From Anaerolineaceae bacterium (GTDB lineage: Bacteria > Chloroflexota > Anaerolineae > Anaerolineales > UBA11657), in NCBI GenBank assembly GCA_003569365.1, contig BGOS01000004.1, positions 97,029 through 161,028 on the forward strand: a DNA stretch of 64,000 nucleotides, in the 5' to 3' direction. Under the pieces are notes generated by a model. It saw nothing but the letters and a program-made list of their open reading frames with translations, had not been told where the DNA came from and made no database searches. Below, piece by piece: positions 1-64,000 of the stretch; position 1 is the stretch's first letter; the number at the start of each line of letters is the position of its first letter. Both the position numbers and the translations under genes were made by a program.

Positions 1-1010
1 CGCTGCCCGCATACTTGCGCCTCGCAGGCGAAATTAATATGGGCGAGCGCGCGCCCGAGCCGCTGCTGCCCGGCCAAGCCATTTTGATTCACACCGGCGG
101 CATGCTGCCGGTTGGCGCGGACGCAGTGGTGATGGTGGAAAACACACAGCTTAGCCGGCCGGATGAGGTGGAAGTGCTGCGCGCGGTTGCCGCTGGCGAG
201 AATCTTGTCAACCCGGGTGACGACATCAATCGTGGTGAGATCGTGTTGCCTGCGGGACAGCGCCTGCGCCCGCAAGACATTGGCGGGCTGCTGGCACTTG
301 GCATAACAACAGTGTGTGTCGCGCGCACGCCCCTCGTCGGCCTGATCTCCAGCGGCGACGAACTCACGCCGCCCGCCGAAACACCCACGCTTGGAAAAGT
401 GCGCGACATCAACTCCTACACTGTGGGAGCGCTGGCTGCACGCACCGGCGCAATCGTGCGCAGTTATGGCTTGCTGCCGGACGACTATGACCTGTTGCTG
501 CAAACCGCGCAGCGCGCGCTGCAAGAATGCGATGTGCTTGTCTTCTCTGCCGGCAGCTCAGCCGGCACACGCGACGTCACTTCCGGCGTGATAAACGCGC
601 TCGGCCCACCCGGGGTGATTGTGCACGGCATAGCGGTGAAACCCGGCAAGCCCACCATCTTGGGTGTCGCGCAAGGCAAACCGGTGTTTGGCCTGCCCGG
701 CAACCCGGGCAGTGCACTGGTTGTGGCAGACCTGTTGCTGGTGCCCACCCTCTTTCACATGCAAGGCGCGAGCGCCCCGCCCCCGCGCTTGCTGCAGGCG
801 CGCCTAACGCATAACCTTGCATCCAGCGCCGGCCGCGAAGATTACGTGCCCGGCCGCTTTGTGGAACGCGCGGGCGAACGTTGGGTGGAACCGTTATTCG
901 GAAAGTCAAACCTCATTTTCACGCTCGTCAAAGCGGATGGCGCAATTTTGATTCCGCTGCATGCCACCGGGCTGGCAGCCGGCCAGATTGTGGATGTGCG
1001 CCTGTTGTAG
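1..1010 (+). CDS. moeA: Molybdopterin molybdenumtransferase MoeA (5' end outside window)
   Basis: The frame is open from base 3, so the gene starts before the window and about the last 335 residues are visible. MoeA inserts molybdate into adenylylated molybdopterin in the cytoplasm. Visible parts are the second half of the MoeA N-terminal domain (GEINMGERAPEP, then ADAVVMVENT), the MoCF/MogA-like domain (LISSGDEL, SAGSSAGTRDVTS, KPGKPTILG, GLPGNPGSALV) and a C-terminal beta domain ending SNLIFTLVKADG. An internal TTG at base 15 is not a credible start because the conserved domain runs through it. A second MoeA, fused to a binding-protein domain, follows 45 bp downstream. That pairing is familiar from archaea and Chloroflexota. 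The family assignment is secure; the true start cannot be seen. Confidence 0.93.
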   Translation, partial: LPAYLRLAGEINMGERAPEPLLPGQAILIHTGGMLPVGADAVVMVENTQLSRPDEVEVLRAVAAGENLVNPGDDINRGEIVLPAGQRLRPQDIGGLLALGITTVCVARTPLVGLISSGDELTPPAETPTLGKVRDINSYTVGALAARTGAIVRSYGLLPDDYDLLLQTAQRALQECDVLVFSAGSSAGTRDVTSGVINALGPPGVIVHGIAVKPGKPTILGVAQGKPVFGLPGNPGSALVVADLLLVPTLFHMQGASAPPPRLLQARLTHNLASSAGREDYVPGRFVERAGERWVEPLFGKSNLIFTLVKADGAILIPLHATGLAAGQIVDVRLL

Positions 1011-1055
1011 CCCGGCCGACGCCGTGCACACTGACCACCCGTTGCAATAACTCAC

Positions 1056-3020
1056 ATGCCGCTCGACATCTATTTACACGACATCCCGCTGCCGGAAGCA
1101 CACGCCGCGTGGAATGCTGCCCTCCAAGCCGCAGGCTGCTGGGATGCGCTGCCTGCAGAGAGCATTGCGCTGCCGGATGCATTGGGGCGCGTTACCGCTG
1201 TACCGGTGTGGGCCAAGCTCTCTGCGCCGCACTATCACGCGGCAGCGATGGATGGCTATGCGGTGCGCGCCGAGGACACGGCGGGCGCAACCGAGAGCGC
1301 GCCGCTGGAGCTGCGCGTACCGGACCAGGCAATTTACGTGGACACTGGTGACGCGCTGCCGCCGCATGCCACAGCCGTCGTGCCAATTGAGGCGGCGCAA
1401 CCGATGGGCAGCGGCGCAGACACGCGCCAGCCGGAGCGCATTCAGATTCGCGCCGCACTGCCACCGTGGCAGCATGTGCGCCCCACCGGCGAAGATATGG
1501 TTGCCACAGAGCTGGTGCTGCCGGCCAACCAGCGCTTGCGCCCGGTGGACCTGGGCGCGCTGGCCGGCTGCGGTTATGGCTCCGTGCTCGTGCGCCGCCA
1601 ACCTTTGGTGGCAATCATCCCCACCGGCACAGAGCTGGTGCAAGCCGGCACCGAAGTGCTGCCGGGACAAATCATCGAATACAACTCGCTGGTACTGGGT
1701 GCGCAGGTGCAGCAATGGGGCGGCCGCGCAACACGCTGGCCGATTGTGGCTGATGACTTCGAGAAGATATGCGCGGCAGTTAGCGAAGCAGCATCCACGC
1801 ACGATTTGGTGCTGCTTAATGCGGGCTCTTCCAAAGGCTCGGAGGACTATTCGGCGCGCGTAATTGCAGCGCTCGGCAAAGTGTGCCTGCATGGTGTGGC
1901 AGTGCGCCCGGGCCATCCAGTAATTTTGGGCGTGCTGGCTGGCGTTGGCAGCCAGCGCCCCACCCCAATTGTGGGCGTGCCGGGATACCCGGTGAGCGCA
2001 GCGCACACGGGCGAAATTTTTGTGGAGCCGCTGCTGGCGCGGTGGCTGGGAATGGCATCCGCTGCGCCGGCCACCGTAACTGCAACGCTCACGCGCAAAG
2101 TTTTGTCGCCGGTCGGCGATGATGAGTATTTGCGCGTCAGCGCCGGGCGCGTCAACAACCAGATTGTGGCCACACCGCTGGCGCGTGGCGCAGGCGTGAT
2201 CTCATCGCTTGTACGCGCCGATGGCATTGTGCGCATTCCGCGTTTCTCCGAAGGCTACACAGCCGGCACAAGCGTCACGGTGCATCTGTACCGCACAGCT
2301 GCGGAAATCGATAACACCATCCTGCACATTGGGTCGCACGATCTGGCGCTGGATCTGATGGCGCAGTTCCTCACTGAGCGCGCGCCCGGGCTGCGCCTGA
2401 GCTCCGCCAATGTCGGCAGCCTTGGCGGGTTGATTGCGCTGGCGCGCGGCGAATGCCATTTTGCAGGCAGCCATCTCATCGACCCCGCCACCGGACTATT
2501 CAACCACGCCTCCGTGCATCGTTATCTTCCGGATACGGCTGTGCAGCTGATAACGCTTGTGGAGCGCGAGCAGGGCCTGCTGGTGGCGCCTGGCAATCCA
2601 CTGCGCATCAATACTCTTGCAGACCTTGTGCGCAAGGATGTGCGCTACGTAAACCGCCAGCGCGGCGCAGGTACGCGGGTGCTGCTGGATTATGAACTGG
2701 GCAAGCTGGGAATAGCTGCGGCGGACATCAGCGGCTACGAACACGAGGAATACACGCACCTGGGAGTGGCGGTTGCCATATCGTCCGGTATTGCAGACTG
2801 CGGGCTGGGCATTCACGCTGCGGCGAGCGCACTGAAGCTGGACTTTGTGCCGCTCACCCGCGAGCGCTACGACCTTGTTGTGCCTGATGCAAGCCTCGAA
2901 GGGCCGTTGCTGCAGCCGCTGCTGGCATTGCTCACTGACGCGCAATTCCGCGCTGCCGTTAGCGCCCGGCCCGGCTACTATGTGGAGCTGATGGGCGAGC
3001 GCCGCCCCGGACTGCTATGA
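1056..3020 (+). CDS. MoeA fused to a C-terminal periplasmic-binding-protein-like (molybdate-binding type) domain
   Basis: A 654-residue protein. Residues 1 to about 415 are a complete MoeA, with AAAMDGYAVRAEDTA in the N-terminal domain, IIPTGTELV and NAGSSKGSED in the MogA-like domain, RPGHPVILG, and a C-terminal beta domain. Residues about 420-650 form a type-2 periplasmic-binding-protein-like fold of the family often annotated as PBP/LysR-substrate domain: HIGSHDLALDLMAQFL at its start, then NVGSLGGLIALARGE, RQRGAGTRVLLDYEL and ISSGIADCGLGIHAAA. There is no signal peptide, so the binding domain is cytosolic and may sense or deliver an anion such as molybdate or tungstate (inference). It ends in a 4-base ATGA overlap with the next gene, which indicates translational coupling. 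Confidence 0.9.
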   Translation: MPLDIYLHDIPLPEAHAAWNAALQAAGCWDALPAESIALPDALGRVTAVPVWAKLSAPHYHAAAMDGYAVRAEDTAGATESAPLELRVPDQAIYVDTGDALPPHATAVVPIEAAQPMGSGADTRQPERIQIRAALPPWQHVRPTGEDMVATELVLPANQRLRPVDLGALAGCGYGSVLVRRQPLVAIIPTGTELVQAGTEVLPGQIIEYNSLVLGAQVQQWGGRATRWPIVADDFEKICAAVSEAASTHDLVLLNAGSSKGSEDYSARVIAALGKVCLHGVAVRPGHPVILGVLAGVGSQRPTPIVGVPGYPVSAAHTGEIFVEPLLARWLGMASAAPATVTATLTRKVLSPVGDDEYLRVSAGRVNNQIVATPLARGAGVISSLVRADGIVRIPRFSEGYTAGTSVTVHLYRTAAEIDNTILHIGSHDLALDLMAQFLTERAPGLRLSSANVGSLGGLIALARGECHFAGSHLIDPATGLFNHASVHRYLPDTAVQLITLVEREQGLLVAPGNPLRINTLADLVRKDVRYVNRQRGAGTRVLLDYELGKLGIAAADISGYEHEEYTHLGVAVAISSGIADCGLGIHAAASALKLDFVPLTRERYDLVVPDASLEGPLLQPLLALLTDAQFRAAVSARPGYYVELMGERRPGLL

Positions 3021-4192
3021 GCACCGTGCACAGCGCAGCACAGGCAGTGCAGCTTGCGCGCGAGCTTGCTTGCGAGTTTGCCACACGCGCCGCGGCGGCG
3101 GATGTGCACGCAACGCTGCCAGCCGAAGATGTTGCGGCGCTGCGCAGCGCGGGCTTCTTTGCGCTGAGTGTGCCGCGGGCGCATGGCGGCAGCGGCTTGA
3201 CGCTGGCAGAGTGCCTTGCAATCCAGATTGAGCTGGCACAAGGCAGCGCTGCCACCGCAATGGTGCTGGGCATGCCATTGCACATTTTCGGCAGCGCCAA
3301 TGAACACTGCCCTTGGCTGCCCAACGCGTTTGCTCACTTGTGCCAACTGGCTGCGACCGGCGCGCTAGTGAATGCGGTTGCCAGCGAACCGGAAATGGGC
3401 AGCCCCTCGCGCGGCGGCCTGCCGCAATCAACGCTCAATGCGCATAACGCCGGCGGCTACGTGTTGAACGGGCTGAAGACCTGGACGACCGGTGGACGCC
3501 ACCTGACGCACATGCTCGTGCGCGTGCGCCATGCAGATACGGCCGCGATTGTGCTCGTGGAGACCGGACGCGCTGGCGTGGAGTGGGACGAGACGTGGGC
3601 GAACGCGCTTAGCTTGCGTGCCAGCGATAGCCATGATGTGCGCTTCAATAATGTGCACCTGCCCGCTGAAAACTTAATCCAGCCCGACTGCGTTGTGCCC
3701 GGTGCGCCGCCCAACGCATGGTTTCCCGTGATGATGGCGGCGGTGTATCTGGGCAGCGCAATCGCTGCGCGCAACGCGGTAATTCAATTTGCATTGGAGC
3801 GCACCCCGACCGCGCTGGGCGCGCCCATCGCAACACTGCCAAAGATCCAGCGCCAGATTGGCGCGCTGGATGTGCGCCTGATGAGCGCGCGCACGCTGCT
3901 TGAAGCTGCGGTGCAAGACTGGGACGGCAGCGCTGCGGCGCAGCGCGCGCTTTATCCGCGCATTGTGGCGGCCAAGTACGTGGTGTCTGAGGCTGCGAAT
4001 GAAGTGACCGACGCTGCGCTGCGCATTGCAGGCGGCACCAGCATCACCCGCACGCTGCCGCTTGAGCGCCACTTCCGGGATGTGCGCGCTGGCTTGATGC
4101 AGCCGCCATCTGGCGATACGGCGCTGGAGCTCATCGGCCGCAGCGCGCTGGCGGAAGGCGGAGCCACCGCAAATCCGCCGCGCGCGGGCTAA
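3017..4192 (+). CDS. Acyl-CoA dehydrogenase-fold flavoprotein (DszC/SfnB-like)
   Basis: 391 residues with the acyl-CoA dehydrogenase fold: N-terminal helical domain (LRSAGFFALSVPRAHGGSGL), middle beta domain (ASEPEMGSPSRGG, GYVLNGLKTWTTGG) and C-terminal helices. The end (HFRDVRAGLMQPPSGDTALEL) resembles the DszC/SfnB flavin monooxygenase branch more than true fatty acyl-CoA dehydrogenases, and I see no obvious catalytic glutamate of the beta-oxidation enzymes. Substrate is unknown. It starts inside the end of the MoeA fusion gene (ATGA overlap), so it belongs to the molybdenum-cofactor transcript, which is not an obvious partner for it. Its 3' end overlaps convergent tyrS by 4 bases. Confidence 0.8.
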   Translation: MSTVHSAAQAVQLARELACEFATRAAAADVHATLPAEDVAALRSAGFFALSVPRAHGGSGLTLAECLAIQIELAQGSAATAMVLGMPLHIFGSANEHCPWLPNAFAHLCQLAATGALVNAVASEPEMGSPSRGGLPQSTLNAHNAGGYVLNGLKTWTTGGRHLTHMLVRVRHADTAAIVLVETGRAGVEWDETWANALSLRASDSHDVRFNNVHLPAENLIQPDCVVPGAPPNAWFPVMMAAVYLGSAIAARNAVIQFALERTPTALGAPIATLPKIQRQIGALDVRLMSARTLLEAAVQDWDGSAAAQRALYPRIVAAKYVVSEAANEVTDAALRIAGGTSITRTLPLERHFRDVRAGLMQPPSGDTALELIGRSALAEGGATANPPRAG

Positions 4193-5406
4193 GGCATTAG
4201 GCGCGCAAACTTGCGCTTGCCCACTTGAATCACCGTTGCTTCGCCAAGCTGCAGCAGCATTTCAGTGTCCGCAACCGCAACGCCGCCCAACTTTATTCCG
4301 CCCTGCTTGATTAAACGGCGCGCCTCACTTTTGGTGGGCACCAAACCTTCGGCAACCACAAAGTCAACCAATTTCGTGCCAGCCACCACCGCAAGCACCG
4401 GCATATCATCCGGCAGCTCACGGCGCTGAAACACGCGCTCAAAATGCGCCTGCCCCTGCGCCGCACCATCTGCGCCGTAGAACACTTCGGTAATTTCGTG
4501 TGCCAGCTGCATTTTGCCATCGCGCGGGTGAAGTGCGCCGCTGGCAAGTTGCTCCTCCATCCGCTGCACCGCGGCAGGCGACCAGCGCGTGACCAAGCGC
4601 ATATAAACATTCAGGGCGGCGTCCGGCACGCTCATCAACTTTCCGTACATGTCTTCTGCAGTGGTGGCAACCGGAATGTGGTTGCCTGTTGACTTTGACA
4701 TGCGCAGCACGCCATCAGTGCCCGGCAAAATACCGGTGATGATGCCCACTTGCGGCCGCTGGCCCAGCGCTTCCTGCAGCTTGCGGCCGGCCACAATGAT
4801 GTTAAACAACTGGTCCGTGCCGCCCACTTGCACATCTGTCTGCATGGCACACGCATCGTAACCTTGCATCAATGCATAAAAAGTTTCGTGCAGAAAAATC
4901 GGGTCGCCGTTCTGCATGCGCTTGGCAAAATTGTCGCGCACTAAAAACTGCTGCACGGTAAAGTTTTGCGCCAGCCGGATCAATTCCACGAGCGACAGCT
5001 TGGACAGCCACTCGCCATTGGCGCGCACCACCGTCTTCTCGCGATCCAGCACGCGAAACGCCTGCTCCGAGTAACTGCGCGCATTCTCGTTAACCTGCTC
5101 CTCGGTCAACACTGGGCGCGCGCGATTCTTGTCTGAGGGATCACCCACCAGCGCGGTGTAGCTGCCAATCAAGAAAGTCACCTCGTGGCCCAGCTCCTGA
5201 AACTGGCGCAGCTTGCGCATGGTGATCGTGTGCCCCAGATGCAGATCGGTGGCGGTGGGATCGTAGCCGCAATAGACGCGCAGCGGCCGGCCAAGCAGCA
5301 GGCGCTCGCGCAACTCAGCGCGCATTTTTGCCGCCAGTTGCGCGTCGCCGTACTCCGTTCCCTGCATGAGTACTTGCAGCTGTGCCTCAACATCGATTGC
5401 TTTCAT
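4189..5406 (-). CDS. tyrS: Tyrosine--tRNA ligase
   Basis: 405 residues, a normal length. Class I tRNA synthetase that charges tRNA-Tyr. The HIGH motif appears as HLGH at residues 56-59 and the KMSKS motif as RMSKS in GVLRMSKSTGNHI near residue 235. A C-terminal S4 RNA-binding domain follows (VAEGLVPTKSEARRLIKQGG). The sequence matches the TyrZ/TyrS2 branch rather than the E. coli type (judged from the motif spacing and the YDPTATDLHLGH context). The ATG start at 5406 is preceded by a GGAG Shine-Dalgarno (CTCC at 5410-5413 on the plus strand). A TATAAC -10-like hexamer lies about 20 bases further upstream. It is divergent from alaS across 102 bp. Confidence 0.97.
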   Translation of the reverse strand: MKAIDVEAQLQVLMQGTEYGDAQLAAKMRAELRERLLLGRPLRVYCGYDPTATDLHLGHTITMRKLRQFQELGHEVTFLIGSYTALVGDPSDKNRARPVLTEEQVNENARSYSEQAFRVLDREKTVVRANGEWLSKLSLVELIRLAQNFTVQQFLVRDNFAKRMQNGDPIFLHETFYALMQGYDACAMQTDVQVGGTDQLFNIIVAGRKLQEALGQRPQVGIITGILPGTDGVLRMSKSTGNHIPVATTAEDMYGKLMSVPDAALNVYMRLVTRWSPAAVQRMEEQLASGALHPRDGKMQLAHEITEVFYGADGAAQGQAHFERVFQRRELPDDMPVLAVVAGTKLVDFVVAEGLVPTKSEARRLIKQGGIKLGGVAVADTEMLLQLGEATVIQVGKRKFARLMP

Positions 5407-5470
5407 TGTTCTCCGTCTGCGCTCGGAGTTATATCATGCAACCCCACCATCCCTGAGTGAATGCCTCAGG

Positions 5471-5476
5471 TATAAT
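5471..5476 (+). promoter_or_regulatory. -10 hexamer TATAAT for alaS
   Basis: A perfect TATAAT lies 32 bases before the alaS ATG, in the 102-bp tyrS/alaS divergent intergenic region. No convincing -35 element is visible at normal spacing, so the assignment rests on the -10 alone. No T-box structure is visible in the short leader. Confidence 0.5.
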
Positions 5477-5508
5477 CAGCGCGCAGCATAATTTCCGCAG
5501 AATTCAAG

Positions 5509-8259
5509 ATGAATATTCGTGTTCCGCCGTCCCTGACGGGCGCCCAAGTGCGGCAGTCCTTTCTCGATTTCTTCGCAGAACGCGGCCACACCATAGTTCC
5601 TTCGGCCTCGCTTATCCCGGCCGACGACCCCACCCTGCTTTTCACAAACTCAGGCATGGTGCAGTTTAAAGATGTATTCCTAAACACCGGAACCCGCCCG
5701 TACCGGCGCGCAGCCGACTCGCAAAAGAGCATGCGGGTCGCCGGCAAGCACAACGACCTCGATGATGTTGGCCGCGATGACACCCATCATACTTTCTTTG
5801 AGATGCTGGGCAACTGGTCATTCGGCGATTATTACAAGCAAGATGCGATTGCCTGGGCGTGGCAGCTGCTCACCGGAGTGTGGGGGCTGCCCAAAGATCG
5901 CTTATGGGCTACCTGCTTCCGCGATGAGCAGGGTATCGTCCCAGAAGATGATGAAGCTGCACAGTGCTGGCTGCAACAACCAGGTTTCGATCCGCAACAC
6001 CTGCTCTTCTTTGGGCGCAAGGACAACTTTTGGGAAATGGCGGAGGTTGGCCCGTGCGGCCCGGATTCCGAAATCCATCTCGATCGCGGCGCCGAGTTTT
6101 GTAACTGTGCCGATGTGTCCGGCCAAACCTGCGGCGTCAACTCCGGCTGCGCGCGCTACCTGGAATTATGGAACCTCGTATTCATTCAGTACAACCGGCA
6201 CAGTCCCACGCAGTTGGAGCCACTGCCGGCAAGCCACGTTGATACAGGCATGGGCCTCGAGCGCATTGTCTCGGTGCTGCAAAACGTTAACTCCAACTAC
6301 CGCACAGATCTCTTCACGCCCATCTTGCAGCGCATTCAGGAACTGGCCGGCCACAGCGATGCGCAGCGCGAAGCAAACCTTACGCCCTACCGTGTAATTG
6401 CCGACCACGCGCGCGCCGCAGCATTCTTGATTGCGGACGGCGTCATTCCCGGCAACACCGGCCGCAACTACGTCTGCCGCATGATCATCCGGCGTGCTCA
6501 TCGCTTTGGACAGGAAATTGGATTCCACGATCCGTTTTTGGCACGCGTCACCGCGGCGGTAATCGCAGAGTACAGCGCAGCCTACCCGGAGCTGGAACGC
6601 CAACAGCTGGCAATTGCCCGCACGCTGACAGATGAAGAGCAGCGCTTTCAGCGCACAGTAGACCAGGGCGTTGCGCAGCTTGAAACATTGACGGACGAAA
6701 TGTTGCGCAGCAAAGAAGCTCAGCTCGATGGCGCGCGTGCCTTTGACCTGTACGCCACTTATGGCCTGCCGCTGGAAATAACCCGCGACCTGCTGCGCAA
6801 GCGCGAACTGGGCGTGGACGAAGCCGGTTTCCGCGCCGCGCTTGAAGAGCACAAGCTGATTTCAGGTGCCGGTCAGGCGATGGGTGCAAAGGATGCAGGC
6901 ACTGCACAAAAGTACGCACAGCTACTGTCAGAGCTGCAAGCAGCTGGCGTGCTGCCCGAGAGCGGCGTGGAGCACGATCCGCACGGTGCGTTGGAATCAA
7001 GCGAAACGCTCGCTGCGCTGCTCGTAGATGGAAAGCAAGTTGCGACTGCAAGCCGCGGCACAAAAGTAGAAGTCATCCTCACGCGCTCGCCGTTCTATGT
7101 TGAGTCTGGCGGCCAGGTTGGCGACACCGGCACAATCCATGGGCCAAACAACGCATGGGAAATTCAGGTTGAGCGGGCGCAGCGGCCGGTTGGCGGACTC
7201 ATCGTTCACAGCGGCACCGTGGTCGCCGGCGAGCCGCGGGCACAAGACAGCGCCTCAGCCCGTGTCGACGAAGGGCCGCGCGCTGCCACCGCCTGCAATC
7301 ACACGGCCACACATTTGCTGCAGGCACAACTGCGGCGCCAGCTTGGCGGGCACGTGCGCCAGGCCGGCTCACTCGTCGCGCCTGATCGCCTGCGCTTTGA
7401 CTTTTCGCACAATGGCGGCCTGAGCGCAGCTGAACGCGCCGAGATTGCAGGCGCAGTCCAGCGCAACATTGCGGCCAACCTCCCCGTCAGCATTTCACAT
7501 GAGGCGCGCGCCAGCGCGATTGCGAGTGGTGCCATGGCGCTGTTCGGCGAAAAGTACGGTGAGATTGTGCGCACCGTGCGCATCGGCAGCGCAGCGGCAC
7601 CGGTCTCGCTGGAGCTGTGCGGCGGCACACATGTAAAGCACACCGGCCAGCTTGGCGCATTTGTAATTTTGAGCGAAGGTGCCATCGCTGCGGGTGTCCG
7701 CCGCATTGAAGCAATTGCCGGCCCGGCTGCAATCGATTACTTGCAGCGCCAGGCTGCGCTGGTGGAGCAGATTGCCGGCCAGCTGCAGGTACCAGCCGCC
7801 GGGGCCGCACAAAAAGTGGGCGAGCTGCTCGCCAGCCACAGCCAGCTGCAGCGCGAACGCGAGGAGCTTAAGCGCAGCGCGCTGTTTGCGCAGCTCGAGG
7901 CTGCCTGCGCCAACACCCAAACGCTGGCAGGCGTCGCATTCCTGGCAGCGCGCCTGCAAGTTGATGACCTGCATTACTTGCGCGACGCCGGCGAATGGTT
8001 CCGCGCTGCGCACCCAAGCGGCGTCGCGGTATTTGGCAGCGTAGTGGATGGGGCTCCCGGTTTGGTTGTGGCAGTCACGCAGGATCTTGTTGACCGCGGG
8101 TTGAATGCCGGCAAAATGATCAACACTGTGGCTGCGATAGTCGGGGGCCGCGGCGGTGGAAAACCCACGCTGGCGCAAGCTGGCGGGAAAGATGCCACAC
8201 AATTGGATGCCGCACTCGCAAGCGCAGCTACACTTGTGCACGAATTTCTTGCGGGATAA
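5509..8259 (+). CDS. alaS: Alanine--tRNA ligase
   Basis: 916 residues, slightly longer than the E. coli enzyme. Class II synthetase with catalytic core (residues 1-460; FTNSGMVQFKD, HTFFEMLGNWSFGDYYK, GYVCRMI-type motif 3 region as NYVCRMIIRRAHRFG). It is followed by the editing domain, with HTATHLL and the zinc-binding ELCGGTHVKHTG that clears mischarged Ser/Gly, and the C-Ala domain with a typical end GGRGGGKPTLAQAGG. A cysteine-rich insertion (CNC, then CGVNSGC, around residues 202-220) sits before YLELWNLVFIQYNR; this extra metal-site-like segment is common in many AlaS proteins outside the E. coli group. No frameshift is seen. Confidence 0.98.
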   Translation: MNIRVPPSLTGAQVRQSFLDFFAERGHTIVPSASLIPADDPTLLFTNSGMVQFKDVFLNTGTRPYRRAADSQKSMRVAGKHNDLDDVGRDDTHHTFFEMLGNWSFGDYYKQDAIAWAWQLLTGVWGLPKDRLWATCFRDEQGIVPEDDEAAQCWLQQPGFDPQHLLFFGRKDNFWEMAEVGPCGPDSEIHLDRGAEFCNCADVSGQTCGVNSGCARYLELWNLVFIQYNRHSPTQLEPLPASHVDTGMGLERIVSVLQNVNSNYRTDLFTPILQRIQELAGHSDAQREANLTPYRVIADHARAAAFLIADGVIPGNTGRNYVCRMIIRRAHRFGQEIGFHDPFLARVTAAVIAEYSAAYPELERQQLAIARTLTDEEQRFQRTVDQGVAQLETLTDEMLRSKEAQLDGARAFDLYATYGLPLEITRDLLRKRELGVDEAGFRAALEEHKLISGAGQAMGAKDAGTAQKYAQLLSELQAAGVLPESGVEHDPHGALESSETLAALLVDGKQVATASRGTKVEVILTRSPFYVESGGQVGDTGTIHGPNNAWEIQVERAQRPVGGLIVHSGTVVAGEPRAQDSASARVDEGPRAATACNHTATHLLQAQLRRQLGGHVRQAGSLVAPDRLRFDFSHNGGLSAAERAEIAGAVQRNIAANLPVSISHEARASAIASGAMALFGEKYGEIVRTVRIGSAAAPVSLELCGGTHVKHTGQLGAFVILSEGAIAAGVRRIEAIAGPAAIDYLQRQAALVEQIAGQLQVPAAGAAQKVGELLASHSQLQREREELKRSALFAQLEAACANTQTLAGVAFLAARLQVDDLHYLRDAGEWFRAAHPSGVAVFGSVVDGAPGLVVAVTQDLVDRGLNAGKMINTVAAIVGGRGGGKPTLAQAGGKDATQLDAALASAATLVHEFLAG

Positions 8260-8365
8260 AACGCCCGCCCGCGGCTGTGTGCAAATCCCCGCCACAGTGC
8301 TCCCGCTGCGCCACTTGCAGCATCGTCACACTGCACTAAAATCACAGTAGCTCCACAGGTGCGCT

Positions 8366-9913
8366 GTGCGCGAACAAATAATTCATCTCGACCAATTTGA
8401 CGATTACCATTCGGCGCGCGACAAACTGGGCTGGGCGCGCGTGGACCGGGTGCTCGTGGTTTGGCCCAAGACCGGCTGGGGCCAGGCGCCGCCTTTGCAG
8501 CGCCGGGTCGAACTCACGCTGGTTCACCGCCACACTTCACAACTTGGCGCGCACCTTGGTTTTGTAAACGCCCCGGACAGCGTTGCCGACCACGCGGCAG
8601 ACATGCGCATTCCCACGTTCAACTCAGTGGAGGACAGCCATCTCTTCAACTGGGGCTCGCGCCTCGCACCACGCGGCATGCGCGAGCCAGACGGGCGCAT
8701 CCCAACCGATATTGCTGCAGCGCGAAACTATCTGGGCATGCGGCCACCGGCGCCGCGCTGGCAAACTTTGTTGCGCCTTCCCGCAAGCATGCTGCTTGCT
8801 GCGGGCGCGCTTGCAGCAGTTGGCGCAATGCTGCTGGTGGCGCTGCCCACAGCCGAGCTGCGCCTGCAGCCGGCAACCCAGCAGCTCACTGCAAGCATAG
8901 AGCTTGAAGCAGTACCCGGGCTGGATGCTGCCAACGGGCGCACAATCCCGGCAACTACGCGCACCGTGGAGGTGAGCGCATCCTCTGACACATTGACGAC
9001 TGCAACTTTTACGAAAGCCGAAGAGTATGCCACTGGCAATGTGCTGCTAACAAACCGCACAGCACAAGCGGTGCGCGTGCCCGCCGGATCAGTTGCACGC
9101 ACCACCGATGGCTCGGCGATCAAGTTTGTGCTGCAGCAGGACGTGGCATTGCCTGCCCGCGCAGGGGCTAGTGCCCAGGGAACCATGCGCGCCGTGCGCC
9201 CCGGCCCGGCAGGCAACGTGGCTGCCAACCTGATAAACAGCATGGAGGGCTACCTCGCCGACCTGATCGTTGTGACCAATCAGGCAGCGCTGGCCGGTGG
9301 CGAAGTGAAACAGCTGCCCGCGGTTGCGTCTGCCGATCTAAGCCGGCTGCAGAAACTTGTGGAGGCGGAGTTGGTTGAAAACGGTTACGCGCAGCTTGCC
9401 GCCGCGCTGCCCGCCAGCCAATTTGCGCCGCAAAAGTCAGCGCGCATCACGCGCGTGTTTGAGGCCACATTCAGCAACGCAGCCGGCGAACCGGCGGAGA
9501 TGCTCTCGCTGCTGATGCGCGCTGCCGTGTCTGTAACCGTGGTGGACGAACAGCAGCTGCACGCGGTGGGCCTGCAGGAACTGGAGCAGCGGGTCGGTGC
9601 GGACCTTGTGCTGCTGCCCGATTCAGTCAGCTACTCGCGCAGCACTGAGGTGCTTGCGCTTTCGGAAGGCCGCGCAGCGTTTACCCTCACCGCCCGCGGC
9701 ACAGCCGGTCCGCAGATAGATGCACGCCTTGTGCAGCAAGCCGTGCGCTGGCAGCCGGTTGCACAGGCGCCGGAACTCATCTACAAACTTTTTCCAATCG
9801 TGCAGCGCCCGTCGCTGGCGGTGTGGCCGGCGTGGCTGAAGCGCACCCCATGGCTGGCGTGGCGCACGCGCGTTCTGATTGGCACCGAAACTGATGCGCG
9901 TGCTGGCGGTTGA
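8366..9913 (+). CDS. Baseplate J-like membrane protein of unknown function
   Basis: 515 residues from a GTG start. Residues 1-135 are a cytosolic region without a recognised fold. One membrane helix follows at about 137-160 (LLRLPASMLLAAGALAAVGA), then an extracytoplasmic region. The extracytoplasmic part contains the beta-rich segment usually annotated in Chloroflexota as baseplate J/gp47-like (TFTKAEEYATGNVLLTNRTA, RVPAGSVARTTDGSAIKF). There are no other phage genes nearby, so a phage origin is not implied. In this phylum such genes travel with ruvX and mltG, as here. ruvX begins within its last 20 bases. The function is unknown; a cell-envelope role is inferred from mltG next door. Confidence 0.7.
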   Translation: MREQIIHLDQFDDYHSARDKLGWARVDRVLVVWPKTGWGQAPPLQRRVELTLVHRHTSQLGAHLGFVNAPDSVADHAADMRIPTFNSVEDSHLFNWGSRLAPRGMREPDGRIPTDIAAARNYLGMRPPAPRWQTLLRLPASMLLAAGALAAVGAMLLVALPTAELRLQPATQQLTASIELEAVPGLDAANGRTIPATTRTVEVSASSDTLTTATFTKAEEYATGNVLLTNRTAQAVRVPAGSVARTTDGSAIKFVLQQDVALPARAGASAQGTMRAVRPGPAGNVAANLINSMEGYLADLIVVTNQAALAGGEVKQLPAVASADLSRLQKLVEAELVENGYAQLAAALPASQFAPQKSARITRVFEATFSNAAGEPAEMLSLLMRAAVSVTVVDEQQLHAVGLQELEQRVGADLVLLPDSVSYSRSTEVLALSEGRAAFTLTARGTAGPQIDARLVQQAVRWQPVAQAPELIYKLFPIVQRPSLAVWPAWLKRTPWLAWRTRVLIGTETDARAGG

Positions 9914-10316
9914 TCACGGGCAGGCGCGCATTGGCCTGGCCATAAGCGATGCCGGCGGCCGCGTAGCGCGCCCCCTGCAGGCGCTGGCGCATGTGGCCCG
10001 CGCAGCAGATGCCGCCCGCGTGGCGCTGCTGGCAGCGGAGCATGCTGCGGACTGCATTGTGATTGGCCTGCCAAAGGATGGCGAAGGCAATATCGGGCCG
10101 GCTGCGCGCCGCGTGCAGCGTTTTGGTGCAGCGCTCGGCGAGCACACCGCCATCCCGGTGACTTACTGGGACGAGAGCAACACCACCCGGCGCGCAGCCG
10201 AACTCACCGGGCACAAACGCAGCGCCCGCCCCGCACTGGACGCGGTCGCAGCGGCCATCATCCTGCAAGACTATTTGGATGCCCAACCTCACAACCCGCA
10301 CCCAATCGCGCCGTAG
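9894..10316 (+). CDS. ruvX: RuvX/YqgF, pre-16S rRNA processing nuclease
   Basis: 140 residues from the ATG at 9894; an upstream TTG at 9879 would add five residues, but MRVLAVDHGQARIGLA is the normal start of the family. It has the RNase H-like fold with VDHG acidic strand 1, IVIGLPKDGEG, YWDESNTT and LDAVAAAIILQDYL. The family finishes the 5' end of 16S rRNA and has been proposed as a Holliday-junction resolvase. The start overlaps the preceding gene by 20 bases and its end overlaps mltG by 38 bases, so the three genes are probably co-translated. Confidence 0.93.
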   Translation: MRVLAVDHGQARIGLAISDAGGRVARPLQALAHVARAADAARVALLAAEHAADCIVIGLPKDGEGNIGPAARRVQRFGAALGEHTAIPVTYWDESNTTRRAAELTGHKRSARPALDAVAAAIILQDYLDAQPHNPHPIAP

Positions 10317-11436
10317 GCGTGCCGGGCCGTGGGCAATGGTCTTTGCACTGCTGCTGTGCGCTGCTGCAGCATTCGTATACATGGCAACAGCCAGCTTCCT
10401 GGCATCCGCAACACAGCTGGGGGCGCCGGGCCCGCGCGTGCGCGCGGTGCAGGCGCTGTGGCTGCGCGCCGCGCTGGCACCCTCTTCTGACCAACTCTTC
10501 GTAGCGACAAGCCCCGACACGCAGCCGCTTTCACTGACGATTGAACAAAACGAGCTGCCCGCTGCGGTTGCACAGCGCATTGCTGCCCTCGGATTGGCGC
10601 CGGACGCGCAACAGCTGCTGCGCTACATGATCTACAAAGGCTACGACACGCAGATGCAAGCCGGGTATTTCAAGTTAAATCACAGCATGCCGCCAGCCGA
10701 AATTGCAGCGGCGCTGGTCAACGCCATGCCTAGCGAAGTTCGCGTGCGCATTTGGGCCGGCTGGCGCGCCGGCCAAGTGGTGGCATCGCTCGCGGCACAA
10801 CCGCACTTGCAAATCGATTCGAGCGCGCTTCTGGCCATGATTGAAGGCCGCGCGCCTCTGCCCGGAAATTATCTCTTCCGCAACATGGTGCCGCCAAACT
10901 CCAGCCTCGAGGGATATCTCTTTCCAGCGGATTATGTGTTCCCACCCGGCACCAGCACCAACGCAGTTCTCGATGCAATCCTGCGGCGCTTCGACGATGA
11001 GGTCATGGGCACGCTGCGCGCAGATGCCAGCGCCATAGGATTTGATCTGCCGCAACTTGTAACGCTGGCCTCCATAATTCAACGCGAAGCCATGCTCGAT
11101 GAAGAACGGCCCCTGATCGCACGCGTGTTTCTTAACCGCCTCGCGCAGGGGATGCCGCTGATGGCCGACCCAACCACGCAGTACGCGCTCTCCAGCCCCG
11201 CGGATTGGTGGCCCAAGCTCACGCTGGATCCGCGTTCCGTTGAACACCCCTACAACACTTATGTCATTACAGGCCTGCCGCCCGGCCCCATTGCAAACCC
11301 GGGCCTGCTTTCAATGCAAGCCGTGACCAATCCAGCCGCCAGCAACGCGTTGTACTTTCGCGCAGCGTGCGACAAGAGCGGCCGGCACAATTTTTCTGTG
11401 ACATATGAGGAACATCTTGCCAACGCCTGCCCGTAG
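10279..11436 (+). CDS. mltG: Endolytic murein transglycosylase MltG
   Basis: 385 residues. An N-terminal basic stretch and one membrane helix (about residues 19-40) are followed by the YceG/MltG fold. The catalytic glutamate lies in LASIIQREAMLDEE, followed by ARVFLNRLAQGMPLMADPTTQYAL and the late motif YNTYVITGLPPGPIANPG. The C-terminus LYFRAACDKSGRHNFSVTYEEH is typical. The enzyme cuts nascent peptidoglycan strands at the membrane and sets glycan length. The start overlaps ruvX by 38 bases in another frame; a start at 10336 would remove the basic N-terminus and is less likely. Confidence 0.95.
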   Translation: MPNLTTRTQSRRRRAGPWAMVFALLLCAAAAFVYMATASFLASATQLGAPGPRVRAVQALWLRAALAPSSDQLFVATSPDTQPLSLTIEQNELPAAVAQRIAALGLAPDAQQLLRYMIYKGYDTQMQAGYFKLNHSMPPAEIAAALVNAMPSEVRVRIWAGWRAGQVVASLAAQPHLQIDSSALLAMIEGRAPLPGNYLFRNMVPPNSSLEGYLFPADYVFPPGTSTNAVLDAILRRFDDEVMGTLRADASAIGFDLPQLVTLASIIQREAMLDEERPLIARVFLNRLAQGMPLMADPTTQYALSSPADWWPKLTLDPRSVEHPYNTYVITGLPPGPIANPGLLSMQAVTNPAASNALYFRAACDKSGRHNFSVTYEEHLANACP

Positions 11437-11980
11437 TCCGCTTCGGCATGCGCTGCGTTTTGGCGTCAGCTTGTGGGCGGCTGCCAGCATCGCAGGCTGC
11501 CTGCCCGGAACGCGGCCGGTAATTAAAGTCGCCCTGGTCGCGCCATTTGAAGGCGCCCACCGGCAGATTGCGTACGAAGCGATTGCAGCCGCGCGCATGG
11601 CAGTACGCGAGCTGAATACTACCGGCATCAACGGTGGCTGTGCAGTGGAGCTGCTCGCGCTGGACGATGGCGGCGATCCGTTAGAAGCGGTGAAGCAGGC
11701 AGAAAAGGTTTTATTGGATCCGCAGGTTGTGGCGGTCATCGGGCATTGGCTGCCTGTTACTACAGCCGCTGCCGCGCCGATCTATGCCCGCGGTGGGCTG
11801 CAGCTGCTTTCCACTGAACAGCCGGACACCACGCCGCCTGACGCCGGCTTTACGCAGCGCTTTGCTGAAGCCAATGGCGGCACAGCTCCGGGAAAGTTCG
11901 CCATGCGCGCATATGCTGCAATGCTGGCAGCAGCGCGCTGCACACACCCAATCCGCAGCGCCTACTCCACCACGCCGTAA
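11405..11980 (+). CDS. Compact lipoprotein of the branched-chain amino acid binding-protein (type 1 PBP) fold
   Basis: 191 residues, about half the usual 370-400 for LivK-type binding proteins. A signal peptide ends in a lipobox (ASIAGC, Cys at residue 32). The N-lobe is recognisable: KVALVAPFEG, AARMAVRELN, LDDGGDPLEAVKQAEKVL, VVAVIGHWLPVTTAAAAPIY. Then the sequence jumps directly to a C-terminal motif normally found over 150 residues later (FTQRFAEANGGTAPGKFAMRAYAAM). The second lobe is therefore missing, without visible frame loss. It begins 32 bases inside mltG and its end overlaps convergent deoA by 19 bases. No transporter genes are adjacent, so it may be a sensor or an envelope factor rather than a transport subunit. 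Confidence 0.65.
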   Translation: MRNILPTPARSPLRHALRFGVSLWAAASIAGCLPGTRPVIKVALVAPFEGAHRQIAYEAIAAARMAVRELNTTGINGGCAVELLALDDGGDPLEAVKQAEKVLLDPQVVAVIGHWLPVTTAAAAPIYARGGLQLLSTEQPDTTPPDAGFTQRFAEANGGTAPGKFAMRAYAAMLAAARCTHPIRSAYSTTP

Positions 11981-13271
11981 AACAACGGCAGCGCGGCCAC
12001 CCGCGCGCCAGCTACAACTGCCACGCCCTGCAGCGCATGCGCGCGCGCGGCTGCGAGTGATGCGCTGCTGCTGGCATGCACCGTGAACAGTGCGGACCCG
12101 GCCGCCAGCTCATCGCCAACTTTGCAATGCACCACCAGCCCCACGGCCGGGTCAATTGGATCGCCCTTCTTTGCGCGCCCCGCACCCAGCAGCACCGCTG
12201 CCTCGCCCACCGCGCGCGCATCCAGCCGTGCCAGCCAGCCAGCAGTTGGCGTGCGCACCACTTCCACAAGCGCAGCTTGCGGCAGGCGCGCCGGGTCATC
12301 CACCATTGCAGCGTCACCGCCCTGTGCCACCACCAGCTCGCGAAACTTTGCCAACGCAGACCCGTTGCGCAGCGCTTGCTCAGCCAGCGCCCGCCCGGCT
12401 GCCAGCTCCGGAACTTTCCCCGCCAGCACCAGCATGTGCGCTGCCAGCGTCAGGCAGTGCTCCACAAAATCAGGCGGCCCGGATCCGCGCAAGGTCATCA
12501 CTGCCTCCTGCGCTTCCAATGCGTTGCCCACCGCAAAGCCCAGCGGTTGGTTCATGTCCGCCAGCAGCGCCACCGTGCGCCGGCCAACTTCGCGCCCAAT
12601 TGCCACCATCTGCTGCGCCAAATTGCGCGCGTCTTCAAGCGTGCTCATGAACGCTCCGCTGCCCACTTTTACATCAAGCACAATTGCCTGCGCTCCGGCT
12701 GCAATTTTCTTGCTCATCACCGAGCTCGCAATCAGTGGCATCACCGGCACCGTGCCCGTCACATCGCGCAGCGCGTAGAGCTTCCCGTCGGCAGGCGCCA
12801 GCTGCGCGGATTGCCCGGCCAGCACAATGCCAATGCGCGCCAGCTGCTGCTTGAACTCCGCAATTTCCAACTGCGTGCGGTAGCCCGCAAAAGATTCCAT
12901 CTTGTCCAGCGTACCGCCGGAGTAACCCAGCCCGCGCCCGGACATTTTTCCCACGGGCACGCCACAAGCGCTCACAATGGGCTCAACCACCAGTGTGGTC
13001 TTGTCGCCAACACCGCCGGTGGAATGCTTGTCCACCACAATCCCGGGCACCACGTCACTCAAGTCCAACTGCTCGCCGCTGCCGGCCATCGCCAAGTAAG
13101 ATCGCGCGTCTCGCGCGCTGTCATGCCGCGAAAGAACAACGCCATAGCCAGCGCACTTGCCTGGTAGTCTGCAACCGCACCGTCCGTAAAGTTGCGCACA
13201 AACCATTCGATCTCGGCGGTATCCAGCTCGCCCCCATCCCGCTTCTTGGTGATTAGATCAACAACTCGCAT
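11962..13271 (-). CDS. deoA: Pyrimidine-nucleoside/thymidine phosphorylase, interrupted by a one-base frameshift
   Basis: Start ATG at 13271 after a GAGGAAAT Shine-Dalgarno. The first 57 residues are typical (MRVVDLITKKRDGGEL, YTDG-like FTDGAVADYQ, MALFFRGMTARETRDLT). The frame then fails and the remaining 380 residues continue in another frame as LAMAGSGEQLDLSD, VDKHSTGGVGDKTTL, GRGLGYSGGTLDKMES and KVGSGAFM. One base is missing at plus-strand AA 13094-13095 (AAA would restore ACT TTG GCG, T-L-A). Restored length is about 436 residues, normal for DeoA/Pdp. The enzyme splits pyrimidine nucleosides with phosphate in salvage. It is either a sequence error or a recent inactivating mutation; everything else is intact. 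Confidence 0.9.
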
Positions 13272-13331
13272 TGCATTTCCTCAGCGCTGTCGATTTTCCC
13301 ACACTAATTCCGCACTGTTTCAACGGCACGG

Positions 13332-13337
13332 TATAAT
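13332..13337 (+). promoter_or_regulatory. -10 hexamer TATAAT for the fabG-tatC gene cluster
   Basis: A perfect TATAAT lies 20 bases before the fabG start, in the 86-bp region divergent from deoA. A matching -35 is not clear. Confidence 0.45.
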
Positions 13338-13357
13338 GACCTGCACAGGCGCCAAAA

Positions 13358-14104
13358 ATGAGTCTCTCTGGCAAAGCTGCGGTTGTTACGGGCGCATCAC
13401 GCGGCATTGGCCGGGCGATTGCCGAAGCTCTGGGCGCTGCCGGCGCGAGCGTGCTGGTAAATTACTCACAGGATGCAGCGGGCGCAGCCGCCACCGTGGC
13501 TGCAATCGCCGCTGCCGGTGGCAACGCAAAAGCGCTGCAAGGCGATGCAGCCGACCCGGCTGCCGCGGCAGCATTGGTGGGCGACTGTATTGAAGCTTAC
13601 GGACAAATTGACATTCTGGTAAACAACGCCGGCATCACACGCGATCAGGTAATCATGCTTATGCCGGAGGAGGACTGGGACATTGTTGTGCGCACAAACT
13701 TGCGAAGTGCCTATTGCTGTTCCAAGCCGGCCGTGCGGGCCATGTTGCGCCGGCGCTCCGGCCGCATCATCAATATTGCATCCGTGTCCGGCGTAGCGGG
13801 CAATGGCGGACAGACAAACTACTCCGCTTCCAAAGCCGGCATGATTGGCTTCACCAAGGCACTCGCGCGCGAAGTTGCGCCGCGCAGCATCACTGTAAAC
13901 GCCGTGGCCCCCGGCTTTATTCCCACCGCGCTCACCAGCGACCTCACACCCGAGCAGCACGCGGCCACGCTTGCCGCGATTCCGCTGGGACGCTGGGGCA
14001 CGCCCGCAGAAGTGGCTGCCGCGGTACTATTCCTGTGTTCTGAGGGCGCCGCTTACATTACCGGCCAGGTTCTTAATGTGGATGGAGGAATGGTGATGGC
14101 ATGA
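13358..14104 (+). CDS. fabG: 3-oxoacyl-ACP reductase FabG-like SDR
   Basis: 248 residues, a classical short-chain dehydrogenase. NADP(H) site TGASRGIG (residues 11-18), NNAG motif, catalytic Ser in NIASVSG, and YSASK for Tyr/Lys. The C-terminus ITGQVLNVDGGMVM is typical of FabG, which reduces 3-oxoacyl-ACP in fatty acid synthesis. No other fab genes are near, so a different ketone substrate cannot be excluded. It ends in an ATGA overlap with the Gls24 gene, so the two are translationally coupled. Confidence 0.85.
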   Translation: MSLSGKAAVVTGASRGIGRAIAEALGAAGASVLVNYSQDAAGAAATVAAIAAAGGNAKALQGDAADPAAAAALVGDCIEAYGQIDILVNNAGITRDQVIMLMPEEDWDIVVRTNLRSAYCCSKPAVRAMLRRRSGRIINIASVSGVAGNGGQTNYSASKAGMIGFTKALAREVAPRSITVNAVAPGFIPTALTSDLTPEQHAATLAAIPLGRWGTPAEVAAAVLFLCSEGAAYITGQVLNVDGGMVMA

Positions 14105-14457
14105 AACAATTTACCGCCGAGGCAAACCTAAACCGCACAGACCGCGTGATCGTGGCGTCGGAAGTGCTTGTTACAGTTGTGCGGCAGGCTGCGCTGGAAG
14201 TGGAAGGCGTGATTGGCATGGCGCCCGTGGCGGGCGGCGTGAACCGCCTGCTGCGGCGCGGCAAAGCAGATGGCGTGATTATCGAAGTGAGCGAACATAC
14301 CGCCAAAGTGGCGGTGCACTTGCGCGTCGCAGCCGGATGCGATATGCATGGCGTGAGCCGCAGCGTACAAACCGAAGTGGCGCGCTCAATGCAAAACATT
14401 GTCGGGCTCGATGTTGCAGCGGTTGACGTGTTTGTCGACGATGTGGCATTCCACTAA
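14101..14457 (+). CDS. Asp23/Gls24 family envelope stress protein
   Basis: 118 residues. The Asp23/Gls24 (DUF322) pattern is visible: VIVASEVLVTVVRQAALEVEGV, then GVNRLLRRGKADGV, VAVHLRVAAGCDM and VQTEVARSMQNIVGLDVAAVDVFVDDV. Family members in Gram-positives associate with the membrane or respond to envelope stress. The gene sits directly before nusB, a common Firmicutes and Chloroflexota arrangement. It has no signal peptide or membrane helix. Confidence 0.85.
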   Translation: MKQFTAEANLNRTDRVIVASEVLVTVVRQAALEVEGVIGMAPVAGGVNRLLRRGKADGVIIEVSEHTAKVAVHLRVAAGCDMHGVSRSVQTEVARSMQNIVGLDVAAVDVFVDDVAFH

Positions 14458-14505
14458 CATGCCGGGCGGCTGCTTGCGGCGGCCGGCAGCCCACTCGCTA
14501 CCAAC

Positions 14506-14952
14506 ATGGTAAAAGCACGGCGCAAAGCGCGCGCAATTGCACTGCAAGTGCTCTATGAGCTGGACTGCACGCGCCACGAGCTGGAGGATACCCTCGCCCA
14601 CCACAGCGAAGAACTGGCGCTCGATGCAGGCGTGCAGGAGTTTGCGCGCACGCTGGTGATGGGGGTATGGCCGGCGCGCACCCGCCTCGACCGCGCCATC
14701 CACAAGCAAGCGCCGCAATGGCCACTGCGCGAGATGGCTTCCATCGACCTAAACATTCTGCGCATTGCCCTGTGGGAGGTTGGCGTGCAGCAAACCACAC
14801 CGGTGAAGGTGATCATCAACGAAGCCGTGGAACTTGCAAAGAAGTACGGCAGTGACTCCACTGCAAAATTTGTGAATGGCGTGCTTGGCTCAATCGCCGA
14901 CAACCTGACCGCACTGCGCGCTGAGCTGGCAGTTCTCGCACCAGCTGCCTGA
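14506..14952 (+). CDS. nusB: Transcription antitermination factor NusB
   Basis: 148 residues, all-helical NusB fold: [16 protein letters not shown] at the N-terminus, [31 protein letters not shown] in the middle (shown here in pieces: [10 protein letters not shown] and [18 protein letters not shown]), and [19 protein letters not shown] with [10 protein letters not shown] at the end. It binds boxA RNA with NusE/S10 in rRNA antitermination. The gap to the preceding gene is 48 bp. Confidence 0.95.
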
Positions 14953-14974
14953 GCGCTGCCGAGCGCCAAAACAC

Positions 14975-15595
14975 ATGGACATTTTTGGCATTGGTGGCTG
15001 GGAACTACTTCTAATTGCAATCATCGCAATGGTGGTGCTCGGCCCGGAGCGCATGCTCAAGCACTCATTTGAAGCCGGGCGCTGGCTGCGCAAACTTTCT
15101 GCTTACTCGCGGGATGCACTGGCAATGCTCGAGGCCCAGGCCCGAGAAATTGACGATGGCTCGCTGGTCGATGCCACGAAGAGTTTGTCCGACTTGAAAG
15201 CGCTGGGCACAGAGCTGCAAACGATGGGCACCAAGCTAATTTCCGGCACTGTTTCAGACATAAAATCGCTTAGTGATGATCTGAAGCCAATCCTTGCGCT
15301 CACCGACTCCGCTGTCAAATCGGTGGCAGACCCGGATGTCACAAATGCTGCGGTTGAACCGCAAGCACTGCCGGACACAAATGCAATTGCCTCGAGGCCG
15401 GCAACAGAACTTAACGGCGCCGCCCCCATTGAAGGCGTAATACCCGCAATAGCAGCTGCAATCACCAGCCCGTGGTCTGCGCGCATAATCTGCCCACCCA
15501 CCTGCTGCGGCCCTGAGTGCCTTGTAATCAGCCGCAGCGCACTGCCTCCGCTATCCGCATTAATTTACCGCTCCGCCCGGCCGCATCTGCAATAA
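14975..15595 (+). CDS. tatA: Sec-independent translocase subunit TatA/TatB
   Basis: 206 residues. One N-terminal membrane helix with the TatB-like glutamate (GIGGWELLLIAIIAMVVLGP), then an amphipathic helix (RMLKHSFEAGRWLRKLSAYS) and a long acidic tail. The length and amphipathic region fit TatB slightly better than TatA. No second TatA-like gene is visible here, so it may serve both roles or a TatA lies elsewhere. tatC starts 8 bases downstream. A predicted Tat substrate, the L,D-transpeptidase, is encoded at 58172-59224. Confidence 0.85.
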   Translation: MDIFGIGGWELLLIAIIAMVVLGPERMLKHSFEAGRWLRKLSAYSRDALAMLEAQAREIDDGSLVDATKSLSDLKALGTELQTMGTKLISGTVSDIKSLSDDLKPILALTDSAVKSVADPDVTNAAVEPQALPDTNAIASRPATELNGAAPIEGVIPAIAAAITSPWSARIICPPTCCGPECLVISRSALPPLSALIYRSARPHLQ

Positions 15596-15602
15596 CCGCG
15601 CG

Positions 15603-16367
15603 ATGAAGTTTTTGGCCAAGCGCACACCCCGCCAACCCCGGACGGGTGAGATGACGTTGCTCGAGCACCTCGGTGAACTGCGCAACCGCATCGTTTCGAT
15701 TGCGCTGGCGCTGGCAGCCGGGTTTGCAGTGGGGCTGTACTTCGCAGAAGTTGTGCTGAAGTACCTGTCGGATCCATATCGCGGAAAGCTAATTGTGCTT
15801 GGCCCCACTGAGGGAATCACAATGTATTTTCGGGTGGCGCTCACAGTTGGCGCAGCCGTGGCATCACCGCTTGTTGTCTACCAAATTCTTGCATTCGTTA
15901 ACCCGGGGCTGGAGCAGCGCGAGCGGCGCTGGATGTGGTTTGTGATCCCAGCAGCGTCGGCATTGTTTCTTCTGGGCGCAGCCTTTGCCTGGTTTGCGAT
16001 GATTCCATCCGCAATCGAATTCCTTGAAAATTTTATGCCCGATGTCTTTCAATCCCAATGGTCATCGCGCGAGTACGTGCCTTTCATTCTTTCGCTCGTT
16101 TTGTGGATTGGCATCTCCTTTGAAATGCCCTTGATCCTGATGTTTCTGGCATGGGTGGGCCTGGTTACGCCCGGCGTCCTGCTGCGCGGCTGGCGCATCG
16201 CCGTTGTAATAATTGCGGTCATTGCAGCAGTAATCACACCCACAGTTGATCCGTTCAACATGGGAATGGTGATGGCGCCACTGCTGATCTTGTACCTGCT
16301 CAGCATCTTGCTGTCGATCTTCCCGTATCAGGCCCGGCGCCGGCGCGCAGCGCAATCCAGCGCCTAG
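15603..16367 (+). CDS. tatC: Sec-independent protein translocase TatC
   Basis: 254 residues with six predicted membrane helices. Family signatures: TLLEHLGELRNRI at the cytoplasmic N-terminus with the conserved E, GPTEGITMYFRVAL in the first periplasmic loop, FVNPGLEQRERRW in the cytoplasmic loop, and VITPTVDPFNMGMVMAPLLILY near the end. TatC recognises twin-arginine signal peptides in the membrane. Confidence 0.96.
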   Translation: MKFLAKRTPRQPRTGEMTLLEHLGELRNRIVSIALALAAGFAVGLYFAEVVLKYLSDPYRGKLIVLGPTEGITMYFRVALTVGAAVASPLVVYQILAFVNPGLEQRERRWMWFVIPAASALFLLGAAFAWFAMIPSAIEFLENFMPDVFQSQWSSREYVPFILSLVLWIGISFEMPLILMFLAWVGLVTPGVLLRGWRIAVVIIAVIAAVITPTVDPFNMGMVMAPLLILYLLSILLSIFPYQARRRRAAQSSA

Positions 16368-16371
16368 ATCA

Positions 16372-17514
16372 ATGGTTGAGCTAAACCCGCGGCGCCAGCG
16401 CCTGGCCAAAGAGTACGCGCGCACCCAGCGCCGCCTCGGGCTGGCAGAAACGCTGCTGAGTGCGGCCTACATTGGCGTTTGGCTGGCAACCGGCTTGGCG
16501 GTCGCTCTGGGAAGTTACTTGGCTGGCCTGCAAAACTGGCTGCGAATTGCCGCGCTTGGCGCTGCGATTGGTGCGCCGCTTTACGTGGTGACACTGCCGC
16601 TAGCCTTCTATCGCGGCTACAAGCTGCCGCACAAATACGAGCAGGGCAATCAAACGGTGCGCGATTGGTGGATGGATCAGCTCAAAGCGCTGCTGATTTC
16701 CGTGCTGCTGGGTGGCTTTGTACTCGAGCTGCTGTACTGGCTGCTGGCGTGGCAGCCGCTAACGTGGTGGCTTTGGCTCGGAGCAGCCTTGCTCCTGTTC
16801 AATGTGCTGCTCACCAACCTTGCACCACTGGTGATCGTCCCAATTTTTTTTAAGATGCAGCCGCTGGGTGCGGAGTTTGGTCATTTGCAGCAGCGCTTGC
16901 TCGCGCTGGCCGCACACGCCAAAGCCCGCGTGCGCGGCGTTTACACTCTCAACCTCAGCAGCCGCACCAAAGGTGCAAACGCTGCGCTCATGGGCCTGGG
17001 CAATACGCGCCGCATTGTATTGGGGGATACGCTGCTGCAAGAGTTCACCGCCGACGAAATCGAGACCGTAATGGCGCATGAACTCGGACACCATGTCAAC
17101 CGCGATATTCCATCTGGCATCGTTATGAGCAGCGTGCTCATGCTCGGCGGCCTCTATCTTGCGCACCTGGCGCTGCAAGCTGGCACGCAGCGCCTCGGCT
17201 ATCTTGATCCGGCTGACCCCATTACACTTCCGCTGCTTGCAGCGGTACTGGGCATATACCAGCTGCTCACAGGGCCATTGGAAAACGCATACTCGCGCTG
17301 GCGCGAACGGCGCGCAGATGTTTACGCTCTGCAGGCCACAGCCAACGGCCCCGCGTATGCCAGCGCACTTACGCGCCTCGCAAACCAAAATCTTTCCGAA
17401 GTTGACCCGCCGCTGTTGGTTGAAGCGCTGCTGTACAGTCATCCAGCTCTCAAAAGCCGCATTGCACTTGCCTTGGCCTTTGCCAGTGCTCCCACTCTGA
17501 CGCCCGCTGCGTGA
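16372..17514 (+). CDS. M48-family membrane zinc metalloprotease (Ste24/HtpX-like)
   Basis: 380 residues with several membrane helices before and after the catalytic site. The zinc site is MAHELGHHVNRD (HExxH as HELGH) and the third ligand region is SRWRERRADVYALQAT. The N-terminal membrane region with YRGYKLPHKYEQGNQTV and the length fit the Ste24/CAAX-protease branch better than short HtpX. Role in membrane protein quality control is inferred. It begins 4 bases after tatC and ends in a GTGA overlap with the next gene. Confidence 0.88.
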   Translation: MVELNPRRQRLAKEYARTQRRLGLAETLLSAAYIGVWLATGLAVALGSYLAGLQNWLRIAALGAAIGAPLYVVTLPLAFYRGYKLPHKYEQGNQTVRDWWMDQLKALLISVLLGGFVLELLYWLLAWQPLTWWLWLGAALLLFNVLLTNLAPLVIVPIFFKMQPLGAEFGHLQQRLLALAAHAKARVRGVYTLNLSSRTKGANAALMGLGNTRRIVLGDTLLQEFTADEIETVMAHELGHHVNRDIPSGIVMSSVLMLGGLYLAHLALQAGTQRLGYLDPADPITLPLLAAVLGIYQLLTGPLENAYSRWRERRADVYALQATANGPAYASALTRLANQNLSEVDPPLLVEALLYSHPALKSRIALALAFASAPTLTPAA

Positions 17515-18290
17515 GCCGGCAACTCATCAACCCACCGCGCCCGTTGGAACCTATGCCGCGCGCAATTATTGTTGGCGCCTCTTCAGGCGTGGGCGCTGCG
17601 CTTGCGCGCGAGCTGCACAATCAAGGTTACGTTATCGCGCTGCTGGGCCGGCGCCTGCCCGAGCTCCAACACCTTGCAAATGAGCTGAATCAACTGCGTC
17701 GCGGTACGGTAGCTGCCTATGCGCACAATGTGCATGTCACCGCTGGCATCCCGGAACTCTGCCGCACTATTTGCGCGCAAATTGGCGGCCTCGACCTTTT
17801 TGTTTACTGCGCTGGCGTAATGTATCCTAACAACCCGGCCACACATGACACTGACGCGGATCTGGAAATGCTGCAAACCAACCTGCTGGGCGCGGTTGCG
17901 TGGCTCAACGAGGTTGCTCCGCGCATGCAAAGCGCCGGTTCCGGCCAGATCGTGGGCATCGGCAGCATCGCCGGCGACCGCGGCCGGCGCGGCATCCCCG
18001 CCTACTCCGCGTCCAAAGCCGGCCTGCACACCTACCTTGAAGCCATGCGCAACCGCCTTTCGCGGCATGGTGTCACAGTCACCACCATCAAGCTCTGGCA
18101 GGTGCAAACCGCCATGCTGGCAAACGCCGACCGCGTCATTCAGCCGGCCAGCCCGCAGCTGGCAGCCCGCCTCATCTGGCGCGCAATCCGCCACAAGCGG
18201 CAGGTTGTTTATGTGCCGGGTCGCTGGGCCGCCGCCGGGCTTGTGCTGCAGCATCTACCCTCTTTTATTTTTCGCCGATTAAGTTTATGA
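17511..18290 (+). CDS. SDR oxidoreductase resembling DprE2 (decaprenylphosphoryl-keto-pentose reductase)
   Basis: 259 residues from GTG overlapping the protease stop (GTGA); an ATG at 17554 is an alternative. Nucleotide site VGASSGVG, catalytic Ser region GIGSIAGDRGRRG, and YSASK. The order SDR then FAD oxidase, with an ATGA overlap, matches the actinobacterial DprE2/DprE1 epimerase pair that converts polyprenyl-phosphoryl ribose to arabinose. The neighbour gene carries clear DprE1-like motifs, which is the main reason for this call. Alone it would be an unspecified SDR. Confidence 0.75.
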   Translation: MSRQLINPPRPLEPMPRAIIVGASSGVGAALARELHNQGYVIALLGRRLPELQHLANELNQLRRGTVAAYAHNVHVTAGIPELCRTICAQIGGLDLFVYCAGVMYPNNPATHDTDADLEMLQTNLLGAVAWLNEVAPRMQSAGSGQIVGIGSIAGDRGRRGIPAYSASKAGLHTYLEAMRNRLSRHGVTVTTIKLWQVQTAMLANADRVIQPASPQLAARLIWRAIRHKRQVVYVPGRWAAAGLVLQHLPSFIFRRLSL

Positions 18291-19723
18291 CGCTGGCATT
18301 GAACAGCGCGGCGCTGCAAATGCTGCATGCGTGGGGCGAGAACACACGCGCCCGCAGCTATCTGCACCAGCCCACAACCGCTGCCGAATTGCAAGCTGTG
18401 TTTGCGCTCGCGCAGCGCACCGGCATCAGCATCGCGCTGCGCGGCGCGGGGCAGAGCTATGGCGATGCGGCCCTGAACTCCGAGCAGTTTGTGGTTTGCC
18501 TCTCGCAGATGAACCGCATCACGCACTGGTCGCCGGCGAACGGCGTGGTGGAGGTGGAGCCCGGCGTCACGCTGGCGCAGCTGTGGCGCCATTGCATCAG
18601 TGACGGCTGGTGGCCGCCGGTGGTTTCGGGCACAATGTTCACCAGCGTCGGCGGCTGTGCGGCCATGAACATCCATGGCAAAAATAACTGGCAAGCGGGC
18701 AACTTTGCGCAGCACATTTTAGAATTTACTGCGGTGCTGCCGGCCGGCAACAGCGTGCGCTGCAGCCGCACAGAGAACTCAGACTTGTTTCACGCCATTC
18801 CCGGCAGCTTTGGCATGCTGGGCTGCATCACTGCGCTGCGCCTGCAGCTCAAGCGCATTCACACCGGGCTCGTCTCAGTGACGGCACTGGCGGCGCCAAA
18901 TTTGCAGACGATGCTGCAGCTGCTTGATGAGCACAAAGACTCAAGCGACTACGTTGTGGGCTGGATAGATGCTGCGGCAGGCGGCACTGGTTTGGGCCGC
19001 GGCCAAATTCACGCTGCAAGTTACTACAATCCGCCATATGCTGCATTGCACGCGCGGTCCCTCTTGTTGCAGCACCAGGATTTGCCCGCGCGTCTTTTCG
19101 GTGTGTTCCCTGCACGTTATGCGTGGCTGGGCTTGCGCCTGGCAAACAACGCGCCCGGCTTGCGGCTTGTGAACGCACTCAAATACGCTTCGGCCCGCTT
19201 GCAGCACGGACACACATATCTGCAATCACTGGCGGGCTTCAACTTCCTGCTTGATTACGTGCCAGACTGGAAGCGCGCTTACCGGCCGGGCGGACTGATC
19301 CAGCACCAAAGCTTCATTCCCAAAGAGAATGCGCTGAACGCATACCAACAGTTGCTGGAAGCATGCAAGAACGCGCGCCTGCTGCCCACTCTTGCAGTCC
19401 TCAAACGCCACCAGCCCGACGCCCAATATGCGCTGTCTTATTGTCCAGACGGCTACTCACTCGCCCTGGATTTTTCGGCGCGCGTGCGCACCCGCCAGCG
19501 CCTGACCACGCTGCTGGCGCAGCTAGACCAAATCGTAGTGGCCGCACAAGGCCGCTTCTATTTTGCAAAAGACAGCGCCTTGCATCCAGCCACTGCGCGC
19601 GCAAGTTTGGGCGCAGCGACCCTCACGAACCTGATGGCGCTCAAACAGCGCTGCGACCCCGAAAACCTGCTGCAGAGCAACCTCTCCCGGCGCCTCCTTC
19701 CCGAACTTCATTCGATGGAATAA
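18287..19723 (+). CDS. FAD-linked oxidase resembling DprE1 (decaprenylphosphoryl-ribose 2'-oxidase)
   Basis: 478 residues. The FAD-binding PCMH-type domain starts with LRGAGQSYGDAALN and continues with VEVEPGVTLAQLW, SVGGCAAMNIHGKNN (the IHGKN matches DprE1) and IPGSFGMLGCITALRL. The C-terminal substrate domain has RPGGLIQHQSFIPKEN, LAVLKRHQPD (a lysine in the position of the DprE1 active-site KLFG segment) and RFYFAKDSALHP. This end-to-end pattern is that of DprE1 more than of other FAD oxidases. Paired with the DprE2-like gene it should perform a two-step epimerisation of a polyprenyl-phosphate pentose (inference). The product in this organism is unknown. Confidence 0.78.
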   Translation: MTLALNSAALQMLHAWGENTRARSYLHQPTTAAELQAVFALAQRTGISIALRGAGQSYGDAALNSEQFVVCLSQMNRITHWSPANGVVEVEPGVTLAQLWRHCISDGWWPPVVSGTMFTSVGGCAAMNIHGKNNWQAGNFAQHILEFTAVLPAGNSVRCSRTENSDLFHAIPGSFGMLGCITALRLQLKRIHTGLVSVTALAAPNLQTMLQLLDEHKDSSDYVVGWIDAAAGGTGLGRGQIHAASYYNPPYAALHARSLLLQHQDLPARLFGVFPARYAWLGLRLANNAPGLRLVNALKYASARLQHGHTYLQSLAGFNFLLDYVPDWKRAYRPGGLIQHQSFIPKENALNAYQQLLEACKNARLLPTLAVLKRHQPDAQYALSYCPDGYSLALDFSARVRTRQRLTTLLAQLDQIVVAAQGRFYFAKDSALHPATARASLGAATLTNLMALKQRCDPENLLQSNLSRRLLPELHSME

Positions 19724-19816
19724 TTGGGAGCAAGCTGCGGCGCAGGTTCAAGCCGCCACTCTTCACCAATCTTGCACGGCATTCGATACAATCCACCGTT
19801 AAGGGATCTACCACCT

Positions 19817-20728
19817 ATGAAAATAATTCGGAAAATTGCGCTGGTTTCTTTGCTGTCGGTGCTTGGGCTCGTGACATTTATCGCAGCATCAATCTTTTTT
19901 GATGGCTGGATCGGATCACGGCGTCTTGACAGCATCACCAATGTCACCGTGGCTAACCCCGGCGGCCCCGCGGTGCGCGCGTACCTTGCGCGGCCCGCTG
20001 GCGCTGGCCCGCATCCCACCGTCATTATGATCCATGAGTTCTGGGGCTTTAACACCGAAATGCGCGACAAGGCAGACCTTTTGGCACGCTCAGGCTACGT
20101 CGTCGTCGCGCCCGACATGTTTCGCGGCAGCAGCACCAACTGGATTCCGCGAGCCATCTACCAAACCCTCACGACACCGCAGGAGCGGCGCAACACAGAC
20201 CTGGATGCAGTTTATGCCTGGCTCGAGCAACAGCCAGAAGTGGACCCCGGGCGTGTGGCCGTGATGGGATTTTGTTTTGGCGGCGCAACCTCTCTGCGCT
20301 ACAGCCTGTGGAATCCAAAGCTGGCAGCCACCGCCGTTTTCTACGGCTCCCCCATCTCAGATGCTAACCAATTGAAGTCGTTGCCTGGCCCCCTGCTCGG
20401 CGTCTTTGGAGGTGCTGACTCATCCATTCCACTCGCCGAAGTTGGAGCATTTGAATCCGCGCTCGTCACGGCAGGCATCCCCAGTACGATCACAATCTAC
20501 CCGGACCAGCCGCACGCATTCATCACCGATGTGGCAGCCATCGAAGCGGGCGGCGCACCTGGTGCGGCTTGGGCGCAACTGCTTGGCTTCTTAGACAGCG
20601 CCCTCCGCACCGCGCCACAAGCAGCCCGGCCGCTCCACACCCCGCGTGTGGTGGCGGAAGCCGGCTTGGGATACTATGTGCGCCTTGCTTTTGCACACAC
20701 CCTTACCGGCCATGGCACCCATCGATAA
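19817..20728 (+). CDS. Dienelactone hydrolase family protein, membrane-anchored or exported
   Basis: 303 residues from the ATG at 19817, preceded by AAGGGA at 19801; earlier in-frame codons lack family similarity. An N-terminal hydrophobic helix (residues 8-29) suggests a signal anchor. Alpha/beta-hydrolase fold with HEFWGFN, nucleophile Cys in GFCFGGATSL, Asp in GVFGGADSSIP and His in DQPHAFITD, the Cys-Asp-His triad of dienelactone hydrolases. Substrate unknown. The tail after residue 270 is family-unrelated. Confidence 0.85.
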   Translation: MKIIRKIALVSLLSVLGLVTFIAASIFFDGWIGSRRLDSITNVTVANPGGPAVRAYLARPAGAGPHPTVIMIHEFWGFNTEMRDKADLLARSGYVVVAPDMFRGSSTNWIPRAIYQTLTTPQERRNTDLDAVYAWLEQQPEVDPGRVAVMGFCFGGATSLRYSLWNPKLAATAVFYGSPISDANQLKSLPGPLLGVFGGADSSIPLAEVGAFESALVTAGIPSTITIYPDQPHAFITDVAAIEAGGAPGAAWAQLLGFLDSALRTAPQAARPLHTPRVVAEAGLGYYVRLAFAHTLTGHGTHR

Positions 20729-20760
20729 CTAGCTGTTGGTGCTGTGCTCGCAGCAGCTAG
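20729..20760 (+). terminator. Hairpin just after the dienelactone hydrolase stop
   Basis: A 10-bp stem (one G-U pair; arms 20729-20738 and 20751-20760) with a 12-base loop starts directly after the TAA. No U-tract follows, so an intrinsic terminator is only a possibility. Confidence 0.35.
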
Positions 20761-20912
20761 CTAAACGGGTTGGAGGATTTCCCCTGTTGCAATAATTCAG
20801 TTTGCGGACTGGTTGCTCTAACCAACAATCTTAAGGCTGCGCCTGCGCCTTGCCTTGCCTCTACTAATGGCACGCACAACAAGTTGCAGTATTAGACATA
20901 ACCCCACCGTCA
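20761..20912. other. Intergenic, no gene seen
   Basis: About 150 bp between a hairpin and the VOC gene. I checked both strands for small genes, tRNA-like folds and clear promoters and found none that I can support. Confidence 0.5.
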
Positions 20913-21297
20913 ATGCACGAGCACTCACGACTCCTTAGCGACATTGCGCCGGTGTTGCGAATCAAGGAAATGACCCGGTCTCTATCTTTCTCTCAGGCGC
21001 AGCTGGGATTTGAGCTTGACTACTTGTACGAGAACTTCTACGGAAGTGTGGTTTGCGATGGATGCCATATTCATCTGCAATGCAGAACGCCCGCCAAGCG
21101 CGGCCAGACGGCGTTCGAGCGCGGTGAGCATCTGGATGCATGCGTTATTGTGCGCGATGCACAGGCACTGTCACGGAGTCTCACGGCTGCGCAAGTTACC
21201 TTCACTGTGCCACTGCGCCAGATGCCGTATGGAACGGAGTTCTATGTCCGCGAATCCAGATGGCTACATTCTCGGGTTCGTTCAGCCTGCGCAATAA
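20913..21297 (+). pseudogene. Glyoxalase/VOC-fold protein, frameshifted near the C-terminus
   Basis: Start ATG 20913. The protein reads IAPVLRIKEMTRSLSF, GFELDYLYENFYGSVV, CDGCHIHLQC, EHLDACVIVRDA, then MPYGTEFYVRE, after which the family ending NPDGYILGFVQPAQ continues in another frame to the stop at 21297. One extra base in AA 21253-21254 explains it: removing one A gives Y-V-R-D-P-D-G-Y-I-L-G-F. Restored length is about 127 residues, normal for a single VOC domain of the glyoxalase/bleomycin-resistance superfamily. The substrate is unknown. The defect may be a sequencing error in a homopolymer. Confidence 0.8.
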
Positions 21298-21474
21298 GAA
21301 GAAATTACCTGACCCAACGCCCAACTTGCACGCCTGGAACCGCTGTGCGGCGCTAGTAACGGCAAGCGTGCGCCACTAGCGGAAGCAACGGCTACATTGC
21401 GCGGGCGCAACTAAATGCTCACATCTGCCGGCTTCCGGCTTGCTCCGCGCAACCTAATTGCATCCGCCACGCGG

Positions 21475-21480
21475 TAAAAT
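21475..21480 (+). promoter_or_regulatory. -10 hexamer TAAAAT six bases before the ABC permease ATG
   Basis: TAAAAT followed by exactly six bases and the ATG at 21487. Transcription would begin at or within a base of the start codon, giving a leaderless mRNA. No Shine-Dalgarno is present. Confidence 0.5.
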
Positions 21481-21486
21481 CGCGCG

Positions 21487-22656
21487 ATGCAAGTGTTCCT
21501 GACACCGCTATATTTGGCGCAGATGGAAGTACTGCGCAACAAGGTGCGCTTCTTTCTTATCAGCCTGCTGATTGCACTCATCACTTTGCTGGTGCTCTTC
21601 ATTGCGGCCTTGGCAGAGGGGCTGGGCGGTGGCAACCGTGAGTACATCTCCAAGCTTGATGCTGATTTGCTTGTTTACAAAGCTGATTCGGACCTCCTGA
21701 TAGCCGCCAGCCGCCTGCCACGCTCTGTTATGAACCAGGTGCGGCGCGTCACCGGCGTGCGCGCTGTCGGCCCCATTGCGGTCAGCAATGGCGCCATCGA
21801 CAATCCACTGGAGACTCCCGACGCTGACCCGCTGCGCGTTGCACTCCTGGGGGTGGAAGCGGGCCTGCCCGGCGCGCCGCCAATTATTTCCGGGAGCCCC
21901 TTCAGTACAAATCGCGCGCCCGAGGCAGTCGTGGAGCGCCGCGTAATTCAGCGGCTGGGAATAAAGGTTGGCGACCGCATAAGCATTCGCACCAATCAAG
22001 GCTCAGGCGACGAAACGTTCGAGTTGCTGGTAGTGGGCCTTAGCGACGGCGAGCAATACGGATTGCAGCCCGTGGTCTTCCTGCCAGTTTTGACCTGGGA
22101 TCGCGTGCGCTCAAAAACCGGACCTAACTCACCACTTAACCTAAATCTGATTGCAGTGCAGTTGGAAAACCCCAAAGATCTGGCGGCAATGAAAGCACTG
22201 ATACCAACCCAAGTGAAGGACGTCGAGATGGCCGGCATCCGCGAAGCTTATGAAGCCTTGCCGGGTTACAAAGAACAGCAGAGCACGCTGGACACCCAGC
22301 GCTTCTTTACGCTAATCATCGGCGTGCTGGTAATTGGCGGCTTCTTTCAAATTCAAGCGCTGCAGAAAGTGCCGCAGGTGGGCATGCTAAAGGCAATCGG
22401 TGCTGCCAACTGGATGGTGGCCGTGGCTGCAATCGCACAAATTATTTTGGTGACGGTAATTGGTGTGCTGCTGGGCGGCGGTGCCACACTGCTGCTCGCT
22501 ACCACACTGCCGCCCGGCATTCCAATTGTCTTCACCGGCCAGGCAGCTGTTGCCGCAATTGTTTCGCTTTTGTTCATCGGCCCAATTGGCGGCGCCATCT
22601 CAATCCGTTACGCGGCCCGCATTGAGCCGCTTAAGGCGCTGGGCATGTCCTCATGA
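21487..22656 (+). CDS. ABC transporter permease, FtsX/MacB (DevC-like) type
   Basis: 389 residues. One N-terminal membrane helix (FFLISLLIALITLLVLFIAA), a long extracytoplasmic domain (about residues 45-260), then three C-terminal helices (GVLVIGGFFQI, MVAVAAIAQIILVTVIGVLL, AAVAAIVSLLFIGPIGGA). This is the layout of FtsX-fold exporters such as DevC and MacB. The following ATPase gene overlaps by 4 bases (ATGA). These systems are mechanotransmitters or exporters of peptides, lipids or glycolipids. No membrane-fusion protein is adjacent. Confidence 0.85.
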   Translation: MQVFLTPLYLAQMEVLRNKVRFFLISLLIALITLLVLFIAALAEGLGGGNREYISKLDADLLVYKADSDLLIAASRLPRSVMNQVRRVTGVRAVGPIAVSNGAIDNPLETPDADPLRVALLGVEAGLPGAPPIISGSPFSTNRAPEAVVERRVIQRLGIKVGDRISIRTNQGSGDETFELLVVGLSDGEQYGLQPVVFLPVLTWDRVRSKTGPNSPLNLNLIAVQLENPKDLAAMKALIPTQVKDVEMAGIREAYEALPGYKEQQSTLDTQRFFTLIIGVLVIGGFFQIQALQKVPQVGMLKAIGAANWMVAVAAIAQIILVTVIGVLLGGGATLLLATTLPPGIPIVFTGQAAVAAIVSLLFIGPIGGAISIRYAARIEPLKALGMSS

Positions 22657-23384
22657 ACGAAGGCATTGCACTTTCCACCGAGAGCCTGGTCAAATCATAC
22701 GAACTGGACGGCCAAAAGTTTAATGCCGTCAATGGCATTTCACTCGCAGTGACAGCGGGCGAATTTGTCGGCTTGGTGGGACCCAGCGGCTCGGGCAAAA
22801 CGACGCTGCTTGCCATGTTGTCCGCCCTGCTCACACCCACAACCGGAAAAGTAATCATTGATGGCAGCAACCTCTCGGATATGTCTGACAAGCAGCGCGT
22901 GGAGTTCAGGCGCAAGCGCGTGGGCTTCACCTTTCAAGCCAACAACTTGATCCCGTATTTAACGGCGCTCGAAAATGTGGAGCTGATGCTGCGCCTAAAC
23001 GGCGAACTGAATGCTGCCGGGCGCGCGCGCAGCCGCGACCTGCTTGCGCGCCTCGGCCTGAGTGACCGGCTGCACAATCTGCCATCGCAGATGTCCGGCG
23101 GACAGCAGCAACGCGTGGCCATTGCGCGCGCGCTAATTCACAACCCGGCCGTGGTGCTGGCGGACGAGCCCACCGCAAGCCTGGACACCGAGCGCGCCCA
23201 CCAGGTAGTGGAAACTTTTGCGCAGCTAATTCACGAGCACAAGCGCGCCGGGGTGATTGTCACGCATGATCTGCGCATGATCACTTACACCGACCGCGTA
23301 ATTCAAATGCGCGACGGCGATGTTGCGCGCATTTATACATCGCGGGAAGAGATCAAGGAGCTTGCAGCGTCCGGGCCGGGCTAG
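22653..23384 (+). CDS. ABC transporter ATP-binding protein, LolD/MacB/DevA type
   Basis: 243 residues. Walker A GPSGSGKTTLL, Q-loop region GFTFQANNLIPYLTALENVEL, signature MSGGQQQRVAIARAL, Walker B VVLADEPTASLD and a switch His in VIVTHDLRM. The family resemblance is to ATPases that energise FtsX-fold permeases, consistent with its overlap with that gene. Confidence 0.92.
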   Translation: MNEGIALSTESLVKSYELDGQKFNAVNGISLAVTAGEFVGLVGPSGSGKTTLLAMLSALLTPTTGKVIIDGSNLSDMSDKQRVEFRRKRVGFTFQANNLIPYLTALENVELMLRLNGELNAAGRARSRDLLARLGLSDRLHNLPSQMSGGQQQRVAIARALIHNPAVVLADEPTASLDTERAHQVVETFAQLIHEHKRAGVIVTHDLRMITYTDRVIQMRDGDVARIYTSREEIKELAASGPG

Positions 23385-23460
23385 CCGAATTTATTAACTC
23401 GCCTGCACAGGCGACACGTTGTTTGCGCTTGCATTTCAACGAGTTTCCCGACCGGCTCCT

Positions 23461-24828
23461 TTACGGCAACCAGCGTGCCATCGATGCATCGGCTACCAGC
23501 AGCTTGACTTCGCTGGAACCCATCGTCAAAACCACCACCTCCGGCAACGCGCCGGCTTCGCGCAGCGCAATGCGCTGCATTACTGCGCGGGTGCCCCACG
23601 CATCCCAGCGATAGCCATCATACGTGTAATTGTTATCGCTTGAAAGTGCGCGGCCTTCAGTGCCATCGAGGCGCATCAACCACAGCTGCTTGTTCGGGCC
23701 GCTGCCCGGCAGGCGCTTGGCCGTCAGCAGCCAGTCCCCAGCCGGCGACCAAGCCGGCGAGCTGTAGTCATTTGCATCCGGGTCCGGCCCAATCGCCGCA
23801 CTTACATCCTTGCGCTCGAAATCAATCAAATGCAAAGTTACCAGCGCCTGCGACTGCGCCAGCTTTAAGTCTGTGATGAGCATGCGCGCACCGTCCGGCG
23901 ACCAACTGCCCACCATGCCCATTTGCGTTTGCACCACTTGCTGGCGCCCGCTTGCAACTTCATACACGCGCAAGGCGAGCTCGCTGCCGTCATAAACCAT
24001 CAAGCGCTTGCCATCCGGCGACCACGTGGCGCCAAAACCAAGCACCTTCGTATCCTGATTAAACGCTGCGGTTTCGCCGGTCTCGACATCCACCGTCCAC
24101 AACCGTGGTGCACCCGGCGCTGAGCCCGGCGCAACGCCGGCGTTCTCCCGGCTATAGGCAATGCGCCGGCCGTCCGGGGACCACTCGGGCGCAATGCAAC
24201 GGTCGATCTCGCAAGCCACAAGCAGGCGCGGCACACCACCGGTACGGGACAGCAGCCACAGGTCCACACCCGTTCGCGCATTTTGCGCAGCGTACACCAG
24301 CTGCGCGCCGTCGCGGGCAACTGCATAGTCATAAATGCCGCCATTGGTATTAGTCAGCTGCACACCCGCGCTCGCATCCGCCTGCACATCAATGCTGAAA
24401 ATTTCGTGCGGTGGATTGGCTGGATACACGTATAGAATTTTTGGATTGCGGACCGTGAAGGTGGTGCTCGTCTCGCGCAGCACTGTCCGCCCGGAAACGC
24501 TGCGGCCCCCCGGCGCCAGCCGGGCTGTATAGCTGCTGCCGGATACCAGCGGCTGCTCGGGCGTGAAGCGCAGTGTGTCCAGCTCCCACGCTGTTGTGCC
24601 CAAGATGGCGGGCTCGAGCACCAAGAGCCCGGTCAGAGAGCTCTCAAGCATTGGCTGCCCAAAAGCCACCTCTAATTTTGTAAACGGGCTGGCCTGCGCC
24701 CCGCCCGCGGGAAAAATACCGGCTACGCGCGCGCCAACACGGTCGCCAACCGCCAGCACGCCCCCAATCGCCGCAAGCAACGCAGCAATCAGCACCCACA
24801 CTAAATGGTCAAACCGGTCGCGCTTCAA
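23461..24828 (-). CDS. Membrane-anchored Ig-like/beta-propeller (TolB/PD40) protein
   Basis: 455 residues from a TTG start. A membrane helix at residues 10-27, an SbsA-type Ig-like domain (FTKLEVAFGQPMLESSL, LRFTPEQPLVSGSSYTARL) and then PD40/WD40-like beta-propeller repeats carrying the marks EWSPDGRRIAYSREN, TWSPDGKRLMVYDG, SWSPDGARMLITDL and AWSPAGDWLLTAKR. Such proteins are extracytoplasmic scaffolds; the ligand is unknown. It lies 44 bp after the YcgQ-like gene and is convergent with the ABC exporter. Confidence 0.82.
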   Translation of the reverse strand: MKRDRFDHLVWVLIAALLAAIGGVLAVGDRVGARVAGIFPAGGAQASPFTKLEVAFGQPMLESSLTGLLVLEPAILGTTAWELDTLRFTPEQPLVSGSSYTARLAPGGRSVSGRTVLRETSTTFTVRNPKILYVYPANPPHEIFSIDVQADASAGVQLTNTNGGIYDYAVARDGAQLVYAAQNARTGVDLWLLSRTGGVPRLLVACEIDRCIAPEWSPDGRRIAYSRENAGVAPGSAPGAPRLWTVDVETGETAAFNQDTKVLGFGATWSPDGKRLMVYDGSELALRVYEVASGRQQVVQTQMGMVGSWSPDGARMLITDLKLAQSQALVTLHLIDFERKDVSAAIGPDPDANDYSSPAWSPAGDWLLTAKRLPGSGPNKQLWLMRLDGTEGRALSSDNNYTYDGYRWDAWGTRAVMQRIALREAGALPEVVVLTMGSSEVKLLVADASMARWLP

Positions 24829-24872
24829 AATAGATTTATTTACCGCACCCGCAGCACCCGCGGACAGCGTGG

Positions 24873-25679
24873 CTATGGATAAAGGTACGGATCAGCGGGT
24901 TCAGCAATTGTTTCAACCGATGCTGCCTGAATGAGCGGCATTGGTTGGTCGCCGATCTTCGCAAGGCTCACCGGGCCGCGCACGCGGATCCAAGCGTTGC
25001 CCGCCGGCGCTGGCTGCTTCGACCGCACCACCATGCCCAGCGCCATCGCATCCGCCACACAACAAGAAATGGAATAGCGCGCCACAATAAACTGACCGGC
25101 TGGCAGGCGCGTGTCAAAGTAGGTGAAGCCGGTGACATCAGCAGTTTCCCCAGAATACACAGCTGCATCCGCTGCATAATTAAAATTGCGCACCCACTCC
25201 AGAATGTTTCGCTGCTCTGGCGGCTTCTCTGCCCGCTTCAGGCTGGTGGCATCTGCACGCGCAAGCGGCCGCGCTGTATTAAGCCCCTTGTTTGCCACTG
25301 CCCCGCCATCCAGCGGCCGCGAAGGCACCAACAGCGCCATGATCAGCGGCAACGCGAGCACAACAAGGCTGTAATAGCTGCCGGCCGCCCCATGGTCATG
25401 CGCAGCATGTTCATGTCCGGCATGGCCATGTTCATGCTCGTGACTTTCCGTCGCGGTGCGGGATTCGGCAGCGTCGTGGAAACCAGTGACAGCCGGAACG
25501 CGCCGCAGTTTGCGCACGTCCAGCAAGCTGCCAGCCATGGCAATCATCCCGAGCGCAGCCATCCACGTGAGCCCAAGCGTCCGCGGATTGACAAACCAGA
25601 CCAGCGTCCCCGTCCAAATACGTTGGAGTATCAGCACTCCAAGCGCCAGCATCACCAGCCCGCGCGAAGCCCGGGTCAT
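24873..25679 (-). CDS. YcgQ-like TIGR03943/DUF1980 (UPF0703) membrane protein with a histidine-rich loop
   Basis: 268 residues. Membrane helices near residues 7-24, 38-52 and 102-117, and a C-terminal DUF1980 domain with GFTYFDTRLPAGQFIVARYSISCC-type motif (shown as FIVARYSISCCVADA) and AWIRVRGPVSL. Between the helices is a histidine/glutamate-rich loop, HEHEHGHAGHEHAAHDHG, suited to metal binding. It is paired with the UPF0718 permease upstream, as in Bacillus YcgR/YcgQ; the transported substrate is not established. The ATG at 25679 lies in the first copy of a 28-bp tandem duplication that put an earlier ATG (25719) out of frame. Confidence 0.85.
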   Translation of the reverse strand: MTRASRGLVMLALGVLILQRIWTGTLVWFVNPRTLGLTWMAALGMIAMAGSLLDVRKLRRVPAVTGFHDAAESRTATESHEHEHGHAGHEHAAHDHGAAGSYYSLVVLALPLIMALLVPSRPLDGGAVANKGLNTARPLARADATSLKRAEKPPEQRNILEWVRNFNYAADAAVYSGETADVTGFTYFDTRLPAGQFIVARYSISCCVADAMALGMVVRSKQPAPAGNAWIRVRGPVSLAKIGDQPMPLIQAASVETIAEPADPYLYP

Positions 25680-25708
25680 TCACCAGCCCGCGCGAAGCCC
25701 GGGTCATT
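25653..25708. repeat. Perfect 28-bp tandem duplication over the start of the YcgQ-like gene
   Basis: Bases 25653-25680 and 25681-25708 are identical (both begin CACCAGCCCGCGCGAAGC and end GGGTCATT). Each copy holds the coding start ATGACCCGGGCT on the minus strand. Because 28 is not a multiple of three, the second copy disconnects the upstream ATG at 25719, which with a single copy would have been in frame (M-S-A-R-M-T-R-A-S). Confidence 0.9.
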
Positions 25709-25726
25709 CTTGCAGACATAAACAGT

Positions 25727-26761
25727 TCACCAGTTGAGATTGAGATTAATAAAAACAGCTGCCAATATCGTCAGCAACAGCGGGAGTATCACCAGATAGC
25801 CCACGGTGCGCTTCTTAAACACCCCGCTATACATAACGATGCTCTTAATATCCACCATCGGGCCAAACACAAGAAAGGCGAGCACGGAACCCGTGGTAAA
25901 CGAGCCGGCAAACGCCAGCGCAATAAATGCATCCACAGTCGAACAAATAGACAGCACGACGGCCAACAACACCAGCGCCAGAACGGACACCAGCGGACCA
26001 GTGCTTAACCCCAGCAACAAAGACTGCGGCACAAGCGCCTGCAAACCCGAAGCCAAAGCAGCTCCCACCAGCAAATAACTGCCCATCTCAAAAAACTCAT
26101 CCGCCGCAATTGATACCACCTGTCCCACGCGCTGTGCCAGAGGCGCAGATTTCACTTGCGCCTCAGACCCGCTGCCACCGGCAAGCACTGGCCATGCAGC
26201 AGGCAGCAGCACCCGCTCTGGCCGGGCGCCAAAGGAAAACACCAACCCGCAGACAACAGCAATCAGAACCGTGAGGCCAATCCGCGCAAACAAAATGGGG
26301 CCAAACCCAAACGCGGTGTAGGTACTGACTATCACAATCGGGTTAAGCGCCGGCGCAGCAAGCAGAAACGCAATGCCAACATGCAGCGGCATGCCTTTGT
26401 TAAAGAGCCGGCGCGCCAACGGCACCACTCCGCACTCACAAACTGGAAAGCAAAACCCAAGCAGTGCACCCGCCAAGACACCGCGCACTGCGTCGCGCGG
26501 AATGTAGCGCGCCAGCTCCTCACGATTCACAAACACTTCAACTATTCCAGACGCGAGCGTGCCGAGCAGCAGGAAAGGAACTGCTTCAATAAAAATTCCC
26601 TGAAAAATCGTGGAGAACATGTGCAACCGCTCACTCATGATTGTGAGGGAACCGGGTAGGTTTGGAGCCCGCCCAAGCACCGCAACGCTGCCGGCCAGCA
26701 CAACAAAGAAAGTCACGCGCGACCAGCGGTTGGCAGCGAAGGCACGCGCACCAGCAAACAC
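25727..26761 (-). CDS. YcgR-like UPF0718/DUF318 permease
   Basis: 344 residues from a GTG start, about nine membrane helices. The family signature FCFPVCECGVVPLARRLFNK and AFLLAAPALNPIVIVST are present, with STVDAFIALAFAG and VFGPMVDIKSIVMY in the second half. The family is distantly related to ArsP-type permeases. It is the first gene of a run YcgR-YcgQ-propeller on the minus strand. Substrate not established; the paired His-rich protein suggests a metal ion. An internal start at the Met of MSERLHMFS would delete the first helix. Confidence 0.88.
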   Translation of the reverse strand: MFAGARAFAANRWSRVTFFVVLAGSVAVLGRAPNLPGSLTIMSERLHMFSTIFQGIFIEAVPFLLLGTLASGIVEVFVNREELARYIPRDAVRGVLAGALLGFCFPVCECGVVPLARRLFNKGMPLHVGIAFLLAAPALNPIVIVSTYTAFGFGPILFARIGLTVLIAVVCGLVFSFGARPERVLLPAAWPVLAGGSGSEAQVKSAPLAQRVGQVVSIAADEFFEMGSYLLVGAALASGLQALVPQSLLLGLSTGPLVSVLALVLLAVVLSICSTVDAFIALAFAGSFTTGSVLAFLVFGPMVDIKSIVMYSGVFKKRTVGYLVILPLLLTILAAVFINLNLNW

Positions 26762-26893
26762 AAGTTGGATACTACCACCATTTGTAACCAGGTTAGAAAC
26801 CGTACTCCTGTATTACAAAATCCGCATAGCCGTTCCCCTGCCATGCTCGCGCCACTCCAAACTTGCAACTCATGCCCTCATTCAAAGAGGGGG

Positions 26894-26899
26894 TAAAAT
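26894..26899 (+). promoter_or_regulatory. -10 hexamer TAAAAT six bases before the lipoprotein ATG
   Basis: TAAAAT followed by exactly six bases and the ATG at 26906, in the 144-bp region divergent from the permease. This implies a leaderless transcript. Confidence 0.5.
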
Positions 26900-26905
26900 C
26901 CACGG

Positions 26906-27382
26906 ATGCGCAAACTGCACTTGGGACTTGCAATCCTGCTTTTGGCAGCTGGCTGCAAGTCTGTGGGCTCAATTGCCAACGAGCCAACCGCGACACCGCT
27001 TCCAACGCCCACGCCCATTCCAGTTCCACTGGAACGTACCTGCCTCATGCCTGCCGAGGTGCTCGTGGAAATAACCGGCACAATGCGCGTGCCGGCCAAC
27101 ATTTTTACCCGCGAAAAAGTGTACGTCCTGGGAATTGGACTGCCGAATGACAAGCCCGACCGTTTCATACCAATTGCTGTTGATGTTGGCACGGGCAAAA
27201 ATCAAGTGGAGCAGCTGCCGCTGTTTCGTTACACCGCCAGCCAAGTGGTAGTCCATACGGACAACAACACGCTGATCCAGCCGGACAAACCCATCAAAGT
27301 TTTTGGCTTCGTCCGCTTTGGCGATTTCAAATTTACAACTGCGCCATGCATCGTGAAAGTGACCAAGATATACCGGCCCTAA
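26906..27382 (+). CDS. Lipoprotein of unknown function
   Basis: 158 residues. Signal peptide with lipobox LLAAGC (Cys at residue 17), a Pro/Thr spacer TATPLPTPTPIPVP, then a soluble beta-rich domain of about 115 residues (VLVEITGTMRVPANIF, VYVLGIGLP, FRYTASQVVVHTDN, IKVFGFVRFGDF). No known family is recognised. Two cysteines (in LERTCLMP and TAPCIVK) could form a disulfide. It stands alone between divergent and convergent genes. Confidence 0.7.
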   Translation: MRKLHLGLAILLLAAGCKSVGSIANEPTATPLPTPTPIPVPLERTCLMPAEVLVEITGTMRVPANIFTREKVYVLGIGLPNDKPDRFIPIAVDVGTGKNQVEQLPLFRYTASQVVVHTDNNTLIQPDKPIKVFGFVRFGDFKFTTAPCIVKVTKIYRP

Positions 27383-27479
27383 CTTCCATAATACCTGTGG
27401 TGCGCCACGTGCGTGTCACCCGCTAAAAATTCAACTCCACCTCACCGCAAGGCTAAGGCTCAAGCATTGAGCGCCTAGT

Positions 27480-28838
27480 TTAGTCCTCTTCCGGCCTGAT
27501 TAGCGACTGCCCCACCGGCGCTGATTTCACAAAATACTCCGCAAAATCCGACAGTCTTTGGCGCGGCAACTGGCCGCTCACCCGCACCCCTTTCGCAAGG
27601 TGTTTAACTGATCGAACCCGCCCGTGCTGGTGGAACGCGGACAACAATTGCCCCGCAGTGTGCGGCAACAACAACTCCACATCTGCCAAATTGCTATTGA
27701 GGCTCGACTGAATTTGACTGAGCAACGCCTCCAACCCCGTGTGGGTCAGCGCGGAAATCATCACGCTCTCAGGATAAACCGCCCGCAGATCTGCCAGCAC
27801 CTTTGGCGCTACCACACCGTCAATTTTGTTCAGCACCGTCACTGACTGCACGTTATCCATGTGCAAGTCACCCAGCGTTTGTTCCACGGCTTCAGCCTGT
27901 TCACAAGCATTGGCGTGGGTGCAGTCCACCACGTGCAGCAGCAGATCCGCTTCGGAAATCTCTTCGAGGGTTGCGCGAAAGGCTGCTACCAGTGCGGTGG
28001 GCAGCTTTTGAATGAAACCAACGGTGTCGGTGATAAGTGCTGCCTGCCCGTCAGGCAGGCTAATCTGGCGCGTGGTTGGATCAAGCGTCGCAAAGAGCTG
28101 GTCCGCGATGTAGACATCGGCACTTGTAAGCGCCCGCAACAAAGTGGACTTGCCGGCGTTGGTATACCCCACCAGCGCCACAACGGGTGTGCCAGTGCGC
28201 TTGCGCTGCACGCGGTGGCGCGCCCGGTGCGCGCGCACTTTTTCAATCTCCATTTTCAAGTGTGATACGCGGCGCGAAATCTCGCGCCGGTCAACTTCAA
28301 GCTGCGTCTCGCCCGGGCCGCGCAATCCCACGCCGCCAACTCCGCCTGCGCGCCCGCCGCCCCCACCCGCTTGCCGTGCCAGATGCGTCCACTGGCGCGT
28401 GAGGCGCGGCAGGCGGTACTCAAGCTGCGCCAGCTCCACTTGCAGCGCGCCCTCGCTTGTGCGCGCATGCTGCGCAAAAATATCCAGGATCAGAGCCGTG
28501 CGATCCAGCAGCCGCACGCCTTCTCCCAAAACAGTCTCCAGCTCACGCTGGTGCCGCGGCGACAGCTCCTCATCAAATATCACGAGGTCAGCATGCTGTT
28601 CTTCAACCAGCTCCTTCAATTCCGCCACCTTGCCCGACCCGATCAGTGTCGTTGCATCCGGTTTCGTCAGGCGCTGCGAAACATTACCAATCACTACCAG
28701 CCCGGCAGTTTCGGCCAACCGCTCCAGCTCAAGCAAGGAATCTTTCGGCGTGAAAAGACCTGGCTCATGGCGTATTTCCACGCTCACCAAAAATGCCCGC
28801 TCCTTCAGCACTTCCGTTGAGATTGCAGCTTTAGGCAT
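27480..28838 (-). CDS. hflX: GTPase HflX
   Basis: 452 residues. N-terminal HflX domain (ELERLAETAGLVVIGN, DLVIFDEELSPRHQRELE), the glycine-rich linker GGGGGRAGGVGGVGLRGPGE, then the TRAFAC GTPase core: G1 GYTNAGKST, G3 DTVGFIQKLP, G4 NKID, G5 region SALTHTG. HflX splits stalled or hibernating ribosomes. It is downstream of trmFO's opposite flank and convergent with the lipoprotein gene. Confidence 0.97.
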   Translation of the reverse strand: MPKAAISTEVLKERAFLVSVEIRHEPGLFTPKDSLLELERLAETAGLVVIGNVSQRLTKPDATTLIGSGKVAELKELVEEQHADLVIFDEELSPRHQRELETVLGEGVRLLDRTALILDIFAQHARTSEGALQVELAQLEYRLPRLTRQWTHLARQAGGGGGRAGGVGGVGLRGPGETQLEVDRREISRRVSHLKMEIEKVRAHRARHRVQRKRTGTPVVALVGYTNAGKSTLLRALTSADVYIADQLFATLDPTTRQISLPDGQAALITDTVGFIQKLPTALVAAFRATLEEISEADLLLHVVDCTHANACEQAEAVEQTLGDLHMDNVQSVTVLNKIDGVVAPKVLADLRAVYPESVMISALTHTGLEALLSQIQSSLNSNLADVELLLPHTAGQLLSAFHQHGRVRSVKHLAKGVRVSGQLPRQRLSDFAEYFVKSAPVGQSLIRPEED

Positions 28839-28879
28839 TGTCCGTTATTGCAACTAAAGGCATCTTACGCACACAACGC

Positions 28880-30315
28880 TCATGCGGCAGCGGGAGCTGC
28901 TGCCTGCTTCAAAGCACCGGTGATGCGATTACTGCCGCCACCATTGTCAACAGCCTCAAATTGAGAAGCTGATAAATAAACGCCAAGGTCATTCACGGAG
29001 CGCGCCGCGTACGCGCCAAAGCGCTCGCGCTTGCCGCCATCGCGGCCATTGGCCGCACGTTCCAGCGCCGGCAGCAAGCCAAAGTTGGCCTTCATCGGCT
29101 GAAAGTTGTCCGGGTCCGCATGGGTCACATACCAGCATAACGCCCCCAACATTGTCGTCGCCGGCAGCGTCAAAAGCTCTTCGCCCGCCAGCAGCCGCGC
29201 AGCATTTATGCCGGCCATCAAACCAGTGGCCACGTTTCCCATGTAACCCTCAACGCCGGTGATTTGACCCGCAAAAAAAATATCCGCGCGCTGCTGCGCT
29301 TGCAATGTGGGCAGCAGCGTTCGCGGGCTGTTTATAAACGTATTGCGATGCAGCATGCCATAGCGCGCGAACCGCGCGTGCGCCAACCCGGGAATAAGGC
29401 GCAGCACGCGTTGCTGTTCACTGAAAGTGAGATTGGTTTGGAAGCCAACCAGGTTGTACAGCGAACCGGCCAGATTATCCTGGCGCAGCTGAACCACCGC
29501 GTACGGTCTCCGCCCGGTATGCGGGTCGCGCAATCCCACCGCACGCATCGGTCCGTACGCCAGCGATTCCAACCCACGCTCTGCAATGATCTCCACCGGC
29601 AGACAGCTCTCAAAAAATTTATCCGGGCCAGCCCGCACCCCGCTGGCAATGTCCGCCTCAAACTCACGCAGTGCAATGCGCTCGGCCTTCACGAGCTCCG
29701 CCACAAAAATGTCGTACTCTGCACGTGTCAGCGGGCAGTTCAAATAGTCGCCGTCGGGTACCTCACCCCGCCATAACGCGAGGCTCGGAAAGCAATTGAA
29801 AGATCCACGCTCTCGTACTCAACGATCGGCGCGAGGGCGTCATAAAAGTAAAGATGCGGACCGCCCAGCCACTGCTGCAAATCCGCCGCCAGCGCGGGCG
29901 AAGTAAGCGGGCCGCTGGCCACAATTGCCGGTCCCGCCGGCAGCCGTTCCACCTCAGAGCGCACCAGCTCAATTCGGGGATGCCCCTGCACGCGCTCCGT
30001 AACAAGCTCCGCAAACGCTTCCCGGTCCACAGCAAGCGCCCCACCCGCCGGCACAGCTGTCTCCTCCGCACAGGCCAAAAGAAAACTGCCCATCGTTCGC
30101 AGCTCGGTCTTAAGTACCCCGGAGGCGCGGTCCGGCAGATTTGAGCCGAGGGAATTGGAGCAAACCAGCTCTGCCAGCCGATCCGTGGCATGTGCGCCTG
30201 TGGGACGCTTGGGGCGCATTTCATGCAACAAGACCTGCAAACCGCGCTGAGCGGCCTGCCAAGCCGCTTCAGAGCCCGCCAAACCGCCCCCGATCACCAC
30301 CAGATCCGGTTTCAT
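28880..30315 (-). CDS. trmFO: Methylenetetrahydrofolate--tRNA (uracil-5-)-methyltransferase TrmFO, frameshifted
   Basis: The N-terminal half (from ATG 30315) has the FAD site [17 protein letters not shown] and [19 protein letters not shown]. It runs to [10 protein letters not shown], then the frame is lost. The C-terminal half resumes as [18 protein letters not shown], with [40 protein letters not shown] and [20 protein letters not shown]. Adding one G to the GGGG run (plus-strand CCCC 29766-29769) restores a full-length enzyme of about 478 residues. The enzyme makes m5U54 in tRNA using folate and FADH2. A TTG at 29743 would be the only start for a separate C-terminal piece, which is not a natural domain boundary. 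Confidence 0.92.
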
Positions 30316-30321
30316 GCGGCA

Positions 30322-30327
30322 ATTCTA
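30322..30327 (-). promoter_or_regulatory. -10 hexamer TAGAAT six bases before the trmFO ATG
   Basis: On the minus strand TAGAAT is followed by exactly six bases and the ATG at 30315, implying a leaderless mRNA. It lies back to back with the rpoN promoter region. Confidence 0.45.
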
Positions 30328-30362
30328 CCACGGCCAGCGCGCGGCCTCGCCAAAAACTCATC

Positions 30363-30378
30363 TGGCACGCATCTTGCA
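30363..30378 (+). promoter_or_regulatory. Sigma-54 (-24/-12) promoter of rpoN
   Basis: TGGCACG (30363-30369), four bases, TTGCA (30374-30378): an exact match to the sigma-54 consensus TGGCACG-N4-TTGCW. Transcription should start near 30389, leaving a leader of about 34 bases with a GAGG Shine-Dalgarno at 30413. It stands directly upstream of the sigma-54 gene itself, so autoregulation is the simple reading. Confidence 0.85.
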
Positions 30379-30422
30379 ACTACGTAAATTATCGGTTAAA
30401 CTTTTCTCGCTCGAGGCACCTT

Positions 30423-31835
30423 ATGCTAAACGCCACGCTCTCCAATCGCAATACTGCCAGCCAGCGGCAAATGCCGTCTGCGCACATGCTCAAGACTATG
30501 GAGCTGTTGGCCTGCCCCGTGGGCGAGCTCGAAGCCGAAGTTGAACGCGAGCTAAGCGAGAACCCGGCCTTGCGCCTGGTTGAAGAAATGCGTTGCCCGG
30601 AGTGCCGGCGCCGCGTCCATTCCCTGCCCTGCCCGGCCTGCATGGGAAAAATGACAACCGAAAATGCGCTGGTCTTCGTATCGCCGCGCACTTCACCCAG
30701 CTCCGCTGTCACTCAATCCGAGTATGACGAATCCCCGATTGACCGCGTGCAACAGTCAATCACGCTCTCCGAACATGTGCTGCAGCAAGTAGCGCCGCTA
30801 GTATCAGCCACTCAGCGCGAGATTGCCGTCTACATTCTCGAGCGGCTGGACAACCGCGGCTTTCTGCCAGAAACTCCGGCAGAAGTGGCGCACTACCTGA
30901 AAGTTCCGGTCGCCGACGTGCAATTGGTGCTTGAGAAAATCAATCAAGCCGACCCGGTTGGGGTGGCTGCCAGTGGCGTGCGTGAATGCCTCCAGTTGCA
31001 AGTGCGGGCGCTCGAAGCGGAAGGCACTGCCCACCCGCTTGCGAACTCTATCCTGACTGATCACTTTGAAATTCTGGCTTCCGCAGATATTGTCGCGCTG
31101 GCACGCGCGTGCGGCCAACCACTCGCAATCGTTAAAGCCGCGGTCGAGTTTATCCAGAAGCGCCTGTCGCCCAATCCGGCGCGGGCGCGCTGGACCCATC
31201 AAGATGCTGGCGATCAGCGCTTCTATCAGCCGGATGTCTTGATCACCCGCGACCCGCACCGGCCGGATGGCCCGCTGCTGGTTGAAGTATTTTCAGCAGC
31301 CAGCGGCTGGCTGGAAGTAGACCCTGAACTTAAAACCATGACCAAAGAGATCAACGACCCCAGCCAAAAGCTGGAGTGGCGCCAGCACCTGGAGCGCGCC
31401 GAGCTGTTCGTAAAGTGCATGCGCCAGCGCAACAATGCGATGCGCTTGATCGTGACCAGCGTTGTGCAGCGGCAGTATAATTTCATTGTGGGTACAAATG
31501 CGGATTACCAGCCCATGACCCGCGCAGAACTGGCAAAAGAATTGAAGTACAACGAGTCCACCATTTCGCGCGCTGTGGCAGACAAACGCGTGCAGATGCC
31601 CAGCGGACGCATGGTGCGCATGGATCAATTCTTTGATCGTTCGTTGGCAGTGCGCGATGCCGTGCGCGAGATTGTAAAAGCCGAACAAAGCGCACTGACA
31701 GATGACCAAATCTCTCTGGCCCTGAAGCAGTTCGGCTACTCCGTCGCCCGCCGCACAGTCGCAAAGTACCGCTCAATGGAATCCATTCAGCCCGCAAATA
31801 TGAGAAGCCGCGCTGCCGCCCGCGTTCCTGCATGA
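30423..31835 (+). CDS. rpoN: RNA polymerase sigma-54 factor RpoN with an inserted zinc-ribbon-like motif
   Basis: 470 residues from the ATG at 30423 (GAGG six bases upstream); the frame stays open further 5', but that part is antisense to trmFO and precedes the promoter. Region I binds activators (AHMLKTMELLACPVGELEAE, ELSENPALRLVEE). Immediately after it come four cysteines, C58-x2-C61-x8-C70-x2-C73, a zinc-ribbon-like insertion not present in the E. coli protein. The core-binding region has TLSEHVLQQVA, ILERLDNRGFLPET and NQADPVGVAASGVRECLQLQ; the DNA-binding part has YNESTISRAVADKRVQMPSG and the RpoN box ARRTVAKYR at 442-450. The stop overlaps the kinase start (ATGA). Confidence 0.93.
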   Translation: MLNATLSNRNTASQRQMPSAHMLKTMELLACPVGELEAEVERELSENPALRLVEEMRCPECRRRVHSLPCPACMGKMTTENALVFVSPRTSPSSAVTQSEYDESPIDRVQQSITLSEHVLQQVAPLVSATQREIAVYILERLDNRGFLPETPAEVAHYLKVPVADVQLVLEKINQADPVGVAASGVRECLQLQVRALEAEGTAHPLANSILTDHFEILASADIVALARACGQPLAIVKAAVEFIQKRLSPNPARARWTHQDAGDQRFYQPDVLITRDPHRPDGPLLVEVFSAASGWLEVDPELKTMTKEINDPSQKLEWRQHLERAELFVKCMRQRNNAMRLIVTSVVQRQYNFIVGTNADYQPMTRAELAKELKYNESTISRAVADKRVQMPSGRMVRMDQFFDRSLAVRDAVREIVKAEQSALTDDQISLALKQFGYSVARRTVAKYRSMESIQPANMRSRAAARVPA

Positions 31836-33841
31836 CCTTTTCGCAGCTGCGCACACCCCTGGCATTATTTGGTTCCCGCTCTAAACCGCGCGCCACAGAT
31901 CCGCGCTTCCAGCACCTGGCAGACCAGCTGCCGCAGCTGATCCTGCTTGTATCGCCGCACGCCGATAGCGTACTTGCGGCCAATGCGCATGCATTGGAAT
32001 TACTTGGTCGCAGCCGCGAAGAAGTTTGCGCGGCGCCGCTCTCCACATTGCTCGTGGAAAACGCCAGCGTACTTGTACGCGATTTGAAAGGATTGGCGCC
32101 TGGCGCCACGCTGCTACTTGAAAATTCGCAGTGGCATGGCAAGGCTGGAGCGCTTGCAAGCATCGACTTGCAAGCCACGTGCTCAGAGATCGACGATCAA
32201 TTGGTAGTAATGCTAATGGGTACGAGCGCGGCCACCATGCCCGTGCCAGCTTCTGCCGCAAACCCTGCGCCTGCTCAAACGCTTGAAACACTGCTGGCGC
32301 TGCAATCAGCCTTGCGTGAAGTCTCGGCATCACCAGCCCAAAATGCTGCTGCTTACTGCCGGCAACTGCTGGGAGCGGACGCCGTTGCTATTTACGAATG
32401 CACACCAAGTGCCGGCGCGCCAAAGCTGCTTGCGTCACAACCAACGAATATATTTCCCGCATACCTCCCGGCCGAAGACGCTGCCAGCAGCCTAACTGCT
32501 TGGGAGTTTATTGCGGGCGCACCACCTCTTTCGGTGCTTTATCAGTTTGCAAAGACGTCCGGCTGCACCGCGATCTATGGGCACCCAATCGCGCACGCTG
32601 GCAGCCCGATTGGCATTTTGATTACAGGTTTTAGAGTCGCTCCGCCTGATGGCGCTCGCAAAGATCTCACGAGTGGAGCCGCCAAACTGGCAGCACTCTT
32701 TATTGCACCACAAACTTCTGCCACGCCGGCAACCCAGGAAAGTCCGGTTGTGCAATTACTAGAAGACCGGCTTGACCTCATTTTCCAAGAGGCAGTCGAA
32801 GCCATCATTTGGGTTAATCCGGCGGGCACGGTAGAGCGCTTGAACGCAGCCGCGGAACGCCTGTTGGGCTACGCGCCGGTTGAGGTCGCTGGCATGGATC
32901 TGCAGGATATTTTGGTGGCGTCCACACCAGCGGCCAGCGAAGTTCTGCACAGCCTCGCGCGCGGACAGAATTACCGGCAGGAGGAAGTGAGCGTCATCCG
33001 GCGCGACGGAACGCAGGCCAGTACCGCACTTGCCGGGCTGCCTTTCTTTGATTCGGCCGGCAACGCAGACGGCGGCCTCGTGGTTTTGGTGGACCATAGC
33101 GAAAGCAAAGCGGTTGATGCACGCGTGCACCACTTGCAGCAACGCGCGTGGCTGGGCGATCTCTCCGCGGTTTTTGCGCATGAGATCCGCAACCCGCTGA
33201 ACAATATTGTCACGGGCTTACAGCTGCTCAAACACAAACTTGATGCAGCAGCGCCAGCGCAAAGCATTCTCGACGAGATGCTGCCCGAGGCACACCGCAT
33301 TGCGGAGCTTGTGAAGAACACGCTTTTGATTGTGCAGCCCAGCGAGCTGCACTTTGAGGCGGTGGACCTCAACCAGCTGCTTGACCGGCTGGCCTTCCGC
33401 TGGGGTGAACGGCTGCAGCGCCGCAAAATATTATGCCAGGTGGATGTGTCCGCAGCCACACCGCGTGCACTCGCGGATCTGCGCTGCATGGAGCATGTGC
33501 TCACCAACCTGCTGGCGAACGCGATGCAGGCACTGCCGGAGAGCGGCGGCAGCATTACACTTACCGCGCGCACCGCGCCGCCAAAACCGGAGCGTGCCGG
33601 CCCACACGTTGAGATCAATGTGGCAGACACCGGGCCGGGTATTCCACCCGAAGTAGTGGCCCGCATTTTTGAACCGTTCTATACCACCAAGGCCAGCGAA
33701 GGCACCGGCCTTGGGCTTGCCATCGCGCAGCGCTTTGTGGCCGCGCACAAGGGCACGCTCACCTGCCAGAGTTTCATCGGAGTGGGCACAGCCTTCACCA
33801 TAACCCTGCCGGCCGCGCGTACAGACCAGACCGCTGCCTAA
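31832..33841 (+). CDS. Soluble PAS/GAF sensor histidine kinase (NtrB/AtoS-like)
   Basis: 669 residues with no membrane helix or signal peptide, so it senses a cytosolic cue. Order: PAS-like region (about 25-130), GAF-like region (about 150-290), PAS (about 305-425, with EAIIWVNPAGTVERLNAAAE), HisKA with phospho-acceptor His450 in FAHEIRNPLNNIVTG, and HATPase_c with N box LTNLLANAMQAL, G1 DTGPGIP, F box IFEPFYTTK and G2 GTGLGLAIAQRFV. The H-box and short spacing are typical of kinases that drive NtrC-type regulators. It is translationally coupled to rpoN and lies 19 bases before the regulator gene. Confidence 0.93.
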   Translation: MTFSQLRTPLALFGSRSKPRATDPRFQHLADQLPQLILLVSPHADSVLAANAHALELLGRSREEVCAAPLSTLLVENASVLVRDLKGLAPGATLLLENSQWHGKAGALASIDLQATCSEIDDQLVVMLMGTSAATMPVPASAANPAPAQTLETLLALQSALREVSASPAQNAAAYCRQLLGADAVAIYECTPSAGAPKLLASQPTNIFPAYLPAEDAASSLTAWEFIAGAPPLSVLYQFAKTSGCTAIYGHPIAHAGSPIGILITGFRVAPPDGARKDLTSGAAKLAALFIAPQTSATPATQESPVVQLLEDRLDLIFQEAVEAIIWVNPAGTVERLNAAAERLLGYAPVEVAGMDLQDILVASTPAASEVLHSLARGQNYRQEEVSVIRRDGTQASTALAGLPFFDSAGNADGGLVVLVDHSESKAVDARVHHLQQRAWLGDLSAVFAHEIRNPLNNIVTGLQLLKHKLDAAAPAQSILDEMLPEAHRIAELVKNTLLIVQPSELHFEAVDLNQLLDRLAFRWGERLQRRKILCQVDVSAATPRALADLRCMEHVLTNLLANAMQALPESGGSITLTARTAPPKPERAGPHVEINVADTGPGIPPEVVARIFEPFYTTKASEGTGLGLAIAQRFVAAHKGTLTCQSFIGVGTAFTITLPAARTDQTAA

Positions 33842-33860
33842 TTCCGCTAACCCGCATCCC

Positions 33861-35039
33861 ATGCCCACCGTACTGATCGTCGAAGACGAAGCGCCAGCCC
33901 GCAAATTTTTGCAGGGGATTCTGGAAGCACACGGCTATGAAACCGTTGCAGCGGAAAACCTTGCGGCAGCCGGCAAGGTGCTCGAGCAGCACGCTGCAGA
34001 CATCGTCCTGCTGGATGTGCGCCTGCCCGACGGCAGCGGCCTCAGCTTGATGGAGCGCGCATTGCGCGACCAACCTGGTCTGCCCATCATCGTAGCCACT
34101 GGCCACGGAGATATTGAAATGGCGGTTGAGGCAATGAAGGCTGGCGCAGCAGACTTCATCAGCAAACCAATCGACGAAGCGCGGTTGGTGGGTGCCCTGC
34201 GGCGCGCCGCGGACCATGTGGCCTTGCAGCGCGAAACTGTGCGCTTGCGCAGCGAGCGCTGGGAAAACCATCAATGGGTCCCAAGTACTTCGCCGCAAAT
34301 GAAAGAGGTGCTGAGCATCATTGAGCGCGTGGCAAAGACCGATGCGAACGTGCTTATTCTGGGGGAAAGTGGCACCGGCAAAAATATGGTGGCTGACCTG
34401 ATTCATCGGAATAGTGCACGCATGCGCGGCAACCAAACTCCCGTGGTGCTAAACTGCCCGACCATCGCCGAACACCTGCTGGAAAGCGAGTTGTTTGGCC
34501 ATGAAGCGAACGCATTCACGGGCGCCGGTACAAAACGCAAGCGCGGCGTAATTGAAACCGCCGAAGGCAACACGCTCTTCCTTGATGAAATTTCGAGCAT
34601 GAAACTGGAGCTGCAGGCAAAGCTTCTGCGCGCCCTTGAAGAACGCTTGCTGCGCCGCGTCGGCGGCACCACGGAAGTTAAAGTGGACTTTCGGTTGATC
34701 TCAGCCACCAACCACGAACTAACCAAAATGATCGCTGACGGCAGCTTCCGCGAGGATTTGTACTGGCGGCTGCGCACCGTTGAAATCCGGATGCCACGCC
34801 TGCGCGACCGGCGCGAGGACATCCCCGCACTCACCGGCGCGATGCTGGCACGCCTGGCGCAGTTGCGTGGTGAAAACTCAATCGGCGTGAGCAGTCGCGC
34901 GATGGATGCGCTGCGCGCCTATGCGTGGCCCGGCAATATCCGCGAGCTGCTGCATGCATTGGAACGCGCCATGCTATTTTGCGATGGAGATCAACTTGAA
35001 ATTGGGCATCTGCCCCAAGAGGTTCGCGAAGCCCTCTAG
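33861..35039 (+). CDS. NtrC-type sigma-54 activator without a DNA-binding domain
   Basis: 392 residues. Receiver domain 1-120 with phospho-acceptor Asp52 (VLLDVRLPDGSG) and the Lys of FISKPIDEA. AAA+ domain about 135-385: Walker A GESGTGKN (168-175), the sigma-54-contacting loop as NAFTGA (217-222; canonical GAFTGA), Walker B LFLDEI (239-244), sensor regions SATNHEL and PWR-like EDLYWRLRTVEIRMP, and WPGNIREL. The chain stops at VREAL right after the AAA+ lid, so the Fis-type helix-turn-helix of usual NtrC proteins (about 450-480 residues) is absent. Helicobacter FlgR and Chlamydia CtcC/AtoC are known activators of this kind. The 132 bases to the next gene hold no hidden HTH in any frame. Confidence 0.93.
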   Translation: MPTVLIVEDEAPARKFLQGILEAHGYETVAAENLAAAGKVLEQHAADIVLLDVRLPDGSGLSLMERALRDQPGLPIIVATGHGDIEMAVEAMKAGAADFISKPIDEARLVGALRRAADHVALQRETVRLRSERWENHQWVPSTSPQMKEVLSIIERVAKTDANVLILGESGTGKNMVADLIHRNSARMRGNQTPVVLNCPTIAEHLLESELFGHEANAFTGAGTKRKRGVIETAEGNTLFLDEISSMKLELQAKLLRALEERLLRRVGGTTEVKVDFRLISATNHELTKMIADGSFREDLYWRLRTVEIRMPRLRDRREDIPALTGAMLARLAQLRGENSIGVSSRAMDALRAYAWPGNIRELLHALERAMLFCDGDQLEIGHLPQEVREAL

Positions 35040-35105
35040 CGATTGACCCCAGCACTGGCATTTTCCCGCCGGCGCAATTTCATCCCCAATCCGCCCGCTT
35101 TTGGC

Positions 35106-35120
35106 GGCATACATCTTGCA
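35106..35120 (+). promoter_or_regulatory. Sigma-54 (-24/-12) promoter of the membrane-protein/TPR operon
   Basis: GGCATA, four bases, TTGCA with the invariant GG (35106-35107) and GC (35118-35119) separated by ten bases. It differs from the consensus only at the T before GG and at two tolerated bases, and shares CATCTTGCA with the rpoN promoter. Expected transcription start is near 35131, 41 bases before the ATG at 35172. A small hairpin (arms 35091-35095 and 35103-35107) overlaps its -24 half. Confidence 0.75.
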
Positions 35121-35171
35121 TCACTCCGCACATAGCTGCCACCACTCGGTGGCTGCCCAGCGGAGATTAGG

Positions 35172-35483
35172 ATGCCAATAAACTCAGAAGCATTGCGCCT
35201 TTTGGTGGCGGTCGTCAACTTATTGTTCGGCGCCGTCTTCTTGATTGCCGGTCTCCGCAAGATGCTCGCGGCCGAATACTTGCCGGCCATGCGCGCGCTC
35301 GCAGCGCAGTCCGCAAAGATCAGCCAGAAAAGCCTCACCGAAGACATGGCTCAAATCGCACAAGCCGCATCGAAATTATGCGACTCCGTTACGCGGATGG
35401 TGCGCACCTCAAGCGGCAGTGGCGCATTTCTGGTCTTGGTCGGGATGATATTCCTCGGTTCATCGTACCTGATGATTGCTTAA
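35172..35483 (+). CDS. Small two-helix membrane protein of unknown function
   Basis: 103 residues from ATG 35172 with GGAG six bases upstream. Two predicted membrane helices (LLVAVVNLLFGAVFLIAGL near 10-28 and GAFLVLVGMIFLGSSYLMI near 84-102) flank a roughly 50-residue amphipathic, probably coiled segment (MRALAAQSAKISQKSLTEDM). No family is recognised. It lies just downstream of a sigma-54-type promoter and 21 bases before the giant TPR gene, so it is likely the first gene of the sigma-54-controlled operon and may anchor the TPR protein at the membrane (inference). Confidence 0.7.
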   Translation: MPINSEALRLLVAVVNLLFGAVFLIAGLRKMLAAEYLPAMRALAAQSAKISQKSLTEDMAQIAQAASKLCDSVTRMVRTSSGSGAFLVLVGMIFLGSSYLMIA

Positions 35484-35504
35484 CCAATCGCAAGTGGAGT
35501 GCAC

Positions 35505-38500
35505 ATGAAGCTGTCTATGTTTGAAATCACCTGGCAGATTGCAGACTTGCTGCCGGAATCTACGCTGGCCGAAGTTCTGCGCCGCATCCGCGTTGCGCCC
35601 GAACTGTGGGCTGAGCTGCACGACGCGGCAATCCTACCGGCATGGCTGCAGCGGCCAGGAACCCAAAAACTAGATAGCTGGCAACCCGTTCATTTCCAAC
35701 TTTGGCTGTACGGTCGGGCTAATCCCACAGCCGGACCTGACACAACGATTTGGCTGCAAACGGAACCTGGTCAAGCCGCAATAAGCAGCGCACTCGAAAG
35801 CGTGATGAGCGCATCAGCTGCCGAAGCCATCAACCTCCAGACAAAGGTGCTCGCGGCATTCGCCTTCGCCCAGCAACTGGCAAGCAGCAATTGTGCAGCG
35901 ACGCTGCAGGCTGCGCTTGGCGCGCCGCAGCACTGGCAAGCAGTGTTCACTTGCGCCTATGCAATCTCAAGCACTGGCAGCGTGATGACAGAGCAGCTTG
36001 GCGCAAACGGCAACGCGCAGCTGGCCGCGCTGCTCGTTGAGGCAGCGCTGTCCAACACTGCGCCGGAAATGGCGGCGCAATCCCTGCAAGACAACCTGCA
36101 CTCCACGGCAGCGCCCGAATTCTGCGCCGCAATCGCAGCTGTCCTTGCGAAGCACGGGCACCGCGATCTTGGCGCCGCCTTGTTAGCAAGCACCGTTGGC
36201 GCCCATGGCCAGTGCACTACCGGACCCGCAATTACCGCCACCCGCCAAATAACAAAAGCGCTCGAAAGCAGTACATTGCATCTATACGGCGAAGCTGCTG
36301 CCCATGGCGAACATATGCAGGCAGCTGCCGAAGCAGCGGCGCACCTCTACCGTGACCTTGCGCTTGAGCTTGGCCAGCAGCAAGTGCAGTCCGACCCGCC
36401 CGCTGCGATCAAACATTTGGAAGCCGCCCGCAGCCTGGGCGCACCACAAGACACTTGGCTCGCACCTCTGGCAGCGGCGCATCTTGCAATTGGCCAACAA
36501 ACAACTTGCAAGCAGTTGCTGCAGACGAACCCCAGCCCCACCGTCCGCGAATTGATTGTCACGGCACGCCTGTATCTAATTGAGAATGAGCGCGCTGCGG
36601 CGCTGCGCTGTGCAACCGAAGCATTGGACCGGGGCGCGGATGAAAAATGCGCAAGTGATATTGTCTCGCTGGCTGAAACGGCGCGCGCGCCGGAATTAGC
36701 CATCCGCGCTGCCCGGCGCCTGCTGGAGCTGCAGCCCCACTCCGCCACCACCCATCTCGTCACTGAGGCACTTGCGCAAATTGCCCGCCACTCAATTGAA
36801 CCAGCCCGCGAAGCTGCATTTATGGCTGTTTCAGCCGACCCCACAAGTGTGGATGCGCGCGCCGCCTACGCCCGCAGTTTGGCGGAAACGGTTCCGGGAG
36901 TTCCCCCGGAATACGATTCAGCGCTGGACCATTGGCAGCGCATCACACAAACAACGCCGTTGTTTCTCCCGGCGCAACTTGGATTTGCGCGCTGCGCACT
37001 AGCCGCGTCCAAGCCTGAACTTGCGCTATCCATTGCTGAGCGCGCATTCGCACTTTTCACAGCCGCCGCTGCTGGCGCCGCGCCAGATGCCACCAACCTT
37101 GCCGAACTAAAGATTGTGATCGGTGTAGCCCATGCGGCAGCCGGCAACATTACGGAAGGCAAATCGCAATTGGTTACCGCAACGGAAATGGCTCCTGCTC
37201 TGCCGGCTACCTGGCAGGCGCTCGCCGAGCTGCACGCGAGCAACGGCGAAATTGCGCCTGCGCTCACCGTGGCTGAACATGGATTGAAATGCTCACAACC
37301 GGCTAGCGGGCACGCGTACGGCGAACTTTGGCTCGCACTCGCTCGTCTGCGCGTCGAATACGGCCAGCCGCAATTTGCGCTCGAAGCGCTGGCAGCTGCC
37401 AATACCCACCTGCCCTTTGACTCGAGGGTGCAGCACTTGATCGGCACTGTGCAACTCAGCTGTGGTCTTGATGCCGACGCTGCGCACACACTAGCAGAAG
37501 CTGCCAACCTCGACACAAATGAACCGCGCATCTGCTTTGACCTCGGCCGTGCGCAGGAACAATCCGAACCTGCCCGCGCACTTGCCAGCTACCAACGCGC
37601 GCTGGACTTGGGAATATCAGAATCAACAATCAACATTCGCATTGGCCGCCTTGCGCAGCGCCTCGGGCAAAACATGCTTGCAAGACGCGCGCTGCAGCAA
37701 GCCTACAGCGATGGAGATGCTGGCGCAGAAACAGTTTTGGCTTTGGGAACAGCACTCGAAAATGACGCCGAATGGACCGAAGCCCGCGCGTTGTACCAAG
37801 CAGCGCTCCACAGCGATCCACAAAATAGTGAGCTGATTGCCCGGCTTGGAAACTGCTGCCTGGAACTTGGCCAACCCGCCGCTGCGATCGCTGTGTTGGC
37901 GCCCGCCGCTGAGAACAATTTAGATGACGCCGGCCTGCAGTCTGCAATTGGCGCAGCCTATGCCGCAACCGGCCTGTGGGAAGAAGCCCTGCTCTCCTTC
38001 GAGCAGGCTCTGCGCACCGCCCCGCAAGACGCACGCTTGCTGCGCTGGGGAGCAACCGCTGCCGCCACAGTGCAGCGCTATCCGCAAGCCATCGAACTAT
38101 TGCGGAAGGCGCTGCAAGCTGAACCGGACAATGCCGAGCTTCAGGCGCTGCTGGGGCGCTGCTTGGAAGCCACGGGCGAGAAGGCTGCAGCCCACACTGC
38201 CTACTTGCGGGCAGCCGACATCGCCCCTCACGACGCAAAGCATCTGGTCGAGCTCGGGGACAGCTGGCTCGGCACTGGATCGCAGCCGCTTGCATTGGCC
38301 GCCTATGAACGCGCAGCACTCGCGGCGCCGCGCAACCCGGTGGTACTGTCGACACTAGCAGAGGCGCAGCTCAATGCCGGCAACACGCAAACAGCCATCG
38401 AGAGCTTCATCAGCGCTGCCGCTGCCTGCACCAACGATGAACACGCCCCGCTGCACGCCCAATGCCTGCGCCGCATTGCAGAATCCTGGGCGGCACTTGG

Positions 38501-40751
38501 AAACACGGACCGGGCTCTCGACGCATGGAAAGCCGCCGCCGAAACTTTTCCAATGGACGCAGCGATCCACTCCGCGCTGGGCAACAGCTTGCTGGCCGCG
38601 GGCCAGGCCGCAGCCAGCCAGGCCGCCCACGCCACCGCAGCCAGACTAGAGCGAACCCAACCTTCACATCTATTGGCCGCAGCCAAAGCAGCAATTGCAG
38701 CCGGTGACAGTGCGGCATCGAATACATTCGCGCAACAAGCGGCAAGCCTGCCGCTCGAGCAGCCGGAAGAACTTGGCACGCTTGGACACCTGCACCATCA
38801 ATTGGGTGATCTGCAAAAGTCACTGGAGTTCCATCACCGCGCTTGCGCTGCAGCCGGAGACAACCCGGGCAGCCGCGCCACATTGGCACTCGCTCTAGCT
38901 GATGCCGGCGAATTTGCCGAAGCCACCAGCACTGCGCGCGAACTGCTTACCTTGCCAGAAATTCCAACCGGTGTGCTGCTAAAGGCAGCCAGCGCCCTGC
39001 TCCGTGCTGGCGACCCAGCCAATTCAATGCGCGCCTTCGAAACTTTGGCTGCGGGAATCGACGCTGACGGCACGCTTGTGATGCAAGCAGTTTCCGAAAT
39101 TCTGGCCCATCTGGAAGCCGCACAAGACGAGTGCACCGGCCTGAGTGCAATGGAACAGCCGGACTTCGCAGCGCTCACTGCATTTGCGCAGCGCGCAACC
39201 AATCGCGCCCAAGTGCTCGGCGCGGACACATGGCTGGTACACGCCGCGCTTGGCCGCCTGCAGTCGCTATCCGCAGACCTGAACAGTGCGATCCCCACTT
39301 TGGAACGCACCCTGCAATCCCGCTTCGCACCAGAAGCTGCCTGCGCACTGGCCGTTGCAAAAATTGCTGCTGGCGACGCTGCGGCTGCAGCAGAATTACT
39401 GGGTAAAGTCCTGGCCACGAACGCCAACCACCCGCGCGCGCTAATGCTGCTCGCGCGTTGCGCCGCAAATACGGGGAACCGCGAAAGCACAGCCAGCCTA
39501 ATAATTGCAGCGGCTTCCCATCCAGCCCACAACGCATTGGCGCATTTTCAATTTGCGCTTGCACACCTGCACTTGGATGCAACGCCGGAATGTATCACGC
39601 AACTTGAGCAAGCGCTGCGCCTCGCGCCCGAACATGCCGGGTGGCACTTCCATCTTGCACTGCAGCAGGAAACAATTGGCGAGCATCAGGCCGCGCTCGC
39701 CCACTACCAGCAAGCAGTGCATCTGGGGCGCCAGCAACAGCTGCCCGCCCGCCGCCTGGCTGCATTCACTGCCCGGCTTGCGGCAGCCGCGCAAACCGAC
39801 GGCGACTTAACCACGGCGCGCCGCGAATACTTGAACGCCCTGAACCTGCAGCCTGGCATTGCGGCCTGGTGGGTGGCTGCCGGCAGCGCAGCGCTGGGCA
39901 TGCAAGACAACACGGCGGCTGCTCAGGATTTTGAAAAAGCAATCGCGCTGGAGCCACTCGCCGCAGCCGCGCATGTGGGCTGCATGCAGGCAATGCTGGC
40001 CAACGGCGAGGTGACCGCTGCAGAGCGCCATGCACTTACCGCAATCAAAATCGCTCCCTCAAACTCAGAAGCACTGCTCGCGCTTGGCGGCCTTTTTGCA
40101 GCTCGCGGCGCGCACAGCAACGCGCTGCAGGTTCTCGACCAAGCCCTCAGCTTCAACCCGCAATCTGCGACGATCCAAATTGCCAAGGCGCGCGTGCTTG
40201 CCCAAGCCGGGCGCCCGCTGCCAGCATTGGAGTTGCTGAAGCCCCATCTGGGAGATGCCTGCAATGATGCCAGCGTATGGGCCTTTGCTGGCGAGCTTTA
40301 CGCCGGGCAGGAGCTATTCCCGGAGAGCATTGCTGCCTACGAACACGCGACAGAAATTATGCCGCTGGACTTCGCTCATCAGCTGCGGCTGGGCCAGCTG
40401 TGCCGCATCGGAGGCCAACCGGACAAAGCCATTACAAATCTGGAACGAGCGCAAACACTTGCCACCGCCAGCTCCCAACAGGCAGCCGTCCTCACCGAAG
40501 CAGGGCTTGTGTTTGAAGCCCGCCGCCAGTACGACCGCGCCTTTAAATCATTTTCGCAGGCAATTGAATGTGCCCCGCAGCAACCCGACAACTATTTCCG
40601 CGCCGGCCTGGCACTAAAAGGATTGAAGGATTATGCCGAGGCACTCACGATGTTTCAAAAAGCGGTGACGCTGGATCCGAAACACCGCGAAGCACACCGC
40701 CAACTTGCAACGGTGTCAGCACTCGGATTGATGAGCGCCGTGCCCGCCTGA
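35505..40751 (+). CDS. Giant tetratricopeptide-repeat (TPR) protein
   Basis: 1748 residues from ATG 35505 (GGAG at 35496-35499; an in-frame GTG at 35499 lies inside this Shine-Dalgarno). After about 100 non-repetitive residues (IADLLPESTLAEVLRRI) nearly the whole chain is TPR-like helix pairs of 34 residues. Clear units include GLWEEALLSFEQALRTAPQD, YPQAIELLRKALQAEPDNAE, GEKAAAHTAYLRAADIAPHD and DYAEALTMFQKAVTLDPKHR. There is no signal peptide, membrane helix or catalytic domain. A superhelix this long should be a scaffold; the partner is unknown. It is probably co-transcribed with the small membrane protein from the sigma-54-type promoter and is convergent with the carbonic anhydrase gene, 11 bp away. 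Confidence 0.9.
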   Translation: MKLSMFEITWQIADLLPESTLAEVLRRIRVAPELWAELHDAAILPAWLQRPGTQKLDSWQPVHFQLWLYGRANPTAGPDTTIWLQTEPGQAAISSALESVMSASAAEAINLQTKVLAAFAFAQQLASSNCAATLQAALGAPQHWQAVFTCAYAISSTGSVMTEQLGANGNAQLAALLVEAALSNTAPEMAAQSLQDNLHSTAAPEFCAAIAAVLAKHGHRDLGAALLASTVGAHGQCTTGPAITATRQITKALESSTLHLYGEAAAHGEHMQAAAEAAAHLYRDLALELGQQQVQSDPPAAIKHLEAARSLGAPQDTWLAPLAAAHLAIGQQTTCKQLLQTNPSPTVRELIVTARLYLIENERAAALRCATEALDRGADEKCASDIVSLAETARAPELAIRAARRLLELQPHSATTHLVTEALAQIARHSIEPAREAAFMAVSADPTSVDARAAYARSLAETVPGVPPEYDSALDHWQRITQTTPLFLPAQLGFARCALAASKPELALSIAERAFALFTAAAAGAAPDATNLAELKIVIGVAHAAAGNITEGKSQLVTATEMAPALPATWQALAELHASNGEIAPALTVAEHGLKCSQPASGHAYGELWLALARLRVEYGQPQFALEALAAANTHLPFDSRVQHLIGTVQLSCGLDADAAHTLAEAANLDTNEPRICFDLGRAQEQSEPARALASYQRALDLGISESTINIRIGRLAQRLGQNMLARRALQQAYSDGDAGAETVLALGTALENDAEWTEARALYQAALHSDPQNSELIARLGNCCLELGQPAAAIAVLAPAAENNLDDAGLQSAIGAAYAATGLWEEALLSFEQALRTAPQDARLLRWGATAAATVQRYPQAIELLRKALQAEPDNAELQALLGRCLEATGEKAAAHTAYLRAADIAPHDAKHLVELGDSWLGTGSQPLALAAYERAALAAPRNPVVLSTLAEAQLNAGNTQTAIESFISAAAACTNDEHAPLHAQCLRRIAESWAALGNTDRALDAWKAAAETFPMDAAIHSALGNSLLAAGQAAASQAAHATAARLERTQPSHLLAAAKAAIAAGDSAASNTFAQQAASLPLEQPEELGTLGHLHHQLGDLQKSLEFHHRACAAAGDNPGSRATLALALADAGEFAEATSTARELLTLPEIPTGVLLKAASALLRAGDPANSMRAFETLAAGIDADGTLVMQAVSEILAHLEAAQDECTGLSAMEQPDFAALTAFAQRATNRAQVLGADTWLVHAALGRLQSLSADLNSAIPTLERTLQSRFAPEAACALAVAKIAAGDAAAAAELLGKVLATNANHPRALMLLARCAANTGNRESTASLIIAAASHPAHNALAHFQFALAHLHLDATPECITQLEQALRLAPEHAGWHFHLALQQETIGEHQAALAHYQQAVHLGRQQQLPARRLAAFTARLAAAAQTDGDLTTARREYLNALNLQPGIAAWWVAAGSAALGMQDNTAAAQDFEKAIALEPLAAAAHVGCMQAMLANGEVTAAERHALTAIKIAPSNSEALLALGGLFAARGAHSNALQVLDQALSFNPQSATIQIAKARVLAQAGRPLPALELLKPHLGDACNDASVWAFAGELYAGQELFPESIAAYEHATEIMPLDFAHQLRLGQLCRIGGQPDKAITNLERAQTLATASSQQAAVLTEAGLVFEARRQYDRAFKSFSQAIECAPQQPDNYFRAGLALKGLKDYAEALTMFQKAVTLDPKHREAHRQLATVSALGLMSAVPA

Positions 40752-40762
40752 CGGCGCTCGAA

Positions 40763-42091
40763 CTACTTTGTAGCGCTGGTGTCTTGCAGCAGGAACCGCA
40801 CGCCGCGCGGTTGCGGCGGCCGGTTGGTGCCGGTATACACCTTGGTGTAAGCGGCAATCTGCGCCGTATCGAGGTCCATCGGTGTTGTGAGCAATATCCA
40901 GCGCACGCCCTCGCTGCACGGCGGCGTGGTGAGCGAACCCGGATACCGATACGCCCGCCGGTCTGCAGGCAGTAGTTGCATCAGATCCACCGGCGCAGGA
41001 AGATCGTGCGCAACATCCACGTCGGTCGGCACACTGGTTAGCACGGGCGCCAGGCCGGCGCTCGCCGCGCCCGACTGCAGCAGCACACCTACCACCGCCA
41101 GCCCGCCGCCGGCATTCTTGTGCACCAAGTGCAGCTCCATGGCAAAGCTGGCGCCCGCAATAGTGTGCTCACTGGGCGCATGAAAGTGAAATTGCAGCAG
41201 CTCGTGCAAGATGCCATCGACCACAATCGTGTTTCCGTTTCCAGCAGCAAAATTAACTTGAATTGTGTGCCCGTTGTTTATGATTTTGCCCGGCGTGGCT
41301 GCGTATTTGAATAATATGTCAGTGAGGCCCATCTTGAGCGGGTTGACCACATCAATTGGTGACTGCTCAATGCCGCTGTCACAAACCTTGTAGTCCGGGG
41401 ACAGGCTGCCCCAACGCGTGGGGCCGCTGTCGCCAAGGTAAGCCCAATGCACAGCCGAGCTGTGCGCCGCTGCTGCCGGCGCGGCTGCCGGCGCCGCTGC
41501 CACTGCTGCGGCAGTCGTCGGCACCGGCGCTGCAGAATGCGCCGGGGCAGTAGTCGGTGCCGGGGCAGCAGTGGGGGGTGCCGCCACCACCACAGTTGCA
41601 ACGGCCACCGCCGGCATGGCTACAGTTGGAATTGCAGCAGCGACCGCAGCCACTCCCGGGATCATCATGCGCTGCCCGGCACGGATATTCGTGCCACTAA
41701 GTCCGTTTGCGGCCTGAAGCGCGGCGACACTTATCCCAGCCCGCGTCGCAATCTTGAACAGGGTGTCGCCCTTCTTCACCATGTAGGCCGTAGCCTTTGA
41801 GCCGCCAGCTGCCGGCGCGATTGCAGGGCTGGTGGCATTAGCAATTACGCCAGCCGGATTAGGCACTTTGAGCATTTGCCCGGGTTGCAGCACTGTGGTC
41901 ATCAAACGGTTAAGCTCCACAAGCTTGGGAACTGTGGTGCCAAACTTACGCGCAATCGCTGTTAGGCCATCCCCCACCTGCACCACATACACTGTCTCAC
42001 CCTCGGCGGTGACAGCAGAAGGCCCTGCCACAGACCAGATCCCGGCGGCCCAGATGCAAGCCACCACAAGCAATAAAGATAATCGTCTCAT
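40763..42091 (-). CDS. Secreted LysM-alpha-carbonic anhydrase fusion
   Basis: 442 residues. Signal peptide (1-29), LysM 1 (VYVVQVGDGLTAIARKFGTT, residues 34-77), LysM 2 (AYMVKKGDTLFKIATRAGIS, 102-145), an Ala/Pro/Thr linker (150-212) and an alpha-class carbonic anhydrase domain (215-440). The zinc ligands are His302, His304 (QFHFHAPSEHT) and His321 (ELHLVHKN), with the proton-shuttle His275 (NNGHTIQV) and the late motif YPGSLTTPPCSEGVRW, so it should be active on CO2/bicarbonate outside the cell. The LysM modules should hold it on peptidoglycan. Shine-Dalgarno GGAG lies upstream of the ATG. Confidence 0.92.
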   Translation of the reverse strand: MRRLSLLLVVACIWAAGIWSVAGPSAVTAEGETVYVVQVGDGLTAIARKFGTTVPKLVELNRLMTTVLQPGQMLKVPNPAGVIANATSPAIAPAAGGSKATAYMVKKGDTLFKIATRAGISVAALQAANGLSGTNIRAGQRMMIPGVAAVAAAIPTVAMPAVAVATVVVAAPPTAAPAPTTAPAHSAAPVPTTAAAVAAAPAAAPAAAAHSSAVHWAYLGDSGPTRWGSLSPDYKVCDSGIEQSPIDVVNPLKMGLTDILFKYAATPGKIINNGHTIQVNFAAGNGNTIVVDGILHELLQFHFHAPSEHTIAGASFAMELHLVHKNAGGGLAVVGVLLQSGAASAGLAPVLTSVPTDVDVAHDLPAPVDLMQLLPADRRAYRYPGSLTTPPCSEGVRWILLTTPMDLDTAQIAAYTKVYTGTNRPPQPRGVRFLLQDTSATK

Positions 42092-42175
42092 CCCGCGAAG
42101 CTCCCTGAAATTATTTGTTGCCAGTGCACTACTAAATCAAAATAATATTTGCGCGCAAATCAAAAGCGACAGCGC

Positions 42176-43927
42176 CTACTCCTCAAGGCCCACCACCTGC
42201 TTCCAAGCCCCGCGAATCCCATCTTCGTTCACGCCATAATAAATGCGCAAACCATGCGGCGTGCGCTGGCACAAGTCGTAGCGCGCGCTCTCGCCCTTTG
42301 TCGTCTTCTTCACCAGCCCCAGCTCTCCCTGCCAGACCACCTGCGAGCGCTCCAATTGCGGATCGCTCTCGCAGGATGTGACCGCATAGTGCCACAAGCG
42401 CCGCGCAGAACTGCGCGTAACATTCTTGACAACGTTGCCATTGCGCAGATCGCGCATCACATGGTACTTGATGCCGTCGCGCTCCTCAGTCTCCAACACC
42501 TCAACGCCAGTACCGGGCGCCTTTACCGGCTCCGGGCTGCCCACAACAACCGGCACACCGGGCGGGTCCGCAGACAAAACGGGCGGCACTGCGGCCGGGG
42601 CAGTTGGAGCCGCAACGGCTTCACGCTGGCGCAGTACCAGCTGCACAATTTCGTCCCGCACCGCCAGCGAGGTCTCGGCCTCATCCCGCACGTAAATAAG
42701 ATTTTCATCGATTGCGTACGGTGGATCGCCGGCGCGCGGCACCGCAATCCGCACCACCTGCTTGCCCTGTGACAGCAGCGTGTCCAGCGTGCACACCAGC
42801 TTGGGCGTAATTCGCCGCCCGATATCACGCTGCATCGCCTCGATCAATTTTTCCGGCTGCTGGATGCCAAGCGGCTTTTCGCGCGGGTCACGGCTCACGC
42901 CCAGATAAATCACGCCGCCATTCGTATTGGCGAGCGCCCCAACATCGCAAATAATCGCATTCCAAAACCCGCCGCGCTCCGATACCTTGTCGTGAAACTC
43001 CTGCACAATGCTCGAACCTTCTGTGCGTGCACTTTGCAAAAAGTCCACGCCCGGCCCAACGCCGTGGTACGGCCGCGTCTGCGAAAAGTCCGTGCCGAGA
43101 AAAAGTTTCTTGAGTGCCTCAAATGAAACCTCTTCCAGCAGCACTTCCGTTACCCGATCACCCACACCCAAATGCTTGGAGTTGTCTGCATCGCGCATCA
43201 AACGATGCGCATCAGAGCCCTGAATGCAGTGCATGCGCCGCGGATACTCCGGCTTCGAGCCGTTGAAGAAGCGCGCAGTTGTCCGCTCGGTGCGCACATC
43301 AAAGTCGGTCACCTCCAGCGCGTGCAGGCTGGGATCCTGGGTGTATGCAATGCGCGTCTGTCCGCCGTAGCCGGAGCTGCGCATTGCAACCCCGTTAGAC
43401 GAGTTGGCATGCGAAGCAATTGCCAGGCCGCCGGCGGCGTTAATCAGGCGGTAAGCCTGCAGCACATCCGCGGTCGCACCCACCGTGGAAGAACCCTTGT
43501 CGAGCTGGTCCGAGGGCACATTCAAGCTCAGCAGTACATGCTCTAAGTTGCGCAGCGGAGTATCCGGCGAAAAAATTCCGAGAATATGAAATCCAAAAGT
43601 TGCCGTAAACTCAAATCCGGGCAGCACAACCACCTGCTCCAAAAGGTCGCGGTACTCATCCAGCAGCGCACGCTCGGCCGGGACCAGCCGCTGCAACTGC
43701 TCAAGCATCTCAAGATGCGCCAACTCGCGCTGCATGGCGGCGTAGCCCGCCACCGTGTTGTGGTCAGTAAACGCAATCATGTCCAGGCCGCGTGCGTGTG
43801 CCTGGCGCAGAATGTCCACATACGCAACCGTTGGGTCCATGTAGTCACCCGATGCCGGCGTATGCAAATGCAAATCAATGCGCCGCCACTCGCGCTGCTG
43901 GGCACTTGGCTTCTTGCGTCTTCTCAA
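42176..43927 (-). CDS. PHP phosphoesterase domain fused to an AlbA_2/Schlafen-like ATP-binding domain
   Basis: 583 residues from a TTG start with AGGTG upstream. Residues about 15-290 are a PHP domain: metal ligands in [45 protein letters not shown] and QGSDAHRL. Residues about 305-430 resemble AlbA_2 (DUF4062/Schlafen-associated type): [19 protein letters not shown] and [15 protein letters not shown] variable Pro/Ala linker follows, then an 80-residue tail ([38 protein letters not shown]). PHP domains are metal-dependent phosphoesterases or nucleases. The role is unknown; nucleic-acid or nucleotide processing is inferred. Confidence 0.8.
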
Positions 43928-44071
43928 ATTACACCTTCACGAAAATAACGGGCGCGATCTGTCCCAACAACCACACCATACAAACAACTTCAAACAAGCT
44001 TGCCTGAATTTGCTTCTAAATATTGCATAATGGGAGTCTACCATTTGGCCCAACGCGCACTGACCCGGCGC
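43928..44071. other. Intergenic, no gene seen
   Basis: 144 bp, AT-richer than its surroundings, between lgt and the PHP gene, which are both on the minus strand. It should hold the PHP promoter, but I cannot assign hexamers with confidence. Confidence 0.4.
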
Positions 44072-44887
44072 TCACCGCACCGGCAGCGCAATCGCTTGCC
44101 GGCTGCGAGCCGCCAAGACGGCAGCTGCCACCACAAAGGTAATTGCCGCCAGCCACTGGTTGGCGTTTAGGCTGCCAATGTGGCTGCTGTCCAATCGAAT
44201 AAATTCAAGCGCAAATCTGATTGCTGGATAAATCAGCAAGTAAGCACCAATCAAACTGCCGCCTTGCGCCGCGCGCTTCCAATTTCGCGACAGCCACAGC
44301 AGCAAAAATGCGCCGGCAATATTGAGAATCGACTCATACAGGAACAGCGGATGAAAGGTCTCGAACGCCGCGTAAGCAGGCAACCGGTACTGGGGGCTGA
44401 TGCTGATGGCCCACGGCAATTGGCTGGGCGCACCGTACAACTCTTGATTTACATAATTGCCCCACCGGCCAATGCCCTGCGCAAGCAGCAAGCCCGCAAC
44501 TGCAAGGTCACCCCACACAACAAACGATTGTGCCTGCCGGCGCGCAAATATCCACAGTGCCAAAGCACCGCCCGCCACGCCCCCCGGAATTCCCAAACCG
44601 CCTTCCCAAACATATAAGATGCGCATTGGGTTGTGAAAGTACGGGTTGGATCCATCGGCCAACAAGTTGCTGGGGGAGGGAGTGAGCACGTGGTACAAGC
44701 GCGCCCCGATGATGCCGCCTACAAGGCACCATAACAGTGCATCCCATGCAAAATTTGGGTCGAGGTTGCGGCGGCTGGCTTCCAGCCCAACTAGATACGC
44801 AGCCAGCATAGCCCCGGATACCAGGATCAGTCCATAGAACCGCAGGTACAGCGGCCCGAGATGAATGCCCAGCCCGTCAACAAACAT
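44072..44887 (-). CDS. lgt: Prolipoprotein diacylglyceryl transferase
   Basis: 271 residues, about seven membrane helices. Lgt signature motifs: YGLILVSGAMLAAYL with the early Tyr/Gly, GGIIGARLYHVL, EGGLGIPGGVAGG and the strongly conserved QGIGRWGNYVNQELYG, then HPLFLYES and RFALEFIRLD. It transfers diacylglycerol to the lipobox cysteine of prolipoproteins, of which several are encoded in this window. It begins 6 bases after the phosphatidyltransferase gene. Confidence 0.97.
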   Translation of the reverse strand: MFVDGLGIHLGPLYLRFYGLILVSGAMLAAYLVGLEASRRNLDPNFAWDALLWCLVGGIIGARLYHVLTPSPSNLLADGSNPYFHNPMRILYVWEGGLGIPGGVAGGALALWIFARRQAQSFVVWGDLAVAGLLLAQGIGRWGNYVNQELYGAPSQLPWAISISPQYRLPAYAAFETFHPLFLYESILNIAGAFLLLWLSRNWKRAAQGGSLIGAYLLIYPAIRFALEFIRLDSSHIGSLNANQWLAAITFVVAAAVLAARSRQAIALPVR

Positions 44888-44893
44888 TTGGAC

Positions 44894-45538
44894 TTACAGC
44901 GGCGGTTTGCTGCTGCGCGCGTACCATTGCCGGCGCACATGCAAAAAGCGCTGCACTGCAGTGATGTTGGCCAGCGAGGCAATCACCCATAATCCGAATG
45001 CAGGCCAACCCAGCAACAGTGACGGAGCCAACACCAGATAGCGCTCGAAACGCGTCATCAAGCCCACATCCGCCGTGAAGCCCAAGCCCTCGGCGCGCGC
45101 CTTTGTGTATGAAACCATCATCGAGCCAAAGAGCGCAAGCAGCACCAGCAAGGCGCCCTGTGAATCTGCGCGATCCACATAGTACGCGAGCAACCCAAGC
45201 AAAATAACGCCCTCGGACCAGCGATCCGTAGTGGAGTCCACAAATGCACCCCAGTCAGAAGTCTCCCCGCGCAAGCGCGCAGTAGCTCCGTCCAAAGCGT
45301 CGATCGGCCCCATAGCCAAAATCAGCAGACCGCCACCCAAAAACTCACCCCGCGCCAAAAAGAAAGCCCCGACTGCGTTTCCAAGCAAGCCGGCAAAGGT
45401 CAAAATATTTGCGCGTATTCCCAGGCGGATAAAAATCCGTGCAATCGGATCAAGGATGAACTTGGCATTAACGCGCGCCCAGTCTGCCGCATTGCGGTAG
45501 ACGTGCTTGACTGCAGTTGTCCTTGGGGATTGACTCAT
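44894..45538 (-). CDS. CDP-alcohol phosphatidyltransferase (PgsA/PIP-synthase-like)
   Basis: 214 residues with several membrane helices. The catalytic motif D-x2-DG-x2-AR-x8-G-x3-D-x3-D is complete in DALDGATARLRGETSDWGAF followed by VDSTTD. The N-terminal region (RIFIRLGIRANILTFAGLLG) is like phosphatidylinositol-phosphate synthases and PgsA. The alcohol substrate cannot be told from sequence alone. It is coupled with lgt, which uses the phosphatidylglycerol-type lipids such enzymes can make. Confidence 0.9.
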   Translation of the reverse strand: MSQSPRTTAVKHVYRNAADWARVNAKFILDPIARIFIRLGIRANILTFAGLLGNAVGAFFLARGEFLGGGLLILAMGPIDALDGATARLRGETSDWGAFVDSTTDRWSEGVILLGLLAYYVDRADSQGALLVLLALFGSMMVSYTKARAEGLGFTADVGLMTRFERYLVLAPSLLLGWPAFGLWVIASLANITAVQRFLHVRRQWYARSSKPPL

Positions 45539-45694
45539 AAGTACCTAACTCCCAAAGTATACGCGGTAACCGGCCCGCCGCCTCAGCCACCTGAACAGCC
45601 GGCACCATGCTCTTACATTAATCCAGCTCGAGGCATGCCGGCTTTTCCTGCACATCACCTATTGACAAAACAATATGTGCTACCATTGCCGCAC

Positions 45695-45715
45695 TATACT
45701 TTTTACCCCGGAGGT
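45695..45715 (+). promoter_or_regulatory. -10-like TATACT and strong Shine-Dalgarno of the MsmX/UgpC gene
   Basis: TATACT at 45695-45700 and a full GGAGGT at 45710-45715, eight bases before the ATG. It is the best Shine-Dalgarno I found in the window, in keeping with a highly expressed shared ATPase. No good -35 is found 17 bases upstream. Confidence 0.5.
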
Positions 45716-45723
45716 AACTGACA

Positions 45724-46824
45724 ATGGCAAACGTACATTTTGAGGGCGTCACAAAACGATTTGGCGACGTCGCCGCAGTCAACAACTTGACCCTGGAAGT
45801 TGCTGACAAAGAATTTCTGGTGCTTGTCGGCCCTTCGGGTTGCGGCAAGACAACAGCGCTGCGCATGCTGGCCGGGCTGGAGGAAACCACCGAGGGCACC
45901 GTGAGCATTGGGTCGCGGGTGGTCAATGATGTGCCGCCCAAAGACCGAGACATCGCTATGGTGTTTCAGTCCTATGCGCTTTACCCGCACATGAGCGTGT
46001 ACGACAACATGGCCTTCGGATTGAAGTTGCGCAAAATACCCAAAGACCAAATAAAAGAACGCGTTGGGCGTGCCGCCAAAACGCTGGGAATTGAGATGCT
46101 GCTGGACCGCAAGCCCAAACAGCTCTCCGGCGGGCAGCGCCAGCGCGTGGCCGTCGGCCGCGCCATAGTGCGCGAGCCATCGGTTTTCCTCTTTGATGAG
46201 CCGCTCTCCAACCTGGATGCAAAGCTGCGCGTGCAAACGCGGGCGGAAATTTCCAAGCTGCACCAGCAGCTCCAGACCACTTTCATTTACGTGACGCACG
46301 ATCAGGTGGAAGCCATGACGATGGCCACGCGCATTGCCGTGATGAAAGATGGGGTATTGCAGCAGTGCGATACGCCGCAGGCCGTGTACTCCACGCCCGC
46401 AAACATCTTTGTGGCTGGCTTCATCGGCTCACCAAGCATGAACTTCTTTGAAGGTACGCTGGAAGAATCAGACGGCAAGCTGCTGCTGAACTCAAAAGCC
46501 TTCCGCATACAAATCCCTGAAAACAAGCGCAAGGCCTATGGTGCCTATTCTGGGAAGCTGGTTACGCTTGGCATCCGGCCGGAAGATATTCACGACGCGC
46601 AATTTGTGCCGCCGGATGTGCAGTCTGCGTCCATCTCTGCCAAAGTTGACATCACTGAAATGATGGGCAATGAAATCTACGTGTATTTAGTAAGCGGCGG
46701 CACAAGCTTTGTGGCACGCTTGGACCCGCGCACTAGTGCGCGCGTGGGCGGCGAAGTGAAACTGGCAGTCAACACCGCCAACCTTCACCTGTTCGACCGC
46801 ACCACTGAGCTGGCAATTACATAA
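45724..46824 (+). CDS. ugpC: ABC transporter ATP-binding protein, MsmX/UgpC (MalK) type
   Basis: 366 residues, the usual length. Walker A GPSGCGKTTALRMLAG, Q loop VFQSYALYPHMSVYDNM, signature LSGGQRQRVAVGRAIV, Walker B SVFLFDEPLSNLDAKLR, switch His YVTHDQVEAMTMA. A C-terminal TOBE regulatory domain follows (residues 240-366; LGIRPEDIHDA). No permease or binding protein is adjacent. Solitary MalK-type ATPases such as MsmX serve several sugar or glycerol-phosphate importers encoded elsewhere. Confidence 0.92.
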   Translation: MANVHFEGVTKRFGDVAAVNNLTLEVADKEFLVLVGPSGCGKTTALRMLAGLEETTEGTVSIGSRVVNDVPPKDRDIAMVFQSYALYPHMSVYDNMAFGLKLRKIPKDQIKERVGRAAKTLGIEMLLDRKPKQLSGGQRQRVAVGRAIVREPSVFLFDEPLSNLDAKLRVQTRAEISKLHQQLQTTFIYVTHDQVEAMTMATRIAVMKDGVLQQCDTPQAVYSTPANIFVAGFIGSPSMNFFEGTLEESDGKLLLNSKAFRIQIPENKRKAYGAYSGKLVTLGIRPEDIHDAQFVPPDVQSASISAKVDITEMMGNEIYVYLVSGGTSFVARLDPRTSARVGGEVKLAVNTANLHLFDRTTELAIT

Positions 46825-46850
46825 GCGCACCCTGGCGCACGTAATCCACA

Positions 46851-46894
46851 CGGGCACAACGTTGCACGCGCAGCGTTGTGCCCGTATTTGTTTC
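46851..46894 (+). terminator. Intrinsic-type terminator after the MsmX/UgpC gene
   Basis: Perfect 11-bp inverted repeat, CGGGCACAACG (46851-46861) and CGTTGTGCCCG (46874-46884), with a 12-base loop, followed by TATTTGTTT. It lies 27 bp after the stop codon and just before the next gene's ATG. Confidence 0.75.
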
Positions 46895-46902
46895 ACGCAC
46901 CA

Positions 46903-48114
46903 ATGTCCACCCTGGAACTAACCCGCTCGCTGGCCACAACCAACAACACCAAGATTGTTTTGCTTGTGATGGATGGCCTGGGCGGCCTGCCGCTGCAACC
47001 CGGTGGCCTCACCGAGCTGGAGGCCGCACACACACCCACGCTGGACCGGCTGGCAAGCGAGGGAACACTTGGCCAGATTGTTCCCGTGCGCACCGGCATC
47101 ACGCCCGGCTCCGGACCGGCACACCTTGCGCTCTTTGGCATAGACCCCATCGAGCACGCAATTGGACGCGGTGTGATCGAAGCCTTTGGCGTTGGCTTGC
47201 CGGTTGGCGAGCATGATGTGGCTGCGCGTGGAAACTTTTGCACCGTTGACAGCGCAGGCCTGATCACAGACCGGCGCGCTGGCCGCATCTCAACTGCGGC
47301 TGCGGAGCCACTTGTGGCGCAGCTTGGTGCAGCGCGCGTGCCCGGTGTTGAGGTCGAACTGCGGCATGTGAAGGAATACCGCTTCGCTGTGGTGATGCGC
47401 GGCGCGGACTTGGCTGCAGATATCGCCGACACGGATCCGCAGATTAATGGCGTGGTACCGCATGCCGCCCGCGCGCGCACGCCGGGCAGCGAGCGCGCTG
47501 CCCGCTTGTACAACCAGTGGATTGCAGCGGCGCAGCCAATCCTGCGCGCGCAACCGGCAGCAAATATGTTCACCTTGCGCGGATTCTCCGGCGATCCACG
47601 CCTGCCAAAGTTTTCAGAGACCTACAAATTGCGTGCGGCTTGCGCAGCAATGTATCCCATGTACCGCGGCGTGGCCAGCCTGGTGGGCATGCAAGTGCAG
47701 AAGGTGACTGATGCCAGCCCAGCCGCAGCGCTCGCTGCCGTGCGCTCCGCCTGGGCCGCAAATGATTTCATTTTCGTGCACATCAAGCCGACAGACAGCT
47801 ACGGCGAGGATGGGGATTTTGCCGGAAAACAAAAGACCATAGAGACAGTTGATGCCATGCTGCCGGACCTATTGGATCTCAAGCCCGATGTGCTGCTGGT
47901 AACCGGGGACCATTCCACGCCGGCGCGCATGCAATCGCACTCATGGCATCCGGTGCCGCTGTTACTATGGGCGCCCGCCACGCACCGCCCGGACCGCAGC
48001 ACGCGCTTTGGCGAACGCGACTGCGAAGGCGGCGGCTTGGGCACGCTGCCGGCCACTGATGTAATGCCGCTTGCAATGGCGCACGCCCGGCGCCTCGCCA
48101 AATACGGCGCATAA
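46903..48114 (+). CDS. apgM: 2,3-bisphosphoglycerate-independent phosphoglycerate mutase, ApgM type
   Basis: 403 residues from ATG 46903. A TTG at 46876 would place the start inside the terminator stem and is rejected. Alkaline-phosphatase-fold mutase that interconverts 2- and 3-phosphoglycerate in glycolysis. Metal and nucleophile motifs: VLLVMDGLGGLP, SGPAHLALFGIDP (Ser), FVHIKPTDSYGEDGDF and LVTGDHSTPARMQSHSWHPV. The length and motif pattern are those of the archaeal-type ApgM, not the longer GpmI. Confidence 0.92.
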   Translation: MSTLELTRSLATTNNTKIVLLVMDGLGGLPLQPGGLTELEAAHTPTLDRLASEGTLGQIVPVRTGITPGSGPAHLALFGIDPIEHAIGRGVIEAFGVGLPVGEHDVAARGNFCTVDSAGLITDRRAGRISTAAAEPLVAQLGAARVPGVEVELRHVKEYRFAVVMRGADLAADIADTDPQINGVVPHAARARTPGSERAARLYNQWIAAAQPILRAQPAANMFTLRGFSGDPRLPKFSETYKLRAACAAMYPMYRGVASLVGMQVQKVTDASPAAALAAVRSAWAANDFIFVHIKPTDSYGEDGDFAGKQKTIETVDAMLPDLLDLKPDVLLVTGDHSTPARMQSHSWHPVPLLLWAPATHRPDRSTRFGERDCEGGGLGTLPATDVMPLAMAHARRLAKYGA

Positions 48115-48142
48115 CGGCAGCCAGCCGCCAGCGCGGCAGCAG

Positions 48143-48820
48143 TTACTTGAACCAGCTGGATGCAGCCCACCACAGCAAGGCACCCTGCGCAAGCGCAGCG
48201 CCCACCACCAGCACGCTCACATCCACCCAAAACTGAATTGGAAACAAGCGGATCAACGCATCCGTGTACTCGAATGTCCAAGTGCCGTTTGCAAAAAATA
48301 TCCGGTGGAAGTTGGTAAAGAAGCTCTCAAAATTAATTCCAATGTAGGCCAGCAGCAACAGCAAACCCACCACAAGCCCGATTGCCCCCCACAGCAGGCC
48401 AGTGCGCAGCGCAACATGCTGGCGCATCAACGCGAGCAGCAGCGCCCCACTTGCCAGCACTATCACAGCCAGCCACCCCGCCCGCAGCACGGACTGCACA
48501 ACCGCTTGCACATCAACCATGTGGCTTAACTCGCGCTCGTTGTACAAGGGCTGACCGTTCTGCGTTGTGGCATCCTTGAGGCGCGTGTCGCCCGCGTCGC
48601 CCAACAAGTAATCAATTGCTGTGCGTGCGTACTGCAAACGTTCGGCGCTGCTGAAGCCGGACGTGTCCGCCGGGAAGCCAGCGCGCCCGTATTCAAACTC
48701 CAGGTACCATGGCACCAATGCTAATCGCACGCTGGTGAAAATAATTACCACCGGCACGGCCACAATCACAACCCACCGCACCACAATCGCCCATCCGAGT
48801 TCAACACTTGGCACTGACAT
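48143..48820 (-). CDS. TIGR01906/DUF1461 integral membrane protein
   Basis: 225 residues. N-terminal helix (VVRWVVIVAVPVVIIFTSVR), a conserved extracytoplasmic segment (YGRAGFPADTSGFSSAERL, NERELSHMVDVQ) and three more helices with FESFFTNFHRIFFANGTW. This is the pattern of the TIGR01906 family, whose function is unknown. Shine-Dalgarno GGAG precedes the ATG. Confidence 0.88.
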   Translation of the reverse strand: MSVPSVELGWAIVVRWVVIVAVPVVIIFTSVRLALVPWYLEFEYGRAGFPADTSGFSSAERLQYARTAIDYLLGDAGDTRLKDATTQNGQPLYNERELSHMVDVQAVVQSVLRAGWLAVIVLASGALLLALMRQHVALRTGLLWGAIGLVVGLLLLLAYIGINFESFFTNFHRIFFANGTWTFEYTDALIRLFPIQFWVDVSVLVVGAALAQGALLWWAASSWFK

Positions 48821-48840
48821 AATATCTCTCCAAAAATATC

Positions 48841-50418
48841 TTAACCTTCAAGCCCCGGCCGGCCGGATTGCAGCAAGAACCGCAACAAGATCGAGTCCGT
48901 TAGCTGCTCTATTGGCACGCGATCATCAGTGAACAGCAGGCCCGGCTGCGCTGGCGGCCGCAGCGCCTGCACGCCAGCAACCAGCGCCATGCGCAAAAGC
49001 GGAGAGGCACTGCCGGGCAGCGCCTCGAGGTTGCGCCGCAGCATCGCGCTCTGCGTGGGCTCCATTGTCGCCACAAGCACACTGTTCAGGCTGTGCGGCA
49101 CATCCATGATGTGCACACTTGCGAACACGCTCGCCAGCGTGGTTGCGATTGCGTCAACAAGCCGCCGGTCATCCGGTGCGCGCCCGACGTTTACCGCCAG
49201 CGCGCCATCCAGCGCAAGGTGCGCCCTTACCTCCCGAAAAAATTCAACCGTCGTCAAGTGTGCCGGGATATACGGCAGCCGGTAGGCATCCACCAACACA
49301 ACGGAGTAGCGCTCGCTGCTGTGCGCAAGCACCCAACGCCCATCCCCAATAATTACGTTTACATTGGGCTGCGTCAGCTCAAAATATTTTCGGCCGGCTG
49401 CCACAATCTCCGCATCCAGCTCGATGCCATCGATCGGCACTGCGCCAAAAGCAAGTGTGTACTGGCGCGCAATCGTGCCGGCAGCCAGCCCCACAATTGC
49501 CACCCGCTCCACCGGCGCCTTGTCTGGCCGCCGCTCCGTAAAGTACGGGGCTGCCAGAAAGTAATCCCATGTGCCGCCGGTTGCCGCGTTATTGGGATCA
49601 AGCATCGAGTGAATGCCCTGGCCTTCATTCAATAATAAGTAGCGGATGCCGTTGCGCTTGACAACCTGAATAAGGTTGTAGGCGCTCTCTGTTTCAAATT
49701 GCAAGCCCGCGATTGGCTTGGCCGGTGCGCGAGCCAGCCACGCTGCCAGTCCGGCAAGCAGCGCCGCCATCACAAGCATAAGCGCTGCGCGCCGCGGCTG
49801 CCGCGGCGCGAGGCCGCCCAAAGCAACCGCCACAAGCAACCCAGCAAATGCAATAAAAGTCAGGCGCGTGCCAACTGCCGGAATTACCAAAAGCACCGGC
49901 AAAAAACATCCCAACAATGACCCGCCGGTGGAGACTGCATACACACGCCCGGCAATCTTGCCGGCCCCCGCCGGGTCATCAAGCAACAACCGCACCGCAA
50001 ACGGCGTCACCGCACCCAGCAGGGCCAGCGGCGCTGCCAGCAGCAGCAGCGCGCCCGCAAACGCACCCGCTGCAACCGCGCCGTTCAGCTGCGCAACCCA
50101 ACCGGCAGACCACAGCAATACGGGCCGCGATACAAGCGGCAGCGCTCCCGTTGCAATACCGGCCCACGCCAGCAGCTCATAAAAGCGATCGGCGCGCGGC
50201 CCGGCATCAGCCCACACGCCGCCCGCATAATTGCCCACCGCCAAATACAAAAGCACCGCTCCAATAATTGCGGCCCACACAAAATTCGCCGTGCCAAAAA
50301 CATTGCCAAGCAGCCGCAACGCAGACACCTCGATCGCCAGCGTGGTCACGCCTGCTGTCAGCACCGCCGCATAGATATATCCGCGTGAACGGAACAGAGC
50401 CGGCAGGTCTCTCAACAT
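48841..50418 (-). CDS. Membrane protein with C-terminal spermidine-synthase-like domain
   Basis: 525 residues. The N-terminal 230 residues hold about seven membrane helices (AAIIGAVLLYLAVGNYAGG, LLLLAAPLALLGAVTPFAV). The rest is a Rossmann methyltransferase-like spermidine synthase domain with ERVAIVGLAAGTIARQY, IDGIELDAEIV, VIIGDGRWVL and VVLVDAYRLPYIPAHLTTVEFF. The SAM-site motif usually reads GLGxG and is GLAAG here. Such fusions are common in environmental bacteria, and polyamine synthesis by them is not established. The end is 20 bp from the DUF1461 gene, so the two are probably co-transcribed. Confidence 0.88.
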   Translation of the reverse strand: MLRDLPALFRSRGYIYAAVLTAGVTTLAIEVSALRLLGNVFGTANFVWAAIIGAVLLYLAVGNYAGGVWADAGPRADRFYELLAWAGIATGALPLVSRPVLLWSAGWVAQLNGAVAAGAFAGALLLLAAPLALLGAVTPFAVRLLLDDPAGAGKIAGRVYAVSTGGSLLGCFLPVLLVIPAVGTRLTFIAFAGLLVAVALGGLAPRQPRRAALMLVMAALLAGLAAWLARAPAKPIAGLQFETESAYNLIQVVKRNGIRYLLLNEGQGIHSMLDPNNAATGGTWDYFLAAPYFTERRPDKAPVERVAIVGLAAGTIARQYTLAFGAVPIDGIELDAEIVAAGRKYFELTQPNVNVIIGDGRWVLAHSSERYSVVLVDAYRLPYIPAHLTTVEFFREVRAHLALDGALAVNVGRAPDDRRLVDAIATTLASVFASVHIMDVPHSLNSVLVATMEPTQSAMLRRNLEALPGSASPLLRMALVAGVQALRPPAQPGLLFTDDRVPIEQLTDSILLRFLLQSGRPGLEG

Positions 50419-50497
50419 TTGAACTCGCGTCCGCTTGCAGCCATCACCCGCGCAGCCTGCTCACAGCCACATGGGCTGCCTTCCGCTTGCGCCCAAC

Positions 50498-52132
50498 TCA
50501 ACGCGCCATCGCTGCCGCCAGCAGCGGGCATGCCGGGCAGCTGTTGTTCGGCCGGATGATCGAGTAGCCAGCCATCGGATCGTCGCCGAAACCCGGGACA
50601 TTCACATTAAAAACCATTTGCAGCCAAACCTTCTGCTGCGTCCGCGACAACCGCGTGGCCTCGGCCAGAAACTCCGCATGTTCGCGCACAAGCAGATTGT
50701 AAGGCGGCCGCCACAAGTAACCTGCGGGAACATAGCCCCACTCTTCTCCGCTTAGATAACCGAGCCCGGTAAAGCACAATGGGATCCGTCCACCGGTCAC
50801 CGTCCAATAAGCATCGATCAGCGTCGAGTAATAATTTGAATAATGGCTGCTGGTAGCGCGCGGATCGCCACTTGTAACTGCCGGCGAAACCACTCCGCTC
50901 TGGTAATGCATGCCAACACAATCCACTAGATCAAGCGCACCGTTGCGCGCAAGGCTTTGCATAAACAGCAGGTCATCGCATCCGGTGCGAAAACAGCCCG
51001 CGTAAAAGCCGGTTGGCGCAAGCCCGCCGGAAATTATGATCGTGCGCGCATTGCCCGCCCGAATAGCCGGAACCGCCGCGCGCAGCAATACACTATAAGC
51101 GTCGGGGCCAATCGTGCCGGCAGCCCACTCGCGCGGCAGGTTGGGCTCGTTCCACACCTCTATCGCATCCGCGCCCAGCTGCGCCAACCCACGCACGTAC
51201 GCCACGTAAGCTGGATGAAAAGCGGGGCCACTTTGTTCCGGGCGGCCAACCACACTCAACAAAACTTTGAATCCCGCCGCGTGGCCCTCATCGATAAGCT
51301 GCTTTCCCATTTTGAGCTCGCTGCCCGTATCCCACTTGATTTGCCGTTTCACCCACGTCATGCCGGCATCCCGCATACGGTTTGCGCCGGTCACCAGCGA
51401 GAACTCCGTCACCTGCCCGCCGAGCTCAAATGGTCCGCGCGCAATCCGCGCTGCAAGCACCTCCGCAGCTGGCACCGGCGCAGCAATCTCGTCAGCTGGC
51501 CCTCCGCTTGCGGGCACGCGCAATACCTGCCCCGGGTTAATTACGTTGCCCGTCAAGCCATTCAGATTTCGCAGCTCAGCTGCCGAAATTCCGTAACCAA
51601 GTGCAATCCGAAAAATGTTTTCGCCAGCCCCGACCACATGTTGTGCGGCTGCTGCTCCCGTTGCGCGCGCTGGTTTAGATAGTTCAAATGAAGCCTGCGG
51701 CGGCGGCGCAGCCGCAGTAGCTCCCGCTCCACCGCCCACAGCCAGCACCTGTCCCCCAAAAATATCCGAGCCCAAAAGCCCATTGCCTGCGCGCAAATCG
51801 GCCACAGTTGTGCTGTATTGGAGCGCAATTTGAAACAGCGTGTCACCCGCCGCCACCACATGCGTGCCGCGCCCGGCAACAGCTGGCAGCCGCAAGCGCT
51901 GTCCAACTGCAAGTTGCGTGCTCGATAAGCCGTTGGCAGCCTGCACGGCCGCCACGCTCATGCCGGCGCGCTGCGCTAAGGAGAACAATGTATCACCCGG
52001 CTGCACAATGTAGATGCCAGGCTCCGCAGCCAGCGCGCTGCCCCCCGGCTGCGCAACAGCAGACATTGCAAGGATCATGGCGAGCCACAAACCCCGCGGC
52101 AGCGCGCCGCCAACGCTTCTGATAATGCCCAT
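50498..52132 (-). CDS. Secreted protein with three LysM modules and a glycoside-hydrolase (clan GH-A-like) domain
   Basis: 544 residues from ATG 52132; upstream in-frame sequence is antisense to the zinc-ribbon gene. Signal peptide (about 1-36), then LysM modules IYIVQPGDTLFSLAQRAGMS, THVVAAGDTLFQIALQYSTT and QHVVGAGENIFRIALGYGIS. The TIM-barrel-like catalytic part starts near residue 225 (FELGGQVTEFSLVTGANRM, DAGMTWVKRQIKW). Its acid/base Glu is in DAIEVWNEPNLPREWA, with the later motifs IIISGGLAPTG and VDCVGMHYQSG. The resemblance is to GH39/GH5-like glycosidases and the substrate is unknown. LysM modules should bind it to peptidoglycan. Confidence 0.85.
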   Translation of the reverse strand: MGIIRSVGGALPRGLWLAMILAMSAVAQPGGSALAAEPGIYIVQPGDTLFSLAQRAGMSVAAVQAANGLSSTQLAVGQRLRLPAVAGRGTHVVAAGDTLFQIALQYSTTVADLRAGNGLLGSDIFGGQVLAVGGGAGATAAAPPPQASFELSKPARATGAAAAQHVVGAGENIFRIALGYGISAAELRNLNGLTGNVINPGQVLRVPASGGPADEIAAPVPAAEVLAARIARGPFELGGQVTEFSLVTGANRMRDAGMTWVKRQIKWDTGSELKMGKQLIDEGHAAGFKVLLSVVGRPEQSGPAFHPAYVAYVRGLAQLGADAIEVWNEPNLPREWAAGTIGPDAYSVLLRAAVPAIRAGNARTIIISGGLAPTGFYAGCFRTGCDDLLFMQSLARNGALDLVDCVGMHYQSGVVSPAVTSGDPRATSSHYSNYYSTLIDAYWTVTGGRIPLCFTGLGYLSGEEWGYVPAGYLWRPPYNLLVREHAEFLAEATRLSRTQQKVWLQMVFNVNVPGFGDDPMAGYSIIRPNNSCPACPLLAAAMAR

Positions 52133-52135
52133 GGT

Positions 52136-52141
52136 TATAAT
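52136..52141 (+). promoter_or_regulatory. -10 hexamer TATAAT six bases before the zinc-ribbon gene ATG
   Basis: A perfect TATAAT is followed by exactly six bases and ATG 52148. The divergent LysM glycosidase starts only 15 bases away on the other strand, so this hexamer is immediately adjacent to both start codons. It suggests a leaderless mRNA. Confidence 0.55.
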
Positions 52142-52147
52142 CAAAAG

Positions 52148-52849
52148 ATGAGCGCTGTTGGCACGCTCTTCAGGCTGCAGCAACTGGATACGGAGCGCGA
52201 CCGGCTGCGCGCCCGCATCAAAGCCATTGACGGCCTGCTGGCCGGACCCGCGGAGCTGCGCACAACAACCGCAGCGCTGCAAGCCGCCGAAAAGGCAGTT
52301 CGCATGGCCAGCGCGGCCGCCAGCACCATCAAAGACGAACACACCGCGCTCGACAACAAGCGCGCAGCTTCCGAACAGCGCTTATACAGCGGCAGTGTAA
52401 AAATCCCAAAGGAGCTGCAGGACTTGCAGCGCGAGATAGAGTCGCTGGCTGAACGCACGAGGTTACTTGAGGAGCGCCAACTAACCGGAATGCTGGAAGA
52501 GGAAGCAGCCGAAGCGGCGCGCGCCGCAGCTGCTGCTGCGCAAGCTCAATGCGCCGCCGCCTGGCAGCTGGCTGCCGCAGCCCTGCGTACCGAGCGCGAA
52601 GCGTGCGATGCGCGTATTAGTGCGGTCGCCGCGGAGCGCACATTGCTAACACCACAAGTGTCCCCCATCCACCTCACGTTATATGAACAGGTGCGCACAG
52701 CAAAGAATGGCGTTGCGATCACGCGCATGCTGGAAGGCTCGTGCGGCGCTTGCGGTATTGCCCCGTCAGCTACCCGCATCCAAGAGGCCCGCAACAACCC
52801 CGATCCCGTGAAATGCGGCAACTGCGGACGCATCTTGTATGCGGCATAA
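52148..52849 (+). CDS. Coiled-coil protein with C4-type zinc ribbon (DUF164/CdsZ-like)
   Basis: 233 residues. A long antiparallel coiled coil (residues 5-170; LFRLQQLDTERDRLRARIKA, LQREIESLAERTRLLEERQ) is followed by a zinc ribbon with CGACGI and CGNCGRILY. This is the architecture of the C4-type zinc-ribbon family (PF02591). Members are proposed to bind nucleic acid or ribosome-associated partners; the exact function is not settled. Confidence 0.9.
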   Translation: MSAVGTLFRLQQLDTERDRLRARIKAIDGLLAGPAELRTTTAALQAAEKAVRMASAAASTIKDEHTALDNKRAASEQRLYSGSVKIPKELQDLQREIESLAERTRLLEERQLTGMLEEEAAEAARAAAAAAQAQCAAAWQLAAAALRTEREACDARISAVAAERTLLTPQVSPIHLTLYEQVRTAKNGVAITRMLEGSCGACGIAPSATRIQEARNNPDPVKCGNCGRILYAA

Positions 52850-52873
52850 GAGTTATGGTTCACAGCGTCCGCG

Positions 52874-53587
52874 TCAGTTGCTTTCACAGAGCACAAACTC
52901 GCCAAGTGCGCCGGTGCGGTAATCGTAGCGTTTGCCGGCCAATTCGAGAGTGACCCGCAAACCCGGGGTAATTACTTTTGAGTACACCTTGCCTGGCTGC
53001 GCACAGCCAAGCGCGGAATCGCTCCACTGCACAGCTTCTGAGCTAAGCACTACAATTTCGGCGACTGCCGCGCCGCTGCGCGCGGCGAGATCCAACTTCA
53101 GCAATTCGATTGCAGCTGCGCTGCTGCTGGACCCCGCCTGCTCACACAGCACAAAATTTCCAGCCAGTGCCGTGTGATAGGTGTATTGCTGTCCATCCAC
53201 CGCAAGCACCACGCGATGGCCCGGTGTTATCACCTGCGCATACATCATGCCCGGCTCCGGACAACCCAAACTCGCATCGCCCCACTCCACCGCTTCGACC
53301 ACCACGATCACCAAGGCTTTATCGCTAACTTGCAGCTTCTTTGCAAGCTCAGCCTTTAACGCACTCAGTTCTACTTTCCCCAAATCCACCACCAGCGGAG
53401 CCGGCTCCGCCGTCGGCGCCGGAGCGGTATTCTGAACACTAGCTGCGGTGGCACTGACTTCGGCTGTTGGTTTCATTGATTGGGTTGCGCCAGGCGCATC
53501 GGTTGGGATGGACGTGCAGGCAGCCAGCACGCAGCACACCAATGCAACTGCGCGCTGCCGTGCAATGCCCGTGGCACCAGCCCGCAT
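52874..53587 (-). CDS. Lipoprotein with two copies of an unnamed roughly 80-residue domain
   Basis: 237 residues from ATG 53587, which places the lipobox VLAAC at residue 24; an ATG at 53611 would add eight residues and overlap the previous gene. A Pro/Thr/Ala spacer follows, then two homologous units. Unit 1 has VEAVEWGDASLGCPEPGMMY, AQVITPGHRVVLAVDGQ and NFVLCEQ. Unit 2 has SEAVQWSDSALGCAQPGKVY, SKVITPGLRVTLELAGK and EFVLCES. Each unit has two cysteines in matching positions, likely a disulfide. I recognise the domain from other environmental bacteria but know no function. Confidence 0.75.
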   Translation of the reverse strand: MRAGATGIARQRAVALVCCVLAACTSIPTDAPGATQSMKPTAEVSATAASVQNTAPAPTAEPAPLVVDLGKVELSALKAELAKKLQVSDKALVIVVVEAVEWGDASLGCPEPGMMYAQVITPGHRVVLAVDGQQYTYHTALAGNFVLCEQAGSSSSAAAIELLKLDLAARSGAAVAEIVVLSSEAVQWSDSALGCAQPGKVYSKVITPGLRVTLELAGKRYDYRTGALGEFVLCESN

Positions 53588-53591
53588 GGCT

Positions 53592-53873
53592 TCACTCGCC
53601 AAGGCATGCACGCACTGCCGCCAACGTCATGCCTTCAATCTGCACAAGCTTGTTTGACGCCGTAGCCCCCCGCACCAGCGAGATGCGTCGCCTGCAAATA
53701 TTTAAGCGCGTGGCAAGAAACGCAAGCGCCGCATCATTCGCAGCGCCGTTTACCGGTTGCGCAGCCAGCCGCAAATGCAGCGAACCATCTGGACGCCACC
53801 CTGCAAATTCTGTGCGCGCCGCCCGTGGCGAAACTTTTAGCGCGAGGCGCGTGCAGGCTAAATCCGCGGGCAC
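53592..53873 (-). CDS. yggU: DUF167/YggU family protein
   Basis: 93 residues from GTG directly after the yggT stop. The family pattern is LALKVSPRAARTEFAGW, HLRLAAQPVNGAANDAALAF and RISLVRGATASNKLVQIEG. Function is unknown; the gene usually sits next to yggT, as here. Confidence 0.9.
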   Translation of the reverse strand: MPADLACTRLALKVSPRAARTEFAGWRPDGSLHLRLAAQPVNGAANDAALAFLATRLNICRRRISLVRGATASNKLVQIEGMTLAAVRACLGE

Positions 53874-54137
53874 TTACATCACCATGCCCAGAACAGCCAC
53901 CGTCAACTGCCCGGCAGTCTGCACCAGTACCATCGCCACAATCGCCGTGAAGTCAAACATGCCGGTTGCAGGCATCACCTGCCGGATTGGCGCCATCACA
54001 GGTTCGGTCACATCATGCAAAAACCTCACCGCTGGATGATACGGGTCCACTTGCACCCAGCTCACCAACGCCCGCCCAAGTATCGCAAAAGAGTACAGCT
54101 GAAAAAACAGTTGAACGACAGACAATAATGGATTCAT
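53874..54137 (-). CDS. yggT: YggT family membrane protein
   Basis: 87 residues with two membrane helices (LSVVQLFFQLYSFAILGRAL and FTAIVAMVLVQTAGQL). The YggT signature SWVQVDPYHPAVRFLHDVTEPVMAPIRQ is present (shown here as WVQVDPYHPAVRFL and TEPVMAPIRQVMP). GGAG lies eight bases before the ATG. It is thought to act in cell-envelope or osmotic functions and is part of the yggS-yggT-yggU group. Confidence 0.92.
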   Translation of the reverse strand: MNPLLSVVQLFFQLYSFAILGRALVSWVQVDPYHPAVRFLHDVTEPVMAPIRQVMPATGMFDFTAIVAMVLVQTAGQLTVAVLGMVM

Positions 54138-54160
54138 AACGTCGCTCCGTGCACTGCGTG

Positions 54161-54892
54161 CTAACCAGAAAATATTGCGCGGCCGACCCGCACAATCGTC
54201 GCGCCTTCGGCAATTGCCACTTCAAAATCATCCGTCATCCCCATCGAAAGTTCGGGCAATGCAAGATCGCCAAAATGAGCCGCGAGCCGGTCCCGCAATG
54301 TGCGCAACGCAACAAAGAATGGGCGCGCCGCAGCCGGCTCCGCCACCACTGGCGCCATTGTCATCAGGCCTCGCACCTGCACACCGGGTATGGCGGCAAT
54401 TGCAGCAACTTCGCGAAGCAACTGCTCCCACTGTAGCGAGCCCGCTGCGCAGTCATTCGCCTGTAACCCTTCCTTGCTCTGCTCGCCGGACACATTGCAC
54501 TCCAACAAAACCGGCAGCACCCTGCCCGCCTGTTGTGCGGCGCGCCCGAGGCGCGTGGCCAGCTTCACGCCATCCACCGAGTGCACAATGCCGCACACCT
54601 CCGCCACCTGCTGCGCCTTGCGCGATTGGACATGCCCGACCATATGCCAGCAGATTGCATCGCCGCTAAGTTCAAATTCAGCTGCGGCCGCTGCAGCTTT
54701 TGGCGCACACTCCTCTACGCGGTTCTCGCCAAAACCCCGCTGACCGGCGGCATAAATAATCGCCACCTCCGCGAGCGGCCGCTGCTTGCACACCGCCACC
54801 AGCTTAATTTCCGCCACGCTGCGCCCCGCCCGCGCAGCAGCGCCGGAGATGCGTTCCTGCACCTTTTCATAATTACTCTTAAGCCGATCCAT
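54161..54892 (-). CDS. yggS: YggS-family pyridoxal phosphate homeostasis protein
   Basis: 243 residues. PLP-binding TIM barrel without catalytic partner domain. The PLP lysine is in KLVAVCKQRPLAEV (usual form VAVSKTRP; Ser is Cys here), followed by GFGENRVEECAPK, WHMVGHVQSRKAQQV, LLECNVSGEQSKEG, VRGLMTMAP and ELSMGMTDDFEVAIAEGATI. It buffers PLP and amino-acid homeostasis. It is 23 bp upstream of yggT on the same transcript. Confidence 0.94.
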   Translation of the reverse strand: MDRLKSNYEKVQERISGAAARAGRSVAEIKLVAVCKQRPLAEVAIIYAAGQRGFGENRVEECAPKAAAAAAEFELSGDAICWHMVGHVQSRKAQQVAEVCGIVHSVDGVKLATRLGRAAQQAGRVLPVLLECNVSGEQSKEGLQANDCAAGSLQWEQLLREVAAIAAIPGVQVRGLMTMAPVVAEPAAARPFFVALRTLRDRLAAHFGDLALPELSMGMTDDFEVAIAEGATIVRVGRAIFSG

Positions 54893-54964
54893 TTCTGTAC
54901 GTTCTCACTTGCGCAGAGTTTTGCATGCCGGCCACAACAGCCGGCCGGCAGCCGGCACAAAGTG

Positions 54965-55744
54965 CTAGTTGACGCCCATTCCTATTAGCGCACCAAACCG
55001 CCCAGACTGTCCATTGTCCCCGCGATGCGAAAAGAATTCATTATTGTTTTCGGCAGTGCAAAGTTGAGCAACCTCAATCGAACGCACGCCCGCAGACCGT
55101 AATGCAGCCGCATTCGCAGTCCACAAGTCCAGGTACGTTTTGCCGGCGCGCACTTGCAGGATGTCACTCTCGTGCGGAAATGCAGCCCGCGCCGCATCCG
55201 CCACCTCAGCGCCAACTTCGTAGCGCGCCGGACCCACTGCCGGCCCAATCCCCGCCAAAATATCCGCTGCAATGCAGCCGTACTTGGCAACCATTGCGCG
55301 CACAACATTTTGAGCCATACCCGCCACTGTGCCACGCCAACCAGCGTGTGCTATGCCCGTCACGCGCCGCACCGGATCAAACAAAAGAATTGGCACACAG
55401 TCCGCAAAGCGCAGGAACAGCGTCACGCTGCGCTCGTTTGTGATTAGCGCATCCGCCTGCGTAAGCGGATCGCCCGGTTGCGCCGCCACCGCCACCACCT
55501 CCGTGCCATGCACCTGCCACAGCGTTGCCACCGCCGCCGCCTTAACGCCTGCCGCCGCCAGCGCCCGCCGCCGGTTCTCGCGCACATTTTCCAAGCTGTC
55601 ACCAGTGCTGATGCTCATGTTCAGCGAATCAAATGGCGCAGGACTAACGCCGCCCGCGCGCCCAAACACTGCATGTGTCAGATCACCGTTGGGGAAACTT
55701 GTGAAGGTGAAAAAGCGGACTCCGCCACGCTCACACAACTGCAT
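54965..55744 (-). CDS. pgeF: Peptidoglycan editing factor PgeF (YfiH/DUF152, CNF1-laccase fold)
   Basis: 259 residues. Metal-site motifs: VSPAPFDSLNMSISTGD, LWQVHGTEVV, LRFADCVPILLFDP and IAHAGWRGTVAGM, with GPARYEVGAEV and IGPAVGPARYE nearby. Earlier called polyphenol oxidase; the E. coli enzyme removes L-Ser misplaced in the peptidoglycan stem peptide. It is placed before yggS as in many genomes. Confidence 0.93.
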   Translation of the reverse strand: MQLCERGGVRFFTFTSFPNGDLTHAVFGRAGGVSPAPFDSLNMSISTGDSLENVRENRRRALAAAGVKAAAVATLWQVHGTEVVAVAAQPGDPLTQADALITNERSVTLFLRFADCVPILLFDPVRRVTGIAHAGWRGTVAGMAQNVVRAMVAKYGCIAADILAGIGPAVGPARYEVGAEVADAARAAFPHESDILQVRAGKTYLDLWTANAAALRSAGVRSIEVAQLCTAENNNEFFSHRGDNGQSGRFGALIGMGVN

Positions 55745-55750
55745 GCGGGC

Positions 55751-55756
55751 AGTTTA
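55751..55756 (-). promoter_or_regulatory. -10 hexamer TAAACT six bases before the pgeF ATG
   Basis: On the minus strand TAAACT is followed by exactly six bases and ATG 55744. This is a leaderless-type arrangement. Confidence 0.4.
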
Positions 55757-55805
55757 CCATGCAAGCCGCAACAAACTGCTTGCTTGGCAGCTGCCGGCAA
55801 GCTGG

Positions 55806-56513
55806 CTACGCGCCTGTAAGTTCCTCCAGCTCTTCGCGCACCACCTGCATCCACACATCCAGATGCGGGTACGCCATCCAAATGCTTGCAATGCCAAACA
55901 GTGCGCCGGTCAGCGAGCGCAGCACGGGCGTGCTCTCGCGCAGCGCCAACCCGAACAAATCAAACGGCGGCTGCGAGAGCAGCTGGCTCACACCATCGAA
56001 GGCAATCGGCGCAACACCCAGCAGCCCATAGCCGATCCAATGCAACGGAACCACTTCGCGCCCGGTACTGCGCCAAGCAGCGTAAGCCAAGCTGGCCAGC
56101 AGCATGCCGCCGTAAATGGCAATATCCCGCTCGCACAGCGCCAGCTTGTACCCGAGCACCGCGTCTCCCACAAAACTTTTGCTTGCAAGCCGCCCGGCAG
56201 CAGTGTAGGGATCGATGCCGGTTGCCAGCTTGAACTCATCGGCAGCATAACTAAAGTGCGCCCCAAACAAAAACCAAGACCGGTACGCAAACTGGTGGCA
56301 GACCGGCCAGTACAAGCGGTAAATGAGCGCCGCACTGCGCACAAAGCCAAGCTTGAGCAAGACTGCCGGCGATACTGCCAGCCCCACATAGCCGCCGATC
56401 ACACCGCAGCAAATCGCCAGCCAATGCTTAGCCGCTGCATAAGTCAGGCGTTTGCCAAGGTTGCTGCCGGCAGGCAGCGCATACTTGCCCGCCGCAATTT
56501 CATCGCTGGTCAT
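55806..56513 (-). CDS. DUF2085 integral membrane protein
   Basis: 235 residues, about five membrane helices. DUF2085 markers are VCHQFAYRSWFLFG and the conserved LALCERDIAIYGGMLL, with LHWIGYGLLGVAPIAFDGVSQ after it. Function unknown. The Cys/His pattern (CHQ, CERD) could bind a metal. Confidence 0.9.
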   Translation of the reverse strand: MTSDEIAAGKYALPAGSNLGKRLTYAAAKHWLAICCGVIGGYVGLAVSPAVLLKLGFVRSAALIYRLYWPVCHQFAYRSWFLFGAHFSYAADEFKLATGIDPYTAAGRLASKSFVGDAVLGYKLALCERDIAIYGGMLLASLAYAAWRSTGREVVPLHWIGYGLLGVAPIAFDGVSQLLSQPPFDLFGLALRESTPVLRSLTGALFGIASIWMAYPHLDVWMQVVREELEELTGA

Positions 56514-56567
56514 GAGTGTGCGTCACTAAATTGCAGCCCCTGCCTTTCGCAGCTTGCTGCACCCACA

Positions 56568-57161
56568 TCAGGGCAGAATTGTCGCAAGGCGCGCACTCAG
56601 CTGATCCTCGGTCAGAATTCCCAAGTGCACCGCAGCTACCCGCCCCTGACGATCGATAAAATAACTGGAAGGGTATCCCGGCACGCGATAGGAATCCTGC
56701 ACGGCGCCATCGGAATCAAGAAGCAAAGGAAGCTGGAGGCTAAGCTCGCCGGCGAACGCAAGCACTGCCGATCGCGACTCGCCAAAGTTTACGGCCAGAA
56801 CTTGAAGCCCGGCATTGCGATAGGTTGCAGCGGCTTTTTCGAGTGCAGGCATTTCTGTCCGGCAGGGCGCGCACCATGTGGCCCAAAAGTTTACAAGCAC
56901 CGGTCGTCCGCGGTAATCTGAAAGGCGCTGCTTGTTGCCGGTGCCGGCTTCAATCAGCTCAAAGTCCGGCGCTGGATCTCCCACAAGCGGGCCGGCAACC
57001 GCCGCAGGCTGGCTGGAAGTTTTACGGGCCGAAGTTGCCGCCGTGCGCAACCGGTTGAATTCGTCGGCGCCCACCAGCGCAACAGCCAGCAGTAAACCCA
57101 AAACAAATCCGCCAGCCAGCAGCGCGCGCAGCGCGCCGTTGGAGCCGGATGAACTATCCAC
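56568..57161 (-). CDS. TlpA-like membrane-anchored thioredoxin
   Basis: 197 residues from a GTG that overlaps the ccdA end. One N-terminal membrane helix (residues 10-30), then a TlpA/ResA thioredoxin fold with VNFWATWCAPCRTEMPALEK (CxxC as CAPC), cis-Pro region VPGYPSSYFIDRQGRV and VLAVNFGES. It reduces disulfides outside the membrane, and the electrons should come from the CcdA protein encoded next to it. Confidence 0.93.
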   Translation of the reverse strand: MDSSSGSNGALRALLAGGFVLGLLLAVALVGADEFNRLRTAATSARKTSSQPAAVAGPLVGDPAPDFELIEAGTGNKQRLSDYRGRPVLVNFWATWCAPCRTEMPALEKAAATYRNAGLQVLAVNFGESRSAVLAFAGELSLQLPLLLDSDGAVQDSYRVPGYPSSYFIDRQGRVAAVHLGILTEDQLSARLATILP

Positions 57162-57942
57162 CTCCCAGCCTGCTCCAGATTTTTAGCAAACCGCTGTCAA
57201 TTTGTTCCTGCAACGTCAAGAGCGATGGCACCTGCGAAAGTTGAATTGTGATCAGGCCTAGTGCCCCGGTAAAGAGCAGCCCGCCGATGACAATTAGCAG
57301 CACACCATTCGCCAGCTCAATGTAATGCATGTAGCGCCCCATGCGCCGGATGAGCTGCGATACACGCCCGACTGCCAGCGCCGCGGCCAGGAATGGCAGT
57401 CCCAGCCCGGCCGAGTAGGCGCATAACAAGAGCGTACCGTGCTGCGCACTCTCGGCCGAAAATGCAAGCGTCATAATCGCACCGAGAATTGGACCGAGGC
57501 ACGGCGACCAGCCCGCGGCAAAAAACATGCCCATGAAACCGGAAGTGGCAAAGTTCAAGCCATCTGCAGCGCGTGCGTACTGCATGCGGGTGTCACGATA
57601 TAAGAACGGGATGCGCAGCACACCCATCGTGTGCAAACCGAGCACAATCACCACCACGCCGCCGGCTCTCGTCAAAACATCCCGCATGGAAAAGAGCACC
57701 TGGCCAAGTACGCTGGCGGCCGCGCCCAAAGATACAAAAACAAAGCTAAAGCCAAGTACAAACGCGACGCCATGCAAAAACGTCTGCGCCCGATTGCCGT
57801 CAGTTTCTGTGCCAGTGGCAGTCACCGCGCGCCCGCCGAGATAGGTAATGTAGACCGGCACAAGTGAGAGCACGCACGGCGATAGGAACGACGCCATGCC
57901 TGCAACCAGCGCAAGTCCGTAGGTTAAGTTTGCAGAAGCCAA
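57154..57942 (-). CDS. ccdA: CcdA-type thiol-disulfide membrane transporter
   Basis: 262 residues from a TTG start with GGAG upstream. Six membrane helices, the redox-active cysteines lie in SFLSPCVLSLVPVY and AGWSPCLGPILGA. It carries electrons from cytoplasmic thioredoxin to extracytoplasmic TlpA-like proteins, used in cytochrome c maturation or protein disulfide control. It overlaps the TlpA-like gene by 8 bases. Confidence 0.94.
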   Translation of the reverse strand: MASANLTYGLALVAGMASFLSPCVLSLVPVYITYLGGRAVTATGTETDGNRAQTFLHGVAFVLGFSFVFVSLGAAASVLGQVLFSMRDVLTRAGGVVVIVLGLHTMGVLRIPFLYRDTRMQYARAADGLNFATSGFMGMFFAAGWSPCLGPILGAIMTLAFSAESAQHGTLLLCAYSAGLGLPFLAAALAVGRVSQLIRRMGRYMHYIELANGVLLIVIGGLLFTGALGLITIQLSQVPSLLTLQEQIDSGLLKIWSRLGGG

Positions 57943-58171
57943 TTAATTATCTCCACAGTGGCGGTGTTTGGACCGCTATGAAACAGAAGCGCATGCCTGA
58001 ATTCCCAAATCAGTATCAATCAGCCGCCGGCGCTTGAGTGCATCCCTCTAAGCTGGGATTGTACGCCTTGCTGCGAGCCGTTGCCAAAACCTGTTCAAGC
58101 ATGGCTCACCGCGAACTCCCAAACCATTCATCCACACTGGAAAAAACAGCAGTGAATAATTTGGTGGGCGC
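57943..58171. other. Longest intergenic stretch, no gene seen
   Basis: 229 bp between ccdA and the L,D-transpeptidase gene, both on the minus strand. No convincing small gene, RNA fold or repeat on either strand. It should contain the ccdA promoter and the end of the transpeptidase transcript. Confidence 0.45.
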
Positions 58172-59224
58172 CTAAGCCACTCCCGGCTCAATTTGTATGC
58201 GTGTACCGCCCGGCCAAGGCGAGTCCGCAAAGCCCGGCAAATATTTCACCTCTGGCAACGTCCACCGAAAGATCCAACGCGCTGCCTGTGGCGTGCAGTT
58301 GATACAGCCAGCGGAGCGCGGCACGCCAAAATGGTTGTGCCAAAACGCGCCATGCACCGCTGCGCCATCGCTGGAAAAAAAAGATGCGAACGGCACGCCA
58401 GGAATATCCCAACCCGCAGTGGCCGAACCACCCTGCATGTGGCGCGTCATGCGCTTGCTCCAAATTGGCGCGGTAATTACTGGCGTAGTTTGAGCTTCCA
58501 CCCAACGCCCGTCTTTCACATAGTGCTTGCCAGTTGAAACCAGACAGCGAAATACTTCGTTCGCCCCCTCGAAAGCGGACAGTGACTGGTGGGCGAGGTT
58601 CACCACAATCAACTTTCCATCGGCATGCGGGGAGATCGGGGCAATATCGGCCGGCGTCAACGGGCGCAGAATATGAGCGGGCAGCCACAGCTTCACATCA
58701 GCGTCGTCCTTTACCCGCAGCCAATAGCTGCCGTCAGGCGCCTGTTGCACACCATGAACTTGGAACACCGCGGAGTAGTAAACCCGGTATGGAGTGGCCG
58801 CGCCCGGGCTGGGTTCACTGCGCGCATCGGCAAATGGCACCGTTACCTCGCCGTACAGGCCCTCCGCCGGCAGCGAGCGCAGCGGCTCATTCGGCTCGTT
58901 GCGCACAACCTGCATGGCGGTGGAATAGACGTAGCCGTTGGGCACCTCAAACCAAATGTGATTTGTGGCATTCATGCCCTTGCCCACAACTTCCCGCACG
59001 ATTGGCACAACATCATCGCGCAGCACTTTGCCAGTAATGCGCCCGTCTTGCGTGGGGCGCGCACGCACAAATCCAAAGTCGATTGCCACCCGCCCAAAGC
59101 GCGCGCCGGTGCCCGGCGCTAATGCGGGCAGCGCACGCCGCAGTTCCAGTGGCGCAGCAGCAATGCCCACCACAGCCAGCGAAGCCAGCTTTAGAAAATC
59201 ACGCCGCTGAAGCTTGCTCTGCAT
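58172..59224 (-). CDS. L,D-transpeptidase (YkuD) with a Tat signal peptide
   Basis: 350 residues from ATG 59224. An upstream in-frame start at 59248 would put the -10 TATAAT inside the gene. The N-terminus QRRDFLKLASLAVVGIAAA is a twin-arginine signal. Two SH3-like regions follow (GRVAIDFGFVRARPTQDG and EGLYGEVTVPFADARSEP), then the YkuD domain with the active-site pattern HGAFWHN, FGVPRSAGCINC. It cross-links peptidoglycan or attaches proteins to it. A TatA/B-TatC pair encoded at 14975-16367 could export it. Confidence 0.92.
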   Translation of the reverse strand: MQSKLQRRDFLKLASLAVVGIAAAPLELRRALPALAPGTGARFGRVAIDFGFVRARPTQDGRITGKVLRDDVVPIVREVVGKGMNATNHIWFEVPNGYVYSTAMQVVRNEPNEPLRSLPAEGLYGEVTVPFADARSEPSPGAATPYRVYYSAVFQVHGVQQAPDGSYWLRVKDDADVKLWLPAHILRPLTPADIAPISPHADGKLIVVNLAHQSLSAFEGANEVFRCLVSTGKHYVKDGRWVEAQTTPVITAPIWSKRMTRHMQGGSATAGWDIPGVPFASFFSSDGAAVHGAFWHNHFGVPRSAGCINCTPQAARWIFRWTLPEVKYLPGFADSPWPGGTRIQIEPGVA

Positions 59225-59272
59225 AACCGCTGAATTATACAAGCCCACTCGCGGCCTGCCCCCACCTGAAAC

Positions 59273-61699
59273 TCACGCAAGGCGCACGCGCCTGAGCCGC
59301 AGGCTGTTTGCAACCACAAACAGCGAGCTAAATGCCATCGCGGCAGCTGCCAGCACCGGTTGCAGCAGTCCGGCAGCTGCCACCGGAATCAAAAGCGTGT
59401 TGTAAGCAAACGCCCAAAACAAGTTTTGCCGGATAGTGCGCATTGTCGCGCGCGAGAGCAGGATGGCCCGCCCAATGCCCCGCAAGTCGCCGCTCATCAG
59501 CGTAATGTGTCCGGCCTCCAGCGCCACATCAGAGCCAGCCCCAATCGCCATGCCCACATCCGCCTGAGAGAGCGCGGGCGCATCGTTAATTCCATCCCCA
59601 ACCATTGCCACTGGCGCAGCTTGTGGCAGCAGCTGCAGTTCCCGGATGGCTTCCAACTTTTGCGCGGGCAGCACCTCCGCCACCACCCGATCCACACCCA
59701 GCTCCTGCGCCAATGCGTTCGCAGTCCGGGCGTTGTCCCCAGTCAGCATCACAACCTTGATTTGCATTTTGCGCAGCGCAGCGATTGCAGCCTGCGCCTC
59801 GGGTTTAGCCGCATCAGCCACCGCCACCAAGCCGGCAGCAGCTCCATCGATGGATACAAAGATCACCGTCTTGGCTTGCTGCTCGAGCGCGACCGCCCGC
59901 GCATGCAGATGTTCAACATCAACCTGGCTGTCTGCCATCAAACGGCGATTGCCGGCAAGCAAGCGGTTGCCATTTACAAGCGCAGATATTCCGCGCCCCA
60001 CAAGCGCCACAAATTCGCCCGGCTCAAACAAGCTCAAGCCGCGCTCGGTGGCACCAGCCATCACGGCTTCGCCAAGCGGGTGCTCACTGCGCCGCTCCGC
60101 AGATGCCACGTGTTGCAAAAAGTCATCCGCCGACCAGCGTGCGCCATCCGCAATGTAAATATCCGTTACGGTTGGCCGGCCGCGCGTTAGCGTTCCAGTT
60201 TTGTCGAGCGCAACAGTACCCACCTTGCCGGCATGCTCCAGTGCTTCGCTGTTGCGAAACAAGATGCCAAGCTCTGCGCCACGCCCGGCCCCAACCATGA
60301 TCGCAGTCGGCGTAGCGAGACCCAGTGCGCACGGGCACGCAATCACCAGCACCGCCACCATGTTGATCAAAGCCCGGCTCACATCCCCGCCCACAAGATA
60401 CCAACCCAAAAATGTTAGCAGCGCAAGCAGCACCACTGCCGGCACAAAAATACTTGAGACACGGTCTGCCAAAGCCTGCACGGGCGCCTTGCTATCTTGT
60501 GCAGCTTGCACCAGCCGCACGATGTTCGCCAACGCGGTCTCTGACCCAACCTTGGTTGCCCGGAACTTGAACGCGCCCTGCCGGTTGAGGGTGGCACCAA
60601 ACACGCTGGCACCCACGTTCTTTTCCGCAGGCAATGATTCGCCGGTGAGCATCGACTCATCAACGGTGGAAGAACCTTCGACAATCAGACCGTCAACAGC
60701 GATGCTTTCGCCGGGACGCACGAGCACAATATCGCCGACCTGCACTGTGCCTGCCGGCACATCCACCTCAGCACCCGCCCGCACAAGGCGCGCCATTCGC
60801 GGCTGCAAAGCCAGCAGCCGGCGGATCACCGCAGAAGCGCGGCCTTTGGCACGCGCCTCCAGCAGCTTTCCCACGCCAATCAGCGTAATGATCATTGCCG
60901 CCGTTTCAAAATAGGTATGGTGTGGCACCCCCGCCCAACCCGCACTGCTGCCCACCAGCACCACAATGCTGTAAAAATAAGCCGTGGAGCTGCCCAGCAC
61001 AATTAACACATCCATATTGGCTGCACTATTGCGCACGGACTTAAGCGCAGCAACATAGTGCGGCCAGCCCACATAAAATTGAACCGGGCTGGCCAACACG
61101 CCAAGCAGCAACGCAAACCATGGCGCGTGCCCGATGGCAGGCGGCAATAAAGCGAAATCATTGGCCATGGAAAGCAAAAACAACGGCACGGTGAAACCTG
61201 CGCCAACCAGCAGGCGCTGCGTGCGGCGCGCAGTCTCTGCGGCGCGCGCCCGATCCTCGCTGTCAGCGCTATCGCCATCCAAAGCGGCGACGGCAAAACC
61301 GAGGCGCTGCGCAGCACTGCGCATGTCTTCAAGCGCCACAAGCGTGGGAATGAACTCCACGCGCGCACTCTCTGCCGCAAAATTAATGGACGACTGGCGC
61401 ATGCCGGGCAACTGCGCCCATGCCCGGGCAAGCGCCCGCGCGTCGTTGTCGTCCACCAAACCGTGCACAGCAAGCTGCTGCACAGTTGTGGCCACGCCAT
61501 AGCCAATCCGTTCCAGCTTGGCGATCAGATCAACCGCTTGCACCTGGCTGCCATCAAATGCAAATGTGGCACGTTCGCTGGCAAGATTTACAGTGGCGGA
61601 CTGCACTCCGTCAACCCGCTTTAGACTGCGCTCAATCGTTACTGCGCAATTCGCACATGTCATGCCCGTAATGGGCAGCACCAGATGCTCGGTAGCCAT
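59273..61699 (-). CDS. copA: Copper-exporting P1B-type ATPase CopA
   Basis: 808 residues. Heavy-metal domain 1 with CxxC (GMTCANC, Cys15 and Cys18). A second HMA-like region (residues 75-140) has lost its CxxC. Eight membrane helices follow, including the transport motif CPC in [15 protein letters not shown]. Phosphorylation Asp499 in DKTGTLTRG, the HP motif SEHPLGEA, and the hinge [15 protein letters not shown]. The last helices carry the YN motif ([14 protein letters not shown]). All key residues for Cu(I) export are present. It is the last gene of the copper operon. Confidence 0.96.
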
Positions 61700-61728
61700 C
61701 TTCCGCAGTACTTACAAACCGCAGCAGA

Positions 61729-61935
61729 CTACACAGCTACCGGATACCCAATTTCTTGCAGCAAACCATGAATTTTCAGAAGCGTGGCTGGAGTTTCAAA
61801 CTCAACAGTCAACTGCTTGAGATCCACATCCACGGTAGCCTTGGAAATGCCAGCCAACTCAGAAACCTCGCGCTCCACTGTCAGCTTGCAGTGCCCACAT
61901 GATATTGCCGGGATAGTCATTTGATTTGTATTCAT
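61729..61935 (-). CDS. copZ: Copper chaperone CopZ-like HMA protein
   Basis: 68 residues from ATG 61935, with GGAG six bases upstream; the ATG at 61947 precedes this site and is less likely. It is a single HMA domain with the metal motif AISCGHCKLTVEREV (CxxC as CGHC). The usual Met before the first Cys region is replaced by IPAIS. It delivers Cu(I) to CopA, encoded 29 bp downstream. Confidence 0.92.
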   Translation of the reverse strand: MNTNQMTIPAISCGHCKLTVEREVSELAGISKATVDVDLKQLTVEFETPATLLKIHGLLQEIGYPVAV

Positions 61936-61985
61936 TTTACGCTCCATGAAATAAACAAAAATTGTAGAGTGAACCCAGTCCGCTG

Positions 61986-62429
61986 CTACTGCACAACCAG
62001 TGTCCCATGCATGCCCGCTTGCTCATGCCCTTCGGTAGAGCAAAAGAATTCATAGCGCCCCGCCCTAAGCGGTGTAAATTCCGCCACAGCCCGCTCGCCC
62101 GGCATTGCCATTACATGCAACTGTGGCGCTGTACCAGTAGCTTGCCCATGCTCATGCGTAACCATACCGCCCTCCACATATTTGAAACCGCTGATCTTGA
62201 TTTCGCCAATATTGAAATCATGTTCAAGCGCGCCTGCGTTGAGAAATGTCATGCGCACTGGCTGACCCGCTACTGCGCGCAGCTCAACCACCGAGTACGC
62301 CATATCGGAGGCTTCAAGCGAAATTTGAAGCGGCGGCGCACTGCAGCCCGCAATCAAACCCGCAAAAACGCCGCCGAGCAGCAGAAAATAAATTCGCAGT
62401 GATCTAACGCGCACCAATTCGGTAAACAT
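61986..62429 (-). CDS. Cupredoxin-domain lipoprotein (type 1 copper site)
   Basis: 147 residues with a signal peptide ending in the lipobox LIAGC and AAGGAG seven bases before the ATG. The plastocyanin-like fold has the type 1 copper ligands: His in NAGALEHDFNIG, then Cys, His and Met in FFCSTEGHEQAGMHGTL. It resembles sulfocyanin/auracyanin-like small blue proteins. A His-rich segment (THEHGQ) could hold extra metal. It may bind periplasmic-side copper exported by CopA. The start lies 26 bases inside csoR. Confidence 0.88.
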   Translation of the reverse strand: MFTELVRVRSLRIYFLLLGGVFAGLIAGCSAPPLQISLEASDMAYSVVELRAVAGQPVRMTFLNAGALEHDFNIGEIKISGFKYVEGGMVTHEHGQATGTAPQLHVMAMPGERAVAEFTPLRAGRYEFFCSTEGHEQAGMHGTLVVQ

Positions 62430-62679
62430 CCACGATCTCCTTAATCACCCGCGCCCGCTCTGACTGTTTCGTACCCCGAATCGCAGTCGTGACACAGGTT
62501 TGCATATGGTTCGCCAGCACCGCTTCGCTCAGTTTTGCCAGCGCCGACTGTACCGCTTGCACCTGTTTGATGACATCGATGCAATAAGCGTCCTCATCAA
62601 GCATGCGCTCCACGCTGCGCATGTGGCCGCCAATGCTCTTGGCGCGGTGCAGCAAAGTTTGTTTTGGGTGTGTCTTCAT
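62404..62679 (-). CDS. csoR: Copper-sensing transcriptional repressor CsoR
   Basis: 91 residues from ATG 62679, with GGAG six bases upstream. All-helical DUF156 repressor with the Cu(I) ligands Cys-His-Cys in DAYCIDVIKQ and NHMQTC and the DNA-contact helix LLHRAKSIGGHMRSVERML. It represses the operon until Cu(I) binds. It is the first gene of csoR-cupredoxin-copZ-copA and probably regulates itself through the GC-rich palindrome upstream. Confidence 0.95.
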   Translation of the reverse strand: MKTHPKQTLLHRAKSIGGHMRSVERMLDEDAYCIDVIKQVQAVQSALAKLSEAVLANHMQTCVTTAIRGTKQSERARVIKEIVDVYRIGAR

Positions 62680-62690
62680 AATTTCTCCAG

Positions 62691-62711
62691 CCCACCCCAT
62701 CCGGGGAGGGG
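62691..62711 (-). promoter_or_regulatory. CsoR-type operator upstream of the copper operon
   Basis: A G/C tract with inverted symmetry, ACCCCATCCGGGGAGGGG, like the CsoR boxes (TACCCC...GGGGTA type) known in Gram-positive bacteria. It ends 12 bases before the csoR start codon, overlapping where a leader or promoter would lie, so binding should block transcription. It is also adjacent to the GGAG ribosome-binding site. Confidence 0.6.
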
Positions 62712-62753
62712 TCAGGTCATTGCAAGCTTACCGCGGACGGCAGCTATCGTCAA

Positions 62754-63992
62754 CTAACGTTGCAGTAAAAGGCGGTCAAGCAGCGCGAGCTCCCCGGCGG
62801 CGTCATGGATCTCTCCATCCAGCCAGGCATCGCGCAGGCGCGCAAGCACTTTGGCATACTGCGGGCCAGCTGCCAATCCGCGGGCGCGCAACACATGCCC
62901 GGTCACCAACGGTTTGATGTAGCGCAGATCATTCCGGTAGCGTTGAAGATTCGTGCGCACTTGCTCATCCTGCGCCGCAATCACAAGTGCAGCCAGCGCC
63001 CAGTCCTGGACACCCGCGAGCACCGAAACAATTTCACTGCTAGCCAGCTTGCGCCCCAAGTTGCGCTGTGCACCCAGTTGCTGCGCCTGCTGCAATGCAG
63101 CCGTGAGGCGCACGGGCAAGCGCAAGCGCTGCGCCACCAACCGCGATTCTGCAGCCGGCAACCGATACAGCCACAACAGCCAAAGTACCTCTGCCGCTGC
63201 GCCAGCAGCTTCAGCAGCGATTAGCTTGTCCGCGAGCCAGGCATCAGCAGTATTGGCCAAGGCCGGGTGAATCGCAGCCAGCAAACTAAAGCCATTCAGG
63301 CGCGTCAGAACATTTGCTGAATGCTTCTCTTCAAATACAAGCTGCAGTTCGTGGCGGAGGCGGTCGCCGCTGAGCGCCGCAACATGCGCGCGCGCTGGCT
63401 CAATCAGCTGCAGCGTGGCAGGTGCAAGTTCGCAACCCAACCGTTCCGCGAAGCGCACCGCACGCAGCATGCGCGTCGGATCGTCCTCAAAGCTACGCGG
63501 ATGCAAGACATTTATCAAACCTTGTTGCAAGTCGGCAGCCCCGCCACAGAAATCGAGCGTAATGCCCGCGCGCTCCGCATCCAGGCAAATCGCCAGCGTA
63601 TTTATCGTAAAGTCGCGCCGCAGCAAATCGTCTCGAATAGCTGCCCGCTTGACCACGGGCAGTGCAGCTGGTCGGGCATAACTTTCGCTCCGCGCCATTA
63701 CAAAATCAAGCACGGTCCAACCGCAGGCAGTTGCAAGTTCGCGCGGCAGACGCCACTTGGCGGTGCCAAAGCGCCGATGTGGCGTTACGCGCCCGCCCAG
63801 TCGCGAGAAAACCGTCTGCGTAAATCCAATCGCGTCGCCCTCGACCACGAGATCAACCTCGCGCACGGCGCCACCAAGCAGCAAATCCCGCACAAACCCG
63901 CCAACAATGTACAGCCCAACTCCCGACTCAGTGCCGAGCGTGGCAATCTCCCGCACCAATGTACGCTGCGCAGCATTCAATGCCGCATGCAT
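62754..63992 (-). CDS. cca: CCA-adding tRNA nucleotidyltransferase/poly(A) polymerase family
   Basis: 412 residues, class II. Head domain GLYIVGGFVRDLLLGG with the catalytic acidic pair EVDLVVEGDA, then RRDFTINTLAI, GLINVLHPRSFEDDPTRMLR and the helical body. The class II motifs are intact, with no clear HD domain at the C-terminus. It restores CCA at tRNA 3' ends, or could add A only in species that split the activity. The gene starts eight bases from the window end, so a longer start cannot be excluded. Confidence 0.9.
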   Translation of the reverse strand: MHAALNAAQRTLVREIATLGTESGVGLYIVGGFVRDLLLGGAVREVDLVVEGDAIGFTQTVFSRLGGRVTPHRRFGTAKWRLPRELATACGWTVLDFVMARSESYARPAALPVVKRAAIRDDLLRRDFTINTLAICLDAERAGITLDFCGGAADLQQGLINVLHPRSFEDDPTRMLRAVRFAERLGCELAPATLQLIEPARAHVAALSGDRLRHELQLVFEEKHSANVLTRLNGFSLLAAIHPALANTADAWLADKLIAAEAAGAAAEVLWLLWLYRLPAAESRLVAQRLRLPVRLTAALQQAQQLGAQRNLGRKLASSEIVSVLAGVQDWALAALVIAAQDEQVRTNLQRYRNDLRYIKPLVTGHVLRARGLAAGPQYAKVLARLRDAWLDGEIHDAAGELALLDRLLLQR

Positions 63993-64000
63993 TTGCTCAC

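Follow-up and report, generated by a model that had tools for sequence, protein, structure and literature searches.

A sigma-54-linked gene module of Anaerolineales encoding a giant TPR protein, a caspase-like peptidase and a second FtsZ

Scaffolds built of tetratricopeptide repeats (TPR) are common in machines of the bacterial envelope. In the PEP-CTERM/exosortase system, PrsK, PrsR and PrsT (a kinase, an NtrC-type regulator and a large TPR protein) are encoded together, and MamA of magnetosome gene clusters is a single TPR protein of about 200 residues. Activators of sigma-54 that have no DNA-binding domain are already known from Helicobacter (FlgR) and Chlamydia (CtcC) (PMC3162934, PMC7482065). 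NACHT/STAND-TPR proteins combined with caspase-like peptidases have been surveyed in multicellular bacteria (PMC7159879, PMC8195603), and a second FtsZ has been reported in 'Ca. Atribacteria' RT761 (PMC7736352). The locus described here is made of parts of known kinds, and the literature searched, which misses most subscription journals, yielded neither a description of the complete nine-gene set nor a report of any Anaerolineales locus that joins sigma-54 and FtsZ2.

The window is a stretch of 64,000 nucleotides in the genome of an Anaerolineaceae bacterium (G000; 2.63 Mb, 95.5% complete; window at C4:97029-161028), and positions are those of the window unless a contig is named. It contains the genes for sigma-54 (RPON), a histidine kinase (HK), a sigma-54 activator (EBP), a small membrane protein (SMP) and a giant TPR protein (TPR). 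In gene maps of relatives within Anaerolineales, these belong to a set of nine, RPON-HK-EBP-SMP-TPR-CHAT-GHL-FTSZ2-M238, whose second FtsZ was reached by tracing other strong sigma-54 sites in the genomes. All nine genes stand in one row on one strand in four genomes (G018, G055, G032 and G051); in other genomes the module is split into two or three parts, most of which have a site of their own, and in some Anaerolineales SMP-TPR is distant from HK-EBP but adjoins FtsZ2. In G000, the block CHAT-GHL-FTSZ2-M238 is located at C4:201715-208192 (L104:1216-7693), separated from the TPR gene by about 64 kb. FtsZ2 directly follows GHL in all 76 of the 76 named GTDB loci. Near relatives retrieved through GHL carry the name Anaerolineales, which identifies the order.

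The product of rpoN (30420-31835, +) matches the Pfam domains AID, CBD and DBD, all above cut-off, and scores 256 bits against TIGR02395, slightly below the cut-off of 277; its start is probably the ATG at 30420, though the ORF opens at 30141. The kinase (31832-33841, +) has PAS, HisKA and HATPase_c domains and is soluble, with no transmembrane segment by hydropathy. The activator (392 aa; 33861-35039, +) is composed of a receiver, an AAA+ domain and its lid, after which the chain stops, and the HTH_8 DNA-binding domain is absent in the Pfam search. Its orthologues have 388-421 aa and a C-terminal end that is alike, while a relative in a sister order retains HTH_8. EBP is the sole convincing sigma-54 activator of G000 (Sigma54_activat, 210 bits), the two other matches (31 and 25 bits) being in ORFs longer than 830 aa, and almost all genomes have the EBP of the module as their single strong activator. 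Separately, proteins of about 670-700 aa with a strong Sigma54_activat match are encoded at G014:C3, G027:C132 and G058:C30, in genomes where no rpoN was found.

This arrangement resembles the FlgR and CtcC circuits in having a single dedicated sigma-54 activator with receiver and AAA+ domains that ends before the HTH (PMC3162934, PMC7482065), and the features of such circuits are found here, namely a three-domain rpoN, an activator without HTH_8 and target -24/-12 promoters above background. The regulons of those circuits consist of flagellar or late chlamydial genes, whereas the predicted regulon here consists of SMP-TPR, the C25 peptidase and FtsZ2, and unlike in those circuits, rpoN itself is in an operon with its own sigma-54 site. 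The cell seems to maintain its only sigma-54 switch for the sake of this module.

Three -24/-12 sites belong to the module in G000. The site of rpoN, CTGGCACGCATCTTGCA (30362-30378, +), is near-perfect, with the -12 GC 43 bases before the ATG at 30420; in that of SMP-TPR, GCGGCATACATCTTGCA (35104-35120, +), the -12 GC precedes the start of SMP by 53 bases; and TTGGCACACCTATTGCA (C4:201696-201712) precedes the CHAT-GHL-FTSZ2-M238 block. Since a loose -24/-12 pattern has 629 matches in G000, one such site alone is weak evidence, and conservation in relatives was therefore tested. A relaxed site was found before SMP in 35 of 42 relatives, before rpoN in 30 of 36, and before GHL in 20 of the 21 cases where GHL is the first gene of the operon, while only 7 of 616 unrelated genes of the same loci, taken as non-overlapping gene calls, had one. 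Fisher p is below 1e-30 for each of the three against the control genes, and is only a guide because the sequences are related. SMP retains its site where SMP-TPR stands far from rpoN, its own promoter is kept in 20 of 21 cases where it stands behind EBP, and GHL has a site in 45 of the 52 named GTDB loci where it is not behind CHAT or TPR. This conservation is decisive for the call of these predicted promoters, and the proposal of a sigma-54-type promoter before SMP-TPR, made earlier in a sequence-only reading of the window, is borne out by it.

Sigma-54 sites were seen also at other genes. In G000, the consensus site TTGGCACATAGATTGCA (C23:51365-51381; L107:1366-1382) lies just before an ORF of 188 aa and an FtsI-like PBP gene, about 15 kb before the canonical ftsZ, and the contig of G007 with the canonical ftsZ has no such site. 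In two genomes of one genus (G030, L114; G054, L120), a sigma-54 site precedes a protein of about 365 aa, a possible additional regulon member whose G054 copy has a SnoaL-like domain at its end.

The proteins of the distant block were characterized individually. CHAT (850-950 aa) consists of N-terminal TPR followed by a C25 caspase-like peptidase domain; this second domain matches Peptidase_C25 in 12 of 30 members (best 4e-17) and CHAT in 2 of 30, and His594 and Cys638 are invariant among the members. The protein of G000 itself falls short of the Pfam C25 threshold. GHL (about 440 aa) has no Pfam family, and a profile search against PDB sequences gave no usable match; its structure model (pLDDT 90.7) shows a TIM barrel with a small C-terminal domain and is nearest to glycoside hydrolases, with full-length TM-scores so low that no enzyme activity is claimed. 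M238 is predicted to have an N-terminal helix and an LCP fold (Foldseek gave 33 PDB matches with E <= 0.001, and the named ones are all LCP proteins), and the one member with a Pfam match is below cut-off.

FtsZ2 scores 337.5 bits against the NCBIfam FtsZ equivalog TIGR00065 (cut-off 295.2) and branches as a clade of its own, distinct from canonical FtsZ (support 100/100). The GTP-binding T4 loop is intact in 44 of 44 FtsZ2 sequences, and the C-terminal peptide (LDxPAFLRR-like) is retained in most. The second Asp of the T7 loop, which is catalytic and corresponds to D212 of E. coli, is lost in 37 of the 44 (His 24, Asn 10, Ala 3) and kept in 7, whereas all of 20 canonical copies keep it. G000 has Ala at this position, and the T7 loop in its genus is changed further (QVDFSAV). 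In E. coli, the D212N change of FtsZ leads to stable polymers (PMC12754632). RT761 (PMC7736352), chloroplasts and archaea with FtsZ1 and FtsZ2 are alike in having two FtsZ per cell, one of them outside the dcw cluster; unlike in those pairs, FtsZ2 here is under a predicted sigma-54 promoter, behind a TIM-barrel gene and usually without the T7-loop Asp.

The SMP gene (35172-35483, +) encodes 103 aa with transmembrane segments at residues 10-28 and 85-103 by hydropathy. The TPR gene (35505-40751, +), with an ATG start and a product of 1748 aa, begins 21 bases downstream; from the mechanical GTG start at 35499, the product would be 1750 aa. The length of the TPR protein and the two helices of its neighbour given in the sequence-only reading agree with these coordinates and with hydropathy, and zero transmembrane segments are predicted in the TPR protein. 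The statement of that reading that nearly the whole chain is TPR is too strong. Pfam TPR models match the protein strongly when it is searched whole, and when it is cut into 175-residue pieces the matches run from residue about 567 to the C-terminus, while residues 1-525 have zero Pfam matches; TPR is thus recognisable in two thirds of the chain, but not in the remaining third or so at the N-terminal side. Pfam and NCBIfam profile searches gave no catalytic domain, which agrees with the same reading. MamA (NF040959) was rejected as a family, since its cut-off of 200 bits is passed, at 232 bits, only when six stretches of the 1748-aa chain are added up, and magnetosome genes were absent among the window proteins examined.

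The 32 complete orthologues of the TPR protein have 1694-1925 aa. Of the 61 genomes in the order set, 45 have an SMP homologue, and homologues are present also in other classes. In 21 of 21 pairs measured, the two genes overlap or the gap between the end of SMP and the start of TPR is at most 44 bases; overlaps may be overstated because ORF starts were set mechanically. The dedicated pairing of the two proteins, which had been proposed from the single locus, is kept throughout Anaerolineales and in other Chloroflexota classes. As had also been expected, the pair co-occurs with rpoN in Anaerolineales: among genomes of at least 90% completeness, SMP is present in 32 of the 35 with rpoN versus 1 of the 8 without it. 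Two or more FtsZ are encoded in 34 of these 35, and 7 of the 8 have one FtsZ and no SMP. Genomes without rpoN, SMP and FtsZ2 belong to families f6 and f12 and one genus of f13, so that the loss of the three looks joint and repeated. G012 has rpoN and SMP with one FtsZ found, and G038 has SMP-TPR-FtsZ2 with no rpoN found, possibly because the assemblies are incomplete. Two FtsZ genes were rejected as a marker of the module in general; other Chloroflexota classes often have a duplicate FtsZ and no such module, and thus FtsZ duplication alone does not point to it.

In other classes of the phylum, SMP lies directly before a NACHT-TPR protein of about 2100-2260 aa, followed by CHAT (G189, G197, G213, G306 and G324), or before a TPR gene (G073 and G081), and GHL follows CHAT in G073 and G306. 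NACHT is above cut-off in seven TPR orthologues of other classes, and no matching sigma-54 site was found before SMP there. An intermediate is present in G175 (L284, C33), which belongs to the same class and is outside the order: HK-EBP (with HTH_8)-SMP-a 2124-aa AAA/NACHT-like TPR protein-CHAT (C25)-a divergent FtsZ, with a sigma-54 site at SMP. The coupling to sigma-54 thus was only partly upheld, since outside Anaerolineales SMP-TPR, in its NACHT form, is mostly without sigma-54 sites, while SMP remains beside the TPR gene. This indicates an ancient pairing and a coupling to sigma-54 that is confined to one lineage. Judging from distribution, SMP-TPR-C25 is older than the sigma-54 coupling, and the TPR protein is deduced to descend from, or share descent with, NACHT-TPR proteins.

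A large membrane-associated assembly around the TPR protein, as suggested in the sequence-only reading, is plausible. While the architecture of the module is strong, we give an about even chance to the following function, a membrane-anchored scaffold for the C25 peptidase and FtsZ2 that is switched by a dedicated sigma-54 circuit. As its domains suggest, the soluble kinase would sense a cytoplasmic signal and phosphorylate EBP, which, having no DNA-binding domain, would act from solution to activate sigma-54 polymerase at all -24/-12 promoters of the cell: that of rpoN-HK-EBP, with positive feedback, and those of SMP-TPR and CHAT/GHL-FtsZ2. Consistent with pairing and gene order, SMP may bring the TPR solenoid to the cytoplasmic side of the membrane, where it may in turn hold the TPR-tailed C25 caspase-like peptidase. 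FtsZ2, with the GTP-binding loop and C-terminal peptide kept and the T7-loop Asp usually lost, would form slow-turnover filaments at the same membrane, and together with the TIM-barrel and LCP-fold proteins it could alter division or wall assembly under the kinase signal. The core of scaffold and peptidase would derive from a NACHT-TPR/C25 system that lost its NACHT switch, as the distribution suggests. Points that count against this function are the seven FtsZ2 copies that retain the Asp, the further-changed T7 loop in the genus of G000, the gene content of G012 and G038, the FtsZ duplicates of other classes and the sub-threshold C25 match of the G000 CHAT protein. Such a module would give sigma-54 a function-sized target, with a single sigma factor, activator and regulon, in a part of Chloroflexota for which no description of one was found. 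As it ties a caspase-type peptidase and an NLR-related scaffold to a second FtsZ, it could show how cell division or filament life came to reuse death or surveillance proteins.

More tentatively, and with a distinctly lower chance of being right, an NLR-like NACHT-TPR/caspase surveillance system may have become a sigma-54-switched cell-division device, in which transcriptional control took the place of the NACHT switch, the peptidase and scaffold now acting on or through the GTPase-impaired FtsZ2 at the membrane. If true, this would be a categorically new link of apoptosis-type proteins, sigma-54 and the bacterial cytoskeleton. Since the cultured Anaerolineales Ornatilinea apprima and Leptolinea sp. 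HRD-7 have the GHL-FtsZ2 half, the module is testable.

The same ancestry could mean that the module still serves defence or programmed death, with the TPR sensor freeing the C25 peptidase to cleave SMP, the cleaved SMP perforating or depolarising the membrane, and FtsZ2 acting as a decoy or a division brake. SMP directly 5' of NACHT-TPR-C25 in other classes speaks for this, as do similar domain sets known in conflict systems of multicellular bacteria including Chloroflexi (PMC7159879, PMC8195603). The module is like NACHT/STAND-TPR systems in that a giant TPR protein stands beside a TPR-bearing clan CD peptidase, and in that orthologues in other Chloroflexota classes have NACHT and the same SMP. 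However, the Anaerolineales TPR proteins are shorter, single-copy, order-wide and without NACHT, and the module is linked with rpoN, FtsZ2 and a protein of LCP fold. The caspase-like partner is present, and NACHT/STAND ATPase gave no match in the window protein, whole or piecewise. A search with PADLOC gave no credible match to SMP, TPR, CHAT, GHL or FtsZ2, and anti-phage defence by this criterion was rejected, the matches being weak ones of TPR and ATPase only. We regard the defence explanation as unlikely.

A lesser chance still is given to SMP-TPR as a generic envelope scaffold under sigma-54, for secretion, pilus or polysaccharide export in the manner of PrsT, with the FtsZ operon merely sharing the regulator. 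Envelope machines commonly use TPR scaffolds, NCBIfam gave sub-threshold PrsT and PilW matches, and kinase, NtrC-type regulator and large TPR protein are encoded together here as in PrsK/PrsR/PrsT. Sigma-54 has also been proposed to control the bacterial exterior (PMC3162934), which counts for this explanation. Against it, PrsT (TIGR02917) and membership in the PEP-CTERM system were rejected at 208.6 versus a cut-off of 312.2 bits, the PrsR model is likewise below cut-off, and the partner genes are different: the conserved set has no exosortase, pilus or export genes, and the closest neighbours encode the C25 peptidase and FtsZ2. In addition, the TPR protein has no lipoprotein signal or lipobox, and its N-terminus, MKLSMFEITWQIADLL, has no hydrophobic segment, in agreement with the absence of a signal peptide noted earlier. 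Most improbable is that SMP-TPR is mainly a sensor, a membrane-bound TPR protein signalling to the soluble kinase and closing the sigma-54 loop with the peptidase and FtsZ2 as outputs, since in other classes SMP-TPR is found with neither this kinase nor sigma-54, and in some Anaerolineales it stands far from HK-EBP yet adjoins FtsZ2, even though in many genomes it is directly behind HK-EBP and a kinase without transmembrane segment needs some input.

Three observations concern the genes flanking the locus in the window. TrmFO at 28880-30315 (-) is encoded by two ORFs (287 and 191 aa) with a 4-base overlap, which may be a frameshift, an assembly error or a real split. On the other side, an alpha-type carbonic anhydrase is fused to LysM repeats (40763-42091, -), and a Schlafen AlbA_2 domain is joined to a PHP-like (TrlF/Ppl-like) N-terminus (42176-43927, -).
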